DNA from: Haloarchaeobius sp. HME9146
GTDB taxonomy: Archaea; Halobacteriota; Halobacteria; Halobacteriales; Natrialbaceae
NCBI RefSeq assembly: GCF_025399835.1
Contig: NZ_JAODVR010000001.1
Location: forward strand, 124,001-188,000
Reading direction: 5' to 3'
Length of the DNA stretch: 64,000 bases
The position numbers and the translations under genes are program-made. The notes under the pieces are model-generated. The model made no database searches, had not been told where the DNA came from, and worked only from the letters and a program-made list of their open reading frames with translations. Below, one piece after another: positions 1 through 64,000 of this stretch (position 1 is its first letter; each line of letters begins with the position of its first letter).

Positions 1-837
1 CCCGGTACTCGCGGACTCGTGTGCTTTCTCCGCATCGGCCTGATACTCCGCGCCCAGGTCGGCGTCCGCTGCGTCGAAGTGCTCTGCCGCCCCCGCGTAC
101 CACTTCGCCGCCCGCCGGAAGTCGTCGCTCCGGGACCGCGCCTCCTCCGCGGCCGCCTCGACCTCCGCGGATTCCGAGAACCGCTTGGCGGACCGGAAGC
201 TCTCTGCCGCGGCGTCGAAGTACGCGACCGCCTCGTCGAACTGGTCGACCGCGCCGCCCCACGCCTCCATCTCGTACATCGACCACGCGGTCTCGAACCG
301 GTCGTGGCCGCCGTCGTAGTGTTCGAACCCGCGGGCGTAGCGCTGGATGGCGGTCCGGTCGTCCCGTACGTCGTCGAGCGCGCCGCGGACCTCGCCCAGC
401 TCGGGGACGACCCGCTGGTCCTCGGTCGTCCACGTGTACCGGACGCGCTGGCGGTCGTCGATGACGACCACGGACCGTTGCGGGACCTTCCGGTGGCCGC
501 GCCACTCGTCCATGCAGACGCCATACTCCTCGGCGACCTCGCCGATGGAGTCCGTCAGGAGCGGATACGTGATGTTGTTCATCTCGGCGAACCGGCGGTG
601 GCTGAACACCGAGTCCCCGGAGATGCCGAACAGCGTCACGTCAGCCTCGAGGTTCAGGAGGTCGAAGTCCTGCATCGTACACAGCGAGGAGGTACAGGTC
701 GGGCTGAAGTCCGCGGGGTAGAACGCGAGGACGACCACGTCTTCGCGGAGCGCCTCGGACAGCGAGAACTCGCCGATCTCGCCGTTCTCGACGCCGGGGA
801 GTGCGAAGTCCGGTGCGTGCGAGCCAACCGATAACAT
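1..837 (-). CDS. Peroxiredoxin, PrxQ/BCP type, with C-terminal helical extension (3' end beyond window)
   Basis: The protein starts at the ATG at 835-837 and stays open for 279 codons to the window edge, so its C-terminus is missing. Residues 1 to about 150 form a thioredoxin-fold AhpC/TSA domain. The peroxidatic cysteine is C48 in PADFSPTC. A second cysteine, C53, lies four residues further on, as in PrxQ/BCP enzymes that form an intramolecular disulfide. Such enzymes reduce peroxides with thioredoxin-like partners in the cytoplasm. From about residue 160 an Ala/Glu/Asp-rich helical region follows, resembling a TPR-like or coiled extension, which ordinary PrxQ proteins of about 155 residues lack. 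It diverges from the Rieske gene at 975, suggesting a redox-related pair by inference. Confidence 0.88.
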   Translation of the reverse strand, partial: MLSVGSHAPDFALPGVENGEIGEFSLSEALREDVVVLAFYPADFSPTCTSSLCTMQDFDLLNLEADVTLFGISGDSVFSHRRFAEMNNITYPLLTDSIGEVAEEYGVCMDEWRGHRKVPQRSVVVIDDRQRVRYTWTTEDQRVVPELGEVRGALDDVRDDRTAIQRYARGFEHYDGGHDRFETAWSMYEMEAWGGAVDQFDEAVAYFDAAAESFRSAKRFSESAEVEAAAEEARSRSDDFRRAAKWYAGAAEHFDAADADLGAEYQADAEKAHESASTG

Positions 838-974
838 GGCTTTCCGTTGTGTGCCCCCGAACTTAGCTCTGGCCGCCGGCCACCAGCGTGCCCGACCGCC
901 GGCAAACCACTCGGGTATCATACAGGAACGCGCTTCAGGGAACGGTTTTCCACCCGGCGACCGAACCCTGTGCC

Positions 975-2717
975 ATGGCAACAACCGACGATTCGTTCGT
1001 CCCGGTCGCGTCGCTCGCCGAGCTCGAGGAGGACGGCCGAAAGCTCGTCACCCCGCAGGGGCACGCCATCGCGGTCTTCTACCACGAGGGCGAGGTCCGG
1101 GCGGTCGACAACCGCTGCCCACACATGGGGTTCCCGCTCGCAGACGGGACCGTCGACGAGGGCGTCCTGACCTGTCACTGGCACCATGCCCGGTTCGAAC
1201 TCTCCTGTGGCGACACGTTCGACCCCTGGGCCGACGACGTCCAGACCTACCCCGTCGAGGTCCGCGACGGCGAGGTGTACGTGGACCCGGAGCCACCCCT
1301 TGAGACCGAGCCCGCCGAGCACTGGGCGACCCGGCTCGACACCGGCCTCGAGGAGAACCTGCGGCTGGTCGTCGCCAAGGCGACCGTCGGCCTGCTGAAC
1401 GAAGGTGTGGAGCCTGTCGAGCCGCTCGCCCAGGGCGTCGCCTTCGGAACCCGCTACCGCGAGCAGGGCTGGTCCTCCGGCCTCACCATCCTCGCCGCGA
1501 TGGCGAACGTCCTCCCCGAACTCGACGACGAGGACCAGAAACGGGCACTCTACACCGGCCTTCGCCACGTCGCCTCCGACTGTGCGGGCCAGGCCCCGAA
1601 CTTCGACCAGCCGTCGTTCTCGACGCGCGAGGTCGCCCCCGAGCGCCTCGAATCGTGGTTCCGCGAGAACGTCGAGGTCAGGGACGCCGATGGTGCCGAG
1701 CGCGTGCTGCGAACCGCGGTGGCGACCTGCGACCGCGAGCAGGTCGAGCGGATGCTGTTCGCGGCAGCCACCGACCACCGCTATCTCGATTCCGGGCACT
1801 CCTTCGACTTCGTCAACAAAGCCATCGAGACACTGGACCACGTCGGCTGGGAGGCCGCGGACGACACGCTCGCGAGCCTCGTCCGACGCCTCACGGAAGC
1901 CCAGCGCAGCGAGGAACTCTCCTCGTGGCGACAGCCCATCGACCTCGCCGGGCTGCTGGACGACGCCTTCGAGGACCTCGACGACCTGGCGGCCAGCGGT
2001 GCGGGCGAGTCGTGGACCGAACCTGAGGACTTCCAGGACACGCTGCTCTCGGACGACCCCCACGCCATCGTCGACGCGCTCTGTGCAGCCATCGAAGCCG
2101 GGGCGACCACCGAGGAGCTGGCACACGCCGTGGCCCACGCCGCCGCAACCAGGGTCGCCCGGTTCGGCACCGCCAACGAGTTCTCCGACTGGAACACGGT
2201 GCATCACACGTTCACCTACGCGAACGCCGTCCACCAAGCGACCCGGCGCGTCGAGGCGACGGAACTCTACCGCGGCGTGTTCGATGCGGCCATCAACGTC
2301 TACCTCGACCGCTTCCTCAACACGCCGCCAGCGCCGATTCCGGAGCCTGCCAGCAGCGACCGCGACCCGGCCGCGGTGCTCGACGACCTCCGCGAGACGT
2401 TCGACGAGGAAGGGCAGGTGAACGAGGCAGGGAGACTCGTCGGGGAGTTCCTCGACTGTGGGGGCGACCCCGCCGACCTGAAGCGGACGCTCGGGCACTG
2501 CCTCCTGCGCGAGGACGCGGGCTTCCACACGCTGCAGGCGCTCGAGACCGGCTTCCGGCAGTTCGACCTCGCGGACTACGACTACCGGGCCAGGGTCGCG
2601 ATGGTCGCGGTCGCCCGGTACATGGCGGCGCACTTCCCGACCCGCCGTGAGGCCGAGCAGACGTTCACCATCGCCTCGCGACTGCTCCGCGGAGAAGCGG
2701 TCCACGAGGCGGAGTAG
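975..2717 (+). CDS. Rieske [2Fe-2S] protein with long helical C-terminal region
   Basis: This is a 580-residue cytoplasmic protein. Residues 10-105 form a Rieske domain with the cluster ligands C48-P-H50 and C67-H-W-H70, the C-x-H ... C-x2-H pattern of ferredoxin-type and oxygenase-type Rieske domains. No signal peptide or membrane helix is visible, so it is not a bc1-type subunit. Residues 115-580 are a long, acidic, mostly helical region that I cannot match to a characterised fold; it lacks an obvious mononuclear-iron oxygenase motif. The ATG at 975 was chosen because the Rieske fold starts directly after it, although the frame stays open upstream. It is transcribed divergently from the peroxiredoxin across about 137 bp. 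Confidence 0.85.
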   Translation: MATTDDSFVPVASLAELEEDGRKLVTPQGHAIAVFYHEGEVRAVDNRCPHMGFPLADGTVDEGVLTCHWHHARFELSCGDTFDPWADDVQTYPVEVRDGEVYVDPEPPLETEPAEHWATRLDTGLEENLRLVVAKATVGLLNEGVEPVEPLAQGVAFGTRYREQGWSSGLTILAAMANVLPELDDEDQKRALYTGLRHVASDCAGQAPNFDQPSFSTREVAPERLESWFRENVEVRDADGAERVLRTAVATCDREQVERMLFAAATDHRYLDSGHSFDFVNKAIETLDHVGWEAADDTLASLVRRLTEAQRSEELSSWRQPIDLAGLLDDAFEDLDDLAASGAGESWTEPEDFQDTLLSDDPHAIVDALCAAIEAGATTEELAHAVAHAAATRVARFGTANEFSDWNTVHHTFTYANAVHQATRRVEATELYRGVFDAAINVYLDRFLNTPPAPIPEPASSDRDPAAVLDDLRETFDEEGQVNEAGRLVGEFLDCGGDPADLKRTLGHCLLREDAGFHTLQALETGFRQFDLADYDYRARVAMVAVARYMAAHFPTRREAEQTFTIASRLLRGEAVHEAE

Positions 2718-2784
2718 CCGGGGACCGGTACCCAAGCCCCTACCGGACGCGTCGCTTTTCACCTCGGGGCCCCTGCATCCGTCC

Positions 2785-3201
2785 ATGCTGCGCTTTCAGG
2801 TACACGGTGTGTACGGCGGCTGGGAAGCCGCCGTGACGGGTCCCTCCGACCACGTCGAGTTCGGCGTCGAGGCCGACGGCTCGCAGGTGTTGCACACCTA
2901 CGGCTCGATGCACTCGCTACTCCGACTGTACGACCTCGCCCGGCTGGAGCAGCCCCGCCACCCCCGTTTTCTGGGGTACGACGTGCACGAGGGACCGAAC
3001 GGCATCACCCTCGATTTCCAGGCCGCCCGGGTGGAGACGACGTACCCGGAGCTCCGCGAGGCGATGGAGCCGTTCCTGACCGACCTGTTCGGCCAGCTCG
3101 ACGCCCAGACCGTCGGCGACCGCGACGACCACATCGACACCATCCTCGACCGCGACGAGGTGCTGGTCGACCTGCACGAGCTTCGCGACCAGCTCGGGTA
3201 G
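2785..3201 (+). CDS. Conserved hypothetical protein, 138 aa
   Basis: I do not recognise this family. The 138-residue soluble protein starts at the ATG at 2785, 67 bp after the Rieske gene and in the same direction. It is rich in charged residues and has no signal sequence, membrane helix or cysteine pair. The first half looks like mixed alpha/beta and the C-terminal third ([18 protein letters not shown] and beyond) is predicted amphipathic helix. It may be co-transcribed with the Rieske gene upstream and tsr3 downstream (37 bp), but nothing in the sequence ties its function to either. Confidence 0.7.
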
Positions 3202-3238
3202 CGAGGCGCTTTTCTCCCTCGACGGGGAACCCTCTCGC

Positions 3239-3745
3239 GTGAACCTCCACGTCCGCTACGAGGGTGACGACGACCCCAAGAAGTGTACGGCCCGCAAGCT
3301 CGCGCGGTTCGACCTCGCCGAGTTGCACCGCTCGAACCGGGCCACCCCCTACGGCGTCGTCCTCAACCCCCACGCGGAGCAGGCACTCTCGCCGGCCGAC
3401 GCGGACGCGACGAACCTCGTGGCGCTGGACTGCTCGTGGGAGACCGCCGAGGCTGCCATGTTCGAGATGCCGGGTGAGCACCGGGCGCTCCCGTTCCTCG
3501 TCGCGGCGAACCCGGTGAACTACGGCCGGCCGTTCAAGCTGACGACGGTCGAGGCGCTGGCGGCGGCGCTGTGCATCCTCGGCGAGCGCGACCACGCCGA
3601 GGAGATCCTCGCGAAGTTCACCTGGGGCGAGACCTTCCTGACGCTCAACGAGGAGCCGCTGCGGCGCTACAGCGAGTGCGCGGATTCCACGGAGGTCGTC
3701 GCGGTGCAAGACGACTACCTCGCGGACGAGGACGACGAGGAGTGA
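3239..3745 (+). CDS. tsr3: Tsr3-type rRNA aminocarboxypropyltransferase (DUF367)
   Basis: The 168-residue protein matches the Tsr3/DUF367 family across its whole length. This includes the [10 protein letters not shown] segment near the N-terminus, ALDCSWE in the middle, and [15 protein letters not shown] followed by [12 protein letters not shown]. These are hallmarks of the SPOUT-like fold that binds S-adenosylmethionine. Family members transfer the 3-amino-3-carboxypropyl group of SAM to a hypermodified uridine or pseudouridine of small-subunit rRNA during ribosome maturation. The start is a GTG at 3239. The C-terminus ends in a short acidic tail. The gene lies just upstream of the L40e gene, consistent with a translation-related neighbourhood. 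Confidence 0.92.
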
Positions 3746-3811
3746 GCAGTCGCTGGTCGTCGGGCGGCTGGACAGTAGATAGCGAACAGGCGGCACGGGG
3801 GGCTGCTGTCG

Positions 3812-3850
3812 CGCGCGAGCGGGTGCCGCACAACCGCTGACGCTCGCGCG
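3812..3850. repeat. GC-rich inverted repeat (10-bp arms) downstream of tsr3
   Basis: The arms CGCGCGAGCG (3812-3821) and CGCTCGCGCG (3841-3850) are perfect reverse complements separated by 19 nt. The element begins 66 nt after the tsr3 stop codon. It could fold in RNA as a 3'-end structure. There is no clear T-tract after it, so I do not call it a terminator. Confidence 0.45.
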
Positions 3851-3940
3851 GTGACTCGTCAGTGCATGCCGAGACTGGTCCCGGCATCGGCCTTGAATGG
3901 TCGTGCAGGTGGGGTCGTGGGGCGACCTGACTCGGAAACG

Positions 3941-3949
3941 CTTTTATCC
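3941..3949 (+). promoter_or_regulatory. TATA box for L40e gene
   Basis: CTTTTATCC, preceded by GGAAACG as a BRE-like element, is centred 26 nt before the ATG at 3971. That spacing fits a leaderless transcript starting at or very near the start codon. Confidence 0.6.
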
Positions 3950-3970
3950 GCACCCGCATGAACTCACGAT

Positions 3971-4120
3971 ATGGCTAAATTCGACGCTGCGGTCGACCGG
4001 ACGCTCGAGAAGATGATCTGCATGCGATGTAACGCCCGCAACGCGAAGCGCGCGGAGAAGTGCCGCAAGTGCGGCTACGCGAAGCTCCGCCCGAAGGCGA
4101 AGGAAAAGCGCGCGGCGTAA
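3971..4120 (+). CDS. rpl40e: 50S ribosomal protein L40e
   Basis: This 49-residue basic protein carries two C-x2-C pairs, C17/C20 (CMRC) and C31/C34 (CRKC), forming the zinc ribbon of ribosomal protein L40e. The lysine/arginine-rich C-terminus ([12 protein letters not shown]) is typical of archaeal homologues, which lack the ubiquitin fusion found in eukaryotes. It is a structural component of the large ribosomal subunit. The length equals the usual archaeal length. It has its own TATA box and follows tsr3 by 225 bp. Confidence 0.95.
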
Positions 4121-4175
4121 TCGGCTCGTCCCTTCTCTCCGAGACAGCACTCCCGGAGCAGTGGGTCTGTCTCGC

Positions 4176-4787
4176 TTACCCGTCTGGGTACTTCGGCTGC
4201 CGGCGCTCGGCCCGAGAGAGGGCGGTCTCGACCACGTCGCGCACGTCGCCGTGGAACTCGTCGCCGTGGCCGGCGTACATGTGTTCGACGGTGTCAGGCA
4301 TGCGGTCGAGCAGGTCCTTGATACTCTCGATGAGGCGTTCGCGGGACTGTCCGTCCATGTCGGTCCGGCCGAAGCTCCCGTAGTCGAAGGCAGCGTCGTT
4401 GTGGACCACGACGTCGCCCGAGAACAGCGTCGACTCGCTGACGTAGGCGACGTGGTCGGCGGCGTGGCCGGGGGTGTAGACGACCTCGAACGTCTCGTCA
4501 CCGATCTTCACGAAGTCGCCGTCGTCCAGTTCGTGGGTCCGGCGAGGATGCTGGGCGTAGGCGTGGCAGTCACACGAGAAGGCGTCGAGGACGGGGTCGA
4601 GCTGGGCGACGTGGTCGCCGTGCTGGTGGGTGAGGACCACCTGGTCGAGGTGGTCGGTGTGGTCACGGACGACGTCGACGACGCCCTCCATCGCCCCGGC
4701 GTCGACGAGCGTCGTGCGCTCGCCGGTGACGAGGTAGGCGTTACAGGTGAACACGTCGGCGTCTGCCGTCACGTGGGTCACGTTCAT
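4176..4787 (-). CDS. Metallo-beta-lactamase-fold hydrolase
   Basis: The 203-residue protein starts at the ATG at 4785-4787. It has the zinc-binding signature HQHGDH (H54, H56, D58, H59), a third-motif histidine in GHAADH (H108), the bridging aspartate in FSGD (D125) and a late AGHGDE motif. This is the glyoxalase II-like branch of the superfamily, which hydrolyses thioesters, lactones or similar substrates with two zinc ions. The substrate cannot be read from the sequence. The frame is open 44 codons further upstream, but that part is unlike the family and would run through the intergenic region shared with the divergent gene at 4918. Confidence 0.88.
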   Translation of the reverse strand: MNVTHVTADADVFTCNAYLVTGERTTLVDAGAMEGVVDVVRDHTDHLDQVVLTHQHGDHVAQLDPVLDAFSCDCHAYAQHPRRTHELDDGDFVKIGDETFEVVYTPGHAADHVAYVSESTLFSGDVVVHNDAAFDYGSFGRTDMDGQSRERLIESIKDLLDRMPDTVEHMYAGHGDEFHGDVRDVVETALSRAERRQPKYPDG

Positions 4788-4917
4788 ACTCGGAGCCTCG
4801 TGGGCACGCCAGAAAACGGTGGCGGGGCGGGCAAACGCCGTTTCGACGACCGAATGGGTTGGTATTCCAAGGCATGGCCGTGATTTTTTTGAGTCCTTAA
4901 CGATTATACCCGAATGC

Positions 4918-5097
4918 ATGGGCTTCGGGAGCTACGACGAATCGGAACAGGAGAACCAGAGCATCGACACAGACCTCGACGAGAGCGAGTCAGTAAACAC
5001 ACGGGAATCGAACCACGAAGGCAGCATCGAGTTCGAGAACGGGGCGTCGAACGACGAACTTATCGACCGGCTGAAAGACATCAAGACCGAGGAGTAG
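4918..5097 (+). CDS. Small acidic haloarchaeal protein (DUF5786-like)
   Basis: This 59-residue, highly acidic protein begins MGFGSYDESEQENQ and ends with a short helix (DELIDRLKDIKTEE). I recognise it as a small protein family widespread in haloarchaea that is annotated as DUF5786, with no known function. It contains no cysteines and no membrane segment. It is divergent from the hydrolase at 4787, and its stop lies only 7 nt before the GTG of the DUF99 gene, so the two are probably co-transcribed. Confidence 0.75.
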   Translation: MGFGSYDESEQENQSIDTDLDESESVNTRESNHEGSIEFENGASNDELIDRLKDIKTEE

Positions 5098-5103
5098 TCA
5101 CGC

Positions 5104-5658
5104 GTGAAGCCCGGAGTGCGGGCGTTGGGTGTCGCCGAATCGTTCCGGGACGACGAGAGCACACTCGCGGGTGTCGTGGTCAGAGCGAATCGCGTGGTAG
5201 ATGGCTTCTCTTTTGGGACGTGTACCGTCGGTGGGAGCGACGTGACAGACGCGGTCGAGGCGCTGTACCGCCGACTCGACCGTGAGGACGTCCGCTACGT
5301 CATGGTGTCGGGCATCGCGCTGGCGTGGTACAACCTGCTGGACATGCACCGGCTGGCCGACGCCATCGACCGGCCGGTCCTCTCGGTGACGTACGAGGCG
5401 AGCGACGGACTGGACGACGCAATCCGCGAGGCGTTCGAGGGCGACGCGCGCGAGGACCGGCTGGCGACCTACCGGGCACAGCCCGACCGGACCCCCGTCG
5501 AGGTCAACGGCGAGACCGTGTACGTCCGGGCGGTCGGCGTGGACCCCGCCGAGGCGCGCGACGTGGTACGGGCGTTCACCCCTGAAGGTGGGCGACCCGA
5601 GCCGGTCCGGGTGGCTCGCATGGCCGCCCGCGCGGGTGACGCGCTCCGCAGGGATTAG
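5104..5658 (+). CDS. DUF99 (UPF0215) family protein, endonuclease V-like fold
   Basis: The 184-residue protein matches the archaeal DUF99 family, which is structurally related to endonuclease V. The conserved features are the start KPGVRALGVAESF, the core VVDGFSFGTCTVGGSD, the central YVMVSGIALAWYNLLD, and the C-terminal RVARMAARAGDALR. The biochemical role of the family is not established, so nuclease activity is inference from fold only. Translation starts at a GTG at 5104, 7 nt after the upstream small-protein gene, and the uracil-DNA glycosylase follows after 25 bp. This suggests an operon of DNA-metabolism-like genes. Confidence 0.85.
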   Translation: MKPGVRALGVAESFRDDESTLAGVVVRANRVVDGFSFGTCTVGGSDVTDAVEALYRRLDREDVRYVMVSGIALAWYNLLDMHRLADAIDRPVLSVTYEASDGLDDAIREAFEGDAREDRLATYRAQPDRTPVEVNGETVYVRAVGVDPAEARDVVRAFTPEGGRPEPVRVARMAARAGDALRRD

Positions 5659-5683
5659 GTACGCCCGGCGCGCCTCTCCCGAC

Positions 5684-6304
5684 ATGGCAAACACGGATTC
5701 CCTCGAGAACATGGACGGCCTCGAGGTGACGGCCTGTGAGCGCTGCCCGGAACTCTGTGAGTCGCGCAGTCGCATCGTCAACGGCGTCGGACCCGACGAC
5801 GCAGCCGTGCTCTTTCTCGGCGAGGCACCCGGCGCGCAGGAGGACGAGGAGGGCGAACCGTTCGTCGGCCGGTCGGGCGACGTGCTCACCGAGGAACTCA
5901 GGAACGTCGGCCTCGACCGCGAGACGGTCCGCATCACGAACTGCGTTCGCTGTCGGCCGCCGGACAACCGCAACCCGCGCAAGGAGGAACTCGCGAACTG
6001 CCGGGAGTACCTCGAACGTGAGATCGACCTCGTCGACCCCGAGGTCATCGTCACGCTCGGGAAGGTCCCCGCCGAGCACCTGCTGGACCGGTCGGTCGCG
6101 GTGACGAAAGAGACCGGCAACGTCGAGGAGGTCCGCATCGCGGGCGAGCCGCGCCGGGTCATGCTCTGTCTGCACCCCGCGGCGACGCTGTACGACCGGA
6201 GCCAGCGCGAGCCGTTCGAGGAGACGCTCGCCGAAGCCGCGTCGCTGGCGGGCGTGCGTGGAGACGGTGGAGAAAGCGGCCAGTCGCGGTTAGGCGACTT
6301 CTAG
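5684..6304 (+). CDS. Family 4 uracil-DNA glycosylase with C-terminal PIP-like peptide
   Basis: This 206-residue enzyme belongs to the [4Fe-4S] family 4 of uracil-DNA glycosylases, which excise uracil from DNA as the first step of base-excision repair. The likely cluster ligands are C18, C21, C90 and C106. The active-site motif is GEAPGAQED and the second motif is HPAA near residue 165. The last residues, QSRLGDF, match the Q-x2-L-x2-F consensus of haloarchaeal PCNA-interacting peptides, which would tether it to the sliding clamp. Its stop shares a CTAG with the stop of the convergent phnE. Confidence 0.93.
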   Translation: MANTDSLENMDGLEVTACERCPELCESRSRIVNGVGPDDAAVLFLGEAPGAQEDEEGEPFVGRSGDVLTEELRNVGLDRETVRITNCVRCRPPDNRNPRKEELANCREYLEREIDLVDPEVIVTLGKVPAEHLLDRSVAVTKETGNVEEVRIAGEPRRVMLCLHPAATLYDRSQREPFEETLAEAASLAGVRGDGGESGQSRLGDF

Positions 6305-7335
6305 GCGCTGCGGCCCAGCCACTTGTCGCCGTCGAACAGGCCCCGGAGCCTGTCGAAGAAGCCCTCGGAGACCTCCTCGTCCGGGCGCAGGCGCGACCGG
6401 AGCCGCGAGGAGAACAGCTCGACGGAGATGACGATGACGATGACCATGAAGATGCCCGCCGCCGCGTGACTGAACGCGAGCTGGGCGAGCTGGCCCTTGA
6501 TGAACTGGCCGAGGCCACCGGCACCGACGACACCGAGCGAGATAGCGATACGGACGTTGATCTCGAGGATGTAGAGCGCCCAGGCGATGAAGGAGGAGAA
6601 CACCTGGCTCAGCATCCCGAAGGTGATGACCTGCGAGCGGTCCGCACCCGTCGAGGAGATGGCCTCGATGGGGCCGTCCTCGACCTCTTCGAGTTCGTCC
6701 GTGAACAGCCGACCCATGTTCCCGATGGTGTCGGTCGCGATGGCGAACATCGCCGACAGCGGCGTCGGGCCGAACACCGGGATGTAGAAGAGCACCCAGA
6801 CGATGGCCGGGATGGCCCGGATGGTGCTCATCGTGCCGCGGAAGATGAAGTTGAACGGGAACGGCGTCACGCGCTCGGAGCCCATCACACCGAAGAACAG
6901 CGCGAGGGGGAACCCGACGATGGTCCCGGTCGCACCGACGACGATGGTGACGATGCTCGCGCCGACGATGGAGGTCGCCTGGTCACGCTGGAGGACAGCC
7001 TCGACGAGCGACCCGGGGTGGGTCAGGCTGCCGATGAGGGCGCTCCAGCCGTGGAGCTCCATGTCCTGGGAGTACAGCGTGAAGAAGTAGAAGTCGGGGC
7101 TGAGGAACTCCAGCAGGTTCGAGATGAACACGGGGCCCTGTCGGACCACCTGTGCGATGGTGAAGTCGAGGTAGACGAGCCCCGCACCGGTGAACACGAG
7201 CATGGCCAGCATGAGCCCGGCGTACAGGCCACGCCGGATGAGCTGCTGGCGTTCGATGAGGTCGAGTCGCTCCGTGATGCGTGGGTCCGCGCCGGAGACG
7301 GTGCCGCCGTCGGTGGCGGTCCTGTCGTCGCTCAT
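6301..7335 (-). CDS. phnE: Phosphonate/phosphite ABC transporter permease PhnE
   Basis: This 344-residue integral membrane protein has about six predicted membrane helices and a binding-protein-dependent permease domain from about residue 130. The cytoplasmic coupling loop lies around ELEEVEDGPIEAISSTGADR. PhnE forms the channel of ATP-driven phosphonate or phosphite importers. An N-terminal segment of about 35 charged residues precedes the first helix. It is the last gene of the operon phnD-phnC-phnE. Its start overlaps the phnC stop by 4 nt, so translation is probably coupled. Its stop overlaps the stop of the glycosylase gene. Confidence 0.92.
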   Translation of the reverse strand: MSDDRTATDGGTVSGADPRITERLDLIERQQLIRRGLYAGLMLAMLVFTGAGLVYLDFTIAQVVRQGPVFISNLLEFLSPDFYFFTLYSQDMELHGWSALIGSLTHPGSLVEAVLQRDQATSIVGASIVTIVVGATGTIVGFPLALFFGVMGSERVTPFPFNFIFRGTMSTIRAIPAIVWVLFYIPVFGPTPLSAMFAIATDTIGNMGRLFTDELEEVEDGPIEAISSTGADRSQVITFGMLSQVFSSFIAWALYILEINVRIAISLGVVGAGGLGQFIKGQLAQLAFSHAAAGIFMVIVIVISVELFSSRLRSRLRPDEEVSEGFFDRLRGLFDGDKWLGRSA

Positions 7336-8090
7336 TGGGCTACCTCCTCGGCCGTCGCCGCTGACATCTCCTCGTCGTCGGAGTAGTAGATGTCGTCGAC
7401 GATGTCCATGGTGAGTTCCTCTCTGCCGCCGTCGAACACCTTCTTGCCGTCGCGCAGGCCGATGTAGCGTTCACCGAACTCGCGGGCGAGGCCGACCTGG
7501 TGGAGACTCGCGATGGTCGTCAGGTTACGTTCCTCGGCCGCCCGTCGCATGTAGCCCATGACCTCCTCTGCGGCCTTGGGGTCGAGGCTCGCGACGGGTT
7601 CGTCGGCCAGCAACAGGGAGGGCTGCTGGACGAGCGCGCGGGCGATGCCGACGCGCTGTTTCTGCCCGCCGGACATCGAGCCGGCGCGCTGGTTCGCCTC
7701 GTCGAGCAGGCCGACGGTGTCGAGCGCTTCGAGCGCGGTGACCTTGTCCTCGCGGTCGTACCGCGTCAGCAGACTACTGACGAGGTCCTCACGGGAGAGC
7801 GCACCCGTGAGTGCGTTCTTGTACGCGCTCATGGCTTCGACGAGATAGTGCATCTGGAACACCATCCCGATGTCACTGCGCCGGCCGGTGACCTTCGAGT
7901 CCCCGATGTAGACGCCGCCCTCCGTGGGCTCTGCGAGCCCGTTGAGGAGTCGGAGGAGTGTCGACTTCCCGGCTCCCGAGGGGCCGAGCAGCACGACGAA
8001 CTCCCCGTCGGGAATCGTGAACGACACGTCGTCGAGCGCGACTGTGTCGCCGTATCGTTTCGTGAGGTTCTCCACCTGTATCGCTGTCAT
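7332..8090 (-). CDS. phnC: Phosphonate/phosphite ABC transporter ATP-binding protein PhnC
   Basis: The 252-residue ATPase contains Walker A GPSGAGKST, the Q-loop in MVFQMHYLV, the signature SGGQKQR, Walker B LLLADEP and a switch histidine in ASLHQVG. It energises import through PhnE. The sequence closely follows the PhnC subfamily. It lies between phnD (63 bp upstream) and phnE (4-nt overlap). The C-terminal tail is acidic, with EEMSAATAEEVAQ as the last residues. Confidence 0.94.
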   Translation of the reverse strand: MTAIQVENLTKRYGDTVALDDVSFTIPDGEFVVLLGPSGAGKSTLLRLLNGLAEPTEGGVYIGDSKVTGRRSDIGMVFQMHYLVEAMSAYKNALTGALSREDLVSSLLTRYDREDKVTALEALDTVGLLDEANQRAGSMSGGQKQRVGIARALVQQPSLLLADEPVASLDPKAAEEVMGYMRRAAEERNLTTIASLHQVGLAREFGERYIGLRDGKKVFDGGREELTMDIVDDIYYSDDEEMSAATAEEVAQ

Positions 8091-8131
8091 TACAAAATAA
8101 TTCGTGATAGACGGTTAGTTTGTTTCGGAGT

Positions 8132-8148
8132 CGGTTCGAGCGGAACCG
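8132..8148 (-). repeat. Stem-loop between phnD and phnC
   Basis: CGGTTC (8132-8137) and GAACCG (8143-8148) form a perfect 6-bp stem with a 5-nt loop. The stem begins about 6 nt after the phnD stop codon in the transcript. Such a structure could stabilise the phnD 3' end and raise binding-protein output over the transporter, as is common in ABC operons. That function is inference. Confidence 0.4.
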
Positions 8149-8153
8149 GCTGC

Positions 8154-9104
8154 TCAGGCCGAGTCGAGCAGGTCGGTGCTCAGGTTGAGCTTGTTCGCGA
8201 CGTCGATGACCGGCTGGTAGTCCTCCAGCTTGGCCGGGCGGACGCCGTCGAACCAGAGGTCGTCGTCCGTGTCGCCTTCGCCGTCCTTCCCGAGGTACGC
8301 GTCTTCCGGCGCGTCCTTGAGTGCGCTGACGAGGCTCTCCTTCTCGGAGTCCGAGAGCTCGGGGCTGACGACCATCGGCGCGCGCGGGATGCCCTTGCCG
8401 TACTCCTTCTTGTAGTCGATGATGGGCTCGATGCCCTCGACGTAGCCGTCGTCACCCTGCGTGATGAACTTGCCAACACCGGCGGCCTCGACCTGGCCGT
8501 CCTGCAGCGCCTTGAACGCCTCGGCGTGGCCGGACCAGGTACCGGTGAAGTCCGCACCGTTGTCGCTGACGGGGGCCTCACCGATCTCGAGGCCGGCGTC
8601 CTGCAGCATGTACAGCGGGTAGAGCGAGCCACTCGCGGAGGTCATGTCCGCGAAGGCGACGCGCTTGCCCTTGAGGTCCGACAGCGACTCGATGTCGCTG
8701 TCCTTGCGGGTCACGATGACGCTGGTGTACGTCCAGGAGCCGTATGCGTGGCGCTGGAGAGCGATCTCGGCCTTGTCTGCCTTGACACCGAGGGCGGCCG
8801 CGAACGGACCGGTCTCGGCGATGTCGGCGGAGCCGCTGCCCAGGCCCTGCAGCACGGCGCTGTAGTCCGCGGCGTACTGGAGCTCGACGTCCGCACTGTC
8901 GCCGATCTCCGAGTCGATGTAGTCCCGCATCGGGCCGTACTGTTTCATCATGTAGTTCTGGGGCTCGGACGGGGACATCATGAACTGGACCGTCCCGTCA
9001 CCGTACGCCTGTTCGCCGAACGAACCGAGACACCCTGCTGTTCCGGTAAGGGCCGCTGCCCCTGCCACACCTGCTGCCTTGAGGAAATCGCGTCGACTTT
9101 CCAT
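8154..9104 (-). CDS. phnD: Phosphonate/phosphite-binding lipoprotein PhnD
   Basis: This 316-residue extracellular binding protein starts with a twin-arginine motif (RRDFLK) and a lipobox ending at C25 (TAGC), so it is probably exported folded by Tat and lipid-anchored. The mature part is a PhnD-type periplasmic-binding domain, with motifs such as ETGPFAAALG, VTRKDSDI, GKRVAFADMTSASG and the late FDGVRPAKLEDYQPV. Family members bind phosphonates, phosphite or hypophosphite with high specificity. It is the first gene of the operon. No C-P lyase, phosphonatase or phosphite dehydrogenase gene lies in the window, so the substrate stays open. Confidence 0.9.
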   Translation of the reverse strand: MESRRDFLKAAGVAGAAALTGTAGCLGSFGEQAYGDGTVQFMMSPSEPQNYMMKQYGPMRDYIDSEIGDSADVELQYAADYSAVLQGLGSGSADIAETGPFAAALGVKADKAEIALQRHAYGSWTYTSVIVTRKDSDIESLSDLKGKRVAFADMTSASGSLYPLYMLQDAGLEIGEAPVSDNGADFTGTWSGHAEAFKALQDGQVEAAGVGKFITQGDDGYVEGIEPIIDYKKEYGKGIPRAPMVVSPELSDSEKESLVSALKDAPEDAYLGKDGEGDTDDDLWFDGVRPAKLEDYQPVIDVANKLNLSTDLLDSA

Positions 9105-9134
9105 AGCGAATCAATTCATAGTTCTTGATGTCGA

Positions 9135-9174
9135 CCTTAAAAGTTCCTAATCTGTCTACGTGGGACTATGTAGA
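9135..9174 (-). promoter_or_regulatory. phnDCE promoter with upstream inverted repeat
   Basis: On the minus strand a TATA-like CTTTTAAGG occupies 9135-9143, about 35 nt before the phnD start. Directly upstream of it, TCTAC (9155-9159) and GTAGA (9170-9174) form an inverted repeat whose centres are 15 nt apart. This position fits an activator or repressor site next to the BRE. The regulator is unknown. Confidence 0.45.
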
Positions 9175-9196
9175 TTACGTTAGTGACTATCTGAAG

Positions 9197-9228
9197 TAAA
9201 AAACAAAAATAACCGGTAAAAATAAAAT
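9197..9228 (-). terminator. Oligo-T terminator after the nuclease-like gene
   Basis: Read on the minus strand directly after the stop at 9241, the DNA has two T-rich tracts (9218-9227 and 9198-9209, the latter with six consecutive T). This is the pattern of intrinsic archaeal termination. It separates the gene at 9241-11283 from the phn promoter. Confidence 0.6.
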
Positions 9229-9240
9229 CGAGAGTCGGGA

Positions 9241-11283
9241 TTAACTGTACGGACCGAACAGGCCGAACGAGCTGTCGAACGAGCTCGTCGTCGGCACGGT
9301 CTCGTCGCCGTCCAGATTGTTGCTGGAGTCGCGCACCGAACCGCCGAGCCGTAGGTCGGTTCCCAGCGCGCTCGCGAGGTCGTTCAGGTCGGTCGCGTCA
9401 CCGTTGGACGCGCCCATCAGTACGACCGCACCACCGCCCGCAACGAAGTCGGAGAGGGCGGTCTTTTCAGCGCTCGTGAACGTGCTCGAAGGTGTCGTCA
9501 CGACGACCGCTCTCGCCCCCGAGAGGTCTGCGGTGGCGAGGTCGTTGCGCTGCTCGAACGCGATGTCCTGACCTTCCAGATACCGCTGGTAGTACGCCGC
9601 ATCCTCGTTCGAGAGCGCGGCGTCGGAACCGAACTGCCCGTGCCCACCGTCGATGACGATGCTTCCAGTCGTACTGGTGAGCGAGTCGACGAGGCTCGTG
9701 AGGAACGGGTAGTTGCCGTACTCGGCGGTGTCGACCGGGTAGCCCTCCTCGGACTCGTAGGACTCGTCGATGGTGAGGCCGCCGACCATGGCGACGTTCG
9801 CACTCGAGTCGACGCCGACGAGCGGGGTCGCGCCGGACTGGTCGTACACCGGGGCGCGCGAGTCGGCCAGCGCGCCAGTGCTGGTCTCGACCGCGGCCGC
9901 CTTCGGGAAGAACAGCTCCGAGTAGCTGCCGTCGCGGATCTCCGAGGACGCGTTCGGGTCGCTGTTGGCCCAGAGGCCGGTCCCGTTGGCGCGCGCGGTC
10001 GCCTCCGCGTTGCGGAAGCCGTCGTGCTTGGTGAGCGCGGACCCGTACACCCGGGCGTACCCCTGCTCGATGAGTTCGCGGTTGTAGAGGGTGTCGCGGC
10101 TGCCGTCGCCGGTCGCGTCGTACCTGACGTACGCGAGCAGGCGACCGAAGGGGTCGGTCTGGCCCTCGTTGTCGTCGTAGAATATCTCGACCGTGTCGCC
10201 CACGTCGAACGCCTGCTTCGAGAAGTCGGTCGCGTTCGCGCCCCACGTCGCGAGGTAGTCGTAGGACTCGATGCCCTCCCACTCGGGTGGGCGCTCGGCG
10301 GACCGGTTGCTCGCCTTCTCGGGCGTGTCGACGCCGAGGACGCGGATGCTCTCGACGCTGCCGTCCGGCATCGTCACGTCGAAGGTATCGCCGTCGGAGA
10401 GGCTCTCGATGGTCACCGTGGTGGTGTCGGGCGAGCCGCTGCCGCCGTCATCGCCGCCGTCGTCACCGCCGCCACCGCCGCCCGACCCGCCGTCGAAGTA
10501 GCCGAAGTCCGTGTTGAACACGGTCGTCGTCGGCCGGTAGGACGCGCCGGCGTTGTTCTGCGTGTCCGCGACCTGGTCGTCGTTGAACTGGAACGACAGG
10601 CCGAGCCGGAACGTGATGTCGTTCAGGTGGTTCGTCTCGTCGTAGTTGTTGTAGTCGGACTGGTCGTGCAGGAACAGCACGCCGCCGTCGTCGACGAACT
10701 GTGCGAGCTTGTCGAGTTCACCGTCGGAGAGCGCGTCACCCGGCGACGTGATGACCGCCGCATCTGCCCCCGACAGGTCGTTGTGCAGGTTCGTCGTCGG
10801 CTGGACGTCGTAGCCCGCGCTCTCGGCCGCCGATTCGAACGAGGAGAACTTCGAGAGGTCGTAGTACTGTGCGTTGCTCTCGTCCCAGATGACGGTGCCG
10901 GACCCGCCGAGTTCCTGGTCCCAGACGTTGAGGACGAACTGCTCGTTGTCGTAACTCCCGTCGAGGTTCGCGTCGTCCACGAGGACGGAGCCGAACGCCA
11001 CGACGCCGTCTTCGGACGCGACGAGCGGGATCTGTCGCCAGTCCCAGTAGACGAACGCGTCGTCGTCGTAGTCCTGGTCGTCGTTGGTCGCTTCGTCTTC
11101 CGCCCACACGGGGACGACCGTGCTGTCCGTCAGCGGCCCGCCGTCTGCGCCGTAGAGACTGCAGGTGGAGTGGAATCGGAGTGCTGTTACGCTCGTGGTG
11201 AGGGTGCCATGCCCGGTTCGTGCCGCTGCGGTTCCGCCAACCGCGGACGCGGCCAGAAGTTCTATGAAGCGTCGTCGACGCAT
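9241..11283 (-). CDS. Secreted thermonuclease-domain protein flanked by two DUF4350/GATase-like halves
   Basis: This 680-residue protein starts with an arginine-rich, Tat-like signal (MRRRRFIELLAAS). Residues about 35-260 and 460-680 each resemble a ThuA/DUF4350 GATase-like fold, with motifs DAAVITSPGDAL / GGVLFLHD in the first half and GARAVVVTTPSS / GGGAVVLMGAS in the second. Between them, after a Gly/Asp linker, lies a staphylococcal-nuclease domain. It retains RVLGVDTPE and DPFGRLLAYV, covering the equivalents of catalytic Arg, Glu and Arg. It probably acts outside the cell on DNA or RNA. It is monocistronic, with an AT-rich promoter region upstream and an oligo-T terminator. Confidence 0.8.
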   Translation of the reverse strand: MRRRRFIELLAASAVGGTAAARTGHGTLTTSVTALRFHSTCSLYGADGGPLTDSTVVPVWAEDEATNDDQDYDDDAFVYWDWRQIPLVASEDGVVAFGSVLVDDANLDGSYDNEQFVLNVWDQELGGSGTVIWDESNAQYYDLSKFSSFESAAESAGYDVQPTTNLHNDLSGADAAVITSPGDALSDGELDKLAQFVDDGGVLFLHDQSDYNNYDETNHLNDITFRLGLSFQFNDDQVADTQNNAGASYRPTTTVFNTDFGYFDGGSGGGGGGDDGGDDGGSGSPDTTTVTIESLSDGDTFDVTMPDGSVESIRVLGVDTPEKASNRSAERPPEWEGIESYDYLATWGANATDFSKQAFDVGDTVEIFYDDNEGQTDPFGRLLAYVRYDATGDGSRDTLYNRELIEQGYARVYGSALTKHDGFRNAEATARANGTGLWANSDPNASSEIRDGSYSELFFPKAAAVETSTGALADSRAPVYDQSGATPLVGVDSSANVAMVGGLTIDESYESEEGYPVDTAEYGNYPFLTSLVDSLTSTTGSIVIDGGHGQFGSDAALSNEDAAYYQRYLEGQDIAFEQRNDLATADLSGARAVVVTTPSSTFTSAEKTALSDFVAGGGAVVLMGASNGDATDLNDLASALGTDLRLGGSVRDSSNNLDGDETVPTTSSFDSSFGLFGPYS

Positions 11284-11416
11284 CAGTTTAGCCGTTCAAA
11301 GAATTACAATTTAAACGCTTCTATTATTAATAAATAGCTCGCTCGATTCTAAATAGTTGATGGCTATAGCTTTCGGAAAGGAAACCGACTTGGCGGCGCG
11401 GGGCCGACGCATACCC

Positions 11417-12082
11417 ATGAGTCAACAGTCCGTCACCGACGAGCGCGAGACGCTCGCCTCGGTCGTCGTCGTGGACTACGGTCTCGGGAACCTCCGCAGC
11501 GTCACGCGCGGGCTCGAACGGGCCGGTGCCGACGTGGAGATCTCGGGCGACCCCGAGGACTTCGCAGCCGCCGACGGCGTCGTCCTCCCGGGCGTCGGTG
11601 CCTTCGGGGAAGGCATGGAGAACGCCGAGTCCGTCCGCGACGAGCTCGTCGCCGTGGCCGAGCGCGGCCAGCCCCTGTTCGGCATCTGTCTGGGGATGCA
11701 GATGCTCCTGACCACGAGTGAAGAAGCCGACCGCGAGGGCCAGGGCGACGTGCGCGGCCTCGACCTGATTCCGGGCACGAACGTCCGGTTCTCGCAGGGA
11801 CAGAAGGTGCCGCACATGGGCTGGAACGAACTCGACGTGCAACGCGAGCACCCCCTCGTCGAGGGAATCGATGGTGAGTACGCCTACTTCGTCCACTCCT
11901 ACTACGCGGCCCCCGACGACGAGCACGCGACGGTCGCGACGACCGAGTACGACGTCGAGTTCCCGTCCATCGTCGCCAACGACGAGGGCAACGTCTTCGG
12001 GACGCAGTTCCACCCGGAGAAGAGCGGGGAGACGGGGCTTCGTATCCTGAAAAACTTCGTCGAGTTCTGTGCCGATTCCTGA
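11417..12082 (+). CDS. hisH: Imidazole glycerol phosphate synthase subunit HisH
   Basis: This 221-residue glutamine amidotransferase produces ammonia for HisF in histidine biosynthesis. The nucleophile is C91 in GICLGMQM, the GVGAFGEGM oxyanion-strand motif is present, and the His/Glu pair appears in QFHPEKSGE near the C-terminus. VVVDYGLGNLRSV at the N-terminus is typical of the family. The ATG at 11417 was chosen; the frame is open 20 codons upstream, but that part covers AT-rich promoter sequence. No other his gene is adjacent, as is usual for the scattered his genes of haloarchaea. Confidence 0.95.
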   Translation: MSQQSVTDERETLASVVVVDYGLGNLRSVTRGLERAGADVEISGDPEDFAAADGVVLPGVGAFGEGMENAESVRDELVAVAERGQPLFGICLGMQMLLTTSEEADREGQGDVRGLDLIPGTNVRFSQGQKVPHMGWNELDVQREHPLVEGIDGEYAYFVHSYYAAPDDEHATVATTEYDVEFPSIVANDEGNVFGTQFHPEKSGETGLRILKNFVEFCADS

Positions 12083-12092
12083 ACCGTCGGTC

Positions 12093-12260
12093 CTACGCCG
12101 ACGCTGAGAACCGCCCCTTTGCGGCGAGATACGCCAGGGAGACGACCCCGAGCGTCATCAGGGCGTAGTACAGTTTCGTTCCGTTCTCCAGACCGACGAC
12201 GTAGCTGGTTGCACCAAGTAGCGCGGCACTCACTGCGACGATGAGGGCAGCGGATTTCAC
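12093..12260 (-). CDS. Small two-helix membrane protein, 55 aa
   Basis: A GTG-started frame of 55 codons encodes two hydrophobic segments (residues 4-23 and about 31-47) separated by a short polar turn (GLENGTKLYY), and ends ...AAKGRFSASA. The codon usage is typical of the genome (third-position GC), and the stop lies only 10 bp from the hisH stop. It resembles the many tiny haloarchaeal membrane proteins of unknown role. The coding call rests on composition and topology only. Confidence 0.55.
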   Translation of the reverse strand: MKSAALIVAVSAALLGATSYVVGLENGTKLYYALMTLGVVSLAYLAAKGRFSASA

Positions 12261-12306
12261 TGTACCCGGCCGATTATCTTTCCGAGAAGTTATAGCTTGA
12301 GATAAC

Positions 12307-12672
12307 TCACAGGAACTCCCTGACCTCGGAGTACCACATGTCGTGGTGGTCGACCGCGTCCACGCGTTCCGCGATGGCGACCGCGAGCGCGTGCCAGCAC
12401 TGCTCGGTCGGGTCGTCGGGGTCGAGGTTGTACTCGGCGTCCTTGCAGTTGCAGCCGCCGGCCTCGACGATGTACTCGTCCTCGTAGCCGACGACGACGG
12501 TGAAGTCGCGGTACTGCTTCACGCGACTCTCCGAGACCGCCTCGATGGCGTGGTGGCCCCGGTCGCCGTGGACCTGCATGATGCGCTTGGCCGCATCGGG
12601 CGTCAGGCTGCCGGCCTCCTCCAGCAGGCGTTGCCACTCGGCCACCACGTCCTCGTCGGTCACGTCGACCAC
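12307..12672 (-). CDS. SWIM-type zinc-finger protein, 121 aa
   Basis: The 121-residue protein contains C74-N-C76, then 15 residues, then C92-W-H94, which is the C-x-C-x(n)-C-x-H pattern of SWIM zinc fingers. The N-terminal half is helical (DEDVVAEWQRLLEEAG ... DAAKRIMQVHG) and is followed by a beta segment leading into the finger (VVVGYEDEYIVEAGGC). SWIM domains bind DNA, RNA or proteins, and in archaea and bacteria occur in recombination-associated or uncharacterised proteins. No partner such as a SWI2/SNF2 ATPase is adjacent. The role is unknown. Confidence 0.72.
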   Translation of the reverse strand: MVDVTDEDVVAEWQRLLEEAGSLTPDAAKRIMQVHGDRGHHAIEAVSESRVKQYRDFTVVVGYEDEYIVEAGGCNCKDAEYNLDPDDPTEQCWHALAVAIAERVDAVDHHDMWYSEVREFL

Positions 12673-12741
12673 CCGACAGCGAACACCCGAATCACTGGCG
12701 GACGTACGGACGGCCCCGTGAAAACAGGTTCGGCTGGTCGG

Positions 12742-14163
12742 TCAGTCCTGCTCGCGACCGGGGAGCACCGCTCGCTCGTCGTCGGACTCCGTCTCGGGGG
12801 GTGTCGTGAGGTCGGTCAGGTCGTCGACGATGGGGACCAGTCGCTCGATAGCCCCCTGAGCCGCGAGCACGTGGTCCTTGACGGGGCCACCGGCCACCAC
12901 CCGCCGCAGGTGACTTCGCGCAACGCCCAGCCCGGGGTACACCTCGTCGGTGAGCAGGTCGTTCGCGTCGGCGAGCTGGTCGAGCGCGGTCTCGAGCTGT
13001 CGCCGGGCGACCTCGACCTCGGTGATGTCGTCGAACATGACGACGACGTACTCGAGTTCCCCGCCGGGGTCGAACAGCGGCGCGGCGTTGACCTTGCACT
13101 CGAACCGTTCGCCGTCGCCGCGGGTGACCACCATGTCCTCCCCGACGACCTTCTCGCCGGCTTCGAGGACCCGGTACGTCGGGTGTCGCTCTATCGGGTA
13201 CTCCTCGCCGTCGAACGTGTACAGGCCCCAGTCCGGGTCGTCGTACGTGGTCCCGATGATGTCGTCGAGGTCCATGCGGAGCAGCGTCGCCGCCCGGTCG
13301 TTGGCGCGGACGATGACCCGGTCCGAATCGACCAGCACGATGCCGACCGGGCTCGTCTCGAACAGCCGGTCCATCAGGTCCCGCTCCTGTCGCAGCGAGG
13401 CGTCGAGTTCGACCTGTTCGGTCAGGTCACGGACGACGCAGACGTGGCCGCCGTCGTCGAGCATGGCGACCGAGACGGACTCGGGGAACGGCGACCCGTC
13501 GGCCCGCATCCCCACCGCCTCGCCGTGCCAGGAGCCCTGTTCTTCCATCTTCGGGAGGATATCGTCCTCGAACCGGGCCGCCTCGTCGGGACCGTACAGC
13601 ATGTGCCAGTGGTTCCCGACGATGTCCTCGGGCTCGTACCCGTACGCCGCGGCGTAGGCCCGGTTCATGTACGTGTAGACGCCCTCGGCGTCGAGGATGG
13701 CGATGCCCTCGCTGGCCGTCTCGATGGCGTGCAACCGGCGGCGGAGGGTGCGCTCAGTCCGGTAGCGCCCGACGAGGTTCTGGATGCGGTTGACCAGCAG
13801 CGTGTACTGGTCGGTCCCCCGACCCTTCTGGATGTAGTCGGAGACGCCCTCCGAGATCGCCTGGCTGGCGATCTCCTCGGAGCCCTTGCCCGTAAAGAGG
13901 ATGAACGGGAGGTCCTCGTCGACCTCACGCACCTTCGCGAGCAGTTCCAGTCCGTCCATACCCGGCATATCGTAGTCACTGACGACGCAGTCGACCCCCT
14001 CGCGGACCAGGTCGAGTGCCTCGGTCCCCGACGTAACGTCTGTCACCTCGAATCCGTCTGCCATCCGTTCCAGAAAGGTTGCCGAGACCTCCCCGAACGA
14101 TGGTTCGTCGTCGACGTGAACGACCGAGATCCGGTCCGCCGACGCCACCATACTCGTTGCCAT
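12742..14163 (-). CDS. Response regulator receiver protein with two PAS domains
   Basis: This 473-residue cytoplasmic signalling protein begins with a receiver domain (residues 12-135) in which D63 of SDYDMPGMDG is the predicted phosphoacceptor and FTGKGSEE supplies the conserved lysine. PAS domains follow at about 150-270 (HAIETASEGIAILDAEG) and 285-405 (RLFETSPVGIVLVDSDR). The last 65 residues are helical and resemble a degenerate dimerisation region. No HATPase domain, N-box or G-box is present, so it cannot be an autonomous kinase. A partner kinase must act on it, probably encoded elsewhere. It diverges from trm1 across 90 bp. Confidence 0.87.
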   Translation of the reverse strand: MATSMVASADRISVVHVDDEPSFGEVSATFLERMADGFEVTDVTSGTEALDLVREGVDCVVSDYDMPGMDGLELLAKVREVDEDLPFILFTGKGSEEIASQAISEGVSDYIQKGRGTDQYTLLVNRIQNLVGRYRTERTLRRRLHAIETASEGIAILDAEGVYTYMNRAYAAAYGYEPEDIVGNHWHMLYGPDEAARFEDDILPKMEEQGSWHGEAVGMRADGSPFPESVSVAMLDDGGHVCVVRDLTEQVELDASLRQERDLMDRLFETSPVGIVLVDSDRVIVRANDRAATLLRMDLDDIIGTTYDDPDWGLYTFDGEEYPIERHPTYRVLEAGEKVVGEDMVVTRGDGERFECKVNAAPLFDPGGELEYVVVMFDDITEVEVARRQLETALDQLADANDLLTDEVYPGLGVARSHLRRVVAGGPVKDHVLAAQGAIERLVPIVDDLTDLTTPPETESDDERAVLPGREQD

Positions 14164-14253
14164 CTCCTGATGTACAGGACGGCGCGGAGTTCGATAAAAG
14201 GCGCGCCCATTCGTATCGAGCGGTTTAACGCCTTCCCTCGGTGACTGAGGAGT

Positions 14254-15360
14254 ATGGACGTCACGGAGGGCCAGGTCACGGTCGACGTGCCCGAGCAAGA
14301 CGGCACGGGGAAAACGGATTCCGTGTTCTTCAACCCGAAACAGGAGTTGAATCGCGACCTCACTATCGCCGTCTTGCGGGCCTACCGCGAGCACGACGAG
14401 CGGGCCGCGACGTACCTCGACGCGATGACCGCCTCGGGCATCCGAGGGGTCCGGGCCGCCGCCGACGGCTGGGACGTCACCATGTGCGACGTGGACCCCG
14501 AGGCGGTCGAGTTGGCCCGCGAGAACCTCGCGCGCAACGACCTCGACGGCACGGTCCTGCACCGCGACGTGAACGCCTATCTCTGGGACGAGTACGTCGA
14601 CGTGGCCGACATCGACCCGTTCGGGACGCCGATGCCGTTCGCCGACACCGTGTTCGCCAACACCCGTGACCTCGCGTGTATCACGGCGACCGACACCGCC
14701 CCCCTGTGTGGCGCGCACTTCAAATCGGGCATCCGGTCGTACAGCGCCATCCCCCGGAACACCGAGTACCACGCCGAGATGGGCGTTCGCATCCTGCTCG
14801 GGGCGCTCGCCCGGAGCGCGGCCCGGTTCGACGTGGGTATCGAACCCCTGTTCACGCACGCCACGAGTCACTACGTTCGCACCTACCTCGACCTCACCCA
14901 CAAGCCGAGTGCGGCGAACTGGAGCCTCGACCAGCTCGGCCACCTCTACCACTGCGAGGACTGCCTGTTCCGCGAGCCCGACCCCGGCCTCATCGCCCAC
15001 CCGCCCGAGACCTGCCCCGAGTGCGACTCGAACCGCCTGCTCGAAGCCGGGCCGCTCTGGCTCGGCCCCTACCGCGACCGCGAGTTCACCCTCGACGTGC
15101 GCGACCGCATCACCGACGACATGGGGACCGCCGAGAACGCCCGCGAGCTGTGTACGGCCATCGAGCGCGAGCTCGACCAGCCGACCCACTACGACCAGCA
15201 CAAGCTGTGCAAGCTCTGGGGTCGCGGCGCAAGCGGGATGGACGAGTTCCTCGAAACTCTCCGTGACGCCGGGTACGAGGCCGAGCGCGCCCACTACGGC
15301 GGGACCGCGTTCAAGACCGACGCGTCGATTCCGGAGATGCACGACGCGACCAGCGACTGA
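14254..15360 (+). CDS. trm1: tRNA (guanine26-N2)-dimethyltransferase Trm1
   Basis: This 368-residue enzyme methylates G26 of tRNAs using SAM. Features are the N-terminal [17 protein letters not shown], the SAM-binding region [17 protein letters not shown], the catalytic-loop DIDPFGTP and a C-terminal zinc site with two cysteine pairs (CEDC and CPEC). The length is typical of archaeal Trm1. It is divergent from the receiver-PAS gene and followed after 77 bp by the YihY gene. Confidence 0.95.
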
Positions 15361-15437
15361 GCTGGGAGCGCGTCGCTCGCCCGAGACCAACGAGCTGTCG
15401 GCCGGTCTTTTTGTAGCTCCTCGGCGTACTCACAGTC

Positions 15438-16334
15438 GTGTCTCAGCCACCAGCCGAGTCGCTGCCACCCCGGCTCCAGCGCGCGAAATCGGTCACGCTC
15501 GCGGTCGTGAGCCTCGCGCAAGCGGAGCAGCTGACGTTCCTCGCGGCGGCCATCGCCTACTACGCCTTCGTCTCCCTCATCCCGCTCGTCTTGCTCGCGA
15601 TCGCGGTCGCCACCAGCGTCGGCGGGGAGGCACTGGCGGCACAGGTCGCCGAGGCCGCCAGCAACGTCCTCACCCCGGCGAGCCAGGACGTGTTACGCGA
15701 TGTGCTCACCGCGACGGAGGGACGCTCGGCGACGACCGTGGTCGGCCTCGGCGTGCTCATCTGGAGTAGCCTCAAGGTCTTCCGAGGCATGGACCAGGCG
15801 TTCTCCGAGGTGTACGGGAACGGGAACGGCAACTCCTTCGTCGACGAGCTCACCGATGCCGCGGTCGGGCTGGCCGCGGTGGGTGCCGCCGCCTTCATCG
15901 CCGTCGCCGCCATCACCGTCGTCCAGGTCGTCGATTTCCCGTTCGAATCGGTCGTCGGCCCGGTCGTCAGTCTGCTCGCGCTCGCCTTCGCGTTCTACCC
16001 ACTGTACTACCTCTTCCCTGACGAGGACGTCCGCTGGCGCGAGGCCGTCCCGGGCGCGCTGTTCGCGGCCGCCGGCTGGACCGTGATGGGCGTCATCTTC
16101 AACCTGTATGCGGGCTACGCGGGCGCAACGTCGCTGTACGGCTTCTTCGGGGCCATCCTCCTGCTCGTCACGTGGCTCTATCTTGGGGCCATGATGTTGC
16201 TGCTCGGTACCGCCCTGAACGCGGTGCTGGCCGGGCAGACGGCGAACCTGAACCCTGACCTGTCAGCCGCCGTGGACCGGCACCTTCAAACCGCGGGCCT
16301 GCGACAGGAAGAACCGACAGAAGACGATGCCTGA
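15438..16334 (+). CDS. YihY/BrkB family integral membrane protein
   Basis: The 298-residue protein has about six membrane helices and the family motif near residue 30 (LTFLAAAIAYYAFVSLIPLVLL). Other conserved features are WSSLKVFRGMDQAFSEVYG, VPGALFAAAGWTVMGVIFNLYAGY and LYGFFGAILLLVTWLYLGAMMLLLG. It was formerly called ribonuclease BN, but the family is now thought to act in membrane transport or lipid-related processes; its substrate is unknown. The start is a GTG at 15438. Its 3' end overlaps the next gene by 8 nt, so the downstream coiled-coil membrane protein and PAP2 phosphatase are probably translated with it. Confidence 0.88.
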   Translation: MSQPPAESLPPRLQRAKSVTLAVVSLAQAEQLTFLAAAIAYYAFVSLIPLVLLAIAVATSVGGEALAAQVAEAASNVLTPASQDVLRDVLTATEGRSATTVVGLGVLIWSSLKVFRGMDQAFSEVYGNGNGNSFVDELTDAAVGLAAVGAAAFIAVAAITVVQVVDFPFESVVGPVVSLLALAFAFYPLYYLFPDEDVRWREAVPGALFAAAGWTVMGVIFNLYAGYAGATSLYGFFGAILLLVTWLYLGAMMLLLGTALNAVLAGQTANLNPDLSAAVDRHLQTAGLRQEEPTEDDA

Positions 16335-16911
16335 GGACGAGCAGCCGGCGGACGACGACCGGCCCGACGAGGGGGAACGCGCGCCTGCCGATAGCGGCGA
16401 CGACGCCGAACCGGCAGCGGACCCGGACCCGTCGGGCGACGATGGTCCGGCCGGGGACGACGAACCGGTCGACGACCGTGACGCCGAACTCGACCGGCTC
16501 TACGAACGCCTCGCCGACCTCGAAGACCAGGTCGAGGGGCAGCGCGCCAGCAAGGCCTCGGTCGCCGAGTTGCGCGAAGAACTCGAATCGTTCGAGGAGG
16601 ACGTCGAATCCCGGACCGTCGACAGGGACTCGGTCGAGTCCGACCTGAAACGGTACGTCCGGCGCAAGCTCCGTCGCGGCCACGCCCGCGGGTGGGGTCC
16701 CTACCTCGTGCTGCTCTACGGGACCGCCATGACCCTCGGGCTGCTCTACGCCCCGAAGATGGAGGGCGACGGCTGGGTCGTGTTCGCGATGATAATCATC
16801 TGGCTGTCGGTGCTCGGGCTGTACACCCTGTTCGTCATCGTCGGCGTGACCTTCACCGTCCTCGGCGTGCCCGGTCGTCTCCGCGACCGTGTCCAGGAAT
16901 GGCGCTCCTGA
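16327..16911 (+). CDS. Acidic coiled-coil protein with C-terminal membrane helices, 194 aa
   Basis: I do not recognise a named family. Residues 1-55 are extremely acidic and probably disordered. Residues about 55-105 (DAELDRLYERLADLEDQVEG and beyond) have heptad-like spacing suggestive of a coiled coil. A basic stretch (KRYVRRKLRRGHARG) precedes two membrane helices at about 125-142 and 150-180. The gene overlaps YihY by 8 nt upstream and the PAP2 phosphatase by 13 nt downstream. It may scaffold these two membrane proteins; that is inference from overlap and topology. Confidence 0.75.
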   Translation: MPEDEQPADDDRPDEGERAPADSGDDAEPAADPDPSGDDGPAGDDEPVDDRDAELDRLYERLADLEDQVEGQRASKASVAELREELESFEEDVESRTVDRDSVESDLKRYVRRKLRRGHARGWGPYLVLLYGTAMTLGLLYAPKMEGDGWVVFAMIIIWLSVLGLYTLFVIVGVTFTVLGVPGRLRDRVQEWRS

Positions 16912-17801
16912 CCCGCGCCGAGTGGGCGACCGAAGTCGCCCGCGGCCTCGTTCCCGACGCCCTCGCACCGGCGATCGGCCTCGTCTCACACCTCGGCGAC
17001 CCGGTGTTCCTCGTCGCGCTCCTCGTACTCACGTACTGGTTCACTGACCGGGAGCGCGGCGTCCGCCTGCTCGGTATCGGGCTCGGGGCGCTCGCGCTCG
17101 TCATCTTCCTCAAGAACCTCCTGCTCGTCCCCCGGCCGACCATCGGGCCACCGGTCCCCGCGGAGTCGATCCCCTGGCTGTTCCGGACCTCGTATCGACT
17201 CGCAAGCGAGGCCGACGGCTACGCGATTCCGAGCGGGCACGCGCTGGGGACGACCGTCGTCTACCTGGCGCTCGCGATGCGACTCGGCACCAGCCGGGCG
17301 TACGGGGCCGCCGCCGCCATCATCGCTGGCGTCGGGTTCGCCCGCATCTACCTCGGGGTGCACTACCTGGGTGACGTGGTCATCGGTTTCCTCCTGGGCG
17401 TGACCTACCTCCTGCTAGCGACGAGACTGCTCGACGACCGGGAGCCGCGGGTCGCGCTCTGGCTGGCGGTCGGCATCGGGAGTCTCGGCGTTCTCGCCAC
17501 GGCACCCATCCCCACCAGTGACGCGATGGCGACCATCGGGTTCGCGACCGGGGCGGGCGTCAGTTGGCAGGCGACAGACGTGCCGACGCAGCCGTGGTCG
17601 CCCTCGCTCGCGCTCTGGCGACCGCTCGCCGTCGTGGGCGGTGTCGGGCTGGCGCTCGGGCTGGTCATCCTGGGAGTCGGAACGGAACCGCTGTGGGTCC
17701 TCGTCGCCGCAGTCCTCGCCGGTGTGACGGTCGTCGCAGTGCCCGGCCTCAGAACGGGAACGCCTGCCGACGCCGCCACGCCACCATACCGAGAGCCGTG
17801 A
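16899..17801 (+). CDS. PAP2-superfamily membrane phosphatase
   Basis: The 300-residue polytopic protein carries the three lipid-phosphatase motifs. These are K-N-LLLVPRP (K-x6-RP), PSGHALGTT (PSGH) and the R-IYLGVHYLGDV motif (R-x5-H-x3-D). Enzymes of this type dephosphorylate polyprenyl pyrophosphates, phosphatidic acid or related lipids at the membrane. In archaea a dolichyl-pyrophosphate phosphatase role is plausible, though the substrate is not shown here. The ATG at 16899 overlaps the upstream gene by 13 nt. The C-terminal part adds four to five extra helices. The end overlaps the convergent DedA gene by 53 bp. Confidence 0.88.
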   Translation: MALLTRAEWATEVARGLVPDALAPAIGLVSHLGDPVFLVALLVLTYWFTDRERGVRLLGIGLGALALVIFLKNLLLVPRPTIGPPVPAESIPWLFRTSYRLASEADGYAIPSGHALGTTVVYLALAMRLGTSRAYGAAAAIIAGVGFARIYLGVHYLGDVVIGFLLGVTYLLLATRLLDDREPRVALWLAVGIGSLGVLATAPIPTSDAMATIGFATGAGVSWQATDVPTQPWSPSLALWRPLAVVGGVGLALGLVILGVGTEPLWVLVAAVLAGVTVVAVPGLRTGTPADAATPPYREP

Positions 17802-18396
17802 GGAACACGACCGCGACCGTCGACGCGACCGGGTTCGCCTGCACGACGGGCCACACCGCCGCCCAGGCGACCTCGATGGGTGCCTTCGTCTCGCCGCCAT
17901 TGGAGTAGCCGAGACCGGCGAGTGCGGCCACGTAGAGGGCCCAACCCGCGCCGGAGTAGAGGCTGAACTTCGTCAGGTCCATCTTGGCGAACCCTGCCGG
18001 GATGGAGATGGGCGTGCGGAGCACGGGGAGGAACCGACCCCAGAACATGAGGCCCTCGCCGTACCGCGTGAACCACTCCTGGCTCTTGTCTATCTCGTCG
18101 TCGGGCATCCGGACGATGTGGCCCCACCGGCGCATCAGGCGCTCACCGTTGACGCCGAACAACCAGTAACACAGCAGGCTCCCGATGATACCGCCGACCA
18201 CCGAGACGGCGACGAACAGCCCGAACGTCGTCGGACCGGTTATCATGAACAGCGCGGCCAGCGGGATGACCACCTCGCTCGGGATGAAGTGGAGGATGAA
18301 CGAGGTCTCGAGGACCACGAAGACGAACAGGGCGATGAATCCGTAGCTCTCGATGAAGGCGATAGAGAAGTCTGTGAGCCACGCGAGTTCGACCAT
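17749..18396 (-). CDS. DedA/VTT-domain membrane protein
   Basis: This 215-residue membrane protein matches the DedA (SNARE-associated/VTT) family. The N-terminal helix is followed by FIPSEVVIPLAALF, GGIIGSLLCYWLFGVNGE and GRFLPVLRTPISIPAGFAKM, which includes the conserved GRF...R..P re-entrant motif. Bacterial DedA members were shown to recycle polyprenyl phosphate across the membrane, and archaeal members may do the same for dolichyl phosphate. It converges on the PAP2 gene with a 53-bp overlap of the coding ends. The start ATG is at 18394-18396, with no gene upstream in the same direction until glnA. Confidence 0.87.
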   Translation of the reverse strand: MVELAWLTDFSIAFIESYGFIALFVFVVLETSFILHFIPSEVVIPLAALFMITGPTTFGLFVAVSVVGGIIGSLLCYWLFGVNGERLMRRWGHIVRMPDDEIDKSQEWFTRYGEGLMFWGRFLPVLRTPISIPAGFAKMDLTKFSLYSGAGWALYVAALAGLGYSNGGETKAPIEVAWAAVWPVVQANPVASTVAVVFLTALGMVAWRRRQAFPF

Positions 18397-18438
18397 TCAC
18401 CCGAAAAAAGCCAGCAGACGATTATATGTCTCTTGGTC

Positions 18439-19791
18439 TCAGAAGGTCTCGAGGTAGCGGTCGAGCTCCCAGTCGGAGACGTCGACGAGGTAGTCCTTGA
18501 ACTCGGCGCGCTTGGCCTCGACGAACTTCTCGTAGACGTGCTCGCCGAGCGCGTCGCCGATGACCTCGTCCTCCTCGAGGGCGTCGACTGCCTCGCCGAG
18601 GTTGGTCGGCAGCGTGTTGATGCCGTACTCCTCGCGCTTCTGCTCGTCGAACTCGTAGATGTTCTCGCGGACCGGGTCCGGGCACTCGAGGCCCTGCTCG
18701 ATCCCGTCGAGACCCGCGTGGATGAGCGCCGCGAAGGCGAGGTACGGGTTACAGGACGGGTCGGGGAAGCGAGCCTCGATACGGCTGGCGGCCGGGACGC
18801 GGGCGGCCGGCTTCCGGATGAGCGCGGAGCGGTTGCGGTCGGACCACGCGACGTAGACGGGTGCCTCGTAGCCGGGCACCAGGCGCTTGTAGGAGTTCAC
18901 GGTCGGGTTCGAGACCGCCGTGATGGCCGGCGCGTGCTCGAGGATACCGGCGACGAACTGCTTCGCCGTCTCGCTCAGGTTGAACTCGTCGTCGTCGTCG
19001 TGGAACGCGTTCTCGCCGCCCTGGAACAGCGAGATGTGCGTGTGCATGCCGGAGCCGTTGATGCGCGGGATGGGCTTGGGCATGAACGTCGCGTGCAGGT
19101 CGTGCTCGGCCGCGATGGCGCGGACGACGGACCGGAACGTCGCGACGTTGTCGGCCGTCGAGAGCGCGTCGTCGTACGTGAAGTTGATCTCGTGCTGGCC
19201 CTGGGCGACCTCGTGGTGCGAGGCTTCGATGTCGAAGCCCATGGACTCGAGGCCGTAGATGATGTCACGGCGGACGTCCTGGGCGAGGTCCTTCGGCGCG
19301 AGGTCGAAGTAGCCACCGGCGTCGTTGGTCTTCGTCGTCGCGCGCCCGTCCTCGTCCTCCTCGAACAGGAAGAACTCCGGCTCGGGGGCGGCGTTGATGT
19401 CGTAGCCCATGTCCTCGGCACGCTCGATGGCGCGCTTGAGGACGCCACGCGGGTCGCCCGAGAACGGCTCGCCGGTCGAGGTGTCCATCACGTCACAGAT
19501 GAGGCGCGCGGCCGCGCTCTCTTCCGTGTTCCGCCACGGCAGGATGGCGAACGTGGACGGGTCCGGCTCGAGACGCATGTCGGACTCCTGGATACGGACG
19601 AAGCCGTCGATGGACGACCCGTCGAAGTAGATGCCCTCGGTGAACGCCTTCTCGGCCTGGCTGGCCGGGACGGAGACGTTCTTCACGGTGCCCAGGATGT
19701 CCGTGAACTGGAGGCGCAGGAAGTCGACGTTCTGTTCTTCGATCTGGTCGATGACCGCTTCTTCTTCCGCAGACAGGTTTCCGCTTGTCAT
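18439..19791 (-). CDS. glnA: Glutamine synthetase, type I
   Basis: This 450-residue enzyme joins ammonia and glutamate with ATP to make glutamine. It has the beta-grasp domain ([14 protein letters not shown], then FDGSSIDGF), the catalytic core [16 protein letters not shown], the [14 protein letters not shown] motif, [13 protein letters not shown] (ATP site) and [18 protein letters not shown] near the C-terminus. The ATG at 19791 was preferred over an in-frame ATG seven codons earlier. It is divergent from an lrp gene, an arrangement conserved in haloarchaea, where the neighbouring Lrp is a regulator of glnA. Confidence 0.96.
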
Positions 19792-19823
19792 CTTTCTGGT
19801 CGCGTAATCCAACTATCCCCACT

Positions 19824-19891
19824 ACAAAAACCCTACTGTTATACGCAATTCTACCCCCCTCCCAGTGGAACTGGATATTCGTAAAATTCTA
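19824..19891. promoter_or_regulatory. Divergent glnA/lrp promoter region
   Basis: The 126-bp space between the two starts is AT-richer than its surroundings. A weak TATA-like element for glnA lies at 19824-19832 on the minus strand, and one for lrp at 19882-19891 on the plus strand. The heptamer AATTCTA occurs twice in the same direction at 19847-19853 and 19885-19891, 38 bp apart, and could be part of Lrp binding sites. Site identity is inference. Confidence 0.4.
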
Positions 19892-19917
19892 ATGGCTGGA
19901 GGCGTAGTTCTGACGTA

Positions 19918-20376
19918 ATGACGTACGAAAATCTCGATGCGAAGTTGGTGAATGCCCTACTCGACAACGGGGACGCGAGTCTCCGCAGCCTCGCAGAACA
20001 GCTCGACGTCTCGGTGACGACGGTCTCCAATCACGTCTCCGCGCTGGAGGAGGAAGGCGTCATCCGCGGCTACACGCCCAAGATCGACTACGACCAGCTC
20101 GGCTACGACGTGACGGCCATCCTCCAGCTCAAGGTCGAGGGGAGTGCCCTCCCCGACGTGACCGAACGCCTCCGCCAGGAGAAACAGATGGTGTCGGTGT
20201 ACGAGGTCACCGGCGACTACGACGTCATCGCCATCGGGAAGTTCGTCGATACGGACGGCATGAACACCCAGATCAAGCGCCTGCTCACCGACCCCGAGAT
20301 CAAGGAGTCGAACACCTCCGTCGTCCTGAACCCGGTGTGTGAGAACGAGCAGTTCGAGCTGGACCTCGAGGACTGA
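19918..20376 (+). CDS. lrp: Lrp/AsnC family transcriptional regulator
   Basis: The 152-residue protein has an N-terminal winged helix (residues 5-55, [32 protein letters not shown]) and a C-terminal ligand-binding RAM domain (about 70-145). The latter includes [16 protein letters not shown] and [17 protein letters not shown]. Lrp proteins form octamers and sense amino acids. Position divergent from glnA agrees with the haloarchaeal Lrp known to control glutamine synthetase. Autoregulation from the shared 126-bp region is likely. Confidence 0.93.
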
Positions 20377-20572
20377 CTTCGAGTTTCGCGCCCTCGCGTG
20401 CGCTCGCGGCACGCCCGCGACCGCCGACCAGCACCGACCAGCAGCCACGTTCTCCTCGCTGGCTGTACTCTCTTGCGCGCTGGGCCGTCCCGATAGCCCA
20501 AGAAAGCCATTTTCGCCGTCGTGGTGTATGCTAGCTCGAATCGCGACCAGAATACGACTACTCACCACAGCC

Positions 20573-20887
20573 ATGACAGTCATCGCCCGGTTCGAGATAC
20601 TACCCGTCGGAGAATCGCACATGTCCGAGTCCATCGCCCGCGCGCTCGACGCGCTTGAGGAGACCGGCGTCACCTACGAGACGACCGGGATGGACACCAT
20701 CGTCGAGGCCGAGACCGCCGGCGAGGTGTTCGCCGCGCTCCAGGCCGCCCACGAGGCAGCCGCCGACGGCCGACTCGTCACCAACATCGAGATAGACGAC
20801 GACCCCGAAGCCGAACAGAGCGCCAAAGACCGCGTCTCAGCCGTCGAGAAGGCTCGTAAGCACTCGGCAGGCGCAGCGAAACCGTAG
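20573..20887 (+). CDS. Thiamine-binding protein, MTH1187/UPF0045 family
   Basis: This 104-residue protein matches the MTH1187/YkoF-like family: MTVIARFEILPVGE at the N-terminus, ALEETGVTYETTGMDTIVEAE in the middle, and a helical region ending ARKHSAG. Family members form ferredoxin-like tetramers, and some bind thiamine-type ligands; the cellular function in archaea is not settled. It follows lrp by 196 bp of unremarkable spacer and lies convergent to the MoaD-like gene. Confidence 0.85.
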   Translation: MTVIARFEILPVGESHMSESIARALDALEETGVTYETTGMDTIVEAETAGEVFAALQAAHEAAADGRLVTNIEIDDDPEAEQSAKDRVSAVEKARKHSAGAAKP

Positions 20888-20947
20888 CCTCGGTCACCTT
20901 TTCAGCATCGAAAACGGTCGGAACGACGAGCCGCGGCCGTCATCCTC

Positions 20948-21352
20948 TCAGGCGACGGCTGCGAACAGCCCGAGCTCGTCGTGGTCGTGCAGCGGCGCGG
21001 TGAACCGGTCGTCGTCGAAGGTCACGTCGTCGTGATTGACGACGAGGTGGACGCCCGGCCTGAACTCGCCCGCGTCGTCGAACACCGTCCCCGCGATGGT
21101 GGGGTACGTGTCGAGCAGCAGGTGGAGCGCGTCGGCGACCGTCGCACCCTCCTCGACCTCGACGGGGACGGACTTCTTGCCGACCGCGTGTTTGAACTCG
21201 CCGAACAGTTTCCACTCGACGTGGCTCTCGGGATGATACGCCGAGAAGTCGAAGTCGTCACAGACCGCACAGCGGCGGGGGCCGGTGGACGACGACGTCG
21301 CGTGGACGACACCGCAGTGTTGACAGACGTGAAGGTGGTTTCTGAATCCCAT
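20948..21352 (-). CDS. Zinc-ribbon plus MoaD/SAMP-like beta-grasp protein lacking the C-terminal GG
   Basis: The 134-residue protein combines an N-terminal zinc ribbon (C10-x2-C13 and C28-x2-C31) with a ubiquitin-like beta-grasp domain from residue 45. The domain matches archaeal MoaD/SAMP proteins, with VEWKLFGEFKHAVG, EEGATVADALHLLL and a final HDELGLFAAVA. SAMPs and MoaD normally end in GG, which is adenylated and then conjugated or thiolated. Here the stop follows directly after VA, so the modifier chemistry should be impossible unless the end is processed or differs from what I read. The start is ATG 21352. A structural or regulatory role is possible. Confidence 0.8.
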   Translation of the reverse strand: MGFRNHLHVCQHCGVVHATSSSTGPRRCAVCDDFDFSAYHPESHVEWKLFGEFKHAVGKKSVPVEVEEGATVADALHLLLDTYPTIAGTVFDDAGEFRPGVHLVVNHDDVTFDDDRFTAPLHDHDELGLFAAVA

Positions 21353-21476
21353 TGTGACTCCCCCAGGTAGAGATACGTCACCAGCGAGATTCAACAGAGA
21401 CCTGATTCCTCCAGTTCGCTGGGCTGTCGCTGTCCAGCGCGGGAAACGGGAGTGTGTGGGATGACAGACGAAAACG

Positions 21477-21500
21477 GGAAACTGCGCTGCGGAAACTGCG
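21477..21500. repeat. Short direct repeat GGAAACTGCG x2
   Basis: GGAAACTGCG occurs at 21477-21486 and 21491-21500 in the spacer between the MoaD-like and thermosome genes, with related GGGAAACG sequence just before. It lies about 125-150 bp upstream of the MoaD-like start and downstream of the thermosome hairpins. Its role is unknown. Confidence 0.35.
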
Positions 21501-21535
21501 TCTGGTTGTCTGCGGGTCGGTACGGGAGCGTGGTG

Positions 21536-21632
21536 GGCTATGGAAGTTCTTCTACGCCGAACTTCACATAGCCTTGGCCGAGGAAACCTCGGCCGTGCGA
21601 TGAGATTTCTCGTTCCTCGAAATCTACATCGC
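21536..21632 (-). other. Three consecutive stem-loops at the thermosome 3' end
   Basis: Three strong hairpins follow one another. Hairpin 1 covers 21597-21632 (arms GCGATGAGATTTC and GAAATCTACATCGC, one bulged A, 9-nt loop) and contains the thermosome stop codon. Hairpin 2 covers 21576-21594 (GGCCGAGG, loop AAA, CCTCGGCC). Hairpin 3 covers 21536-21573 (arms GGCTATGGAAGTTC and GAACTTCACATAGCC, one bulged A, 9-nt loop). Hairpins 1 and 3 share the same design. The array may terminate or stabilise the abundant chaperonin mRNA, or form part of a structured RNA. Confidence 0.7.
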
Positions 21633-23267
21633 GCCGCCCATGCCACCCATGCCGCCCATGCCGCCGGGTGCGCCGCCTTCGTCGTCGCCCTTGTCGGTCG
21701 ACAGGTCGCCGGCGGAGATGATGTCGTCGATCTTGAGGACGAGGTTCGCGGCCTCGGTGGCGGAGGTGTACGCCTGCTCCTTGGAGTGAGCGGGCTCGAC
21801 GACGCCAGCGTCGAAGGTGTCCTCGATGTCGCCGGAGAACACGTTCAGGCCGGCGCGCTTGTTGCCGCTCTCGTGCTCGGAGCGGAGGTTGACGAGGATG
21901 TCGATGGAGTCGAGACCAGCGTTCTCGGCGAGGACGCGGGGCACGAGTTCGAGGGAGTCAGCGAACGCCTCGACGGCGAGCTGCTCGCGACCTTCGACGG
22001 AGTCGGCGTAGTCACGGAGACGCGAGGCGACTTCGACCTCGATGGCACCGCCGCCAGCGACGACGCGGCCGTCGGAGACGGTCTGGGCGACGACGTCGAG
22101 GGCGTCGGTGACGCCGCGCTCGAGCTCGTCGACGACGTGGTCGGTGGAGCCGCGGAGGGTGAGCGTGACGCCGTGGGCGTTCTCGGCACCCTCGACGTAG
22201 AACAGCTCGTCCTCTGCGTCGCGGCTGATGGAGCCCACGCCAAGGTCGGAGGCGTCGAAGTCGTCGAGGTCGGAGACGACGGACGCGCCGAGGATCTCGC
22301 GCAGGAAGCGGATGTCGGACTTCTTCACGCGGCGGACGGCGAGGATGCCCTCCTTCGCGAGGTAGTGCTGTGCGAGGTCGTCGATGCCCTTCTGGCAGAA
22401 GACGACGTCAGCACCGGACTCGACGATGGCGTTGACCTTGTCCTTGAGCTGCTTCTCCTCCTGGTCGAGGAACTGCTGGAGCTGGCTCGGGTCGGTGACG
22501 TTGACCTCGGTGTCGACGCTGGCCTCCTCGACCTCGATGGCCTCGTTGAGGAGGAGGACCTTCGCGTCGTCGACCGTCTTGGGCATGTCGTCGTGGACCG
22601 GGTCCTTGTCGATGACCGCGCCCTTCAGGAGCTCGGAGGCGGAGGCGGGCTGGCCGGTCTGGGTCTCGATGTTGAGGTACTCCATGTCGACCTGGCCCTC
22701 GACGGTGACGGACTGGACCGCGTCGACGATGAGCTGGGCGAGGTGCTCCTTGTCGAGCTCTGCGCCCTTGCCCGTCATGGAGGTCTCGGCGACCTTCTTG
22801 AGGAGTTCCTCGTCGGAGGCGTCGACGCGCTCTGCGATGTCGTCGACCTCTTCGCGAGCCTGCTTGCTGGCGAGGTGGAAGCCCTTGATGATGGCGCTCG
22901 GGTGGATGTCCTGCTCGAGGAGGTCCTCGGCGTTCTTGAGGAGTTCACCCGCGATGGCGACGGCGGTCGTCGTGCCGTCACCGGCCTCGTCTTCCTGCGT
23001 CTCGGCGACCTCGATAATCATCTCGGCCGTCGGGTTGTCGATGTCCATCTCCTTCAGGATGGTTACGCCGTCGTTCGTGATGGTGACGTCGCCCATCGAG
23101 TCGACGAGCATCTTGTCCATCCCTTTCGGGCCGAGTGTGGAACGCACGGCCTCGGCGACTGCGCGAGCCGCCTGGATGTTGTACTCCTGCGCGTCACGGT
23201 CCTTGACGCGCTGGGACTCGTCGGACATCACGATCATCGGCTGACCTTGCTGCATTCGCTGGCTCAT
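21624..23267 (-). CDS. Thermosome subunit (group II chaperonin)
   Basis: The 547-residue subunit assembles into the double-ring ATP-driven chaperonin that folds cytosolic proteins. It has the ATP-site motifs [29 protein letters not shown] and [19 protein letters not shown], the apical-domain centre around [14 protein letters not shown], and the C-terminal [13 protein letters not shown] motif. It ends in a Gly/Met-rich tail ([13 protein letters not shown]). The start [10 protein letters not shown] agrees with haloarchaeal homologues and sits 32 nt from the centre of a strong TATA box. The upstream in-frame ATG at 23282 would lie before the predicted transcription start. Confidence 0.95.
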
Positions 23268-23294
23268 GTACAGGCGAGGCATTGATTGTGCTTC

Positions 23295-23302
23295 TATATA
23301 AA
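23295..23302 (-). promoter_or_regulatory. Thermosome proximal TATA box
   Basis: On the minus strand TTTATATA preceded by CCAAAC is centred about 32 nt before the ATG at 23267, giving a predicted leader of a few nucleotides. Confidence 0.65.
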
Positions 23303-23444
23303 AGTTTGGTAATTGGAGCATCGTGGGTCCCGTGGGATGCCGTCAGCCACCCCAGCTAATCGCAGTACAGTGGCCCATTACCCCGCATACCATGCACATC
23401 TTTACCAAACCACGAGCCGGCAATCTGGTAGCCGAACACAGCCA

Positions 23445-23452
23445 TTTATATA
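23445..23452. promoter_or_regulatory. Second TATA-like element upstream of thermosome
   Basis: TTTATATA occurs 178 bp upstream of the thermosome start in otherwise GC-rich spacer. Read leftwards it could be a distal chaperonin promoter giving a leader of about 155 nt. Read rightwards it would drive an antisense RNA into the SRAP gene. The sequence alone does not decide. Confidence 0.35.
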
Positions 23453-23498
23453 GTATCGTGCTGGCGAGCAGGCAAGTCCACGGTCGAGCCCGGCGTGC

Positions 23499-24239
23499 TC
23501 AGTTCGCACCGAGTTCTTCGACGACCGCGGGCGAGTCGTTCGCCGGGTCGTTCACCGCCGTCGACACCGGGTACGCCCGCATCTCGTCTGCGGGATACGG
23601 CTCGAACAGGCTGGCCGCCTCGTCGGTGTCCCCGTGGAGCCACGTCTCCTCCTCTCCCTCGGGGACCATCACTGCCATCCGGTGGTGCAGGTCAGCCACG
23701 AGGTCGTTCGGCTCCGTGGTACACACCGTAAAGGAGACCACTCGCTTCGTCTCGGGCTCCGCCTTCCCGCCGCCCGCAAACGCGTCCAGTCCTGTCTGCT
23801 TCTCGACGCCCTCCCAGACGGCGTACAGCCCGGCCATCGCGAACGGCTCCTCGTCGGCCAGCGTCACCCGGTAGGGCTGTTTTCCACCTCCCTCCTCTTT
23901 CCACTCGTAGAACCCGTCAGCGGGGACGAGACACCGACCCGCTGTGGCGAGGTCCGCCCCCTCACCCGCCGACGCGAAGGCGTCGCGGAACATCGGCTTG
24001 TCCCGGACCGTCTCCGACCGGGCGTTGATGGGGCGGGGCGCGTCGTCCGGGTCGTCGGTCCACGACGGGAGGAACCCCCAGTTCGCCCGGGTGAGTTCGG
24101 CGTCGGTGTCGGCCCGGATGACCGGCAGGTCCTGCCTCGGTGCCGCGTTGTACCGCGGCCCGTAGTCCGCAGGAACGGACACGCCGAAGCGTTCTTCCAG
24201 CTCGTCCGGCGTCACGAAGAGACTGTAGCGACCACACAT
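23499..24239 (-). CDS. SRAP domain protein (YedK/HMCES family)
   Basis: The 246-residue protein starts MCGRYS, placing catalytic C2 at the N-terminus once Met is removed. SRAP proteins crosslink through this cysteine to abasic sites in single-stranded DNA and protect the genome. Other family residues are present: N in PINARSETV, E in GFYEWK, and H in DLHHRMAVM. The length matches the family. The start ATG at 24239 was chosen because Cys2 is essential, and GCTTTTGTGG 28 nt upstream serves as a likely TATA element. The gene stands alone upstream of the thermosome. Confidence 0.93.
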   Translation of the reverse strand: MCGRYSLFVTPDELEERFGVSVPADYGPRYNAAPRQDLPVIRADTDAELTRANWGFLPSWTDDPDDAPRPINARSETVRDKPMFRDAFASAGEGADLATAGRCLVPADGFYEWKEEGGGKQPYRVTLADEEPFAMAGLYAVWEGVEKQTGLDAFAGGGKAEPETKRVVSFTVCTTEPNDLVADLHHRMAVMVPEGEEETWLHGDTDEAASLFEPYPADEMRAYPVSTAVNDPANDSPAVVEELGAN

Positions 24240-24389
24240 GCGCCTGCGTACGCGTGGGAGCCACAAAAGCTGGCGTCACCCGGCAGTCGAGACGACGGTG
24301 CCGAAAGTACCCTGATAACCAATGTTGCACCGGAAACGAAGGGGTTGGGGGCGGGAGGCGGCGCTCGCCGGGAGTGAATCAGTGAGAAG

Positions 24390-24471
24390 CGCCAGGACAG
24401 GGATTTGAACCCTGAATCCCGAAAGGGAACACGCTTTCCAGGCGTGCGCCTTACCGTTCGGCCATCCTGGC
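24390..24471 (-). tRNA. tRNA-Ser (GGA anticodon)
   Basis: The minus strand folds as a class II tRNA of about 82 nt. The acceptor stem is GCCAGGA with TCCTGGC, the D-arm contains GCCGAACGGTAAGGC, the anticodon arm is CACGCCTGGAAAGCGTG with anticodon GGA, and a variable stem (TCCCTTTCGGGA) is followed by the T-arm with GGTTCAAATCC. The long variable arm and the GGA anticodon identify serine. There is no intron and the 3' CCA is not encoded. Confidence 0.95.
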
Positions 24472-24497
24472 TTCACCCGTGAGTTACCGGGTGTTGC

Positions 24498-24503
24498 ATT
24501 TAA
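24498..24503 (-). promoter_or_regulatory. TATA-like element for tRNA-Ser
   Basis: TTAAAT on the minus strand lies about 29 nt before the tRNA 5' end, a normal archaeal spacing. Confidence 0.5.
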
Positions 24504-24535
24504 CGGCTTTGTTTCGTTCGACGGTGTGCGAGAGT

Positions 24536-24736
24536 CTACCGTCCCCTGGTGAGGAGCCGAAACTCGGCGACGTAGGCCCCGGCGGCGACCGCGGCACCCA
24601 CGACGAGAGCCACGCCGAGCGCGGGCAGGAAACCCACACCGTCGTTCCCGAGCGCCACGTACCCCTGGTAGAGCACGAGGAAGGCGAACAGGCCGACAGC
24701 GCCCCACAGCAGGGCCGATTTCGCTCTCTGGTTCAC
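24536..24736 (-). CDS. Small two-helix membrane protein, 66 aa
   Basis: The 66-residue protein has two membrane helices (about residues 7-28 and 35-57) and short basic ends. I do not recognise a function. Its start overlaps the stop of ridA by 4 nt (ATGA), so it is probably translated from the same mRNA. Confidence 0.75.
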   Translation of the reverse strand: MNQRAKSALLWGAVGLFAFLVLYQGYVALGNDGVGFLPALGVALVVGAAVAAGAYVAEFRLLTRGR

Positions 24737-25113
24737 TCGTTCGACGCGATGGCCTCGATCTCGACGCCGACGCCCTTCGGGAGGTTCGCGACTTCGACGG
24801 CGGAGCGGGCCGGCGGGTTGTCGAGGAAGTACTCCTTGTACGCGTCGTTCATCTCGTCGAAGTCCTCGATGTCGTCCATGAAGACGGTCACCTTGAGCAC
24901 GTCCTCCATGGTACAGCCCTCCTCCTCAAGGATGGCGCTGACGTTCTCGAGGGACTGGCGGGTCTGGACCGTGATGGACTCGTCGTCCAGCAGTTCGCCG
25001 TCGGGTGTCAGCGGAATCTGGCCGGCGGTGAACACGATGTCGCCGTTCGTCGTCGCCTGACTGTACGCCCCGACCGCGGCCGGTGCCTCGTCCGTGCTGA
25101 TGATTCGCTTCAT
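24733..25113 (-). CDS. ridA: RidA family enamine/imine deaminase
   Basis: The 126-residue protein matches the RidA/YjgF family: PAAVGAYSQATTNGDIVFTAGQIPL at the N-terminus, the trimer-interface EDVLKVTVFMDDIEDF, and the C-terminal NPPARSAVEVANLPKGVGVEIEAIA with the catalytic arginine in PARSAVEV. RidA hydrolyses reactive 2-aminoacrylate and 2-aminocrotonate made by PLP enzymes such as threonine deaminase. The ilvA gene lies 6.6 kb away, not in the operon. It is co-transcribed with the small membrane protein downstream. Confidence 0.92.
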   Translation of the reverse strand: MKRIISTDEAPAAVGAYSQATTNGDIVFTAGQIPLTPDGELLDDESITVQTRQSLENVSAILEEEGCTMEDVLKVTVFMDDIEDFDEMNDAYKEYFLDNPPARSAVEVANLPKGVGVEIEAIASNE

Positions 25114-25182
25114 GTCAGGAGCGACGACCGCCGCCGTCTTAAAAACCCCCGACTCCCCGGCAACGTTTCCGCGCTCCCGCCG

Positions 25183-25614
25183 TCACTCGTACCCGACGTC
25201 GGGCGTCAACTCCATCCCACTGCGCTGGAAGGTCCCGCTCCCGCGGGCGATCTCGTTGCCATCGCTGTCCCACGCTACGGCCTCTGCGATGAGCTGGCGC
25301 GGGTTGTCGTTGACCACCTCGCCGACGGCGCGAATCTCGCCCGCCGAGACGGGCCGTTCGAGGTAGATGTTGAACTCCGTGGTGAGAACCGCCACGTCCT
25401 CGACCAGCGAACTGGCCGCGAAGAACGCCGCGTCGTCGAGCACCTTGAAGTACACCGAGCCGTGGACACCCCCCAGCGCGTGACACAGGGACTCGTCGAC
25501 GGGCGTCACGACCTCGGCTTCACCCTCGCGGACGGTCAACTCCGGGTCGTAGAAGTCGTTGACCGGCGCGCTGGCGTACATCCCCTCCAGTCTCCGGAAG
25601 TGTTCCTCGTTCAC
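25183..25614 (-). CDS. PaaI-family hotdog thioesterase
   Basis: The 143-residue protein has the hotdog fold of PaaI-like acyl-CoA thioesterases. The active-site segment CHALGGVHGSVYFKVLDDAAFFAA includes HG and the helix-start aspartate; TTEFNIYLERPVSAGEIRAVGEVV follows. It probably hydrolyses a coenzyme A thioester; the acyl group is unknown. It lies 69 bp upstream of ridA on the same strand and may be co-transcribed with it. Confidence 0.85.
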   Translation of the reverse strand: MNEEHFRRLEGMYASAPVNDFYDPELTVREGEAEVVTPVDESLCHALGGVHGSVYFKVLDDAAFFAASSLVEDVAVLTTEFNIYLERPVSAGEIRAVGEVVNDNPRQLIAEAVAWDSDGNEIARGSGTFQRSGMELTPDVGYE

Positions 25615-25705
25615 GGACGACGACTCGCGGGCGAGCGAGAAATAGCTGTGCGCAGCGGCACCACCGACTTCACTCGGTGACTGCCGCGCTCAGTAAGTGC
25701 TGCGC

Positions 25706-26692
25706 TCAGTGACTGCCGTACCCGCCCTCCTCGACCGGTCCCGCGAACGTCGAGTAGAGGATGTAGAAGTACGAGAGTACCATCGGGAGCAGGAACGCCG
25801 ACGCCCCGGTCAGGATGTTCATCGACAGCGGGGAGACCGCGGCCTCACTGGCCGTGCTCCCGGTCGCCGGGTCGAGCACGGGCCACAGCAGGGTCCCCAC
25901 GAGCGCGACCAGGGCGTAGGTCAGCCCACCGGCGGCGAGGAACGCGAACAGGTCGCGCTCTCGCCGGATGGTCACCACGTATGCGCCCACGAGCAGGACC
26001 GACAGCACGACCAGTACGACCGGCCCCGGCGCGAGGAGCGGCTCGCGAACCGCGGGTCGCAACAGCAGGGCACCGAGCAGGACGACGACGAGCCCGAGGT
26101 ACGCCAGAGCCGCCCGCAGCCCCCACCGACGCAGGTCGACCGCCATCCCGGGAGCCGGCCGAGCGACCTTCATCGCGAGGAACGCGGCCCCCGTAACGAC
26201 CGTCAGCGCGACCACGGCGATGCCGACGAGGACCGATTCGAGGGCGAGGGTCGTCCCGAGCAGCCAGTTCCCCGTGAAGACGCCGAGCAGGAACGGCGAG
26301 CCGATGGAACCGACGACGAAGGCACGACCCCACCAGCGTTTCCAGTCCGCGTCCTCGCGTTGCTCGTACATCTCGGGAGCGAGCCCGCGCAGGATGAGCG
26401 TCCCGAGGACCCCGAACAGCAGCAGGTAGTGGCGGCTGAACAGGGTAGCGTAGATCCGCGGGAACGCGGCGAACAGCGCGCCACCGAAGACCACGAGCCA
26501 CACCTCGTTACCGTCCCAGAACGGCCCGATGGCCGCCAGGACGTGCTCGCGCTCGGTCTCGTCCGCACGGGTCGCGAACAGGGCACCGGCCCCGAAGTCG
26601 AAGCCGTCGAGGAACAGGAACGTCCCGAGGAAGGCGAACACGACGCCGAACCAGAGCGCCGGGAGGGGCAGGCCGAGGAGGTACTCAGTCAT
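25706..26692 (-). CDS. cydB: Cytochrome bd oxidase subunit II (CydB)
   Basis: This 328-residue membrane protein has about eight to nine helices. It matches CydB, with FLDGFDFGAGALFA near residue 30 and IGPFWDGNEVWLVVFGGALFAAFPRIYA following. It pairs with CydA to form the bd-type quinol oxidase that reduces O2 without pumping protons, usually favoured at low oxygen. The gene overlaps cydA by 8 nt. It is the last gene of the operon. No CydX or CydDC assembly genes are seen in the window. Confidence 0.94.
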   Translation of the reverse strand: MTEYLLGLPLPALWFGVVFAFLGTFLFLDGFDFGAGALFATRADETEREHVLAAIGPFWDGNEVWLVVFGGALFAAFPRIYATLFSRHYLLLFGVLGTLILRGLAPEMYEQREDADWKRWWGRAFVVGSIGSPFLLGVFTGNWLLGTTLALESVLVGIAVVALTVVTGAAFLAMKVARPAPGMAVDLRRWGLRAALAYLGLVVVLLGALLLRPAVREPLLAPGPVVLVVLSVLLVGAYVVTIRRERDLFAFLAAGGLTYALVALVGTLLWPVLDPATGSTASEAAVSPLSMNILTGASAFLLPMVLSYFYILYSTFAGPVEEGGYGSH

Positions 26693-28097
26693 CGGCGGTC
26701 ACCTCCGAGACCGGGACCTCCGGGCGGTCGCTCGGCCGCGGTTCATCCCCTTCGACGCCGACCTCGGGTGGGCCCTCGCGGATGATTCGCAGGATGACGT
26801 AGCTGTACAGCGCGAGCAGGCCGGTGTAGACCAGCGCGAATCCGACCAGCGTCAGGGTCGCCTCGAACCCGGTGAGGCCGGGCGAGACGCCGTCTTCTGT
26901 CTTCAGGACGCCCTGGATGACCCACGGCTGGCGGCCGACCTCGGTGACCATCCAGCCGAGTTCGGTCGTGGCGATGCCGAGTACCGACGACCCGACCATG
27001 GCCTGGTGGAGGCGCGTGTCCTCGTAGAGTCTCCCCTGACGCCACCGGAGCGCGCCCCACATGGCGAGGAGGACGAACCAGAGCCCGAACAACACCATCA
27101 GCCGGAACGACCAGAAGACGACGGCCACCGGCGGGTTCTCCTCGAACTCGCTGAGCCCGGTCACCTGGTAGGTCGGGTCACCCCCGCTGGCGAGGATGGA
27201 CGCGAGCGCGGGGATATCGAGCGTCCAGAGGTTCTCGGCCCGCGGGTCGGTGAACGCCGACGGTTCGGTGGGGATGGCGATGACGTGCAGGGCCGCGGGT
27301 GCTTCCGTCTCGTACTGTGCCTCCATCGCGGCGAACTTCTGTGGTTGCGTCTCGGCGACGTGGCGGGCATAGGAGTCCCCGTGGACCACCTGGAAGGGTG
27401 CCATCAGGAGCAACATCACGAGCGCGAGCTTCATCGTCACGCGCCAGAACCGGGTGTCGCGGTCGCGCCAGACGTGGAACCCCGCGACCCCGAGCATGAA
27501 CAGCGCCACCGAGATGACCGCGGCAGACTGCATGTGGACGAACATCCACGGGAACCGCGGGTTGAGGTAGGCCGCCCACGGGTCGACGAGTGTCACGATG
27601 GGCTGCCCGCTCTGCTGGACCAGCTCGAACCCGCGCGGGGTCTGCATCCACGAGTTCGCGATGAGAATCCAGACCGCAGAGAGCCACGTCCCTGCGGCGA
27701 CCGCGATGGCAGAGACCATGTAGAGGACGTCACCGACCTTCTCGCGCCCGAAGACGAACACGCCGAGGAACGTCGCCTCGAGGAAGAACGCCATCATGCC
27801 CTCGACCGCGAGCGGGCCACCGAACAGCTCCCCGGCGGTGGTCGCGAAGGCCGCGAAGTTCGTCCCGAACTCGAACTCCAGGACGAGCCCGGTCACGGTC
27901 CCGACGACGAACGAGAGGGCGAAGATCTTCGTCCAGAACCGGCGTTGCTGTTCCCAGAGCCGGTCGTCGCTCCGGATGGACTTCCACGTGAAGTAGACGA
28001 GGAAGGGCGCGAGCCCCATCGACATCACGGGGAAGATGATGTGGACGATGGTGGTCAGTGCGAACTGGAGTCGGCTGGCGAGTACGGGGTCTACCAT
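26685..28097 (-). CDS. cydA: Cytochrome bd oxidase subunit I (CydA)
   Basis: The 470-residue subunit carries the haem sites of cytochrome bd. It has an N-terminal histidine in LTTIVHIIFPVMSMG, EFGTNFAAFATTAGELFGGPLAVEGMMAFFLEATFLG covering the charged residues of helix III, and GWMVTEVGRQPWVIQG near the C-terminus. It oxidises quinol and reduces oxygen. The quinol-binding loop is of the short type. The region upstream of the ATG at 28097 is GC-rich with no clear TATA box. It diverges from the gene at 28245. Confidence 0.95.
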   Translation of the reverse strand: MVDPVLASRLQFALTTIVHIIFPVMSMGLAPFLVYFTWKSIRSDDRLWEQQRRFWTKIFALSFVVGTVTGLVLEFEFGTNFAAFATTAGELFGGPLAVEGMMAFFLEATFLGVFVFGREKVGDVLYMVSAIAVAAGTWLSAVWILIANSWMQTPRGFELVQQSGQPIVTLVDPWAAYLNPRFPWMFVHMQSAAVISVALFMLGVAGFHVWRDRDTRFWRVTMKLALVMLLLMAPFQVVHGDSYARHVAETQPQKFAAMEAQYETEAPAALHVIAIPTEPSAFTDPRAENLWTLDIPALASILASGGDPTYQVTGLSEFEENPPVAVVFWSFRLMVLFGLWFVLLAMWGALRWRQGRLYEDTRLHQAMVGSSVLGIATTELGWMVTEVGRQPWVIQGVLKTEDGVSPGLTGFEATLTLVGFALVYTGLLALYSYVILRIIREGPPEVGVEGDEPRPSDRPEVPVSEVTADD

Positions 28098-28244
28098 TGG
28101 GTGAGCCTCACCGGCCGGGGGTCGACACCGCCTCCGGCCGAGTCGTTACCCTTGCTACGGCGAGCGCCCATACAATAGGCGAGCCAATTCTCGAAGGCCG
28201 GGAACCGGCGTGGTTTTCAGGATTGCCCCGAACGTGTTTCGGTG

Positions 28245-29129
28245 ATGGCGTTCCCATCGTGGCTTCGCCGGCGACCAGGTGCCCTCCTCGTCGGAATCGC
28301 GGGGCTCGCAGTCGCACTCTGGCGGCTTCTCTCGGCGCGCGTCACCGACGTTCCCCTCTGCCCGCTCACGGCCCGGGGACGCATCGGCTCGAACTGGGTC
28401 GCACACACCGGCGTCGGGACGGGCGAGGACCTGCCCGGCGAGATGGACGACCTCGACACCTTCGCCCGCCCCGACTTCGACCCCGGACTGGTCGCCCCCG
28501 CGGTTCGAGACTTCTACGAACAGACGAGCCAGTACGACCTCGCCCTGACCGCCGAGTGGCACCGCCCCTTCCGGACCGGCGCGTGGCTGGCGAGTTTCCT
28601 CACCAGCGCCCTCGAACAGCTGAACCTCCCCGCACCGGGCGATTCGCGGGTCCAGCACCTCACGAACCACCTGGAACGGCTCGACCCGGCCGCCGACCCC
28701 CGCGAGGGTGCCCGGGCCTGGGTCCGGACCGACCGCGACACTGGCGAGGGCGTGTTCACCGCGATGTACGCGACCCACGAGAAAGCGGGAGAGCGGTTCG
28801 TCAACATCGGCGTTCCCCTTCCCGTCACGAATCTCTCGACCGTGCTGTCGATTCGCCACCTCGGAGACGCGGGCGCGGTGGAACTCACGACCGACGCGAC
28901 CGGCGACCCGGGGCTCTACCTCGTGACGCCGGTCGGGACCTTCGAACTCCCCATGAAACAGCGGTTCCGGGTGTGGCCGGTCGACGCGCCGGGTGCGCCG
29001 CCCGCGCTGGACGCCAGTGCGAGCGTCGTCGCGACCCACGAGATGTGGCTGTTCGGCAGGCAGTTCCTGACGGTCAGGTACGCAGGGCTGCCGAACACGA
29101 CCAGTCGGTCAGCGGTCGAGCAAGACTGA
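28245..29129 (+). CDS. Hypothetical protein with N-terminal membrane anchor, 294 aa
   Basis: I do not recognise this family. One hydrophobic segment near residues 13-30 could be a membrane anchor or uncleaved signal. The rest is soluble, with mixed alpha/beta character and no cysteine motif. A GTG directly precedes the ATG at 28245, so the start could be one codon earlier. The part encoding LVTPVGTFELPMKQRFRVW and the following 20 residues is duplicated as a short fragment at 31219-31335. This suggests a former second copy or a local rearrangement involving the neighbouring kinase. Confidence 0.75.
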   Translation: MAFPSWLRRRPGALLVGIAGLAVALWRLLSARVTDVPLCPLTARGRIGSNWVAHTGVGTGEDLPGEMDDLDTFARPDFDPGLVAPAVRDFYEQTSQYDLALTAEWHRPFRTGAWLASFLTSALEQLNLPAPGDSRVQHLTNHLERLDPAADPREGARAWVRTDRDTGEGVFTAMYATHEKAGERFVNIGVPLPVTNLSTVLSIRHLGDAGAVELTTDATGDPGLYLVTPVGTFELPMKQRFRVWPVDAPGAPPALDASASVVATHEMWLFGRQFLTVRYAGLPNTTSRSAVEQD

Positions 29130-29184
29130 CAGGAACGAATCGACGACGACCCATCTCACAGCCCGGGGGCAAGAACGACCGCAC

Positions 29185-31063
29185 TCACCGCATCCAACCG
29201 GCCGTCTCGAACTCGAATCGGGCACCACCAGCTGCACTCTCCCCGACGGTCATCTCCCACCCGTGGGCCTCCGCGATGCGCTCGACGATGCTGAGTCCGA
29301 ATCCAGTGCTACACCGGGACGTGCTGTAGCCGTATTCGAAGATTCGGTGACGTTCTTCGGCCGGGATACCCGGCCCGTCGTCCTCGACGAAGAACGAGGT
29401 GCTCTGGCTCCCGACGCGGACGGTGACACCGGCTCCGCCGTGTTCGACCGCGTCGCCGGGCTGCGCCCGGCTGTTCGTGGAACCATGTTCCACGCTATCA
29501 CCGGCTTTGCCGGTGGTTCGTCGAACGCCATGTTCGACACTATTCCGGAACAGGTTCTCGAACAGCGTCCGGATTCGCTCCGGGTCACCCTGTACCGTCT
29601 CCACGTCGGTATCCACGACGAGGGTCGCCTCGTCCGCGTCGATGGACCGCCACGCCCTCTCCGCAACCTCGCTGAGTCGCACCGGCTGGAACTCGCTGAC
29701 GACCGCTCCCTCGCGTGCCAGCGTCAGCAACGACGAGACGAGGTCGTCGATCCGGTCGAGCGCGCGAGCGATACGGTCGTGATTCTCCTCGGCACCGGGC
29801 GCGTCCTGTCGCGCGAGTTCGAGGCCAGTCTTGGCAACGCCGAGCGGGTTCCGCAGGTCGTGACTGAGCACGCTCGCGAACCGGTCCAGCTGTTCGACGT
29901 TGCGTTCGAGTTCTCGTTCACGTTCGACCCGTTCGAGCAAGCCGGCTGCCAACTGGATGTAGAGGTCCGTCAGCTGGAGGTCCCGCTCCGAGGGCCGGTG
30001 TGGCTCACGGAAGTGCGTCGAGAGCATCCCGAGAATCTCGCCTGAACTGTCGAATATCGGTGTCGACTGGACGCTCCGGTACGGGACGCTCTCGGCGGCC
30101 GACCGATGCGGCCGAAACCCCTCGTCGGTACGGATATCTTCCACGATTGCACGTTCCCCCCGCTTGAGCGCCCTCCCACACACCGACGTTTCCGTCGCGT
30201 GCAACGTTTCGAAGTGATCGAGGAACTCCTCCGGGAAGCCCCGATGAACGGATATCGTCAGTGTCTGCCGCGTGGTGTCGTACAGTTGGATTATCCCGTA
30301 ATCCGCGTTCTGGAGTTCGATGGTGGCATCCAGGACCTCTTCCAGCATCTCCTGAACGTCCTTCTTCTCGACGAGTCGCATGCTCAACTCGTGCAACCGC
30401 GTCATCGCCGCGAGTTCGGATTCCAACTCCTCCCGAAGCGCCCGACTCTCCGCCTCAGCCTCCTTCTGTTCGCTGATGTCGTTGAACAGAATCGCGACCC
30501 GGTTCTCGGCCGGGTCCCCGATACGGAACGCATACACGTCGTACACAGCGGTCGCCGAGGTACTTCGCCTCGTCCGTAAACCGAATCGACTCGCCGGTCA
30601 GTGCGATATGGCCGTATATCTCGAACCAGTGCTCCTCGTGACGCGGCTCCAGTTCGCGCATCCGCTTGCCCTCGGCGTCGAGAAGTCCCGTCTGGTCATC
30701 GAAGGCAGGATTCGTCTCGAGAAAGCGGTAGTCCACCGGCTGTTCGTTCCCGTCGAACAGCACTTCGACGAGACAGTACCCTTCGTCCATCGACTCGAAC
30801 AGCGTGCGGTAGTGTGCTTCCCGCTCGCGGAGTCGCTCGTATTCGTCCCCGTCCGGCAGACACCACCAGAGTTGTTCGCCGGACGCCACCGTCTTCGTCC
30901 GAAGCTCACCGGCTGCGACCAGTTCCTCGAGCACGTCCGAGAGCATCGACTCGGAACACCCGAGTTCGGCAGTGAGTGTCCCGATCGAAACCGGAGTTCC
31001 GGGCGGTCCGAGGCTCTCGAACGCTGCCAGTACAGCAGCCCTCGACAGCGCAGACGAACTCAT
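29185..31063 (-). pseudogene. Frameshifted sensor histidine kinase (wHTH-PAS-GAF-HisKA-HATPase)
   Basis: Two adjoining frames make up one kinase. The first part (31063 to about 30546) encodes a winged-helix-like start (residues 1-70) and a PAS domain. The second part (from about 30546) holds the last PAS strand, a GAF domain, the phosphoacceptor helix FASVLSHDLRNPL, and the ATPase motifs NLFRNSVEHG and DDGPGIPAEE. At 30545 an extra base turns CGC-TGG-TAC into CGC-TGT-G-TAC and shifts the frame inside the usual DRWYDVYAF motif. With the base removed the product is 625 residues. It is either a recent pseudogene, a sequencing error or, less likely, a recoding site. Confidence 0.85.
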
Positions 31064-31218
31064 GCTAGTAGTTCGTTCGATTGGTGATTAAAGATTCCTC
31101 TTGATGTGCTGAGGAAGAGAACTCTAAATCACGCTCTCGTGTCCCGGTTTGTGAAGTAAAAGGCGCTAATTTGACAGTTCTGTCACCGAGTGCAATCCCT
31201 AGTCAGACTGCCCATCTC

Positions 31219-31335
31219 TCGTGACGCCGGCCGGGAGCTTCGAACTCCCGGTGAAACAGCGGTTCCGGGTGTGGCCGGTCGACGCGTCGGGTGCGCCGCC
31301 GGCACTGGACGCGAACGCGAGCGTCGTCGCGACCC
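31219..31335 (+). pseudogene. Fragment duplicated from the gene at 28245-29129
   Basis: The 117 bp here match 28921-29037 with about ten mismatches and no gap. The encoded segment (LVTPAGSFELPVKQRFRVW, then VDASGAPPALDANASVVAT) differs from the intact protein mostly by conservative changes. Similarity ends abruptly on both sides. The 335-bp gap between the kinase start and the gene at 31399 holds nothing else I can recognise. Confidence 0.8.
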
Positions 31336-31398
31336 CGAGCGATGCTCCTCCTTGTGCCGATACGCAGAGTCAATAGCCTGCGTGCCGTAGCTGGACGA

Positions 31399-31680
31399 AT
31401 GCCAGAAGAGACGCTGTTCGAGTTCGAACGGGACATGACCACGAGCGAGGTCGCACAGTACCTTCGGACGGTCGCGGACCGCCTCGACTCCGGTGGCGAG
31501 TTCACGCTGGAATCCGGCGGCGACTCGGTGACGCTCTCGCCACCGGGGCGCGTCGAGTTCGAGGTCGAAATCGAACGGGAGACCTCGAAGTCCGGCAAGT
31601 CGCCGGAGATCGAGCTCGAGTTCGCCCTGGAGTGGGACGAGAACGGGAGCGACGGCAGCGGCGACCTCACCATCGAGTGA
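31399..31680 (+). CDS. Amphi-Trp domain protein, 93 aa
   Basis: The 93-residue acidic protein matches the amphi-Trp domain family: LFEFERDMTTSEVAQYLRTVADRL, followed by EFTLESGGDSVTLSPP and an amphipathic end with the characteristic tryptophan (EFALEWDE). The family is widespread in haloarchaea and its function is unknown. It lies convergent to ilvA with 28 bp between the stops. Confidence 0.82.
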   Translation: MPEETLFEFERDMTTSEVAQYLRTVADRLDSGGEFTLESGGDSVTLSPPGRVEFEVEIERETSKSGKSPEIELEFALEWDENGSDGSGDLTIE

Positions 31681-31708
31681 GGTCCTGCGAGAGGAACGGC
31701 GAGGTGAC

Positions 31709-32920
31709 TCAGACCAGCATCTCGACTTCGTAGCCCGCCTCCCGAATCGCCTCCAGCAGTTCCTCAACGTGGTCGTGGCCCCTCGTCTCGAGGTCGACCT
31801 CGACCTCGGTGTCGGCCATCCCGATCTGCCGGGAGGTCCGGTCGTGCTGGATGGCGTAGATGTTCGCCTTCTTCTCGGCGATGATGTGCAGTAGCTCTTC
31901 GAGCGACCCAGGGCGGTCGCGCAGGACCGTCTTTATCTTCACGTAGCGGCCCGTGGCGACCAGCCCGCGCATGACGACCGTCGTGAGCATGTTCAGGTCG
32001 ATGTTGCCCCCGCACATCGCCGGGACGATGACCTCGCCCTCGTCGTAGTCGAACTTGTTGAACAGGATGGCTGCGAGCGGAGCCGCACCCGCGCCCTCGA
32101 CCAGCGTCTTCCCGCGTTCGAGGACGTACGTCAGCGCCATCGCGATCTCGGGGTCCGAGACCGTGACGACCTCGTCGACGCGCTCCTTGATGACCTCGAA
32201 GGTCTGCGTACCGGGACCACGGACCGCGATACCGTCCGCGATGGTGTCGACCTTGTCGAGCTCGTAGCGCTCGCCCTTCTGGAGGGACTGGGCGACGCTG
32301 GAGGCACCTTCGGCCTGGACGCCGACGACCCGCGTCTCGGGATTCTTGGCCTTGATGGCGGTCGCCATCCCGGAGATGAGGCCGCCGCCGCCGATGGGGA
32401 TGACGACTGTCTCGACCTCGGGGAGGTCCTCCATAATCTCCAGCCCGATGGTCCCCTGCCCGGCCATCACGTAGGGGTCGTCGAAGGCGTGGACGTAGGT
32501 CCGGCCTTCCTCCTCTTCCAGTTCGTGGGCCTTCTCGGCGGCCTCGTCGTAGTCGGTCCCGTAGAGGACGACCTCGGCCCCGTAGCTCTGGGTGGCCTTT
32601 ATCTTGGAGATGGGAGCGTACTCCGGCATGACGATCTTCGCGTCGACCCCGGAGCGGGTGGCCGCGAGGGCGACGCCCTGGGCGTGGTTGCCGGCGCTCG
32701 CCGTCACCACGCCGGCAGATTTCTCGTCATCCGAAAGCGTCATGATTCGATTGGTCGCGCCTCTGATCTTGAACGACCCGGTTCGCTGGAAGTTCTCCAT
32801 CTTCAGGTGGACCGCGGCTCCCGTCATATCCGAGAAGGTGTGGGAGTACTCGATGGGTGTGTGCCGCGAGGTCTCACGTACCCGGGGCATCGCTTCCAAC
32901 ACGTCGTCGAGTTCGAGCAT
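31709..32920 (-). CDS. ilvA: Threonine ammonia-lyase (threonine deaminase)
   Basis: The 403-residue PLP enzyme converts threonine to 2-oxobutyrate and ammonia, the entry to isoleucine synthesis or threonine catabolism. The PLP lysine is in FQRTGSFKIRGA, SAGNHAQGVALAA binds substrate, and IPIGGGGLISG binds the cofactor phosphate. The C-terminal 75 residues form an ACT domain (RDRPGSLEELLHIIAEKKANI), as in the biodegradative-like two-domain form. It has its own promoter with an adjacent perfect inverted repeat, so it is probably regulated. Confidence 0.93.
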   Translation of the reverse strand: MLELDDVLEAMPRVRETSRHTPIEYSHTFSDMTGAAVHLKMENFQRTGSFKIRGATNRIMTLSDDEKSAGVVTASAGNHAQGVALAATRSGVDAKIVMPEYAPISKIKATQSYGAEVVLYGTDYDEAAEKAHELEEEEGRTYVHAFDDPYVMAGQGTIGLEIMEDLPEVETVVIPIGGGGLISGMATAIKAKNPETRVVGVQAEGASSVAQSLQKGERYELDKVDTIADGIAVRGPGTQTFEVIKERVDEVVTVSDPEIAMALTYVLERGKTLVEGAGAAPLAAILFNKFDYDEGEVIVPAMCGGNIDLNMLTTVVMRGLVATGRYVKIKTVLRDRPGSLEELLHIIAEKKANIYAIQHDRTSRQIGMADTEVEVDLETRGHDHVEELLEAIREAGYEVEMLV

Positions 32921-32943
32921 ACAGGAACGTCGGCGGGCACGTC

Positions 32944-32979
32944 GTTAATTATTTTCGCACGAGAATTCTGCGACGCAGA
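32944..32979 (-). promoter_or_regulatory. ilvA promoter and adjacent inverted repeat
   Basis: AAAATAATTAAC on the minus strand (32944-32955) is centred 28-30 nt before the ilvA ATG. Immediately upstream of it, TCTGCG-A-CGCAGA (32967-32979) is a perfect 6-bp inverted repeat with a 1-nt spacer. Its position beside the TATA/BRE fits an operator. Confidence 0.5.
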
Positions 32980-33181
32980 CGAGACGCGACCACCCGGACC
33001 GGTCGCCGAGCCGGCGGCTCACGGGTGTTGGTCTGAAAGGGGGAATACGGGGGGAGCACGCGTGTGACGTGCAAGTGGAGAAGTGGGCGGGATACATATA
33101 AACGCCAGCCAAGCGGAGTGAAAGTGTAATCGCAAGACAGCGGCGCTGTGAATCGGGCGTCAGACGGTCGTCTGCCGGTCG

Positions 33182-33589
33182 TCATTCGGGTCGTGCGACG
33201 ACGGTACACTCCCGGGCCATCGTGTCCGCGACCCGGGCCTGCAACGACCCCGAACCGGGCCATTCGATGGAGTCCTCGACTCCGAGTCTGGCCGGGTCCC
33301 CGACGTACACTTGCACGTCGCCAGTTGTCCGGTTGCCACTGCCGTCCGCCCACGGCACCGCCACCCGGACGTACAGCCCGCGGTCGACGCCCTCGTACCG
33401 GTCCAGCGCGTCGACCTCGTCGGTCCGCAGGATTCGCCCAGGCGTCTCCCCGCCGGGTGCCAGCGTCGGGTACTCGCCCTCTACCCGATGTGCGCCCCGG
33501 AGGACAGCGCCGGGGCCGAAGGTCCAGTCGTCCAGCAGCTCGTCGACGCGGGCTGGGTCCGTGAGCGTCCCGTAGACGAAACAGTCCAT
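33182..33589 (-). CDS. Gamma-glutamylcyclotransferase-like (AIG2) protein
   Basis: The 135-residue protein has the GGCT-like fold with MDCFVYGTLTDPARV at the N-terminus, the region GAHRVEGEYPTLAPG in the middle, and the catalytic-type glutamate in ALDRYEGVDRGLYVRV. Such proteins may cleave gamma-glutamyl amines or related compounds; the substrate is unknown. It is divergent from the MATE gene across 52 bp. The 261-bp space to ilvA holds no convincing gene. Confidence 0.85.
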   Translation of the reverse strand: MDCFVYGTLTDPARVDELLDDWTFGPGAVLRGAHRVEGEYPTLAPGGETPGRILRTDEVDALDRYEGVDRGLYVRVAVPWADGSGNRTTGDVQVYVGDPARLGVEDSIEWPGSGSLQARVADTMARECTVVARPE

Positions 33590-33641
33590 ACGTTGCTTCC
33601 GCTTCCGACGACTAAAAGAGCCGAGCCCGGGAAACCCGACC

Positions 33642-35009
33642 ATGAACCGCGGCCGGCTGTTGTCGGTGTGGCGGCGCGTCCTCGGCCTCTCGTGGCCCGT
33701 GATGGTCGAGCAGACGTTCCGCACCGCGATGCGGACCACCGACATCATCGTCACCGGGCTGTTCTCGCCGGCCGCCATCGCCGCCATCGGCCTCGCCGAC
33801 CTCTACGCCCGCTTCCCCCTGCGGATCGGCCTCGGGCTCGGCGGCGGTGCCATCGCGCTCTCCAGCCAGGACACCGGTGCCGGGGCACAGGCGAACCGCG
33901 ACGAGGCGGTCACCCAGGCCATCCTGCTCGGGCTGGTCGCCGGCATCCCGTTCGTCGCGTTCGGCTTCCTGTTCGGCCGCGAGGCCATCTCGCTGCTCGG
34001 CGCGTCGGACAGCGTCGCACAGCTCGGCGGCACCTACCTCGCCATCGTCTTCGCGACCGCGCCCGCCCGGCAGGTGTCGCTCATCGCGGCGAGGTCCCTG
34101 CAGGGCACCGGCGACACCCGTACCCCGATGTACGTCAACATCGTCTCGAACGGGCTGAACATCGTCGGGAGCGTGGTGCTCGGCCTCGGGCTGCTGGGGT
34201 TCCAGCGCTACGAGATCGTCGGCGTCGGCCTCGCGACCGCCTTCAGCAACGTGTTCACCGCGGTCGTGCTCTGTGCGATAATGTGGGTCGGGGGAACCAG
34301 TGCCGGCTTCGCCCTGCCGTCGAACCCCATCATCGCTCGCCAGCTCGTCGTCGTCTCGGCCCCCCGCGTCGTCGAGGGGTTCGCCGACACCCTCGCCGAG
34401 TTCCCGTTCAACGCCCTCCTGCTCGGCTTCGGGACCGAGGTCAACGCCGCCTTCCAGGTCGGTCGCCGTCTCTACCAGCAGGTGACCGGCCCCCTCTCGC
34501 GCGGCTACAGCGTCGCCGCGAGCGTGGTAGTCGGACAGGCACTCGGTGAGGGCGACCCGGAGCAGGCGAAGGAGAACGGGGTCGCGACCGCCCTGCTCGG
34601 TCTGGTGACCGTCGGGGGCATCGGCCTCGCACTGGTCGTCGGCGCACCCCTGTTCGTCCGCGTCTTCACCCGCGACCCCGCGACCGTCGGCTACGCGGTC
34701 GACTTCGCCCGCACCTACGGGCTGGCCGCGCCCGCACTCGTGACCTTCGTCGTGTTCTCGGGGAGCCTCCAGGGCGGGAGCGAGACGCGCACCCCGTTCG
34801 TCGCCCGGGTCGCGGGCCTGCTCGTGTTCTTCCTCGGCTTCAGCTACGTCGTCGGCGTGACGCTGGGCTACGGCGTGCTCGGCGCGTACGGTGGCATCAT
34901 CGGGTACTACGGGCTGGCTGCCGTGCTCGTCACGGTCGGTTTCGTGCGTGGTGACTGGGCGAGACGGGCCGCGAAGATGATGGCAGACCGGGGCAGTGCG
35001 GCGGACTGA
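33642..35009 (+). CDS. MATE family efflux transporter
   Basis: This 455-residue protein has about 12 membrane helices in two MatE halves (starting with VLGLSWPVMVEQTFRTAMRTTDIIV and ARQLVVVSAPRVVEGFADTLAEFP). MATE proteins export drugs or metabolites in exchange for H+ or Na+. The substrate is not predictable. Its TGA stop abuts the stop of the convergent kinase as a TGATCA palindrome, leaving no space between them. Confidence 0.92.
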   Translation: MNRGRLLSVWRRVLGLSWPVMVEQTFRTAMRTTDIIVTGLFSPAAIAAIGLADLYARFPLRIGLGLGGGAIALSSQDTGAGAQANRDEAVTQAILLGLVAGIPFVAFGFLFGREAISLLGASDSVAQLGGTYLAIVFATAPARQVSLIAARSLQGTGDTRTPMYVNIVSNGLNIVGSVVLGLGLLGFQRYEIVGVGLATAFSNVFTAVVLCAIMWVGGTSAGFALPSNPIIARQLVVVSAPRVVEGFADTLAEFPFNALLLGFGTEVNAAFQVGRRLYQQVTGPLSRGYSVAASVVVGQALGEGDPEQAKENGVATALLGLVTVGGIGLALVVGAPLFVRVFTRDPATVGYAVDFARTYGLAAPALVTFVVFSGSLQGGSETRTPFVARVAGLLVFFLGFSYVVGVTLGYGVLGAYGGIIGYYGLAAVLVTVGFVRGDWARRAAKMMADRGSAAD

Positions 35010-37280
35010 TCAGGCTTCCACGTCGTCGTCCAGCACCGCCTCGTCGTACCACTCCACCCCGGAGAACACGAACCGCGCCCCGTCCGCCGAGTCGTCTATC
35101 TGCACCGACCAGTCGTGGGCTTCCGCGATGTCCTCGACGATGGCCAGCCCGAACCCGGTCCCCTCCGACGCCGTGGTGTAGCCCTGCTCGAACACGAGGT
35201 CACGGTCCTCCGGGTCGATGCCGGGGCCGTCGTCGGCGACCGCGAACCCCGCTGGATGGTGCTGGAGCGTCACGGTGACGCCAGTGCCATCAGTGGAACC
35301 GTGTTCGACAGCGTTGCGAAAGAGGTTCTCGAACAGGGCCCGCATGCGCTCGCCGTCGGCCAGCACCGGGGGAAAGCTGTCGGCGAGTTGCAGGTCGGAC
35401 CCGCTGGTGGCACACCCCGCCCACGCGTCCGTGACGATGCGCTCGAACGGGACCGGCTCCGGGTCCTCGACCGTCTTCCCCTTCCTGGCGAGTGCGAGCA
35501 CGTCCTCGATGAGGTCCTCCATCCGGTCGAGCGCCCAGGCGAGCTCTTCCAGCGACTCGTGGTCGTACTCCACGGCCAGCAGGTCGCGGTGACCCCGGGC
35601 CACCGTCAGTGGGTTGCGAAGGTCGTGACTCACGATGCTGGCGAACTCGTCGAGGCGTTCGTTCTGCCGGCGAAGCTGTCGTTCGCGCTCTCGCTGCTCG
35701 GTCGTATCCGTGTAGATGGCGAAGCCGAAGACGCTGTGCTCACCGAGCGTGACCGGGACGCCGTGGAGGATGAAGTCACGCAGTCCGTTCGCCGTCTGGC
35801 GGCGGACCTCGGCGTGGATCGAGTTCCCGGCGATGAGTTCCTCGCTGAGCCCGGTCGCCTCGTCCTCCTTGCCGGGTGGGACGATGAACTCGTCGAGGTC
35901 CCTGCCGACGATGGTCGCCTCGTCGTACCCCATCACCGTCTCGAACGATGAGTTGACCGCCCGGACCTGCATCGTCCCGTCCCCCTCGAACACGTACGAA
36001 ACCGCCGGGTCGGGGATGTTCTCGAACAGCGCTGCGAACCGGTCACGCTGCTGTTTGACCTCGGCCTCGCGCTCGCGGAGGAGGTCTTCGCGTTCGGCCC
36101 GTTGCAGCGCAGAGACGACGTTCGTCGCCAGCAGTTCGGCGACCCGCACCGTCGCGTCGTCGACCGACTCGTCGTGGACACTGCCCGCCGTCAGCACACC
36201 GTGCCTGCCGAGTGGGACCGCCAGAACCCTGGTATCCTCGTTCGCGCCCGGGAACGAGCAGGTTCCCGTCTCCCCGTTGGTGAACAGGTCGGCCAGCGCC
36301 GTCTGCCGGTCGAGCGGGACCGGGTCCACGCCGTCGATATCCGTCGTCGCCACCGGGTCGAGCACGTCACCGTCGACGAGGAACACCGTGATCTGTGGCA
36401 GTCCGAGGATGTTCAGCCCGGTCGCGACCGCCCGGCTGGCCACGTCGGCCTTCGTCTCGGCGATCATCATCTCCCGGGTGGCGTCGTGCATCATCCGCAG
36501 GACCTTCTCGCGCTGCTTTCGCTCCGTGATGTCGGTGTAGACGAAGTACGCCAGGTCGCTCCGGTCGCCGACACGGACCGAACGCATCAGGAACTCTCGC
36601 GGACCGTCCGCGGTTATCCGGGTCCCCTCGGCCTCGAACGACTCGCCGGCCGCGACCCGCTGGTTGTACTCACGCCCGATGTCGCGGCGGCCCTGGGGGT
36701 GGACCACCTCGTCGAGGTCCTGGCCGACCATCTCCGCGGGGTCGTAGCCGAACACCTCGCCGAACGACTCGTTCACGCGGATGACGTAGGCGTGGTCACC
36801 CTCGATTCTGGCCTCCGCGATAGCGTCGCTGGTGTTCTCGAACAGGGTCGCGACGCGAGCGTCGGCCGACCGACCGCTCTCGGCCCGGAAGTGTCGTGCG
36901 GCCGCGACCGCTCGTCTCGCAGCCAGCCGCCGTGCCGTCTCGTTGCTCCAGTCGACCACGTCGGTCGCACCCGCGTCGAGTGCGGCAGCCGCGACCGCTT
37001 CCCGGTCCGTCGTGCCCACGACGACCGGGAGTTTCGACGCGACAGCGCGGACACCGTCGAGGCAGCCGATACCGTCCGCGTCGGGGAGGTTGGCAGCCGT
37101 AAGAACGCAGTCCGGCCGCTCGGTCAGGTCCGCGACCCGGTCGCGGGCTGCCGCCGCCGTGTCTGCGGTCACCGTCTCCGTCTCTTGAGCCGTCTCGGCG
37201 ATGGCCGAAACCAGCGCCTGCCGACGGTCCGCATCCCCGTCGACACAGAGGACGGACACGGAAACAGTGTCGTGTGCCAT
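35010..37280 (-). CDS. Sensor histidine kinase with degenerate receiver, two PAS and GAF domains
   Basis: This 756-residue cytoplasmic kinase has a receiver-like domain (residues 7-125), PAS (about 150-265), GAF (about 285-430), PAS (about 445-565), the HisKA helix with FASIVSHDLRNPLTVA, and a HATPase domain with NLFRNAVEHG, DDGPGIDPEDRD and GTGFGLAIVE. In the receiver the phosphoacceptor position is alanine (A62 in TAANLP) and the expected lysine is absent, so it is a pseudo-receiver. The kinase core looks intact. The ligand is unknown. The ATG at 37280 was chosen; earlier Met codons are possible. Confidence 0.9.
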   Translation of the reverse strand: MAHDTVSVSVLCVDGDADRRQALVSAIAETAQETETVTADTAAAARDRVADLTERPDCVLTAANLPDADGIGCLDGVRAVASKLPVVVGTTDREAVAAAALDAGATDVVDWSNETARRLAARRAVAAARHFRAESGRSADARVATLFENTSDAIAEARIEGDHAYVIRVNESFGEVFGYDPAEMVGQDLDEVVHPQGRRDIGREYNQRVAAGESFEAEGTRITADGPREFLMRSVRVGDRSDLAYFVYTDITERKQREKVLRMMHDATREMMIAETKADVASRAVATGLNILGLPQITVFLVDGDVLDPVATTDIDGVDPVPLDRQTALADLFTNGETGTCSFPGANEDTRVLAVPLGRHGVLTAGSVHDESVDDATVRVAELLATNVVSALQRAEREDLLREREAEVKQQRDRFAALFENIPDPAVSYVFEGDGTMQVRAVNSSFETVMGYDEATIVGRDLDEFIVPPGKEDEATGLSEELIAGNSIHAEVRRQTANGLRDFILHGVPVTLGEHSVFGFAIYTDTTEQRERERQLRRQNERLDEFASIVSHDLRNPLTVARGHRDLLAVEYDHESLEELAWALDRMEDLIEDVLALARKGKTVEDPEPVPFERIVTDAWAGCATSGSDLQLADSFPPVLADGERMRALFENLFRNAVEHGSTDGTGVTVTLQHHPAGFAVADDGPGIDPEDRDLVFEQGYTTASEGTGFGLAIVEDIAEAHDWSVQIDDSADGARFVFSGVEWYDEAVLDDDVEA

Positions 37281-37407
37281 CATCGGCGAATCGAGTGGTC
37301 GGGTAACTACCACCATTCATGGGAGTCTCTGACTAAGTGGTTTCGGCCCCGAGAAGTCGTCCCCTCTCCACACAAGACATTTAATAAATCCGATGGAACC
37401 GGTGCTT

Positions 37408-38430
37408 ATGAAACCAGAGACGGGACTGGCTGCGGTCGTCGTGGTCGCACTCCTCGTCACCGCCGGCGTCCTCGTGGCCGTCCCGGGTGCCCTCCAGCCC
37501 CCACCCGACGACGAACCGGTCGAACGGCCCGGCCGGGTCGCGCTCACCGAGATGACGATCTCGGCCGGGCAGGTCACCGGTGGGACCGCGACCCTCCAGG
37601 TGACACCATACGTCGAACACCGCGGGAACCCTGCCCCGAACGTGACCGTCGTCCTCCGGGCGGTCGACACCGACTCCGGCCTCGTCGAGGCGACGACGCG
37701 ACTGGCCTTCGGCGACCTCCGGAACGAGTCGGAGCTGAACCGGACCGGACGCCTCTCGGTCCCCCGCGAGGGTGGCTACCGCGTCGAGGCCGTCCTCTAC
37801 CGCGACGGCGAGCGCATGACGGTCGGCTCGCGGACCGTCTCCGGCGTCGACAGCCTGACTCCGGCATACGCAGAGACCCCGGTCGGCTTCCACGAGTTCG
37901 ACGGTGACGCCGAACTCCCCGTCATCGAGTACCGGGTCGCCTCGGTCGAGAACGACCGGGCGACACTGGCCGTGACGACCTACCTGACGAACACCGGTGA
38001 CGACCCCGCCGAGAACCTCCGGTTCGTCCTGAAAGCTCGCCAGAACGGCTCGAACGTCGTCGCCGACCAGACCACGGTCCAGGTCGGGTCGGTTGCCCCG
38101 GGCGAGACCGTGACGCCGACCGCCGACCTGACCGTGCCAGATGGGTACAACTACTACCTCGATGCCATCCTCTGGAAGGGCGACACCATCGTCGGGACCG
38201 AGCGCTCCGTCGCGAACCTCGCGCCCGGACAGGGGCTGACGGTCAACTGGACACAGTCGGCTGCGGGCTTCGAGTCCGGCGACTTCGAGACCGGTGACGG
38301 CCCGGCGACCGGCCCACCCACCACGGCATCACCAGAGGCTGACGCCGGCGGCCAGCCCGGCTTCGGCCTACCAGCCGCCTTCGTCGCCGTGCTCGTGACC
38401 GCACTTGTCGCACGGAGGGTCCGCCGATGA
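37408..38430 (+). CDS. Secreted surface protein with PGF-CTERM anchor (DUF7490-like)
   Basis: The 340-residue protein starts with a signal-like hydrophobic helix (residues 5-26). Two similar beta-rich modules follow (about 45-150 and 165-290), each with CARDB-like features such as NVTVVLRAVD and NLRFVLKAR. The C-terminus has a Thr/Pro-rich spacer and then PGFGLPAAFVAVLVTALVARRVRR, a PGF-CTERM sorting signal for archaeosortase. It is thus probably lipid-anchored on the cell surface. The start at 37408 fits a TATA box (ATTTAATAAA at 37379-37388) 25 nt before it; an ATG at 37393 is less likely. Confidence 0.8.
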   Translation: MKPETGLAAVVVVALLVTAGVLVAVPGALQPPPDDEPVERPGRVALTEMTISAGQVTGGTATLQVTPYVEHRGNPAPNVTVVLRAVDTDSGLVEATTRLAFGDLRNESELNRTGRLSVPREGGYRVEAVLYRDGERMTVGSRTVSGVDSLTPAYAETPVGFHEFDGDAELPVIEYRVASVENDRATLAVTTYLTNTGDDPAENLRFVLKARQNGSNVVADQTTVQVGSVAPGETVTPTADLTVPDGYNYYLDAILWKGDTIVGTERSVANLAPGQGLTVNWTQSAAGFESGDFETGDGPATGPPTTASPEADAGGQPGFGLPAAFVAVLVTALVARRVRR

Positions 38431-38930
38431 GCCGCGACGACCCGCCGGCCGACGAGCACCGTGCCACCGACGCCGAGACCACGACCACCGACGCCGACAG
38501 CATGCCAGATCACGACCCCGACACCACCGACAGCGACAGCACCGACCGGCCAGCCAGCGACGAATCTGACACCGACCACGAGGTCGACACGTCCGCAGAC
38601 GAAGACGTTCCCGTCAGGGACGCGGAACCGGCCGCCACCGCCGAGCACGCTGCGGCCCAGGGTCGTGATTCCCGCCGGTCCCAGCGCGATGCCCGGACCG
38701 ACCGTGACCTGCGAACGAAACTGTCCTGGCTCGCGCTCGTCGTGCTCACCCTCGTCTCGCTGTACATGCTCGGCGTCTTCTACTCGAACGCCTCGCGGTT
38801 CATCCGGCTCTGGGTCGGGAAGGAGTTCGAACCGCTCGTGCAGGCCGCGTTCGCCCTCGTCCTGCTGGCGCTGTCGCTCGTGGGTATCGTCCGTATCACG
38901 CGCGGGCTAATCGAGTCGAACCCCGATTAG
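38427..38930 (+). CDS. Membrane protein with disordered acidic N-terminus, 167 aa
   Basis: The first 90 residues are Asp/Thr/Ser-rich and probably disordered. They are followed by two membrane helices (about 104-120 and 137-155). I do not recognise a family. The ATG overlaps the stop of the surface-protein gene by 4 nt, so the pair is translationally coupled and may function together. Its TAG stop overlaps the stop of the convergent WYL-like gene (TTAG). Confidence 0.72.
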   Translation: MSRDDPPADEHRATDAETTTTDADSMPDHDPDTTDSDSTDRPASDESDTDHEVDTSADEDVPVRDAEPAATAEHAAAQGRDSRRSQRDARTDRDLRTKLSWLALVVLTLVSLYMLGVFYSNASRFIRLWVGKEFEPLVQAAFALVLLALSLVGIVRITRGLIESNPD

Positions 38931-39271
38931 AGGCGACAGCACTCGTGGGCCAGCGAGTTCTGGAACACGTCGGTCGGGACCGGCCGGTTCCCCGCGAACG
39001 AGCGGTCCGTCAGCCGCAGGTCGGCGATCCGGTTCACGTCGTACACCCGCCAGCCGTCACCCGTCGTGAGGAAATCGGCCACCGCCACTCCCCCGACACC
39101 CTCACCCCCGTCGCTCCGGGCCGTCCCGGTGGGACGCTGGTAGCCACAGAGCAGTTCCTCGTCGAACCTGGTGGTGCCGTGATAGAACGGTTCGACGACG
39201 CGGCCCACGCCATCGTACTCGAACTCGACCATCCGGTTCGCCTGAATGGCCGCGCACACATCAGGTTCCAT
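38927..39271 (-). CDS. Short WYL-domain-like protein, 114 aa
   Basis: The 114-residue protein resembles an isolated WYL domain: AIQANRMVEFEYDGVGRVVEPFYHG, then GYQRP and a RIADLRLTDRSFAG segment. WYL domains sense ligands or nucleic acids, usually next to an HTH, which is missing here. The ATG at 39271 is preferred; an upstream ATG at 39307 lies only 6 nt from a TATA-like ACTAAAGG and is unlikely to be on the mRNA. Confidence 0.6.
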   Translation of the reverse strand: MEPDVCAAIQANRMVEFEYDGVGRVVEPFYHGTTRFDEELLCGYQRPTGTARSDGGEGVGGVAVADFLTTGDGWRVYDVNRIADLRLTDRSFAGNRPVPTDVFQNSLAHECCRL

Positions 39272-39327
39272 ATGTGCTACGACGGGGCCACGGGGGATAT
39301 GGAGCACCTTTAGTCTCGAACCCCGGC

Positions 39328-39795
39328 TCAGACAGTCCCGTCGACGAAACAGTTGAATCGCTCGACAGCTTCCCCGACCACCTCGCCCGTCTGGTCGTAC
39401 GCCACCACCCGGTACCAGCCGTGAGTCGGTGCCGGCCCGAGGTCGACGGCGTAGGGTATCATCCCCGGTTCCAGCCCGGTCACCGTCAGGCCGTTGTCCT
39501 CCTGATTGTCCATCACCGGCACGTCGTGGACCAGCCCGCCGTCCTGGTCGTACACCCCGATGCGGACGACCGCCTCGGTCTCGACCGCCTCGGCTTTCAC
39601 CCCGATGAGGAACAGGACCCGGTCCCCGTCCGCTTCCGCCCTGACCATCCCGATGGGGCCGGGCGTGGGGATGGACCCCCGGCTGGAGCAGTCGACGGAC
39701 CGGCCACCCCCGCCGATGCCGAGACGCGTGCAGCCGGCCAGCGCGGCGAGGCCGGCGGTGGCGAGGCCGGCGAGGAGCTGTCGTCTAGAGCGCAT
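39328..39795 (-). CDS. Tat-exported lipoprotein of unknown function
   Basis: The 155-residue protein begins with a twin-arginine signal (RSRRQLLAGLATAG) and lipobox LAGC at C22, so it is probably a surface lipoprotein. The mature part is beta-rich (VRAEADGDRVLFLIG, then GWYRVVAYDQTGEVVG) with a late cysteine in FNCFVDG that could pair with the one in VDCSSRG. I do not recognise a family. It lies upstream of the WYL-like gene on the same strand. Confidence 0.7.
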   Translation of the reverse strand: MRSRRQLLAGLATAGLAALAGCTRLGIGGGGRSVDCSSRGSIPTPGPIGMVRAEADGDRVLFLIGVKAEAVETEAVVRIGVYDQDGGLVHDVPVMDNQEDNGLTVTGLEPGMIPYAVDLGPAPTHGWYRVVAYDQTGEVVGEAVERFNCFVDGTV

Positions 39796-39966
39796 ACCCA
39801 GAGAAACGGCACGATTGGCAAAAGGGGAAACTCGCGGTGAACCGAGAGGTTCGGCACCACCGCTCCAGTCCGATATCGACCTCGAAAAGACGGAAAGTTG
39901 GTCAGTCGCGCGGTCTCACGGGCCTACGACCCGTTCACCATCGAGGTGGCTCCGCCACCTCGCAAC

Positions 39967-41103
39967 CTACCGCTCGTCCACGTCGACGAAGTCCTCGTCC
40001 ATCGGCCCGACGTACCGCGCCCGCGGCCGGATGAGGCGATTGTCGTCGTACTGCTCCAGCACGTGGGCGATCCAGCCGCCGACGCGGCTCATCACGAAGA
40101 TGGGCGTGTAGATGTCGATGGGGATGCCCATCTGGTAGTACGTCGAGGCGGAGTAGAAGTCGACGTTCGGGGCGAGGCCCTTCTCGGCGGTGAGGTACTC
40201 CTCGATGGCGACCGAGTAGTCGTGCCACTGGGGCGTGCCCGCGGCCTGGCCGAGTTCCTCGCTTTTCTCGGAGAGGATCTTCGCGCGGGGGTCCTTGACG
40301 TTGTAGACGCGGTGGCCGAAGCCGGGCACGCGCTCGCCCGCGTCGAGACGGTCCTCGACCCACTCGACGGGGTCCTTCCCCGATTCTTCGAGTTCGAGCA
40401 GTGCCTCCATCACGTCCTGGTTCGCGCCGCCGTGCAGGCTGCCCGAGAGGGCACCGATGCCGCCCGGAATCGTGGAGTGGAGGTCGGCGAGCGTCGAGGA
40501 GATGACCATCGTCGTGAACGTCGAGGCGTTCAGGCCGTGGTCGGCGTGGAGCACGAGCGCCATGTCGAACGTCTCGGCGAGCACGTCGTCGGGCTCCTCG
40601 TCGTTCAGCATGTAGAGGAAGTTCGCGGCGTGGCTCAGGTCGTCACGCGGCTCGACGGGGTCGTCGCCGTTGCGGATGCGGACGAACGCGGCGAGGATGG
40701 TCGGGATCTTCGCGGTGATGCGGCGACCCTTGCGGAGGTTCGCGGCCTCGTCGGTGGAGTCGGCGTCAGCGTCGGGGTCGTACGCCGAGAGCTGGGACAC
40801 GGTCGTCCGGAGCGCGGCCATCGGCTCCTCGTCCTGCTCGGCGAGCTCGCGAACCGTCTCCATGACTCCCTCGTCGACGTGGCGCTCAGCAGCCATTTGC
40901 GCTGTGAAGTCGTCGAGTTCCTCGCGATTGGGGAGTTTCCCGTGCCAGAGGAGGTAGAGGACCTCCTCGTAGCTGGCATCGCGGGCCAGGTCTTCGATCG
41001 CGTACCCGCGATAGATGAGACGTCCTTCGTCACCGTCGATGAAGCTCAGATCCGATTCGGCGACCAGAACGCCCTCCAGCCCTTTCTTGAGGTCGTCAGA
41101 CAT
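39967..41103 (-). CDS. citZ: Citrate synthase
   Basis: This 378-residue enzyme condenses oxaloacetate and acetyl-CoA, starting the TCA cycle. It carries the catalytic histidines in LHADHGLNAST and GFGHRVYNVKDPRA, the SGSLHGGANQDV active-site loop, and a C-terminal RPRARYVGPMDEDFVDVDER tail with the conserved arginine. The start MSDDLKKGLEG fits haloarchaeal homologues, with an ACTTTTCGG element about 31 nt upstream. It is transcribed alone. Confidence 0.95.
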   Translation of the reverse strand: MSDDLKKGLEGVLVAESDLSFIDGDEGRLIYRGYAIEDLARDASYEEVLYLLWHGKLPNREELDDFTAQMAAERHVDEGVMETVRELAEQDEEPMAALRTTVSQLSAYDPDADADSTDEAANLRKGRRITAKIPTILAAFVRIRNGDDPVEPRDDLSHAANFLYMLNDEEPDDVLAETFDMALVLHADHGLNASTFTTMVISSTLADLHSTIPGGIGALSGSLHGGANQDVMEALLELEESGKDPVEWVEDRLDAGERVPGFGHRVYNVKDPRAKILSEKSEELGQAAGTPQWHDYSVAIEEYLTAEKGLAPNVDFYSASTYYQMGIPIDIYTPIFVMSRVGGWIAHVLEQYDDNRLIRPRARYVGPMDEDFVDVDER

Positions 41104-41360
41104 ACGTTGAGCCTTGCGCACGCCCCCCGAAAAGTATTGTCGTTTACGCCGTTACTGCTGGAAGTCTGCCCAAAACACCCCAACTCGTTTCAACCGGCTA
41201 CCAGTTGGAATTAGACAACTGTGCGAGAATCTGGCCCACCGACGAGATAATCCTCACAGACGACCTGTGATACGACATGAAGATGTGGGTTCTGGGCAGT
41301 GAGCCCCCCGCACGATGGAGCCGGGCAACGCTTTTCTCGCGGCCGGGCGAACGTCGGGCC

Positions 41361-42578
41361 ATGGATGCCGGTGACGTCGAGTACGAGCCCGTGAGTGTCA
41401 AGGAGGTGCTCGCGGAGATGAAAGACACCGCCGAGTTGATGATCGACCTGTCGTTCTCGGCGGTGTTGCTGGGGAGTGCAGAGGTTGCCGAGGAGGTGCT
41501 CGAACTCGAGGACCGGATGGACGTCCTGCAGATGCGGGCCCGCATGAGCCTGATGATGGCAGCGCGCTCGCCCGAGGACGCCGAGGAACTCGCCCCCGTG
41601 CTGGGAATGGTCGGCGCGACCGAGAAGATAAGCGACGCGACCGGCGACATCGCGAAGGTCGTCCTCGAGGAGATCGGCCTGCCGGATGCCATCCGGACGA
41701 CCCTGCCGGAGGCCGTCGAGACGGTCGTCCGCGCCACGGTCTCGGGGAACTCGTCGGTCACCGGCCAGAGCCTCGGGAGCCTGAACATGGAGACCGAGAC
41801 TGGCGTCCGCCTCATCGCGATGCGTCGGGGCGGCGACTGGCACCTCAACCCCGGCAAGGACACCGTCCTCGAACCCGGTGACGTGGTCCTGCTCCGCGGT
41901 GCCGAGGAGAACGTCGCCGACGTGTACCAGGACGTGACCGGCGACGAGTTCGTCGCACCCGAACCCGTCGAGGAGGGCATCGACGACCTCGAACGGGCCG
42001 TCGACTCCATCGTCCTGATGAAGAACATGAGCGAACTCGCGGTCGACGTGGCCTACGGCTCGGTGCTGTACGGCTCCGAGGCGCTGGCCGAGGAGGTCGC
42101 CGAACTCGAGGCCGAGGTCGACGCGCTCGAATCCCGGTTCGAGGCGTGGGTGCTGCAGGCCGCCGAACGCGTCGACGACCCCGTCAGCCTGCGCGGGCTG
42201 ATGCACCTCGCCGGCGCGACCGAGGTCATCAGCGACGCCGCCCTCGAGATAGCCGAGGGCGTCCTTCGCGGGATGGGCACCCACCCGGTCGTCGCCGAGG
42301 CCGTCTTCGAGTCCGACGAGGTCATCGTCCGGCTGACCGTCGCTCCCGGCAGCCAGCTCGCGGGCACCACGCTCGGCGACCAGATGGTCCGGACCGACAC
42401 CGGGATGCGCGTCATCGCGGTCCGTCACCGCGACGCCGCGGGGAACGACTGGGAGATAATGCCGGGACCGAAGACGGAGCTCCGCGTCGGTGACGTGTTC
42501 ATCGCGAAAGGGACCCGCACCGGGGCGACCCGACTGGCAGAACTGGTCGGCGACGACTCACTCGACGAATTCGAATAG
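41361..42578 (+). CDS. Tandem PhoU/TrkA-C domain protein (COG3273-like)
   Basis: The 405-residue protein consists of two similar halves. Each has a PhoU-like helical segment (about residues 10-110 and 215-320) followed by a TrkA-C (RCK-C) domain (about 120-205 and 325-395). TrkA-C domains bind regulatory ligands such as nucleotides and control potassium channels and transporters. No channel or permease part is present, so it must work with a separate partner. The ATG at 41361 was chosen because the preceding 28 codons cover non-conserved promoter sequence. Its end overlaps the convergent gene by 21 bp. Confidence 0.88.
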   Translation: MDAGDVEYEPVSVKEVLAEMKDTAELMIDLSFSAVLLGSAEVAEEVLELEDRMDVLQMRARMSLMMAARSPEDAEELAPVLGMVGATEKISDATGDIAKVVLEEIGLPDAIRTTLPEAVETVVRATVSGNSSVTGQSLGSLNMETETGVRLIAMRRGGDWHLNPGKDTVLEPGDVVLLRGAEENVADVYQDVTGDEFVAPEPVEEGIDDLERAVDSIVLMKNMSELAVDVAYGSVLYGSEALAEEVAELEAEVDALESRFEAWVLQAAERVDDPVSLRGLMHLAGATEVISDAALEIAEGVLRGMGTHPVVAEAVFESDEVIVRLTVAPGSQLAGTTLGDQMVRTDTGMRVIAVRHRDAAGNDWEIMPGPKTELRVGDVFIAKGTRTGATRLAELVGDDSLDEFE

Positions 42579-43454
42579 CTCGTCGTCCTCACTGGGTTCC
42601 CACCCTGCGGGCGTCGGCGAGTCGCGGCACGCTTTTCCGAGCAGTATCCAGGCGAGCCCGAGTGGCGACACCGTCAGGAGGCCGACCCAGGTCGGGACCG
42701 AGACGACGGCGACGGCGGCGAAGCCGACCGCCGACAGCGGAAGGACGGCCGCTGCAGCCACTGCCAGCCCGCCGAACTCCTCGCGAGCCGCGAGCCCGAA
42801 CAGGGCCGTCCCGACGAGCAGGCTGCCGAGTCCGACAGCGAAGGGAGTCACGAGTGGCGTTTCGGTCGTCGCCAGCACCGGCTCCGGGGTCAGCAACGCG
42901 CCGACGTGGACGGCACCGAGCCCGACGACCGACGTGAGGACGGCGAGGCGACCGAGGTCGCCGGCAACGAACTTGAGCCTGGTGTAGACCGCCCAGATAC
43001 CGGGGAACAGTAACAGCGCGGCGACCGACAGCGTCGCACCCGAGGGTGCAGCCGCGACCAGCGACGTCGTCGCAGACAGCACCGCGAGCCCCGAGAGGCC
43101 GACCCAGACCAGCCCGCCGAGCGCGCCGACGGTCCCGCCGCGATGCACCCACTTCGGCGGATCCATGACCTGTACGACGGCGTTCCGGGCGGTGAGGACG
43201 GTCGCGACGAACATCGCGGTCGAGACGAAGACGACGAACGCGAGCACCACGAACAGCAGGGGCGAGCCCGTCCGGGGGCGCACGTCGGCCACGATGCCCG
43301 GAATCGCGACGAAGAAGACGAACAGCCCGAACGCGAGGACCAGCCCGCTCGCGACGCCTATCTTGACATTGCGGCCCGCGCCCAGCGCCGCGAAGAACTG
43401 GACCATCGGCGGGCGACCCGGGCGGTCGTCGCCAGTGTCGGTGTTCTCGCTCAC
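42558..43454 (-). CDS. Integral membrane protein, about 8 helices, 298 aa
   Basis: This hydrophobic protein has about eight membrane helices from residue 28 on and a short polar N-terminus. I do not recognise a family or catalytic motif. A GTG at 43454 gives the longest plausible protein; an ATG 16 codons later is the alternative. It follows the MFS gene by 62 bp on the same strand and is probably co-transcribed with it. Confidence 0.68.
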   Translation of the reverse strand: MSENTDTGDDRPGRPPMVQFFAALGAGRNVKIGVASGLVLAFGLFVFFVAIPGIVADVRPRTGSPLLFVVLAFVVFVSTAMFVATVLTARNAVVQVMDPPKWVHRGGTVGALGGLVWVGLSGLAVLSATTSLVAAAPSGATLSVAALLLFPGIWAVYTRLKFVAGDLGRLAVLTSVVGLGAVHVGALLTPEPVLATTETPLVTPFAVGLGSLLVGTALFGLAAREEFGGLAVAAAAVLPLSAVGFAAVAVVSVPTWVGLLTVSPLGLAWILLGKACRDSPTPAGWEPSEDDELFEFVE

Positions 43455-43516
43455 GACCCGACCTTGGGAACTGGGGCACAAATCCGCGTCGGTCCCTCGC
43501 TGGCGGCCCCGCACGC

Positions 43517-44863
43517 TCACGCGTACGGGCCGAACTCCTCGCCCCGCAAGAGGAAGTAGCCGGTCCCGAGCAGGCCCACGACGGTCGCGATGGTGAACGC
43601 GAGCTGGGGGCCCGAGAGGTCGAGACCGGCCAGCGTGATCCCGCCGGTGCTGTAGAGCCAGCCGCCGACCGCGGCGCTCGGGATGGTGATGGCGTTCCGG
43701 ACCAGGTAGTACGACCCCGTGACGCGCCCGCCTGCGTCCTTCTCGGCCGGGCCGACGATGAGCGCCTTGTGCGCCGGGAGGCCGGCGAACCTGAGTCCGG
43801 AGAAGGCCCAGATAGCCCCGACGACGACCGCCTCGGAGAGGGCGATGCCCGCGATGTCGAGGCCGCCGTCGGGCGCGTTCACCAGCAGGACGGGGAAGAC
43901 AGAGTAGACGAGGAAACCGAGGCCCACCACCGGCACGAGGCCGGAGCGCTGGGTCAGCTTGGCGACCGGGACCATCGTCAGCAGTGCGACCGCCATCTCG
44001 ACCGCGAGGAACACGCCGAACAGTGCCTCCGGGGCGAGGAAGACGCCGAAGATCGTCGCCGTGGTCTGCAACTCGCGGGTGACGACCAGCACCGCGAACA
44101 CGTACACCATCCCGTTCGCGAACCGGACCAGGGTGTCCCCGACGAGCAGCGGGCGAAGCGGGGCCGGGAGGCTCGCGAGGTCGTCGCGAATCTGGGAGAC
44201 GCCGGCGAACTCCTTCCCGAAGGAGTCGCCCTCCGACTCGTAGAGGACGTACTGGGCCACGGTCGCGACGAGTGCAGCCCCGAAGGCGACCGCGATGACG
44301 TACCGGAAGCCGAGGTCGAACCCGTAGGCCGCCACGAGTCCGGCAGCGACGAGCGGCCCGACCAGGAACGCCACCCGGCGGAAGGTCTCGGTGCTGGCGA
44401 AGCCCGTCGCGAGCTGGTCGGTCGGCACCGACTGCTTGACGATGGCGAACGTCGCGCCCAGCCCGAACGACTTCCAGGCCTGTGCGAACACCAGCCCCGC
44501 GAAAATCCACGCCCACGCCGGAATCGGCCCAACCGCGAGCTGCTCGGCGAACAGCCACAGCGCGAAGCCGACCGCGGAGGCGAACCCGAAGGCGGTGAGG
44601 GCGGTCCGCGAGCCGATGCGGTCCGAGACGGCCCCGCCGGGATACGGGTACACCGCCCCGATGAGGTTCCCGAAGCTCCCGTACAGCCCGACGACGACCG
44701 AGGTGCCACCCAGCGCGACGATGTACTCGCCCATGTACCGGCCCGTCATCTGGAAGCCGAGGCTGAACGCGAACATCGCCACCGAGAGCACGAACACGTC
44801 CCGCTCCAGCGCGAAGAACTGCCGGAAGTAGGTGAGCGCCCCGGGCGTGTCGCTCTCTGCCAT
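43517..44863 (-). CDS. MFS transporter
   Basis: The 448-residue protein has about 12 membrane helices and the typical MFS loop between helices 2 and 3 (GGAVSDRIGSRTALTAFG). The conserved loop KLTQRSGLVPVVGLGF lies in the second half. It should export or import a small solute by proton or ion coupling; the substrate cannot be read. The ATG at 44863 precedes the first helix by about 20 residues. It is followed by an unknown membrane protein. Confidence 0.88.
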   Translation of the reverse strand: MAESDTPGALTYFRQFFALERDVFVLSVAMFAFSLGFQMTGRYMGEYIVALGGTSVVVGLYGSFGNLIGAVYPYPGGAVSDRIGSRTALTAFGFASAVGFALWLFAEQLAVGPIPAWAWIFAGLVFAQAWKSFGLGATFAIVKQSVPTDQLATGFASTETFRRVAFLVGPLVAAGLVAAYGFDLGFRYVIAVAFGAALVATVAQYVLYESEGDSFGKEFAGVSQIRDDLASLPAPLRPLLVGDTLVRFANGMVYVFAVLVVTRELQTTATIFGVFLAPEALFGVFLAVEMAVALLTMVPVAKLTQRSGLVPVVGLGFLVYSVFPVLLVNAPDGGLDIAGIALSEAVVVGAIWAFSGLRFAGLPAHKALIVGPAEKDAGGRVTGSYYLVRNAITIPSAAVGGWLYSTGGITLAGLDLSGPQLAFTIATVVGLLGTGYFLLRGEEFGPYA

Positions 44864-44988
44864 AGACGTGTCTGTGAGCGAGGCAGACAAAACCGGTTCG
44901 GTCGCGCACGATTGCGAGGAACAGCCCCAGACGGAGCGGTCCAGTCGGCCACGCGATTTATGACAGTTCGGGCGAACGACACACCAAC

Positions 44989-46140
44989 ATGCAACGACGC
45001 CGACTACTGGGCGTGATGGGGGCACTGGTCGGCTCCGCCGGCTGTCTCCGTCTCAGTGAAGGCGGTGGGGCGACCGGAACGGCAGGGTCCCAGACGGTCT
45101 CTGCGACCGACACCGCGAACGGAACCGCAGCCAACACGAAGGCCGACACCGCGACCGACGCCGGCACCGCAGAACCGGTCGACAGACCGCCGGGGCTGCA
45201 GGGCGACGGGGTCGAGGCGTACCTCGCCGACGCCCACCTCAACGCCCTCTCGCGGACATCCTTCACCACGTCGTGGCGGTTGACCAACCTCACGAGGGGC
45301 GAAACGGCGGAGGCGAAGCAGGCGCTGGTCGGCGGGTCGGCCGCACTCGAACGCTGGCAGGACGGCAGCGCAATCGACATGTACCGCACCGCAGAGGGGT
45401 CGTACTGGCGACAGGACGTCGGCGGGCAGTCCACCTACGGCCACGGCCGGTACGACTTCGACCGCCAGCAGCTCGCCCGGGCACGCCAGCTCAGGGAGCT
45501 TTTCGCCGCCGGACAGTGGAAACCACCCGAGGAGACCGACGACCGGACGTTCGCCATCGAAGCCGACGGCGTCGGCGAGACGGGCAGGTTGAAAGAGGAC
45601 TGGCGATTCCAGGCGAAGTCGGTCGAGTCGTTCACCGCGGAAGGGGAGGTCCGGCCGGATGGCATCGTCTCGAAGCTCACGGTCGAACTCTCGCTGCTCC
45701 GGGAGGACGACGGGCAGGACCGACTCGTCAAACTCCGCGTCGACTTCCAGACGACCGACGTGGGGTCGACCGACTCCTCCAAGCCCGACTGGTACAGCAC
45801 CGCGGTCGAGCAGGCACCCGACGTGTCCGCCCGCATCACCGACGACGGGAACTACGTCCGGATGGAACACGCCGGTGGCACCGCGATGCTTCCCGGGACT
45901 AACGTGGTCCTCTACGACCGCTCCGAGGAAACCGACCGCGGTAACTGGGGCTACGAACAGCTCGGACAGCCGGTCGAGGCCGGCACCACGCTCTACCTCT
46001 GGATGGAAGACGGCCAGTTCCACTGGAACCGCGGCAGCAAGCCGGCGGACGCGAACCCGACGCCACTCGACGGCCGGTACGGCTTCTGGATGCACCGCGA
46101 GGGCGCAGAGTACTTCGGGAACATCGAACTGCCGAAGTAG
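44989..46140 (+). CDS. Tat lipoprotein, tandem paralogue 1
   Basis: The 383-residue protein starts with MQRRRLLGVMGALVGSAGC, a twin-arginine-like signal and a lipobox cysteine at residue 19. A Thr-rich linker (about 25-60) leads to a mature domain of about 320 residues with no known family to me. It shares an 80-bp identical stretch (45787-45866) and the C-terminal GRYGFWMHREGAEYFGNIEL region with the next gene. It has its own TATA-like box (TTTATG at 44957-44962, about 30 nt upstream). It is a likely surface protein that arose by tandem duplication. Confidence 0.82.
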   Translation: MQRRRLLGVMGALVGSAGCLRLSEGGGATGTAGSQTVSATDTANGTAANTKADTATDAGTAEPVDRPPGLQGDGVEAYLADAHLNALSRTSFTTSWRLTNLTRGETAEAKQALVGGSAALERWQDGSAIDMYRTAEGSYWRQDVGGQSTYGHGRYDFDRQQLARARQLRELFAAGQWKPPEETDDRTFAIEADGVGETGRLKEDWRFQAKSVESFTAEGEVRPDGIVSKLTVELSLLREDDGQDRLVKLRVDFQTTDVGSTDSSKPDWYSTAVEQAPDVSARITDDGNYVRMEHAGGTAMLPGTNVVLYDRSEETDRGNWGYEQLGQPVEAGTTLYLWMEDGQFHWNRGSKPADANPTPLDGRYGFWMHREGAEYFGNIELPK

Positions 46141-46195
46141 TGCTCTGACAGTGCCGTCGGACTTTTAACACGTCAAACCTATCTATCGACTCGAT

Positions 46196-47320
46196 ATGCG
46201 ACGACGCCGACTACTGGGGACGATGGGGGCACTCGTCGGCTCTGCTGGCTGTCTCCGCCTCAGCGGAGGAGACACCGAAACGACACGACCGCCGACGTTC
46301 TCCGTGACGAACACGGGGACCGGGACCGCAGCCAACACGAAGGCCGACACCGCGACCGACGGGCAGAGCGCCGAACCACTCGACCGACCGCCGGGGCTCG
46401 AGGACGACGGCGTGGCCGTCTACCTGGCCGATGCACACGTCAACGCGCTCTCGCGGACCTCCTTCACCGTCTCCTTCCGGTCGACGAACCTCACCCGCGG
46501 CGATACCAACGAGGCACGGAAGGCACTCGTCGGGGACGAGGGGGCACTGGAGCGCTGGCAGGACGGCAGCGCCATCGACATGTACCGCACCGCAGACGGC
46601 TCCTACTGGCGACAGGACGTGGGGGGACAGTCGACCTACGGCCGCCAGCGGTACGCCTTCGACCGCCAGCAGCTCATCCGGGCGCGTGACCTCCGGACGC
46701 TCATCCTCGCCGGGCAGTGGGACGCCCCCGAGGAGACCGACGACCGCGCCTTCGAGATAACGGCCGACGGCATCGGCGAGCCCCAGGCGCTCATGGACGA
46801 GTACGAGGGGCAGGAGCTGAAGTCCTACGCCGCCGAGGGGAAAGTCCTCGAGAGCGGTGCGATCGCCGAACTGACCGCCGAGTTCTCGTACCTCCACCAG
46901 GAGGCCGACCGCCTGTTCAAGGTCCGGGTGGACTACCGGGCGACGGACATCGGCTCGACCGACGCCTCGAAACCGGACTGGTACAGCACCGCGGTCGAGC
47001 AGGCACCCGACGTGTCCGCCCGCATCACCGACGACGGGAACTACGTCCGGATGGACCACCAGGGCGGCAACGCGATGCTCCCCGGGACCGCCGTCGTCCT
47101 CTACGACCGCGACGGTCGCGGCAACTGGGGGTACCGTGACCTCGAACAGCCGGTCGAGGCCGGCACCACCCTCTACCTCTGGATGGAGGACGACCGGTTC
47201 CACTGGAACCGCGGCGGCAAGCCGGCGAACGCGAACCCGACGACGCTCGACGGCCGGTACGGCTTCTGGATGCACCGCGAAGGTGCCGAGTACTTCGGGA
47301 ACATCGAACTGCCGCAGTGA
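46196..47320 (+). CDS. Tat lipoprotein, tandem paralogue 2
   Basis: The 374-residue protein has the same architecture as its upstream neighbour: MRRRRLLGTMGALVGSAGC, a Thr-rich linker, and the same unknown domain. Shared motifs include ERWQDGSAIDMYRTA, GSYWRQDVGGQSTYG, and KPDWYSTAVEQAPDV. DNA identity is perfect over 46976-47055, pointing to recent duplication or gene conversion. The middle region (residues 180-240) is the most diverged. It has its own TATA-like ACTTTTAAC about 32 nt before the start. Confidence 0.82.
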   Translation: MRRRRLLGTMGALVGSAGCLRLSGGDTETTRPPTFSVTNTGTGTAANTKADTATDGQSAEPLDRPPGLEDDGVAVYLADAHVNALSRTSFTVSFRSTNLTRGDTNEARKALVGDEGALERWQDGSAIDMYRTADGSYWRQDVGGQSTYGRQRYAFDRQQLIRARDLRTLILAGQWDAPEETDDRAFEITADGIGEPQALMDEYEGQELKSYAAEGKVLESGAIAELTAEFSYLHQEADRLFKVRVDYRATDIGSTDASKPDWYSTAVEQAPDVSARITDDGNYVRMDHQGGNAMLPGTAVVLYDRDGRGNWGYRDLEQPVEAGTTLYLWMEDDRFHWNRGGKPANANPTTLDGRYGFWMHREGAEYFGNIELPQ

Positions 47321-47404
47321 CGACCGAGGGAGACGCCTTCCTCGCTCGACTCGAATACCGAAACGGCCGATACGTTTAGGCGAGTTGCTCGGAACCGCAC
47401 AGGT

Positions 47405-48544
47405 ATGCAACGCCGACACCTCCTCGGTACTCTCGCCGTCCTCGCTGGCACCGCGGGCTGTCTGCGGCTGGAAGACTCGGGAGCCGCGACCACCGGGCAG
47501 GCAGTGAGCGAGACGAGCGCCACCGCCACCGCAGCCGAGACGACGACCGCGACGGAGTCGGATACCACCGCCGAGACCGACGCGGCCGCCGCCGAGGTCC
47601 CCGACTACCCCTCCGGCCTCGACGAAGACGGTATCCAGTCGTACTTCGCGGACACGCACAGCAACGCTCTCTCGGGGGAGTCGTTCACGCTCCGCCGGCG
47701 CATCATCGATCAGGACCACGGCAGCACCTTGGAGAACGACCTGAACCGGGTCGGCAGTGGCGGGGAAGCGCTCGTGACGACCCAGTTCAACACCGAGGTG
47801 ACGAAGTACCACAGCAGCCGCGGCGTCGTCTGGCGGCAGACCCACCAGGGCAGTGTCCGGTTCGGTTCGAACCCGATGTCGCTCCCGCGTCGCGAGTTCA
47901 CCGGCTACCGGCTCCTCCAGAAACTGCTCCGGGCGGGCGAGTTCGGCGCGCCGTCCGACCCCGACACTGGCGGCGACCTGGTGACGTGGGACCTGCGAGC
48001 CGAAGCGCTGGCCGACCCGGGGCCAATCGAACAGCGCTTCAACGCGGCCGCGGTCAACAGCTTCGGTGCGGACCTGACCGTCGACGAGCGCGGTATCGTC
48101 GACGAACTCGTCGCGGAGTTCACCTTCGACCCGGCGTACGACGACACGGAGAAGTCACTGCTCACGCGCATCGAGACCAGCGACGTCGGCGGGACCAGCG
48201 TCTCCGAGCCGTCGTGGGCCGGAAAGGCCCGCGAGCGAAGCCCGAAACTGAAGCCCTCGATGGGCGACGACCGACGCGTCGTCACCATCTCTCACGAGGG
48301 TGGCGACCCGGTTCCCGCGGGGGCGGAGATATCGATGTACGACGAGTCTGGCCACCTCGGCTTCGAGCGCCTCCCAGAGCGTATCGAGACCGGTGGCCGG
48401 CTCGACGTGTGGATAGAGAACGGCCGGCTGGCCATGGAGTTCGGCGAGGCCGACGGCGCTAGCGCTACCCGCGAGTTCGGAAGCAGGACCGGCGTCTCGA
48501 TGATGCTCAACGGTGCGCAGTACTTCAACCGCGATCTCAGGTGA
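47405..48544 (+). CDS. Tat lipoprotein, tandem paralogue 3 (diverged)
   Basis: The 379-residue protein shares the signal (MQRRHLLGTLAVLAGTAGC), the Thr/Ala-rich linker and the pattern YPSGLDEDGIQSYFADTHSNALSGESF with the two upstream paralogues. The rest is only distantly similar (RGVVWRQTHQGSVRF aligns with the SYWRQD region, and GVSMMLNGAQYFNRDL with the C-terminal motif). It is thus an older copy. GTTTAG about 28 nt before the ATG may be its TATA element. Confidence 0.8.
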   Translation: MQRRHLLGTLAVLAGTAGCLRLEDSGAATTGQAVSETSATATAAETTTATESDTTAETDAAAAEVPDYPSGLDEDGIQSYFADTHSNALSGESFTLRRRIIDQDHGSTLENDLNRVGSGGEALVTTQFNTEVTKYHSSRGVVWRQTHQGSVRFGSNPMSLPRREFTGYRLLQKLLRAGEFGAPSDPDTGGDLVTWDLRAEALADPGPIEQRFNAAAVNSFGADLTVDERGIVDELVAEFTFDPAYDDTEKSLLTRIETSDVGGTSVSEPSWAGKARERSPKLKPSMGDDRRVVTISHEGGDPVPAGAEISMYDESGHLGFERLPERIETGGRLDVWIENGRLAMEFGEADGASATREFGSRTGVSMMLNGAQYFNRDLR

Positions 48545-48625
48545 GCCGGAAACCAGCGGGTGACGCCGCCGCATGTCGGTTGGTATACCGAACACCTAAA
48601 GGGTGACCGACCTTTCTGTAGGGCA

Positions 48626-49582
48626 ATGACGACCCTGGGAACCGCGAGCGCGGCCCCCGGCGAGGTCGACACCGGTCGCCTGACCGTCGGGGAGACCCGC
48701 GACGGCAGCCCGGTCGGCCTCCCTGTCGCCGTGGTCAACGGCGAGCAGGACGGCCGGACCCTCTACATGCAGGCCGTGAGCGACGGGAACGAGTTGAACG
48801 GTGTCGGCGTCATCCGCGAGGTGTTCCCCCAGCTGGACCCCGCGACGCTGGCCGGCGAGATACGCATCGTCGGCATCGTGAACTACCACGGCTTCCAGAT
48901 CGACTCGCACCGGAACCCCATCGACGACACGAAACTGAACCGGACCTACCCCGGCGACCACGACGGCACCTCCTCGGAGCGCCTCGCCGCGGCCACGTTC
49001 GACGCGGCCCGTGACGCCGACCTCATCCTCGACCTCCACCAGGGGTCGGACAGCCGGATGATAAACGAGACGCGGGTGCGCTGTGGCCGTCGTCACCGCC
49101 TGCACCAGAAGTGCCTCGAGCTCGCGAAGGTGTTCGGCGCGGGTCACATCCTCGACCAGAAGGGCCCCGACGGCCAGCTTGCACGAGCCGGCCCCGACGA
49201 GGGCATCCCGACCATCGACCCCGAACTCGGCGGCACCGTGGGCTTCGACCACGAGAGCATCGAGATCGGTGTCGACGGTGTGTTCAACGTCCTCCGGTAC
49301 TACGACTTCCTCGACGAGGACGCAACGACGGAGACCCAGACCCGCGCGAAGGGCTTCGACCAGTACGGCTCGCCGGCCGGCGGGCTCGTGTCCTTCGAAC
49401 CCGACCTCGGAGAGCAGGTCGACCGCGGCGACGTCCTGTTCACCGTCACCGATGCGTTCGGCCAGCTGAAGGCCGAAGTGACCGCCGACTCGAACGGTAT
49501 CTTCTGGCGCGCCCGCCGGCTCCCGCAGGTCGCGACCGGCGAGTACGTCTGTTCGGTCGGCACGGACATCGACTCCTACTGA
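48626..49582 (+). CDS. Succinylglutamate desuccinylase/aspartoacylase-family protein
   Basis: The 318-residue protein belongs to the M14-like AstE/AspA family, with DLILDLHQGSD supplying a zinc ligand and FQIDSHRNPIDDTKLNRTYPG binding substrate. A biotinyl-like C-terminal domain (PAGGLVSFEPDLGEQVDRGDVLFTVTD) follows. In the first zinc motif (usually HGxE) the sequence is SDGNE, so the His is replaced by Asp. It could still bind metal but may act on an unusual amide. CCTAAAGG at 48594-48601 places the promoter 29 nt upstream. thrC follows after 5 bp. Confidence 0.85.
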   Translation: MTTLGTASAAPGEVDTGRLTVGETRDGSPVGLPVAVVNGEQDGRTLYMQAVSDGNELNGVGVIREVFPQLDPATLAGEIRIVGIVNYHGFQIDSHRNPIDDTKLNRTYPGDHDGTSSERLAAATFDAARDADLILDLHQGSDSRMINETRVRCGRRHRLHQKCLELAKVFGAGHILDQKGPDGQLARAGPDEGIPTIDPELGGTVGFDHESIEIGVDGVFNVLRYYDFLDEDATTETQTRAKGFDQYGSPAGGLVSFEPDLGEQVDRGDVLFTVTDAFGQLKAEVTADSNGIFWRARRLPQVATGEYVCSVGTDIDSY

Positions 49583-49587
49583 TTCCC

Positions 49588-50691
49588 ATGCAGCACCTCT
49601 ACTGCCCCGAGTGTGGCACCGAACACGAAGCAAGTGCGGACGAACCGTGGCGCTGCCCCACAGACGGCCACGCGCTCGACCTCGAGACGCCGCCACTGCC
49701 GGACGGGAACCCGCTCCCCGTCAGCCAGCTGGACACGCGTCGCGGCCTCTGGACGTTCCACGAGTTCATCCCGGTCGACCAGCGCGTGACGCTGGGCGAG
49801 GGGTTCACCCCACTGGTGGACGCGCCCCACTGGGACGCCGAGTTCAAGCTCGAGTACGTCTCGCCGACCGGCTCGTTCAAGGACCGCGGCGCGACGACCA
49901 CCCTCTCGCGAGCCGCCGGTCTCGGCGTCGAGAAGGTCATCGAGGACTCCTCCGGGAACGCCGGCTCCGCCATCGCGACCTACGCGGCCCGCGCCGGCAT
50001 CGAGGCCGACGTGTACGTCCCGGCCGACGTGAAGCAGTCGAAGCTCATGGCCATCCAGCGCTCGGGTGCCCGCCCGGTCCGCGTCGAGGGCACTCGCGAG
50101 GACGTGACGCAGGCGGCCATCGACGCCGTCGAGAACGGTGAGGGCTGGTACGCCAGCCACGCCTGGAACCCCGCGTTCTATGCCGGCACGATGACGTTCG
50201 CCATCGAACTCGCCGCCCAGCGCGACTGGAGTGCCCCCGACGCCGTCGTCACCCCGGTCGGCCACGGCACCCTGCTGTTGGGCGCCTACCGCGGCTTCGA
50301 CGTGCTCGAACGCGCCGGCATCATCGACTCCATGCCCCGCCTGCTCGGCGTGCAGGCTGCCGGCTACGCGCCCATCGCGGACACCTTCCACGGCTCGCCC
50401 GAGACCGAGGACGACCACCCCAACGACATCGCCGACGGAATCCAGATCCGCGAACCGGCCCGCATGGACCAGCTCGTCGACGCCCTCGAGGCCACCGGCG
50501 GCGACTGCATCGCCCTCGGTGAGAACATCGTCGAGAACACGCTGGATGCCCTGCACCGCCGCGGCTTCTACGTCGAACCCACCTGTGCGACCGCGCCCGC
50601 CGCGCTGACCAAGTACCGCGAGATGGGCGTCCTCGACGAGGACGACGACGTGGTCGTCCCGCTCACCGGCAGCGGCCTGACGACGCTCTGA
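49588..50691 (+). CDS. thrC: Threonine synthase
   Basis: The 367-residue PLP enzyme converts O-phosphohomoserine to threonine. It has an N-terminal zinc-ribbon-like segment (CPECGTEHEASADEPWRCP), the PLP lysine in SPTGSFKDRGA, SSGNAGSAIATYAARAG and the VGHGTLLLGAYRGF cofactor loop. The length is on the short side for the family but typical of archaeal type. The gene lies 5 bp after the aspartoacylase-like gene and 3 bp before the Nudix gene, so the three form an operon. Confidence 0.88.
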   Translation: MQHLYCPECGTEHEASADEPWRCPTDGHALDLETPPLPDGNPLPVSQLDTRRGLWTFHEFIPVDQRVTLGEGFTPLVDAPHWDAEFKLEYVSPTGSFKDRGATTTLSRAAGLGVEKVIEDSSGNAGSAIATYAARAGIEADVYVPADVKQSKLMAIQRSGARPVRVEGTREDVTQAAIDAVENGEGWYASHAWNPAFYAGTMTFAIELAAQRDWSAPDAVVTPVGHGTLLLGAYRGFDVLERAGIIDSMPRLLGVQAAGYAPIADTFHGSPETEDDHPNDIADGIQIREPARMDQLVDALEATGGDCIALGENIVENTLDALHRRGFYVEPTCATAPAALTKYREMGVLDEDDDVVVPLTGSGLTTL

Positions 50692-50694
50692 GCC

Positions 50695-51219
50695 GTGACG
50701 AGCCACCCCGCCTCGTTCTGCCCGGACTGTGGGACTGAGACCGAGAGCACGCACTTCGACGGGCGCGACCGGAAGCTCTGCCCCGCCTGCGAGCGCATCG
50801 TCTGGCACAACCCCATCCCGACCGCCGGCGTCGCCGTGGTCGGTGACGAGGGTGTGCTACTCGGTCAGCGCGACGTCGAACCAGGCATCGGCGAGTGGGG
50901 CGTCCCCGGCGGCCACATGGAGGTCGACGAGACCCCCGAGGAAGCTGCCGCCCGCGAACTCGAAGAAGAGACCGGCGTCAGCGTCGACCCCGACGAGTTG
51001 GCACTCCTCGAGACGTTCACGAGCGGTCCGTTCGCGGGGAAGTACGTCGTCTCCATCGGGTTCGCGGTCCGCGCCGAGGCGACGACGGGGACGCCGGAAG
51101 CCCTGAACGAGGTGCAGGCGGTCGGCTGGTTCACGCCCAGGTCGTTCGCTGCCAGTGACGCGGTGCTGCACGAAGACCACGCCCAGCGCCTGCGGCTCGC
51201 GTGGGAACGGTTTGGGTAG
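50695..51219 (+). CDS. Nudix hydrolase with N-terminal zinc ribbon
   Basis: The 174-residue protein has a zinc ribbon (CPDCGTE and CPACERI) and then a Nudix fold with the Nudix box GGHMEVDETPEEAAARELEEETGV. It resembles NudC-like or NADH-pyrophosphatase-type proteins and hydrolyses a nucleoside diphosphate linked to another group. The start is a GTG at 50695, 3 bp after thrC. The 248-bp space downstream holds no gene I can support. Confidence 0.9.
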   Translation: MTSHPASFCPDCGTETESTHFDGRDRKLCPACERIVWHNPIPTAGVAVVGDEGVLLGQRDVEPGIGEWGVPGGHMEVDETPEEAAARELEEETGVSVDPDELALLETFTSGPFAGKYVVSIGFAVRAEATTGTPEALNEVQAVGWFTPRSFAASDAVLHEDHAQRLRLAWERFG

Positions 51220-51467
51220 TCAAGGTGGAGTGGAAGCGAAGGGGTTCTAATTTTGCAGTGGCGGGTGGCGCGCGTCGGAAGCAGTCGCCGAACGATAGTG
51301 AGGCGGATGCTGGAGCGTGCGAGGGACGACTGGAACGAAGCGTAGCGAAGTGAAAGGAGTCGGCTGGGGAGGGTGTGGTGCGGTCTCCATTTCAACCAGC
51401 GATAGTCGACGAGGTCGAACCAGTCGCAACGCTCGAAACACGAGCAGAACCACCCAGAACGACTGCG

Positions 51468-52742
51468 TCAACGCTCAGGATGCGTCTCGGCGTCGAACCC
51501 ACCCCGCACCAGCGGTTTCGCGACGTGCCTGCGGGCACAGGGCGGCACCTCGTACCAGCCCTCCGCAAGTTCGCGCTCGACCGAAACCTCGACCTTGCCC
51601 GGCGCGTCGGTCCCGCAGTCCCGGCATCGGTAGCCCTGGTTCCGGCCCGCGGACTTCATCGTGTTCCCGCAGCCGTCACAGACGGGGGTTTCGTATCCAG
51701 TCCGATTCAGCTCGCGAACCGCGAACTTCTCCAGTTTCAGGGTTCCATGGGTGACCTCGCCACAGACGGTGAGTGCGTCTCCCGCCCTGAGATTTCGAAC
51801 CCGGTCGCGGAACCGTTTCGTGGGTTCGAAGGCGGCGCACTGGATGGACTCCTCACCCGCCGCATCCGCGAACTCGAAGAAGACGTGCCCGCCCCGCCTC
51901 GTCTCTGGTTCCGAAGCCACGACACCCGGGACGCGGTAGGCCCGGTCTTCTGCCAGTGACCCGAGTTCGCCAGGGGCAAGGTGGGCATCGGTGCCCTGGT
52001 TCGTCTGGAACGTCGCCGCGTCGAACACCGGTTCGGAGTCGATGGCTCCTGCAAGTGCCCGGCACGCCTCGGAATCGTCACCGCGAATCCCGTGCAGGAT
52101 GGGACACGGCGTGTGGGGCACGCAGACCGCCTCGCCCTCGACCCGATCCACTGTGTCCCAGGCGCGGGGGTAGTACTCGTCGGCGGCCGCGAAGAGCGAA
52201 TCGTAGTCGATGTCGCGCTCGGTCCCCCATCGGTCGGGCTCGCGGTAGCTGATGTGCTCGGTCGTCCAGTCGTCGAAGGCGGCCCAGGAACCCACGGCGG
52301 CGAGTGCACCCACCAGCCCTTGCGAGTTCTTCCAGCCGGCGCGGGCGTAGCCGAACTCGTCGGCCAGTTCCTCGGCTCGTTCGACCGGGATAATCTCACG
52401 GAGGGCGTCTCGGGCGAATTCGGCGACCGCGTCGGGCACGTCTTCGGGGTCCCCGGAAGCGACCACGAGGCCGGGATTGGTCATCGGGTCGTCGGTCTCG
52501 GCCGCCCCGTCCAGCTCCTCGCGGGCGAGTTCGAGGGCCGTCTCCGGGTCGGCATCGGTGTGGATTGCGAGCGCGGCGTTCCCGCGAGTCTTGAACTCGA
52601 CCGCGGGATTGAGCCGGATGAGGAGCAGGCGCTCGACCGTCGCGCCAGCGTCGCGCAGGCGTGTGGCGACCCGGTTCGCGACGTAGGTCGTGCACATCCC
52701 GCGGGTGCGTGAGTCCGTGTCGTCCAGCCCGATGACCGTCAT
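51468..52742 (-). CDS. tiaS: tRNA(Ile2) 2-agmatinylcytidine synthetase TiaS
   Basis: This 424-residue archaeal enzyme attaches agmatine to C34 of tRNA-Ile2 so that it reads AUA codons. It starts with the family motif GLDDTDSRTRGMCTTYVA and contains the ferredoxin-like core and an OB-fold (FRDRVRNLRAGDALTVCGEV). The C-terminal zinc ribbon has CDGCGN and CRDCG. The length matches archaeal TiaS. It is transcribed alone. Confidence 0.95.
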   Translation of the reverse strand: MTVIGLDDTDSRTRGMCTTYVANRVATRLRDAGATVERLLLIRLNPAVEFKTRGNAALAIHTDADPETALELAREELDGAAETDDPMTNPGLVVASGDPEDVPDAVAEFARDALREIIPVERAEELADEFGYARAGWKNSQGLVGALAAVGSWAAFDDWTTEHISYREPDRWGTERDIDYDSLFAAADEYYPRAWDTVDRVEGEAVCVPHTPCPILHGIRGDDSEACRALAGAIDSEPVFDAATFQTNQGTDAHLAPGELGSLAEDRAYRVPGVVASEPETRRGGHVFFEFADAAGEESIQCAAFEPTKRFRDRVRNLRAGDALTVCGEVTHGTLKLEKFAVRELNRTGYETPVCDGCGNTMKSAGRNQGYRCRDCGTDAPGKVEVSVERELAEGWYEVPPCARRHVAKPLVRGGFDAETHPER

Positions 52743-52814
52743 CGTCTGCGAGAAGTAGGCCGGTGGCTATCGGGGTTTCGACTCGTGCCCAAAGAATTGG
52801 AGGGTGCTGCGGCG

Positions 52815-54743
52815 TTACTTGCTCTTCTGCTTCCCCTTCCCCTGCTCTTCGTCGTCATCGTTCCCGGAACCGCCCGGTGCCGGATGGCAGGCGTTCTCCG
52901 AGACGCGCTCGAACCGTTGGGGGAGGAGTGGGTCGTAGTCGACGCCTTCGCCGACGCGCTCGCCACGGCCAGCGTTGTTCTCGTCGGTCGTCGGCCCGGT
53001 CGGATGGCCCCAGAAGTTGCAGGTCGCGTCCACCACGCCGTTACCGGATTCGTTCTTTGCAGCGGCATCAGTGTGGTCGAAGAAGTTGCAGTGGTGGACG
53101 TGGAGGCCGTCTCCGGAGGCGGTCCCCCGGGTCGTGACACCTATCTCGTTTGCTTCGAAGGTCGTTCGTTCTGCGGTGGCCTCGATCGTGGACTCATCGT
53201 CGTATCCCCAGGTGAGCATGCCGACGTCGTTGTTCGAGATGGTGCAGTCGGTGAGTACCACGTTCCGTACGGTAGCGTGTTCAGCCCGGCCGCCACGACT
53301 GGTGTCTCCAACCCCGAAGACGACGACGCCGAGGTTGTACTTCGAGATGTCCTGTTCAGTCACCTGGATGTCCTCGATATCGGCACCGTAGCCGACGATC
53401 TGGATTCCGTGCCTCGCCGTGTACTCGTCGGGTCGGACGTCTCGATGGATCTCGTTATTTCGAACGGTTACACCGCGAACCAGACGGCCACGGCTCCACA
53501 CGTTGACCCCGAGCTGGCAGTTCTCGAACCGGTTCTCCTCGACGGTGACGTCGGCAAGGTCACCCGCACGGGTCGTCAGTGGGATACAGCCGGTGCCACA
53601 GTCGACCGCCTCGTTGTCGCGACAGACCACGTCTCGGATGCCGCTTTTCGTGTCCGAATCCGACGTGAAGGAGGACATGGACAGGAACTTGTAGGCGTGG
53701 TTCGCGCCGGTGACCCGGTTGCCCTCGATAGTCACGTCACGAATCGCCGCTGCTCGCGACCAGTCCGGCCCTCCGTTCGCGTCTATATTGATACCGTGTT
53801 TCTCGTTGGCCTGGATGTCATCGTCGCCGTCCGAGGTGAGTTCGACGGTGTTGTCCCGGATGGTGACCTGCTCGACGAGCGACTGCGCCCCGGAGTAGTT
53901 GTGAGAGAACACCTTGATGCCAGAGATGTCGAACCGCCCGACAATCTCGTTGGCCGCGACCGTGACGTTCCGCGATACCGAGGTCCGTCCGTCCTGTGCA
54001 TTGGCCTGGATTCGAATGCCGTTTACGGGATTGCCGTCGGGTGTGTTCTGCTCCCACCATTTCCCCTCCGCGTCTGGGACCGGGTCGGAAGCCGTTATCA
54101 CGTTGTCCCGAACCACCGAATCGGTGACGCCGGACAGATTGATCGCCGTGTGTGCGATCGAATCGAACCGACAGCGCTCAACTGTCCAGTTCCGTGAGGT
54201 TCCCCGTCCGCCGTTGTACACAGCGACAGCCGATCCGACGATATGGTCCATCGAGACGTCACGGATGGTGACGTTGGACCGGTACCCGGTCTGGATGCCA
54301 GCCCCGGCCTCGTTGGTCTCCTGCCCGGGCGAGTTGAGGTCCGCGCCGAAGTTTCTGATGACGACGCCCTCGATGGTCAACGAGGGACCGTCCTCGGTGT
54401 TCTCCATCGAGATGCCACCGGCCCCTGTCACACCGCCACCGTCGATGACCGGGGCATCTGGCCCTGCACCTCGTTCATCCCCTCCGGTATCACCCCGGAT
54501 TGTGAGTGACTTCGCCGCCGGGACCCAGACCTGTTCAGTATATGTGCCACTCGCGATGTGGATGGTCGCCCCATCGGGTGCCGCCGCGACGGCTCGTCGA
54601 ATCCGGTCGTACGCCTCCGGGTCGTCCTTGTCGACCGTGAGTTCGCGTGCCGCTGTCGCCGTGGTCGTTCCGACGATTCCGATACCACCCGCCATCAGCG
54701 ATTTTTTGAGAAAATCTCGTCGCCGTGCTGGTCCAATCCCCAT
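52815..54743 (-). CDS. Secreted right-handed beta-helix protein
   Basis: This 642-residue protein has a Tat-like signal (RRRDFLKKSLMAGGIGIVG). From residue 45 it forms a parallel beta-helix with many repeated turns (for example SNVTIRDVSMDHIVGSA and VRGVTVRNNEIHRD), as in pectate-lyase/NosD-like proteins. The N-terminus has a pectate-lyase-3-like start (AYDRIRRAVAAAPDGATIHIASG). It probably acts outside the cell on a polysaccharide or as an adhesin; the catalytic residues are not certain. The C-terminus ends in a charged tail (DDDEEQGKGKQKSK). Base usage is more AT-rich than that of the neighbours, hinting at transfer. Confidence 0.82.
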   Translation of the reverse strand: MGIGPARRRDFLKKSLMAGGIGIVGTTTATAARELTVDKDDPEAYDRIRRAVAAAPDGATIHIASGTYTEQVWVPAAKSLTIRGDTGGDERGAGPDAPVIDGGGVTGAGGISMENTEDGPSLTIEGVVIRNFGADLNSPGQETNEAGAGIQTGYRSNVTIRDVSMDHIVGSAVAVYNGGRGTSRNWTVERCRFDSIAHTAINLSGVTDSVVRDNVITASDPVPDAEGKWWEQNTPDGNPVNGIRIQANAQDGRTSVSRNVTVAANEIVGRFDISGIKVFSHNYSGAQSLVEQVTIRDNTVELTSDGDDDIQANEKHGINIDANGGPDWSRAAAIRDVTIEGNRVTGANHAYKFLSMSSFTSDSDTKSGIRDVVCRDNEAVDCGTGCIPLTTRAGDLADVTVEENRFENCQLGVNVWSRGRLVRGVTVRNNEIHRDVRPDEYTARHGIQIVGYGADIEDIQVTEQDISKYNLGVVVFGVGDTSRGGRAEHATVRNVVLTDCTISNNDVGMLTWGYDDESTIEATAERTTFEANEIGVTTRGTASGDGLHVHHCNFFDHTDAAAKNESGNGVVDATCNFWGHPTGPTTDENNAGRGERVGEGVDYDPLLPQRFERVSENACHPAPGGSGNDDDEEQGKGKQKSK

Positions 54744-55053
54744 TTCGGATTGACAGTCAAATTAGAATGACAAATAACTGTTGGCCATCATGAATGAGTC
54801 GGTAGTAACGAGTTCAAACAGGTTTAGAGCAAGAGATTCGAATTCAGTGTTTCTACCGGTGATTCAGCACGAGACATGGATTACTCTGTTCCAGACACGA
54901 TTCTTCGAACGGCCCGTCAGGCCAAGACCGGCCACGACTGTCCACCCACCACTGCTCCGGGAGAGGTATCCACGAAAACGCCCGACTCACCCGGTCTCAG
55001 AAGCCGTGAGGACGACACAACACATATATGCGAGAAACAACTTACGTGTCCGT
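54744..55053. other. AT-richer intergenic region
   Basis: This 310-bp region between the divergent beta-helix and HTH genes is clearly AT-richer than most of the window on its left side. I see no gene, no RNA and no long repeat. It contains the promoter of the HTH gene at its right end. Confidence 0.6.
55024..55029 (+). promoter_or_regulatory. TATA box for HTH regulator gene
   Basis: ATATAT lies 25-30 nt before the ATG at 55054, which fits a leaderless transcript starting at the start codon. Confidence 0.55.
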
Positions 55054-56058
55054 ATGTCTCGGGATGCACTGGTCGAGAACCTCACCGCCATGCTGCAGGA
55101 TGCAGGCTTCCGCGTGAGCGACCGGTGCGTCATCCGTCCGAAGAGCTTCGACCTGGCAGCCCGCCGGGGCGAGGAACTCGTCCTCGTCAAGATCCTCTCG
55201 AACATCGACGCCTTCGACGCGGCGACCGGCGCGGAGATGCGACGGCTCGGGTCGTACCTGGACGCGACGCCCCTGGTCATCGGTCTCAGAACGCGCGACG
55301 AGGACCTCAAGCCCGACGTGGTGTACTTCCGCCACGGCGTTCCCGTCATGGCACCCAACACCGCGATGGACCTGTTCGTCGAGAACGTGCCGCCGCTCAT
55401 CTACGCGGCCCCCGGCGGCCTGTACGTCAACATCGACGGCGAGCTGCTGGCGGACGAGCGCGAACAGCAGAACATGAGCCTCGGACAGCTCGCGAGCGAA
55501 CTCGGCGTCTCCCGGCGCACCGTCTCGAAGTACGAGGACGGCATGAACGCCTCCGTCGACGTGGCGATGCGCCTCGAAGAGATGTTCGACGCACCCCTGA
55601 CCGCCCCGGTCGACGTGATGGACGGGGCCGACGAGGTGCGCGAGGCCGAGCCGACGCCGGACGACCCGGAGGCCGACCCGGACGACGAACCCATCGTCAC
55701 CGTGATGACCCGCGTCGGCTACGACGTCCACCCGACGCTTCGCTCGCCGTTCAAGGCTGTCAGCGAGGACAACGAGGCCGACGACGAAGGGCCGGTGTCA
55801 CACCGCGACGTCCGCGAGCACACGCTGCTCACCGGCCACTCGAAGTTCACGAAGGCCGCCGAGAAGCGCGCCCGCATCATGAGTTCCATCGGGTCGGTCA
55901 CCCGCACCCGGTCGGTGTACTTCGTCGACCGCTCGAAGCGCGAGTCCGTGCATGGAACCGCCATCATCGAGCGCGAGGAGGTCGAGCAGATGCGCGACGC
56001 CGACGACCTGCGCGACCTCATCCGCGAGCGGACCGACGTGGAAGAGGAGCCGGCCTGA
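55054..56058 (+). CDS. Putative HTH-type transcriptional regulator (COG1395)
   Basis: The 334-residue protein belongs to an archaeal regulator family. It begins with a nuclease-like alpha/beta domain ([31 protein letters not shown]), then a Cro/CI-type HTH (residues about 140-190, [24 protein letters not shown]) and a C-terminal domain with [21 protein letters not shown]. The targets are unknown. The start at 55054 fits a TATA box 25-30 nt upstream; the open frame continues upstream by chance. It converges on the glutaredoxin gene with 63 bp between them. Confidence 0.88.
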
Positions 56059-56121
56059 GTCGGCACTGGCGGGCGTTCGTTCTCTCGTCGAAACAGACAG
56101 CGACAGCCTGTAGCGGCCCGC

Positions 56122-56376
56122 TTACGCTTCCGCGCCGTACGTCTTCTCCAGGTAGGCGACGATGTCGTCCGACTCGGGCATCCCGTCGACGCCGTGTTCC
56201 TTGTCGACCAGGACGGGCACGCCCGTCTGGCCGCTGACCTCCTCGACCTCCGTGCGCTCGGCGTGCGAGCGCGGCACCTCGTGGGAGACGTACTCCAGGT
56301 CGAGGTCGGCGAGCTTGGACTTCACTTTCGCGCAGTAGGGACAACCCGGCAACTCGTACAGTTCGAGGTTCGTCAT
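56122..56376 (-). CDS. Glutaredoxin-like protein
   Basis: This 84-residue thioredoxin-fold protein has the active site CPYC at C12 and C15 in LPGCPYCAKVKSKL, and TGVPVLVD with the cis-proline. It ends with a GVDGMPESDDIVAYLEKTYG helix like the start of glutathione transferases. It probably reduces disulfides with a low-molecular-weight thiol (gamma-glutamylcysteine in haloarchaea). The ATG at 56376 gives the family length. It is transcribed alone. Confidence 0.9.
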   Translation of the reverse strand: MTNLELYELPGCPYCAKVKSKLADLDLEYVSHEVPRSHAERTEVEEVSGQTGVPVLVDKEHGVDGMPESDDIVAYLEKTYGAEA

Positions 56377-56532
56377 GGCTGGCCGGACGTAGGACCGCCC
56401 ATATAAAGAGGCCAGCGGTCCTGTGTGACGCCGCCGCCAGACCACCGCTGGTGGCAGGCCGCCCGAGCACCGGACATCACGGCCCGCCAGTACACAAGAC
56501 ACTTACGTCCTGTTACGTGATATATCAGTCAC

Positions 56533-58845
56533 GTGCTGGTGAGCCCACTCGTGGTGTGGCTCATCGTGCTCGCCCTGCTCGCAACCGTCGGGGGCCCGCT
56601 CGCGGCAGCCGCCCTCCCACGGTCTTACGACCGCGGCACCGCGTTCGCCCTCCCCATCGCCCTGGTCGTGGCGACCCTGTTCACCTACTGGGCTGGACAG
56701 GTCAGCTTCACAACTACTACGGTCATCGGAGCGGTGGTGCTCCTCGGCGGTCTGAGCCTCCTCGCGAGCCGAGTCGCACCACCCATCCCGCGCAGAACCG
56801 CCCTCGAAACAGCCGCGGTGTTCGGTGTCGCCTTCGCGGCCATGCTCGCGCTCCGGCTCGTCGGCCCTGCCGCCATCCCGCCGGGCGGCGAGAAGTTCCT
56901 CGACTACGGCCTCCTCCGTGGCGTCCTGCGCGCCGACCAGCTTCCGCCCGAGGACTTCTGGTTCGCGGGCGAGCGACTGCGCTACTACTACGGCGGCCAC
57001 CTCGTCGCGGGAATCGTCGCGAAGCTGTCCGGCGTCGAGGCGAAGTACGCCTACAACCTGGCGATACCGACCTTCTTCGCCTGCATCGCGACGGGTGCGT
57101 ACAGTCTCGCGGGGACCATCGCCGACGCGCGGGACCGGTCGCCCCGGGCCGCTGGACTCGCTGCCGTCGTCGTGGTCGGGTTCGGGAACAACCTCGCACC
57201 CCTCGCCCGGCTGTTCCTCGGGGTCCTGCCCGACTCGCTCGTCGAGCAGTACGGTCGAGCCGCCGTCGCGGGAATCCGCGCACCCACCAGCGAGGCACTC
57301 GACAGTGTCATCGGCTACGCGAACTGGGGCTACTGGAACACCCGGTACGTGCTGGACGGGACGCTCGTCGTCTCGCCCTCGTGGGAGTACGTCAACGGTG
57401 ACCTCCACGCCCACATGATGGCACTGCCGTTCCTCCTGCTGGTCGCGGCGCTCTGTTTCGCGTGGTGGCGGACCCAGAGCACCGACCCGCGGCGCTGGCT
57501 CCGTCTGCTCGCGGTGATTCCGGTCGTCGGCCTCCTCGCACTGACGAACCTCTGGAGCGTCCCGACCGCCTGCGGTCTCGTCGCCCTCACGGTCGCCTGT
57601 GCGGGCGACCACCCGTTCCCCGGGCTCGACCGGGGGAGTCGCTTGCGGCGGGAGGTGACCAGACATGCCTCCGCGGCCGCGAGCGCCGTCGTGGTCGGGG
57701 GCGGCGGCGCGCTCGTCGCGGCACCGTTCCTGCTCGACCACACGCCGGTGAGTCGTGGCGTCGGCCTGTTGCCACCGCGGAGCGCACTCGTGCCGTTCCT
57801 CCTCGCCTGGGGCCTGTTCGCCGTCCCCTTCGCGGTCGTCCTGCTGCCGCGGGTGCTGTCGTGGACGGCGGGCTCTCGGCGGCGAACCGCGGGCGTCGGC
57901 ATCGTGCTGCTGGTGTCGGTCGCTGGTCTCGCCGTCGACTTCGCAGCCCTCGCCGTCCTCGGCCCCCTGCTCCTGGCGGGCTGGGTGCTCTCGCGGGCCC
58001 GGGCCGACTTCACCGCCGCACTCGTGCTCGCGGGGGCGGGGCTGTTGCTCATCGTGGAACTCACCTACGCCCGGGTGTGGCCGGTCGGCGGCCACGAACG
58101 GTGGAACACGGTCTACAAGGTATCCATACAGGTCTGGACGTTGTGGGGCGTCGGGCTGGGTGTCGTGCTCGGCCGGTGGCACGACCGACTGCACGAGTCG
58201 CTGCGGGCGCTCGGACAGGACCGGGACCTCCCGGCAGCACCCTCGAAGACCGTCCTGACGAGCGTCCTGCTCGTCGCCGTCCTGCTCTCGACCTGCGCGT
58301 TCCCGGTGCTCGTCTACGACGCCCAGGTCGACCCGGTCGTCTCGAACCCCGGGCAGGCAGACCTCTCGCTCGACGCGACGCGATACGTCGAGCGCGCCCA
58401 TCCGAACGAATCCGCGGCCATCGACTGGCTGAACCAGCGAGAAGGCACGCCGACCATCCTCACCCAGGCCGGCGACGAGACGTACACGTGGCACTCCGCA
58501 CCGGCGACCCTGACCGCCCTCCCGACCGTCGTCGGCTGGGAGCACGAGGCCGGCTATCGCGGCATAGAACCGTACGAGAGCCGGGTTAACGACACCGCGA
58601 CGATATACAGCGGTAACTGGTCAACGTCGGCGCAGCTGCTGGCCAGATACGACGTTCGCTACGTCTACGTCGGGCCCGACGAGCGCCGCCAGTACGACCA
58701 GCCGACGCTCACGCATCCGGACCGGAACCTGGTCGCGTTCGAAGAGAAACCGGGAATCACGGTCGCCCACCGGAGCGGGACCGTGACCATCTACGCCGTC
58801 AACGAGACGGCGATGTGTGCCGCTGAGAATGTGAGTTGTCCGTGA
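56533..58845 (+). CDS. DUF2298 (archaeal YYY-type) membrane protein
   Basis: The 770-residue protein has about 13 or more membrane helices. The diagnostic motif GERLRYYYGGHLVAGIVAKLSG lies near residue 155, together with the early GEKFLDYGLLRGVLR; YTWHSAPATLTALPTVVGWEHEAGYRG follows at the C-terminus. This resembles the GT-C glycosyltransferase family, so a role in surface polysaccharide or protein glycosylation is possible but not proven. The GTG at 56533 was taken as the start; a TATATC at 56519-56524 would allow a start some residues later. Its stop abuts the NCS2 stop (TGATCA). Confidence 0.85.
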   Translation: MLVSPLVVWLIVLALLATVGGPLAAAALPRSYDRGTAFALPIALVVATLFTYWAGQVSFTTTTVIGAVVLLGGLSLLASRVAPPIPRRTALETAAVFGVAFAAMLALRLVGPAAIPPGGEKFLDYGLLRGVLRADQLPPEDFWFAGERLRYYYGGHLVAGIVAKLSGVEAKYAYNLAIPTFFACIATGAYSLAGTIADARDRSPRAAGLAAVVVVGFGNNLAPLARLFLGVLPDSLVEQYGRAAVAGIRAPTSEALDSVIGYANWGYWNTRYVLDGTLVVSPSWEYVNGDLHAHMMALPFLLLVAALCFAWWRTQSTDPRRWLRLLAVIPVVGLLALTNLWSVPTACGLVALTVACAGDHPFPGLDRGSRLRREVTRHASAAASAVVVGGGGALVAAPFLLDHTPVSRGVGLLPPRSALVPFLLAWGLFAVPFAVVLLPRVLSWTAGSRRRTAGVGIVLLVSVAGLAVDFAALAVLGPLLLAGWVLSRARADFTAALVLAGAGLLLIVELTYARVWPVGGHERWNTVYKVSIQVWTLWGVGLGVVLGRWHDRLHESLRALGQDRDLPAAPSKTVLTSVLLVAVLLSTCAFPVLVYDAQVDPVVSNPGQADLSLDATRYVERAHPNESAAIDWLNQREGTPTILTQAGDETYTWHSAPATLTALPTVVGWEHEAGYRGIEPYESRVNDTATIYSGNWSTSAQLLARYDVRYVYVGPDERRQYDQPTLTHPDRNLVAFEEKPGITVAHRSGTVTIYAVNETAMCAAENVSCP

Positions 58846-60291
58846 TCAGCCGAGGACGCCGCCGGTGCGGACGACGAAGTAGACGAGGAACGCGCCGGCG
58901 AGCAGCCACTGCCCGGCCGAGATGTCGTCGAACTCGCCAGCGGCCGCCTTCACGAGCGGGTAGCTGAGGATACCTGCCGCGATACCGTACGCGATGGAGA
59001 ACGTGAACGGCATGATCATGATGGTCAGGCCGGCCGGCACCGCGTGCGTGATGTCCTGCCAGTCTATCTCGACGACGTTGCGCATCATCAGGACCGCGAT
59101 GACGACCAGCGCGAGGTGCGAGGCGTACATCGGAATCGCGGCCGCGAGCGGAACGAACGCGAGCGAGAGCAGGAACAGCAGCGCGACGACCAGCGCCGTC
59201 ATGCCGGTGCGACCGCCCTCTTCGACGCCCGTCGCGGACTCGATGTACGTCGTGACCGTCGACGTGCCGAGGATGCCGCCCGCGGTCGTGCCGACCGCGT
59301 CGGCCATCAGGGGCTTGTCGATGTCGGGGAGTTCGCCGTCCTCGTCGAGGAAGTCACCCGCCTGTCCGACGCCGACGAGCGTGCCGGCGGTGTCGAAGAA
59401 GTCCACGAAGAAGAACGTGAAGACGACGAGCGCGAAGGTGAATGCCTCCACGTTGCCGAAGCCGCTGATGAACGCGCCGACCAGCGGCGTGATGTCGTAG
59501 GTGGCCGCGGGGAGTTCGCTCGAGACGAACGCGCCCTCCTGGATGAACTTCCCCGAGAGTGCCGCCGGGGCGTACCCGAGGTACGAGAGGACGAAGCCCG
59601 CGATGGTCGTCAGGGCGATGCCGACGATGATGGAGCCCTTCACACCACGGGCATACAGCGCCATGGTGAGGAAGAGGCCGAGGACCGAGACGATGGCGAC
59701 CGGGTTCTGTGCCAGCGACCCGAGCGTGATCATCGTCGCCTCGTCGGGGGCGACGACGCCCATCGCCTGCAGGCCGATGATACCGAGGAAGAGGCCGATA
59801 CCGGTCCCGACCGAGAACTTGACCGGTTCGGGGATGAGGCCGATGACGAACTCACGCGCGCCGACCGCGGTGAGGAAGATGAAGATGACGCCCTCCACGA
59901 ACACCGCGGCGAGTGCGGTCTGCCACGGTATCCCCAAACCGAGCACGACCGTGAACGCGAAGAACGCGTTCAGGCCGAGCCCCGGTGCCTGCGCGAACGG
60001 TCTGTTCGCGTAGAACGCCATGACCGTCGTGGCGACGACGCTCGCCAGGATGGTGACGACCGCCAGCATCTGGATGACCTGTCCCTGGGAGTAGCCCTGG
60101 ATCTGCACAGCGTTGCTCATGATGGCGGGGTTGACGGCGACGATGTAGCTCATCGTCAGGAACGTCGTGATACCCGCGACGATCTCTGTTTTCAGGTTCG
60201 TCCCGTGCTCCTCGAAGCCGAAGTAGTCGGCGAACCAGCTGTCCCCACCCGTGGACGTGGACTGGTTTGCCGTGCTTTCACTGGAACCCAT
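58846..60291 (-). CDS. NCS2/AzgA-type purine permease
   Basis: The 481-residue protein has about 13 membrane helices and matches the AzgA-like purine permeases: EIVAGITTFLTMSYIVAVNPAIMS at the N-terminus, ALAAVFVEGVIFIFLTAVGARE, and ALVVFTFFFVDFFDTAGTLVGVG, which is the family signature. It should import adenine, guanine or hypoxanthine with protons. The start at 60291 was preferred over an ATG seven codons upstream. It converges on the DUF2298 gene with touching stops. Confidence 0.9.
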   Translation of the reverse strand: MGSSESTANQSTSTGGDSWFADYFGFEEHGTNLKTEIVAGITTFLTMSYIVAVNPAIMSNAVQIQGYSQGQVIQMLAVVTILASVVATTVMAFYANRPFAQAPGLGLNAFFAFTVVLGLGIPWQTALAAVFVEGVIFIFLTAVGAREFVIGLIPEPVKFSVGTGIGLFLGIIGLQAMGVVAPDEATMITLGSLAQNPVAIVSVLGLFLTMALYARGVKGSIIVGIALTTIAGFVLSYLGYAPAALSGKFIQEGAFVSSELPAATYDITPLVGAFISGFGNVEAFTFALVVFTFFFVDFFDTAGTLVGVGQAGDFLDEDGELPDIDKPLMADAVGTTAGGILGTSTVTTYIESATGVEEGGRTGMTALVVALLFLLSLAFVPLAAAIPMYASHLALVVIAVLMMRNVVEIDWQDITHAVPAGLTIMIMPFTFSIAYGIAAGILSYPLVKAAAGEFDDISAGQWLLAGAFLVYFVVRTGGVLG

Positions 60292-60639
60292 AATGCACGT
60301 ATGGCCAACCACAGAATTACTAAATTAAAGCTTTACGGAAATTCAGCCCCGATATAACCATGAACTTGCATATTTTCGCGGTCGTACCCTCCGAAAGCCG
60401 ACAGGGCGGCACGACGACCACCAACTTTCTGATTCATGCTCCGGGAGTCGGGGACGCGCTGAATTCCGGCCTGCGAACCACACACCTGTCACCTCGTTTT
60501 GAGGAACACGACACGCCAGTCAAACCATCTGCCTCGTGCAGACGGACCGTATCGACCGTCGTTCGAGACACCGTCCCGGAATCTTTCAATCCAGAATCAC
60601 TACGCCAATTTTTATACCGGGACGCACAACGTCATGCCA
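60292..60639. other. Intergenic region between permease and helicase
   Basis: This region of about 348 bp holds the promoters of the two divergent genes. Its left part is AT-rich (TAAATTAAAGC at about 60322) and the rest is mixed. I see no supported gene or RNA in it. Confidence 0.55.
60609..60616 (+). promoter_or_regulatory. TATA box for Hel308-like gene
   Basis: TTTTTATA is centred 27 nt before the ATG at 60640, placing the predicted transcription start at about that codon. This supports 60640 over the ATG at 60634. Confidence 0.6.
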
Positions 60640-62559
60640 ATGGACGTCGCGGACCTGCCCCTCGCCGACCGATTCGTCGACCACTTCCACGCGAAGGGGG
60701 TCGAGGAACTCTATCCCCCACAGGTCGAAGCGGTCGAGGCCGGTGTCTGCGAGGGCGGCCGCGTCCTCGCCGCGGTCCCGACCGCCTCCGGGAAGACCTT
60801 CGTCGCCCAGCTCGCCATGCTCACGAGCGACGGCCCCGCCCTGTACGTGGTGCCGCTCCGGGCGCTCGCGACCGAGAAGTACGACGAGTTCTGCGAGCTT
60901 CCCGATGTCTCGGTCGGCATCTCGACGGGGGACTTCGACGCGACCGACGAGGACCTCGCCGAGCACGACATCGTGGTCGCCACCAGCGAGAAGGTCGACT
61001 CCGCGATTCGAAACGGGGCGGCGTGGGTCGAGGCCATCGACTGCGCCGTCGTCGACGAGATACACCTGCTCGACGCCGATGGCAGGGGACCCACGCTGGA
61101 GGTCACCATCGCCAAACTCCGCCGGCTCACACCGGACATCCAGCTGGTCGGGCTCTCCGCGACGGTCGGCAACGCCGAAGAGATCGCCGACTGGCTCGAC
61201 GCCGAACTGGTCCACTCGACCTGGCGACCCGTCGACCTGAAGACCGGCGTGTACGCCGAGGAGACCATCAGCTTCGACGACGGCGAGGAGCGCGACGTGG
61301 ACACCGGCGGCGACCCCGCTGCCGTGGCGCTGGCCCGCGACGCGGTGGAGGACGGCGGCCAGTGCCTCGTGTTCGTCTCCTCGCGTCGGGCCGCCCAGGG
61401 CCTCGCGACCGACCTCGTGGACGAGTGGTTCGATTCTGCGCCAGAGGTCGCCGAGGAGTTGCGGGTCAGCGCCGCCACCGACACCGGGATGGAACTCGCG
61501 CGGTGTGCCGCGAACGCGGTCGCGTTCCACCACGCCGGTCTCTCCGCGGAACACCGCCGACTGGTCGAGACCGCGTTCCGCGACCGCGAGCTGAAGGTCA
61601 TCGTCGCCACGCCCACCCTCGCCGCGGGCGTGAACGTCCCCGCCCGCCGGGTCGTCGTCCGCGACCACGAGCGCTACGACGGCAGTGGGATGGAACCCCT
61701 GCCCGTCCTCGAGGTCCACCAGATGTTCGGCCGAGCCGGTCGGCCACACCTCGACCCCTACGGCGAGGCGATGCTGGTCGCCCGCGACGGCGAGGCCGAC
61801 ACGCTCCGTGAGCGCTACATCGGCGCGGACCCCGAGCGCGTCACCTCCAAGCTCCACAGCGAGGTCTCCCTGCGGACTCACGTCCTCTCGACCGTCGCCT
61901 CCGGGTTCGCGGACTCCCGGGCCGCTGTCCTCGAACTGCTCGACGAGACGTTCTACGGCCACCAGCGCCCCGGCAGCGACCTCGAGGCCGTCGTCGACGA
62001 CGTGCTCGACTACCTCGAATCGGCGGGGATGCTCGACCGCACCGGCGGCCTCCGGGCGACCAAACTCGGCTCCCTCGTCTCCCGGGTGTACGTCGACCCC
62101 GTCACCGGCGCGTCTGTCATCGACGCCCTGGGTCGGGCGGCCGACAACCCGCGGCTGACCCCCCTCACTGTGCTCGAACTGGTCTGTGACACCACCGACA
62201 TGCCGGAACTCTACACCCGGAACGACGAGGCCGGTCGGCTCACCGACGAGGCGATGCGCCGCGAGTCCGAGCTCACGAAGTCGGTGATGGACTTCGACGG
62301 CGACTTCCAGGCGTGGCTGGACGTGTTCAAGACCGCGAAGATGCTCTCCGACTGGTCGGAAGGGGCGGACGCCGACACGGTCGCGGAACGCTACGGCGTC
62401 GGACCCGGCGACGTGCGCCGCATCGCCGAGCGTGCCGCCTGGCTCCTGACGGCGACCGAGTCGCTGGCGGAGTACATCGCCGACGAGGGGACCGACGTGA
62501 CGCGAGTCGCCCGGGTCATCCGGGAGACGCGCGAATCGCTGGTCGAGCGCGACGTGTGA
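60640..62559 (+). CDS. Hel308-type ATP-dependent DNA helicase, short form
   Basis: The 639-residue superfamily 2 helicase has motif I PTASGKT, DEIH (motif II) in VVDEIHLLDADGRGPTLE, motif III SAT, AVAFHHAGLSAEHR, and motif VI QMFGRAGRP. The winged-helix and ratchet regions follow (YGVGPGDVRRIAERAAWLL near the end). Hel308 unwinds lagging strands at stalled forks. The helix-hairpin-helix domain V and the C-terminal PCNA-binding tail of full-length haloarchaeal Hel308 are absent; the protein ends 50 residues after the ratchet helix. A paralogue specialised in another way is possible. Confidence 0.88.
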   Translation: MDVADLPLADRFVDHFHAKGVEELYPPQVEAVEAGVCEGGRVLAAVPTASGKTFVAQLAMLTSDGPALYVVPLRALATEKYDEFCELPDVSVGISTGDFDATDEDLAEHDIVVATSEKVDSAIRNGAAWVEAIDCAVVDEIHLLDADGRGPTLEVTIAKLRRLTPDIQLVGLSATVGNAEEIADWLDAELVHSTWRPVDLKTGVYAEETISFDDGEERDVDTGGDPAAVALARDAVEDGGQCLVFVSSRRAAQGLATDLVDEWFDSAPEVAEELRVSAATDTGMELARCAANAVAFHHAGLSAEHRRLVETAFRDRELKVIVATPTLAAGVNVPARRVVVRDHERYDGSGMEPLPVLEVHQMFGRAGRPHLDPYGEAMLVARDGEADTLRERYIGADPERVTSKLHSEVSLRTHVLSTVASGFADSRAAVLELLDETFYGHQRPGSDLEAVVDDVLDYLESAGMLDRTGGLRATKLGSLVSRVYVDPVTGASVIDALGRAADNPRLTPLTVLELVCDTTDMPELYTRNDEAGRLTDEAMRRESELTKSVMDFDGDFQAWLDVFKTAKMLSDWSEGADADTVAERYGVGPGDVRRIAERAAWLLTATESLAEYIADEGTDVTRVARVIRETRESLVERDV

Positions 62560-62581
62560 TAGCAGGGAGAAGCAGCCAGAA

Positions 62582-63298
62582 TCAGGGTTCGACGTCGACC
62601 AGCGCGCCCACGGGTGCGTCGGTCCGCTCGGCGGCTCGTTCCTTGCCCTCGTCGCCGACCGCGATGAGCGCGAACACGCCCGCCACGTCGGCACCCGCGT
62701 CGGATACGATGTCGAGCAGGAGTTCCTGGGTCTCGCCCGACCGGATGAGGTCGTCAACGACGAGGACGGAGTCACCCGCATCGAGCGCCGACGCCGGAAG
62801 ATAGTACGTCAGTTCGATGCCGGACTGGAGGCGCTGGCGGGCCTCGATGAACTCCTCGACCGCGGTCTCCTTCGACTTCTTCGCGTACACGCAGTCCGCA
62901 CCGAAGTAGCTCGCCATCGAGGCGGCGAGCGTGATACCGTCGGTCGCGGCCGTCAGGACGGCGTCGGGGCGGTCGAACGCGAAGGCGTCGGCGGCGACCG
63001 GCGCGACGAGGTCGAGGAAGGCCTGGTCGAAGACGGCGGCGCTATTGTCGACGTAGCCCTCGTCGTCGACCCGGATGCGCGCGCCCAGTTCCGCGGCGAG
63101 TTCGTCGCGACCGACCCCTTCGACGACCTCCCGGGCCCGGTCGGCGCTCGGGAGGACGTGGCCGTTCACGTAGCGGTTCAGGTCGCCTGCCGGCAGCCCC
63201 GTCAGCGCCGCCAGCTCGTCGTACGTCCGCGTCTCCTTGAGCATCTGGAGGACGTCGACGGCGCGCAGCTGGAGGGCCGCCTTCTCGGCTCGGTTCAT
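62582..63298 (-). CDS. gfcR: GfcR-type transcriptional regulator (PRTase-like)
   Basis: The 238-residue protein combines an N-terminal HTH (residues 15-50, TRTYDELAALTGLPAGDLNRYVNGHVLP) with a phosphoribosyltransferase-like domain carrying the PRPP motif VLVVDDLIRSGET. It matches GfcR of Haloferax, an activator of semi-phosphorylative glucose and fructose catabolism genes. In that family the PRTase domain is thought to sense a metabolite rather than catalyse. It lies convergent to the helicase (22-bp gap). Confidence 0.9.
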   Translation of the reverse strand: MNRAEKAALQLRAVDVLQMLKETRTYDELAALTGLPAGDLNRYVNGHVLPSADRAREVVEGVGRDELAAELGARIRVDDEGYVDNSAAVFDQAFLDLVAPVAADAFAFDRPDAVLTAATDGITLAASMASYFGADCVYAKKSKETAVEEFIEARQRLQSGIELTYYLPASALDAGDSVLVVDDLIRSGETQELLLDIVSDAGADVAGVFALIAVGDEGKERAAERTDAPVGALVDVEP

Positions 63299-63376
63299 AC
63301 CCACTATGCACGACTACACAATCATGAATACATCGAATCTGTCGAACCAGAAAGTGGGCACGACCGTGGAGTCGAC

Positions 63377-64000
63377 CTAGCTCAGGAAGTTCGGCTCGAC
63401 GTGCTTCTGGTCGCGCTCGGCGCGGAGGTGCTCGAGGAACTCGTCGGTGTCGACGTCGTACTCCTGGCGCTCCTTGCGGTCACGCACGGAGAGGTTGCCG
63501 GCCTCCTCCTCGTTGTCGCCCACGATGATCATGTAGGGCACGCGGTCGTTGTGCGCGCCGCGGATCTTGCGCTCGATGGTCGCGTCGCGGTCGTTGACCT
63601 CGACACGGAACTCCGAGAACTGCTCTTTGACCTCGTAGGCGTACTCGAGGTTGTCGTCCGAGATGGGCAGGATGCGGACCTGCTCGGGGGCGAGCCAGAA
63701 CGGGAACTTGCCCGCGAAGTGCTCGATGAGCACCATGAAGAAGCGCTCGTAGGAGCCGTACAGCGCGCGGTGGATCATCACCGGGCGCTCGTGCTCGTTC
63801 TCCTGACTGACGTAGCTCAGGTCGAAGCGCTCGGGCATGTTGAAGTCGAGCTGGACCGTCGGGCCGTCCCACTTGCGGCCGAGGGCGTCCGTGAACGCGA
63901 AGTCGATCTTCGGGCCGTAGAACGCGCCGTCACCCTCTTCGAGGTCGTAGTCCATGCCACGCTTCTCGAGGACCGAGGTAAGCTGCTCCTCGGCCTGCTC
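63377..64000 (-). CDS. thrS: Threonyl-tRNA synthetase, C-terminal part (5' end beyond window)
   Basis: The last 207 residues of a class II threonyl-tRNA synthetase are present. They include the end of the catalytic core ([18 protein letters not shown], motif 3 region [29 protein letters not shown]) and the anticodon-binding domain ([17 protein letters not shown] ... [17 protein letters not shown]). The enzyme charges tRNA-Thr. The frame continues to the window edge, so the gene is truncated by the window, not by mutation. Confidence 0.96.

Follow-up and report, generated by a model that had tools for sequence, protein, structure and literature searches.

SAMP1, which we take to be of the HVO_2619 type, is the closest described relative of the protein reported here, and the SAMPs studied so far end, to our knowledge, in Gly-Gly (GG). 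In eukaryotes, UBX/UBL adaptors use a ubiquitin-like (Ubl) domain lacking GG as a docking domain. SAMP1 is 87 aa long (PMC6562870) and is the MoaD partner of MoaE (PMC4443979). Adenylation by E1 enzymes takes place at the C-terminal glycine (PMC2948915, PMC4443979). Archaeal Ubl fusions with Cgi121, E1 and MoaE are also described, as is a bacterial Ubl-RNase-zinc ribbon protein (PMC2948915, PMC4443979, PMC1779556). Ubl fusions as such are thus already known, and what appears new by sequence is a SAMP1 domain that lacks GG and bears a CPxCG knuckle at its N-terminus; this combination was not found among the titles listed in the literature searched, which lay mostly outside subscription journals.

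The locus reported here lies in a stretch of 64,000 nucleotides of Haloarchaeobius sp. HME9146, which we call the window. Its product shares with SAMP1 (NF041918) the sequence family and the predicted beta-grasp up to the last residue before GG, but it lacks GG, carries an N-terminal metal knuckle and is rare. As in the Thermotoga TM_0779-type Ubl-Mut7-C RNase-zinc ribbon protein, a Ub-like domain and a zinc ribbon stand in one chain, whereas the order in TM_0779 is the opposite and an RNase domain is present in the published description (PMC1779556). The thaumarchaeotal Ubl-Cgi121 fusions and the Ubl-MoaE fusions likewise place an archaeal Ubl inside a larger protein but have other partner domains (PMC2948915, PMC4443979). 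In an engineered SAMP1-MoaE, JAMM1 cleavage is described to free a functional Ubl terminus, which is impossible for the fusion reported here. The eukaryotic UBX/UBL adaptors offer an analogy of working only, with a general likeness of fold (p97-bound UBX 8hrz_M, Z 8.1).

Gene, domains and C-terminus of the fusion

The ORF runs from an ATG to a TGA (Table 1), and the G+C contents of its codon positions 1, 2 and 3 (0.69, 0.40 and 0.88) follow the usual coding pattern for G+C-rich DNA. Because of this pattern, and because a homologue in a genome of a different family (G300) is 51% identical over residues 1-130, the ORF is a real gene. The cysteines are arranged as CQHCG...CAVC (C10, C13, C28 and C31). 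Residues 48-134 match Pfam ThiS (PF02597) with 32.6 bits (cut-off 22.5), and residues 45-134 match NCBIfam SAMP1 (NF041918) with 72.9 bits (cut-off 60) over model positions 1-89 of 91; the G300 fusion reaches 74.7 bits with the same SAMP1 model. Both score below the cut-off of 49.5 of TIGR01687 moaD_arch (39.6 in the window, 45.5 in G300). An AlphaFold2 model of the whole fusion, built on 25 aligned sequences, has a mean pLDDT of 93.9, a confidence that the SAMP1s and knuckles in the alignment help to raise. The best solved fold matches are two Haloferax volcanii SAMP1 crystal structures (Z 16.2, rmsd 1.5; Z 16.1, rmsd 1.3), and the match to chain 4hro_B (Z 16.2, rmsd 1.5) spans 88 residues, which predicts a beta-grasp fold. 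This search covers mainly the Ubl, and the knuckle was therefore modelled by itself. The initial annotation, which placed a zinc ribbon and a SAMP/MoaD-like Ubl without GG in one chain, is borne out.

Table 1. Features at the fusion locus (window coordinates)
Feature	Position	Strand	Basis or remark
Thermosome subunit gene, upstream neighbour	21624..23321	-	TIGR02339, 741 bits; absent beside the G300 fusion
MTH1187-like gene, convergent downstream neighbour	20579..20887	+	TIGR00106, 50.1 bits, just below cut-off 54.7
Segment of ~652 bp with the fusion gene	20887..21538		in congener G003, 92 bp of different sequence
Zinc-ribbon/SAMP1-like Ubl fusion gene	20948..21352	-	134 aa; two-domain homologue in G300; codon-position G+C
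N-terminal knuckle, residues 1-42, C10-x2-C13-G...C28-x2-C31	21227..21352	-	kin of a stand-alone haloarchaeal mini-protein
SAMP1/MoaD beta-grasp domain (predicted), residues 45-134	20951..21220	-	NF041918, PF02597, AlphaFold2 model, 4hro_B match
TGA stop at the position of SAMP1's first Gly of GG	20948..20950	-	profile, fold alignment, three-frame read

The fusion ends in ...DELGLFAAVA where SAMP1s have ...DELALFPPVSGG, and the C-terminal Gly-Gly that is a feature of SAMP1 membership is absent from it. The NF041918 alignment stops two positions before the model end, and residue 134 of the fusion model aligns with residue 85 of the 87 residues of SAMP1, with both SAMP1 crystal chains themselves aligned up to residue 85 only. 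Since the profile and structure alignments agree, exactly two residues, the GG, are missing. Continued in frame past the TGA, translation gives EDDGRGSSFRPFSMLKR up to the next stop, and GG stands right behind the TGA in none of the three frames, so no single substitution or frameshift at the stop restores a GG end. The G300 homologue (locus L050), which ends in ...DELALFTPHGTFDRPEERAQIG with the tail ...LFTPHGTFDRPEERAQIG before its stop, also lacks GG. GG was found near the domain end in 72 of 74 Ubl domains, a non-random set of loci fetched as the best matches to the fusion and Ubl queries, read with an HMM trained on SAMP1s and the window Ubl and cleared of duplicates by the last 90 residues; the two domains without it are the two fusions. 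To the question raised in the initial annotation, whether two-domain homologues all lack GG, the answer is yes for both intact fusions (2/2). Its alternative, that a G-to-T change (GGA to TGA) could have created the stop, fits neither the frames behind the stop nor the homologue of the other family. The stop does stand precisely at the GG position, as would be expected from a sequencing error, or from a point mutation that very recently hit a normal fusion with GG at its end, but with the codons behind it reading EDDGRG... and with a second family likewise without GG, we regard such an origin as extremely improbable. The loss of GG appears to be real and not an error of sequencing. Because E1-type enzymes act on the terminal glycine, the fusion would be non-conjugatable and inert for sulfur carriage; by analogy with the described enzymes, it should undergo no E1 adenylation, thiocarboxylation or attachment to lysine.

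The host genome has a canonical SAMP1 with GG (L022, ending in ...FPPVSGGSA, 126.4 bits), a second GG-bearing Ubl (L021, ending in ...FPPVAGG, 100.5 bits) and a ThiF-family E1 at G000:C1:985863 (280.7 bits), which we label putative UbaA; the fourth ThiS match of this genome (L024, 19.1 bits) is below the cut-off. Since the GG-bearing SAMP1, the second Ubl and the E1 are all present, the fusion is an addition to them and not a replacement. Among 67 distinct unfused SAMP1-type frames, 19 carry 1-12 residues past GG, the host's own ...PPVSGGSA included, and such frames may need trimming before activation.

Knuckle type and distribution

CPxCG-related zinc fingers are defined by CxxCG plus another C/H pair at a distance of 7-40 residues (PMC2253796). 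The knuckle fits this rule with C10-C13-G14 and C28-C31, which have 14 residues between them, and the fusion exceeds the 100-residue limit of the small CPxCG class. The haloarchaeal small zinc finger proteins of this class (Brz and others; PMC2253796) have CxxCG and a second CxxC in common with the fusion, a likeness judged by the motif rule, but the fusion carries a Ubl and has 134 aa. Five of the studied proteins of the CPxCG motif class are reported to be zinc-free (PMC11241148). At E 0.1, the window knuckle has one Pfam row, the transposase zinc ribbon Zn_ribbon_IS1595 (19.2 bits, cut-off 25.4), and it passes no curated cut-off. Weak rubredoxin-like matches occur among 20 knuckle members, for example to NF045720 in 12/20 and to the rubrerythrin/rubredoxin-like PF21349 in 8/20 (best 5.9e-5). 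The knuckle modelled alone (pLDDT 85.5) has as its nearest folds the zinc domain of an MCM protein (Z 5.7) and the rubredoxin domains of rubrerythrins (Z 5.3-5.4), a tie between two weak matches; Foldseek with this model gave no match at E <= 0.001, and no row was strong enough to assign the knuckle to a family by fold. Judged from profiles and model, the knuckle appears equally near rubredoxin-type domains and nucleic-acid zinc ribbons, and its metal would be zinc or iron.

The knuckle also occurs alone, as a scattered haloarchaeal mini-protein of 41-75 aa (aligned copies). Of the 125 host-family genomes searched, 11 have a knuckle match, as do 28 of 391 genomes in the class sample and 26 of 392 in the order sample; the window genome is included in each, the class and order samples were taken evenly and overlap, and about 551 genomes were drawn in all. 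The other ten knuckle frames of the host family have no Ubl attached, and none of five congeners of the window genome has the knuckle. One further intact fusion was found (L050 of G300), and a degenerate one in G372 (L067) lacks an ATG where the start is expected and has a truncated Ubl. The N-terminal zinc ribbon that the initial annotation called an unusual addition is indeed rare, but with the intact fusion in G300 it is not unique. When family f5 (170 genomes) was searched with the fusion query, one intact and one degenerate fusion were among the matches listed, while the same search gave no fusion among the matches listed in family f4 (146 genomes) and none in family f14 (10 genomes); the lists were sorted by E-value, so that a fusion is expected at the top. 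Some match to the fusion query, mostly to its Ubl part, was found in 61/61 genomes. In viral contigs, 13 stretches matched a pattern and none was confirmed, the phage records gave no match, and in none of the 15 plasmid records with a match did a single place span 80% of the query. A search of genome contigs returned four loci, three of them Haloferax loci with the knuckle only; the fourth, an Acidobacterium stretch (L028), was dropped as a chance match within a longer frame.

The stand-alone knuckle genes were also viewed in their surroundings (L025 3989-4222, L102, L103 8364-8615, L051 and L124 3001-3126). Some adjoin a putative winged-helix regulator, and some an ester cyclase-like or FAD-binding oxidase-like gene. 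For two plasmid copies (L124 and H12), the gene table, which is known to have gaps, lists no gene at the matched place. The degenerate fusion in G372 (L101, about 8280, minus strand) lies upstream of a putative ACT-domain-like gene.

Relationship of the two fusions and genomic setting

The window and G300 fusions have 28 of their 42 N-terminal residues in common; their Ubl parts resemble each other less. In both, the frame is open, and the core motifs of the Ubl (DELxLF, TVxDxL) and the four cysteines are kept. In a Ubl tree of 63 rows, for which tails were cut, near-copies thinned and the long-branch frame L040 left out, the two fusions stand on one side of a branch with support 97/88; the tree carries the warnings that its columns are few and that long branches meet, and the end branches of the fusions are 1.35 and 0.95 against a median of 0.097. 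A first tree of 74 rows that included L040 did not group the fusions, and L040 (branch 3.86) drew the window fusion to itself. A single origin of the two fusions is likely but not certain from these sequences. Differences between them at codon positions 1, 2 and 3 number 30, 30 and 33 of 75 in the Ubl and 9, 10 and 18 of 42 in the knuckle. Because the three codon positions differ about equally in the Ubl part, strong constraint on this part is not supported. L040 itself, from a genome of the same genus (G001), is a very divergent Ubl-like frame ending in ...KIFPAMRGG.

At the site of the window fusion, the congener G003, the one of five congeners that was read there, has the thermosome and MTH1187-like genes side by side and no fusion: window 19052-20886 aligns with positions 3-1824 of its locus L127, and window 21539-21631 with positions 1917-2009. 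The latter 93 bp behind the thermosome gene are identical in G003, while the flanking aligned parts are 89% and 94% identical, and the further stretch of G003 at the same site has possible hairpins by eye. The G300 fusion lies beyond a putative peptidase-like gene and has neighbours that differ from those in the window. Within 1.5 kb around that gene, none of ten congeners of G300 has the fusion, and in eight of the ten both flanks of the insertion site are close together. Similarity between the window and G300 inserts is limited to the gene, which sits between convergent neighbours in both hosts. No terminal inverted repeats or target duplication were recognised at the insertion, and a bacterial-type promoter scan of the site is uninformative for archaea. 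From these comparisons, the locus looks like a single-gene gain at a harmless place, or like repeated loss. A conserved tie to the thermosome was considered and rejected: the G300 neighbours differ, and by eye no thermosome frame was recognised at those stand-alone knuckle loci that were read.

Candidate roles of the fusion

We give about an even chance to the reading that the protein, a rare haloarchaeal knuckle joined to a SAMP1-derived Ubl without GG, is a non-conjugatable docking protein with a targeting knuckle of its own. The Ubl part would be a fixed docking surface, as in eukaryotic ubiquitin-domain proteins, and would bind a SAMP1 partner without transfer; candidate partners are UbaA, MoaE and Cdc48a (or the group of Cdc48a, RecJ3/4 and aRNase J). 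The knuckle would add a second contact, to nucleic acid or to protein, and overall the protein would compete with the SAMP1 pathway or re-site it. The two examples of a role given in the initial annotation, an inhibitor and a nucleic-acid-binding reader, are candidates only. SAMP1 beads with ATP captured Cdc48a, RecJ3/4 and aRNase J; in the part of the report consulted, the capture was ATP-dependent, the lysate contained UbaA, and the bait is not stated to lack GG (PMC10470531). Because ATP was needed and the lysate held UbaA, this capture is no proof of docking independent of GG. No partner is suggested by a conserved gene neighbour, and the neighbours in the window differ from those in G300.

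Several findings speak against docking: there are two intact members, the Ubl branches are long, change is equal across codon positions, and one copy is degenerate. Rarity, long branches, equal codon-position change and the degenerate copy make slow decay a serious rival. According to this main alternative, which we judge somewhat unlikely, the fusion is a non-essential gene that arose once, was passed around, and is at present drifting and losing its tail, its Ubl being functionless. It would explain why the fusion is sporadic (absent from 5/5 congeners and from the same site in G003), why the G372 copy has neither a start ATG nor a full Ubl, why the fusion Ubls have long branches, and why GG was lost in different ways, by a clean stop in the window and with a longer foreign tail in G300. 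But both intact copies retain the open frame, the Ubl core residues and the four cysteines, both are still above the SAMP1 cut-off, and the window model is confident along its whole length, with an alignment aided by SAMP1s and knuckles.

A narrow case of docking is a dead MoaD, in which the Ubl sits on MoaE instead of SAMP1 and blocks molybdopterin synthase. SAMP1 is described as the MoaD of this system (PMC4443979), and chains from molybdopterin synthase complexes (1fm0, Z 10.2; 5mpo, Z 11.7) are among the fold neighbours of the model. However, the tail that would enter the MoaE site is short in the window copy and foreign in G300, and no MoCo gene was recognised among the neighbours of either copy, which were judged by eye, two window neighbours being also compared with a family library; we consider this case improbable. 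The rubrerythrin and rubredoxin matches of the knuckle, in profiles (PF21349 in 8/20, NF045720 in 12/20) and in fold (Z 5.3-5.4), would suit a rubredoxin-like iron site, which would make the fusion a redox protein with the Ubl merely as a scaffold. We give this little credence, as the MCM zinc domain does equally well (Z 5.7), the single Pfam row of the window copy is a transposase zinc ribbon below its cut-off, and Foldseek gave nothing at E 0.001 or better.

If the fusion is the docking protein proposed above, it could go further and be a haloarchaeal ubiquitin-domain adaptor, encoded by a one-gene cassette that spreads into places between convergent genes, which would recruit SAMP machinery (the Cdc48a/nuclease complex, MoaE or UbaA) to chosen sites or sequester it there, an extension that we hold to be quite unlikely. 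Even if it is inert, the protein shows how a Ubl, once fused, loses its conjugation tail. A natural domain derived from SAMP1 but unattachable would be a ready probe for non-covalent partners of SAMP1, and the fusion may be an archaeal counterpart of the eukaryotic ubiquitin-domain adaptors.
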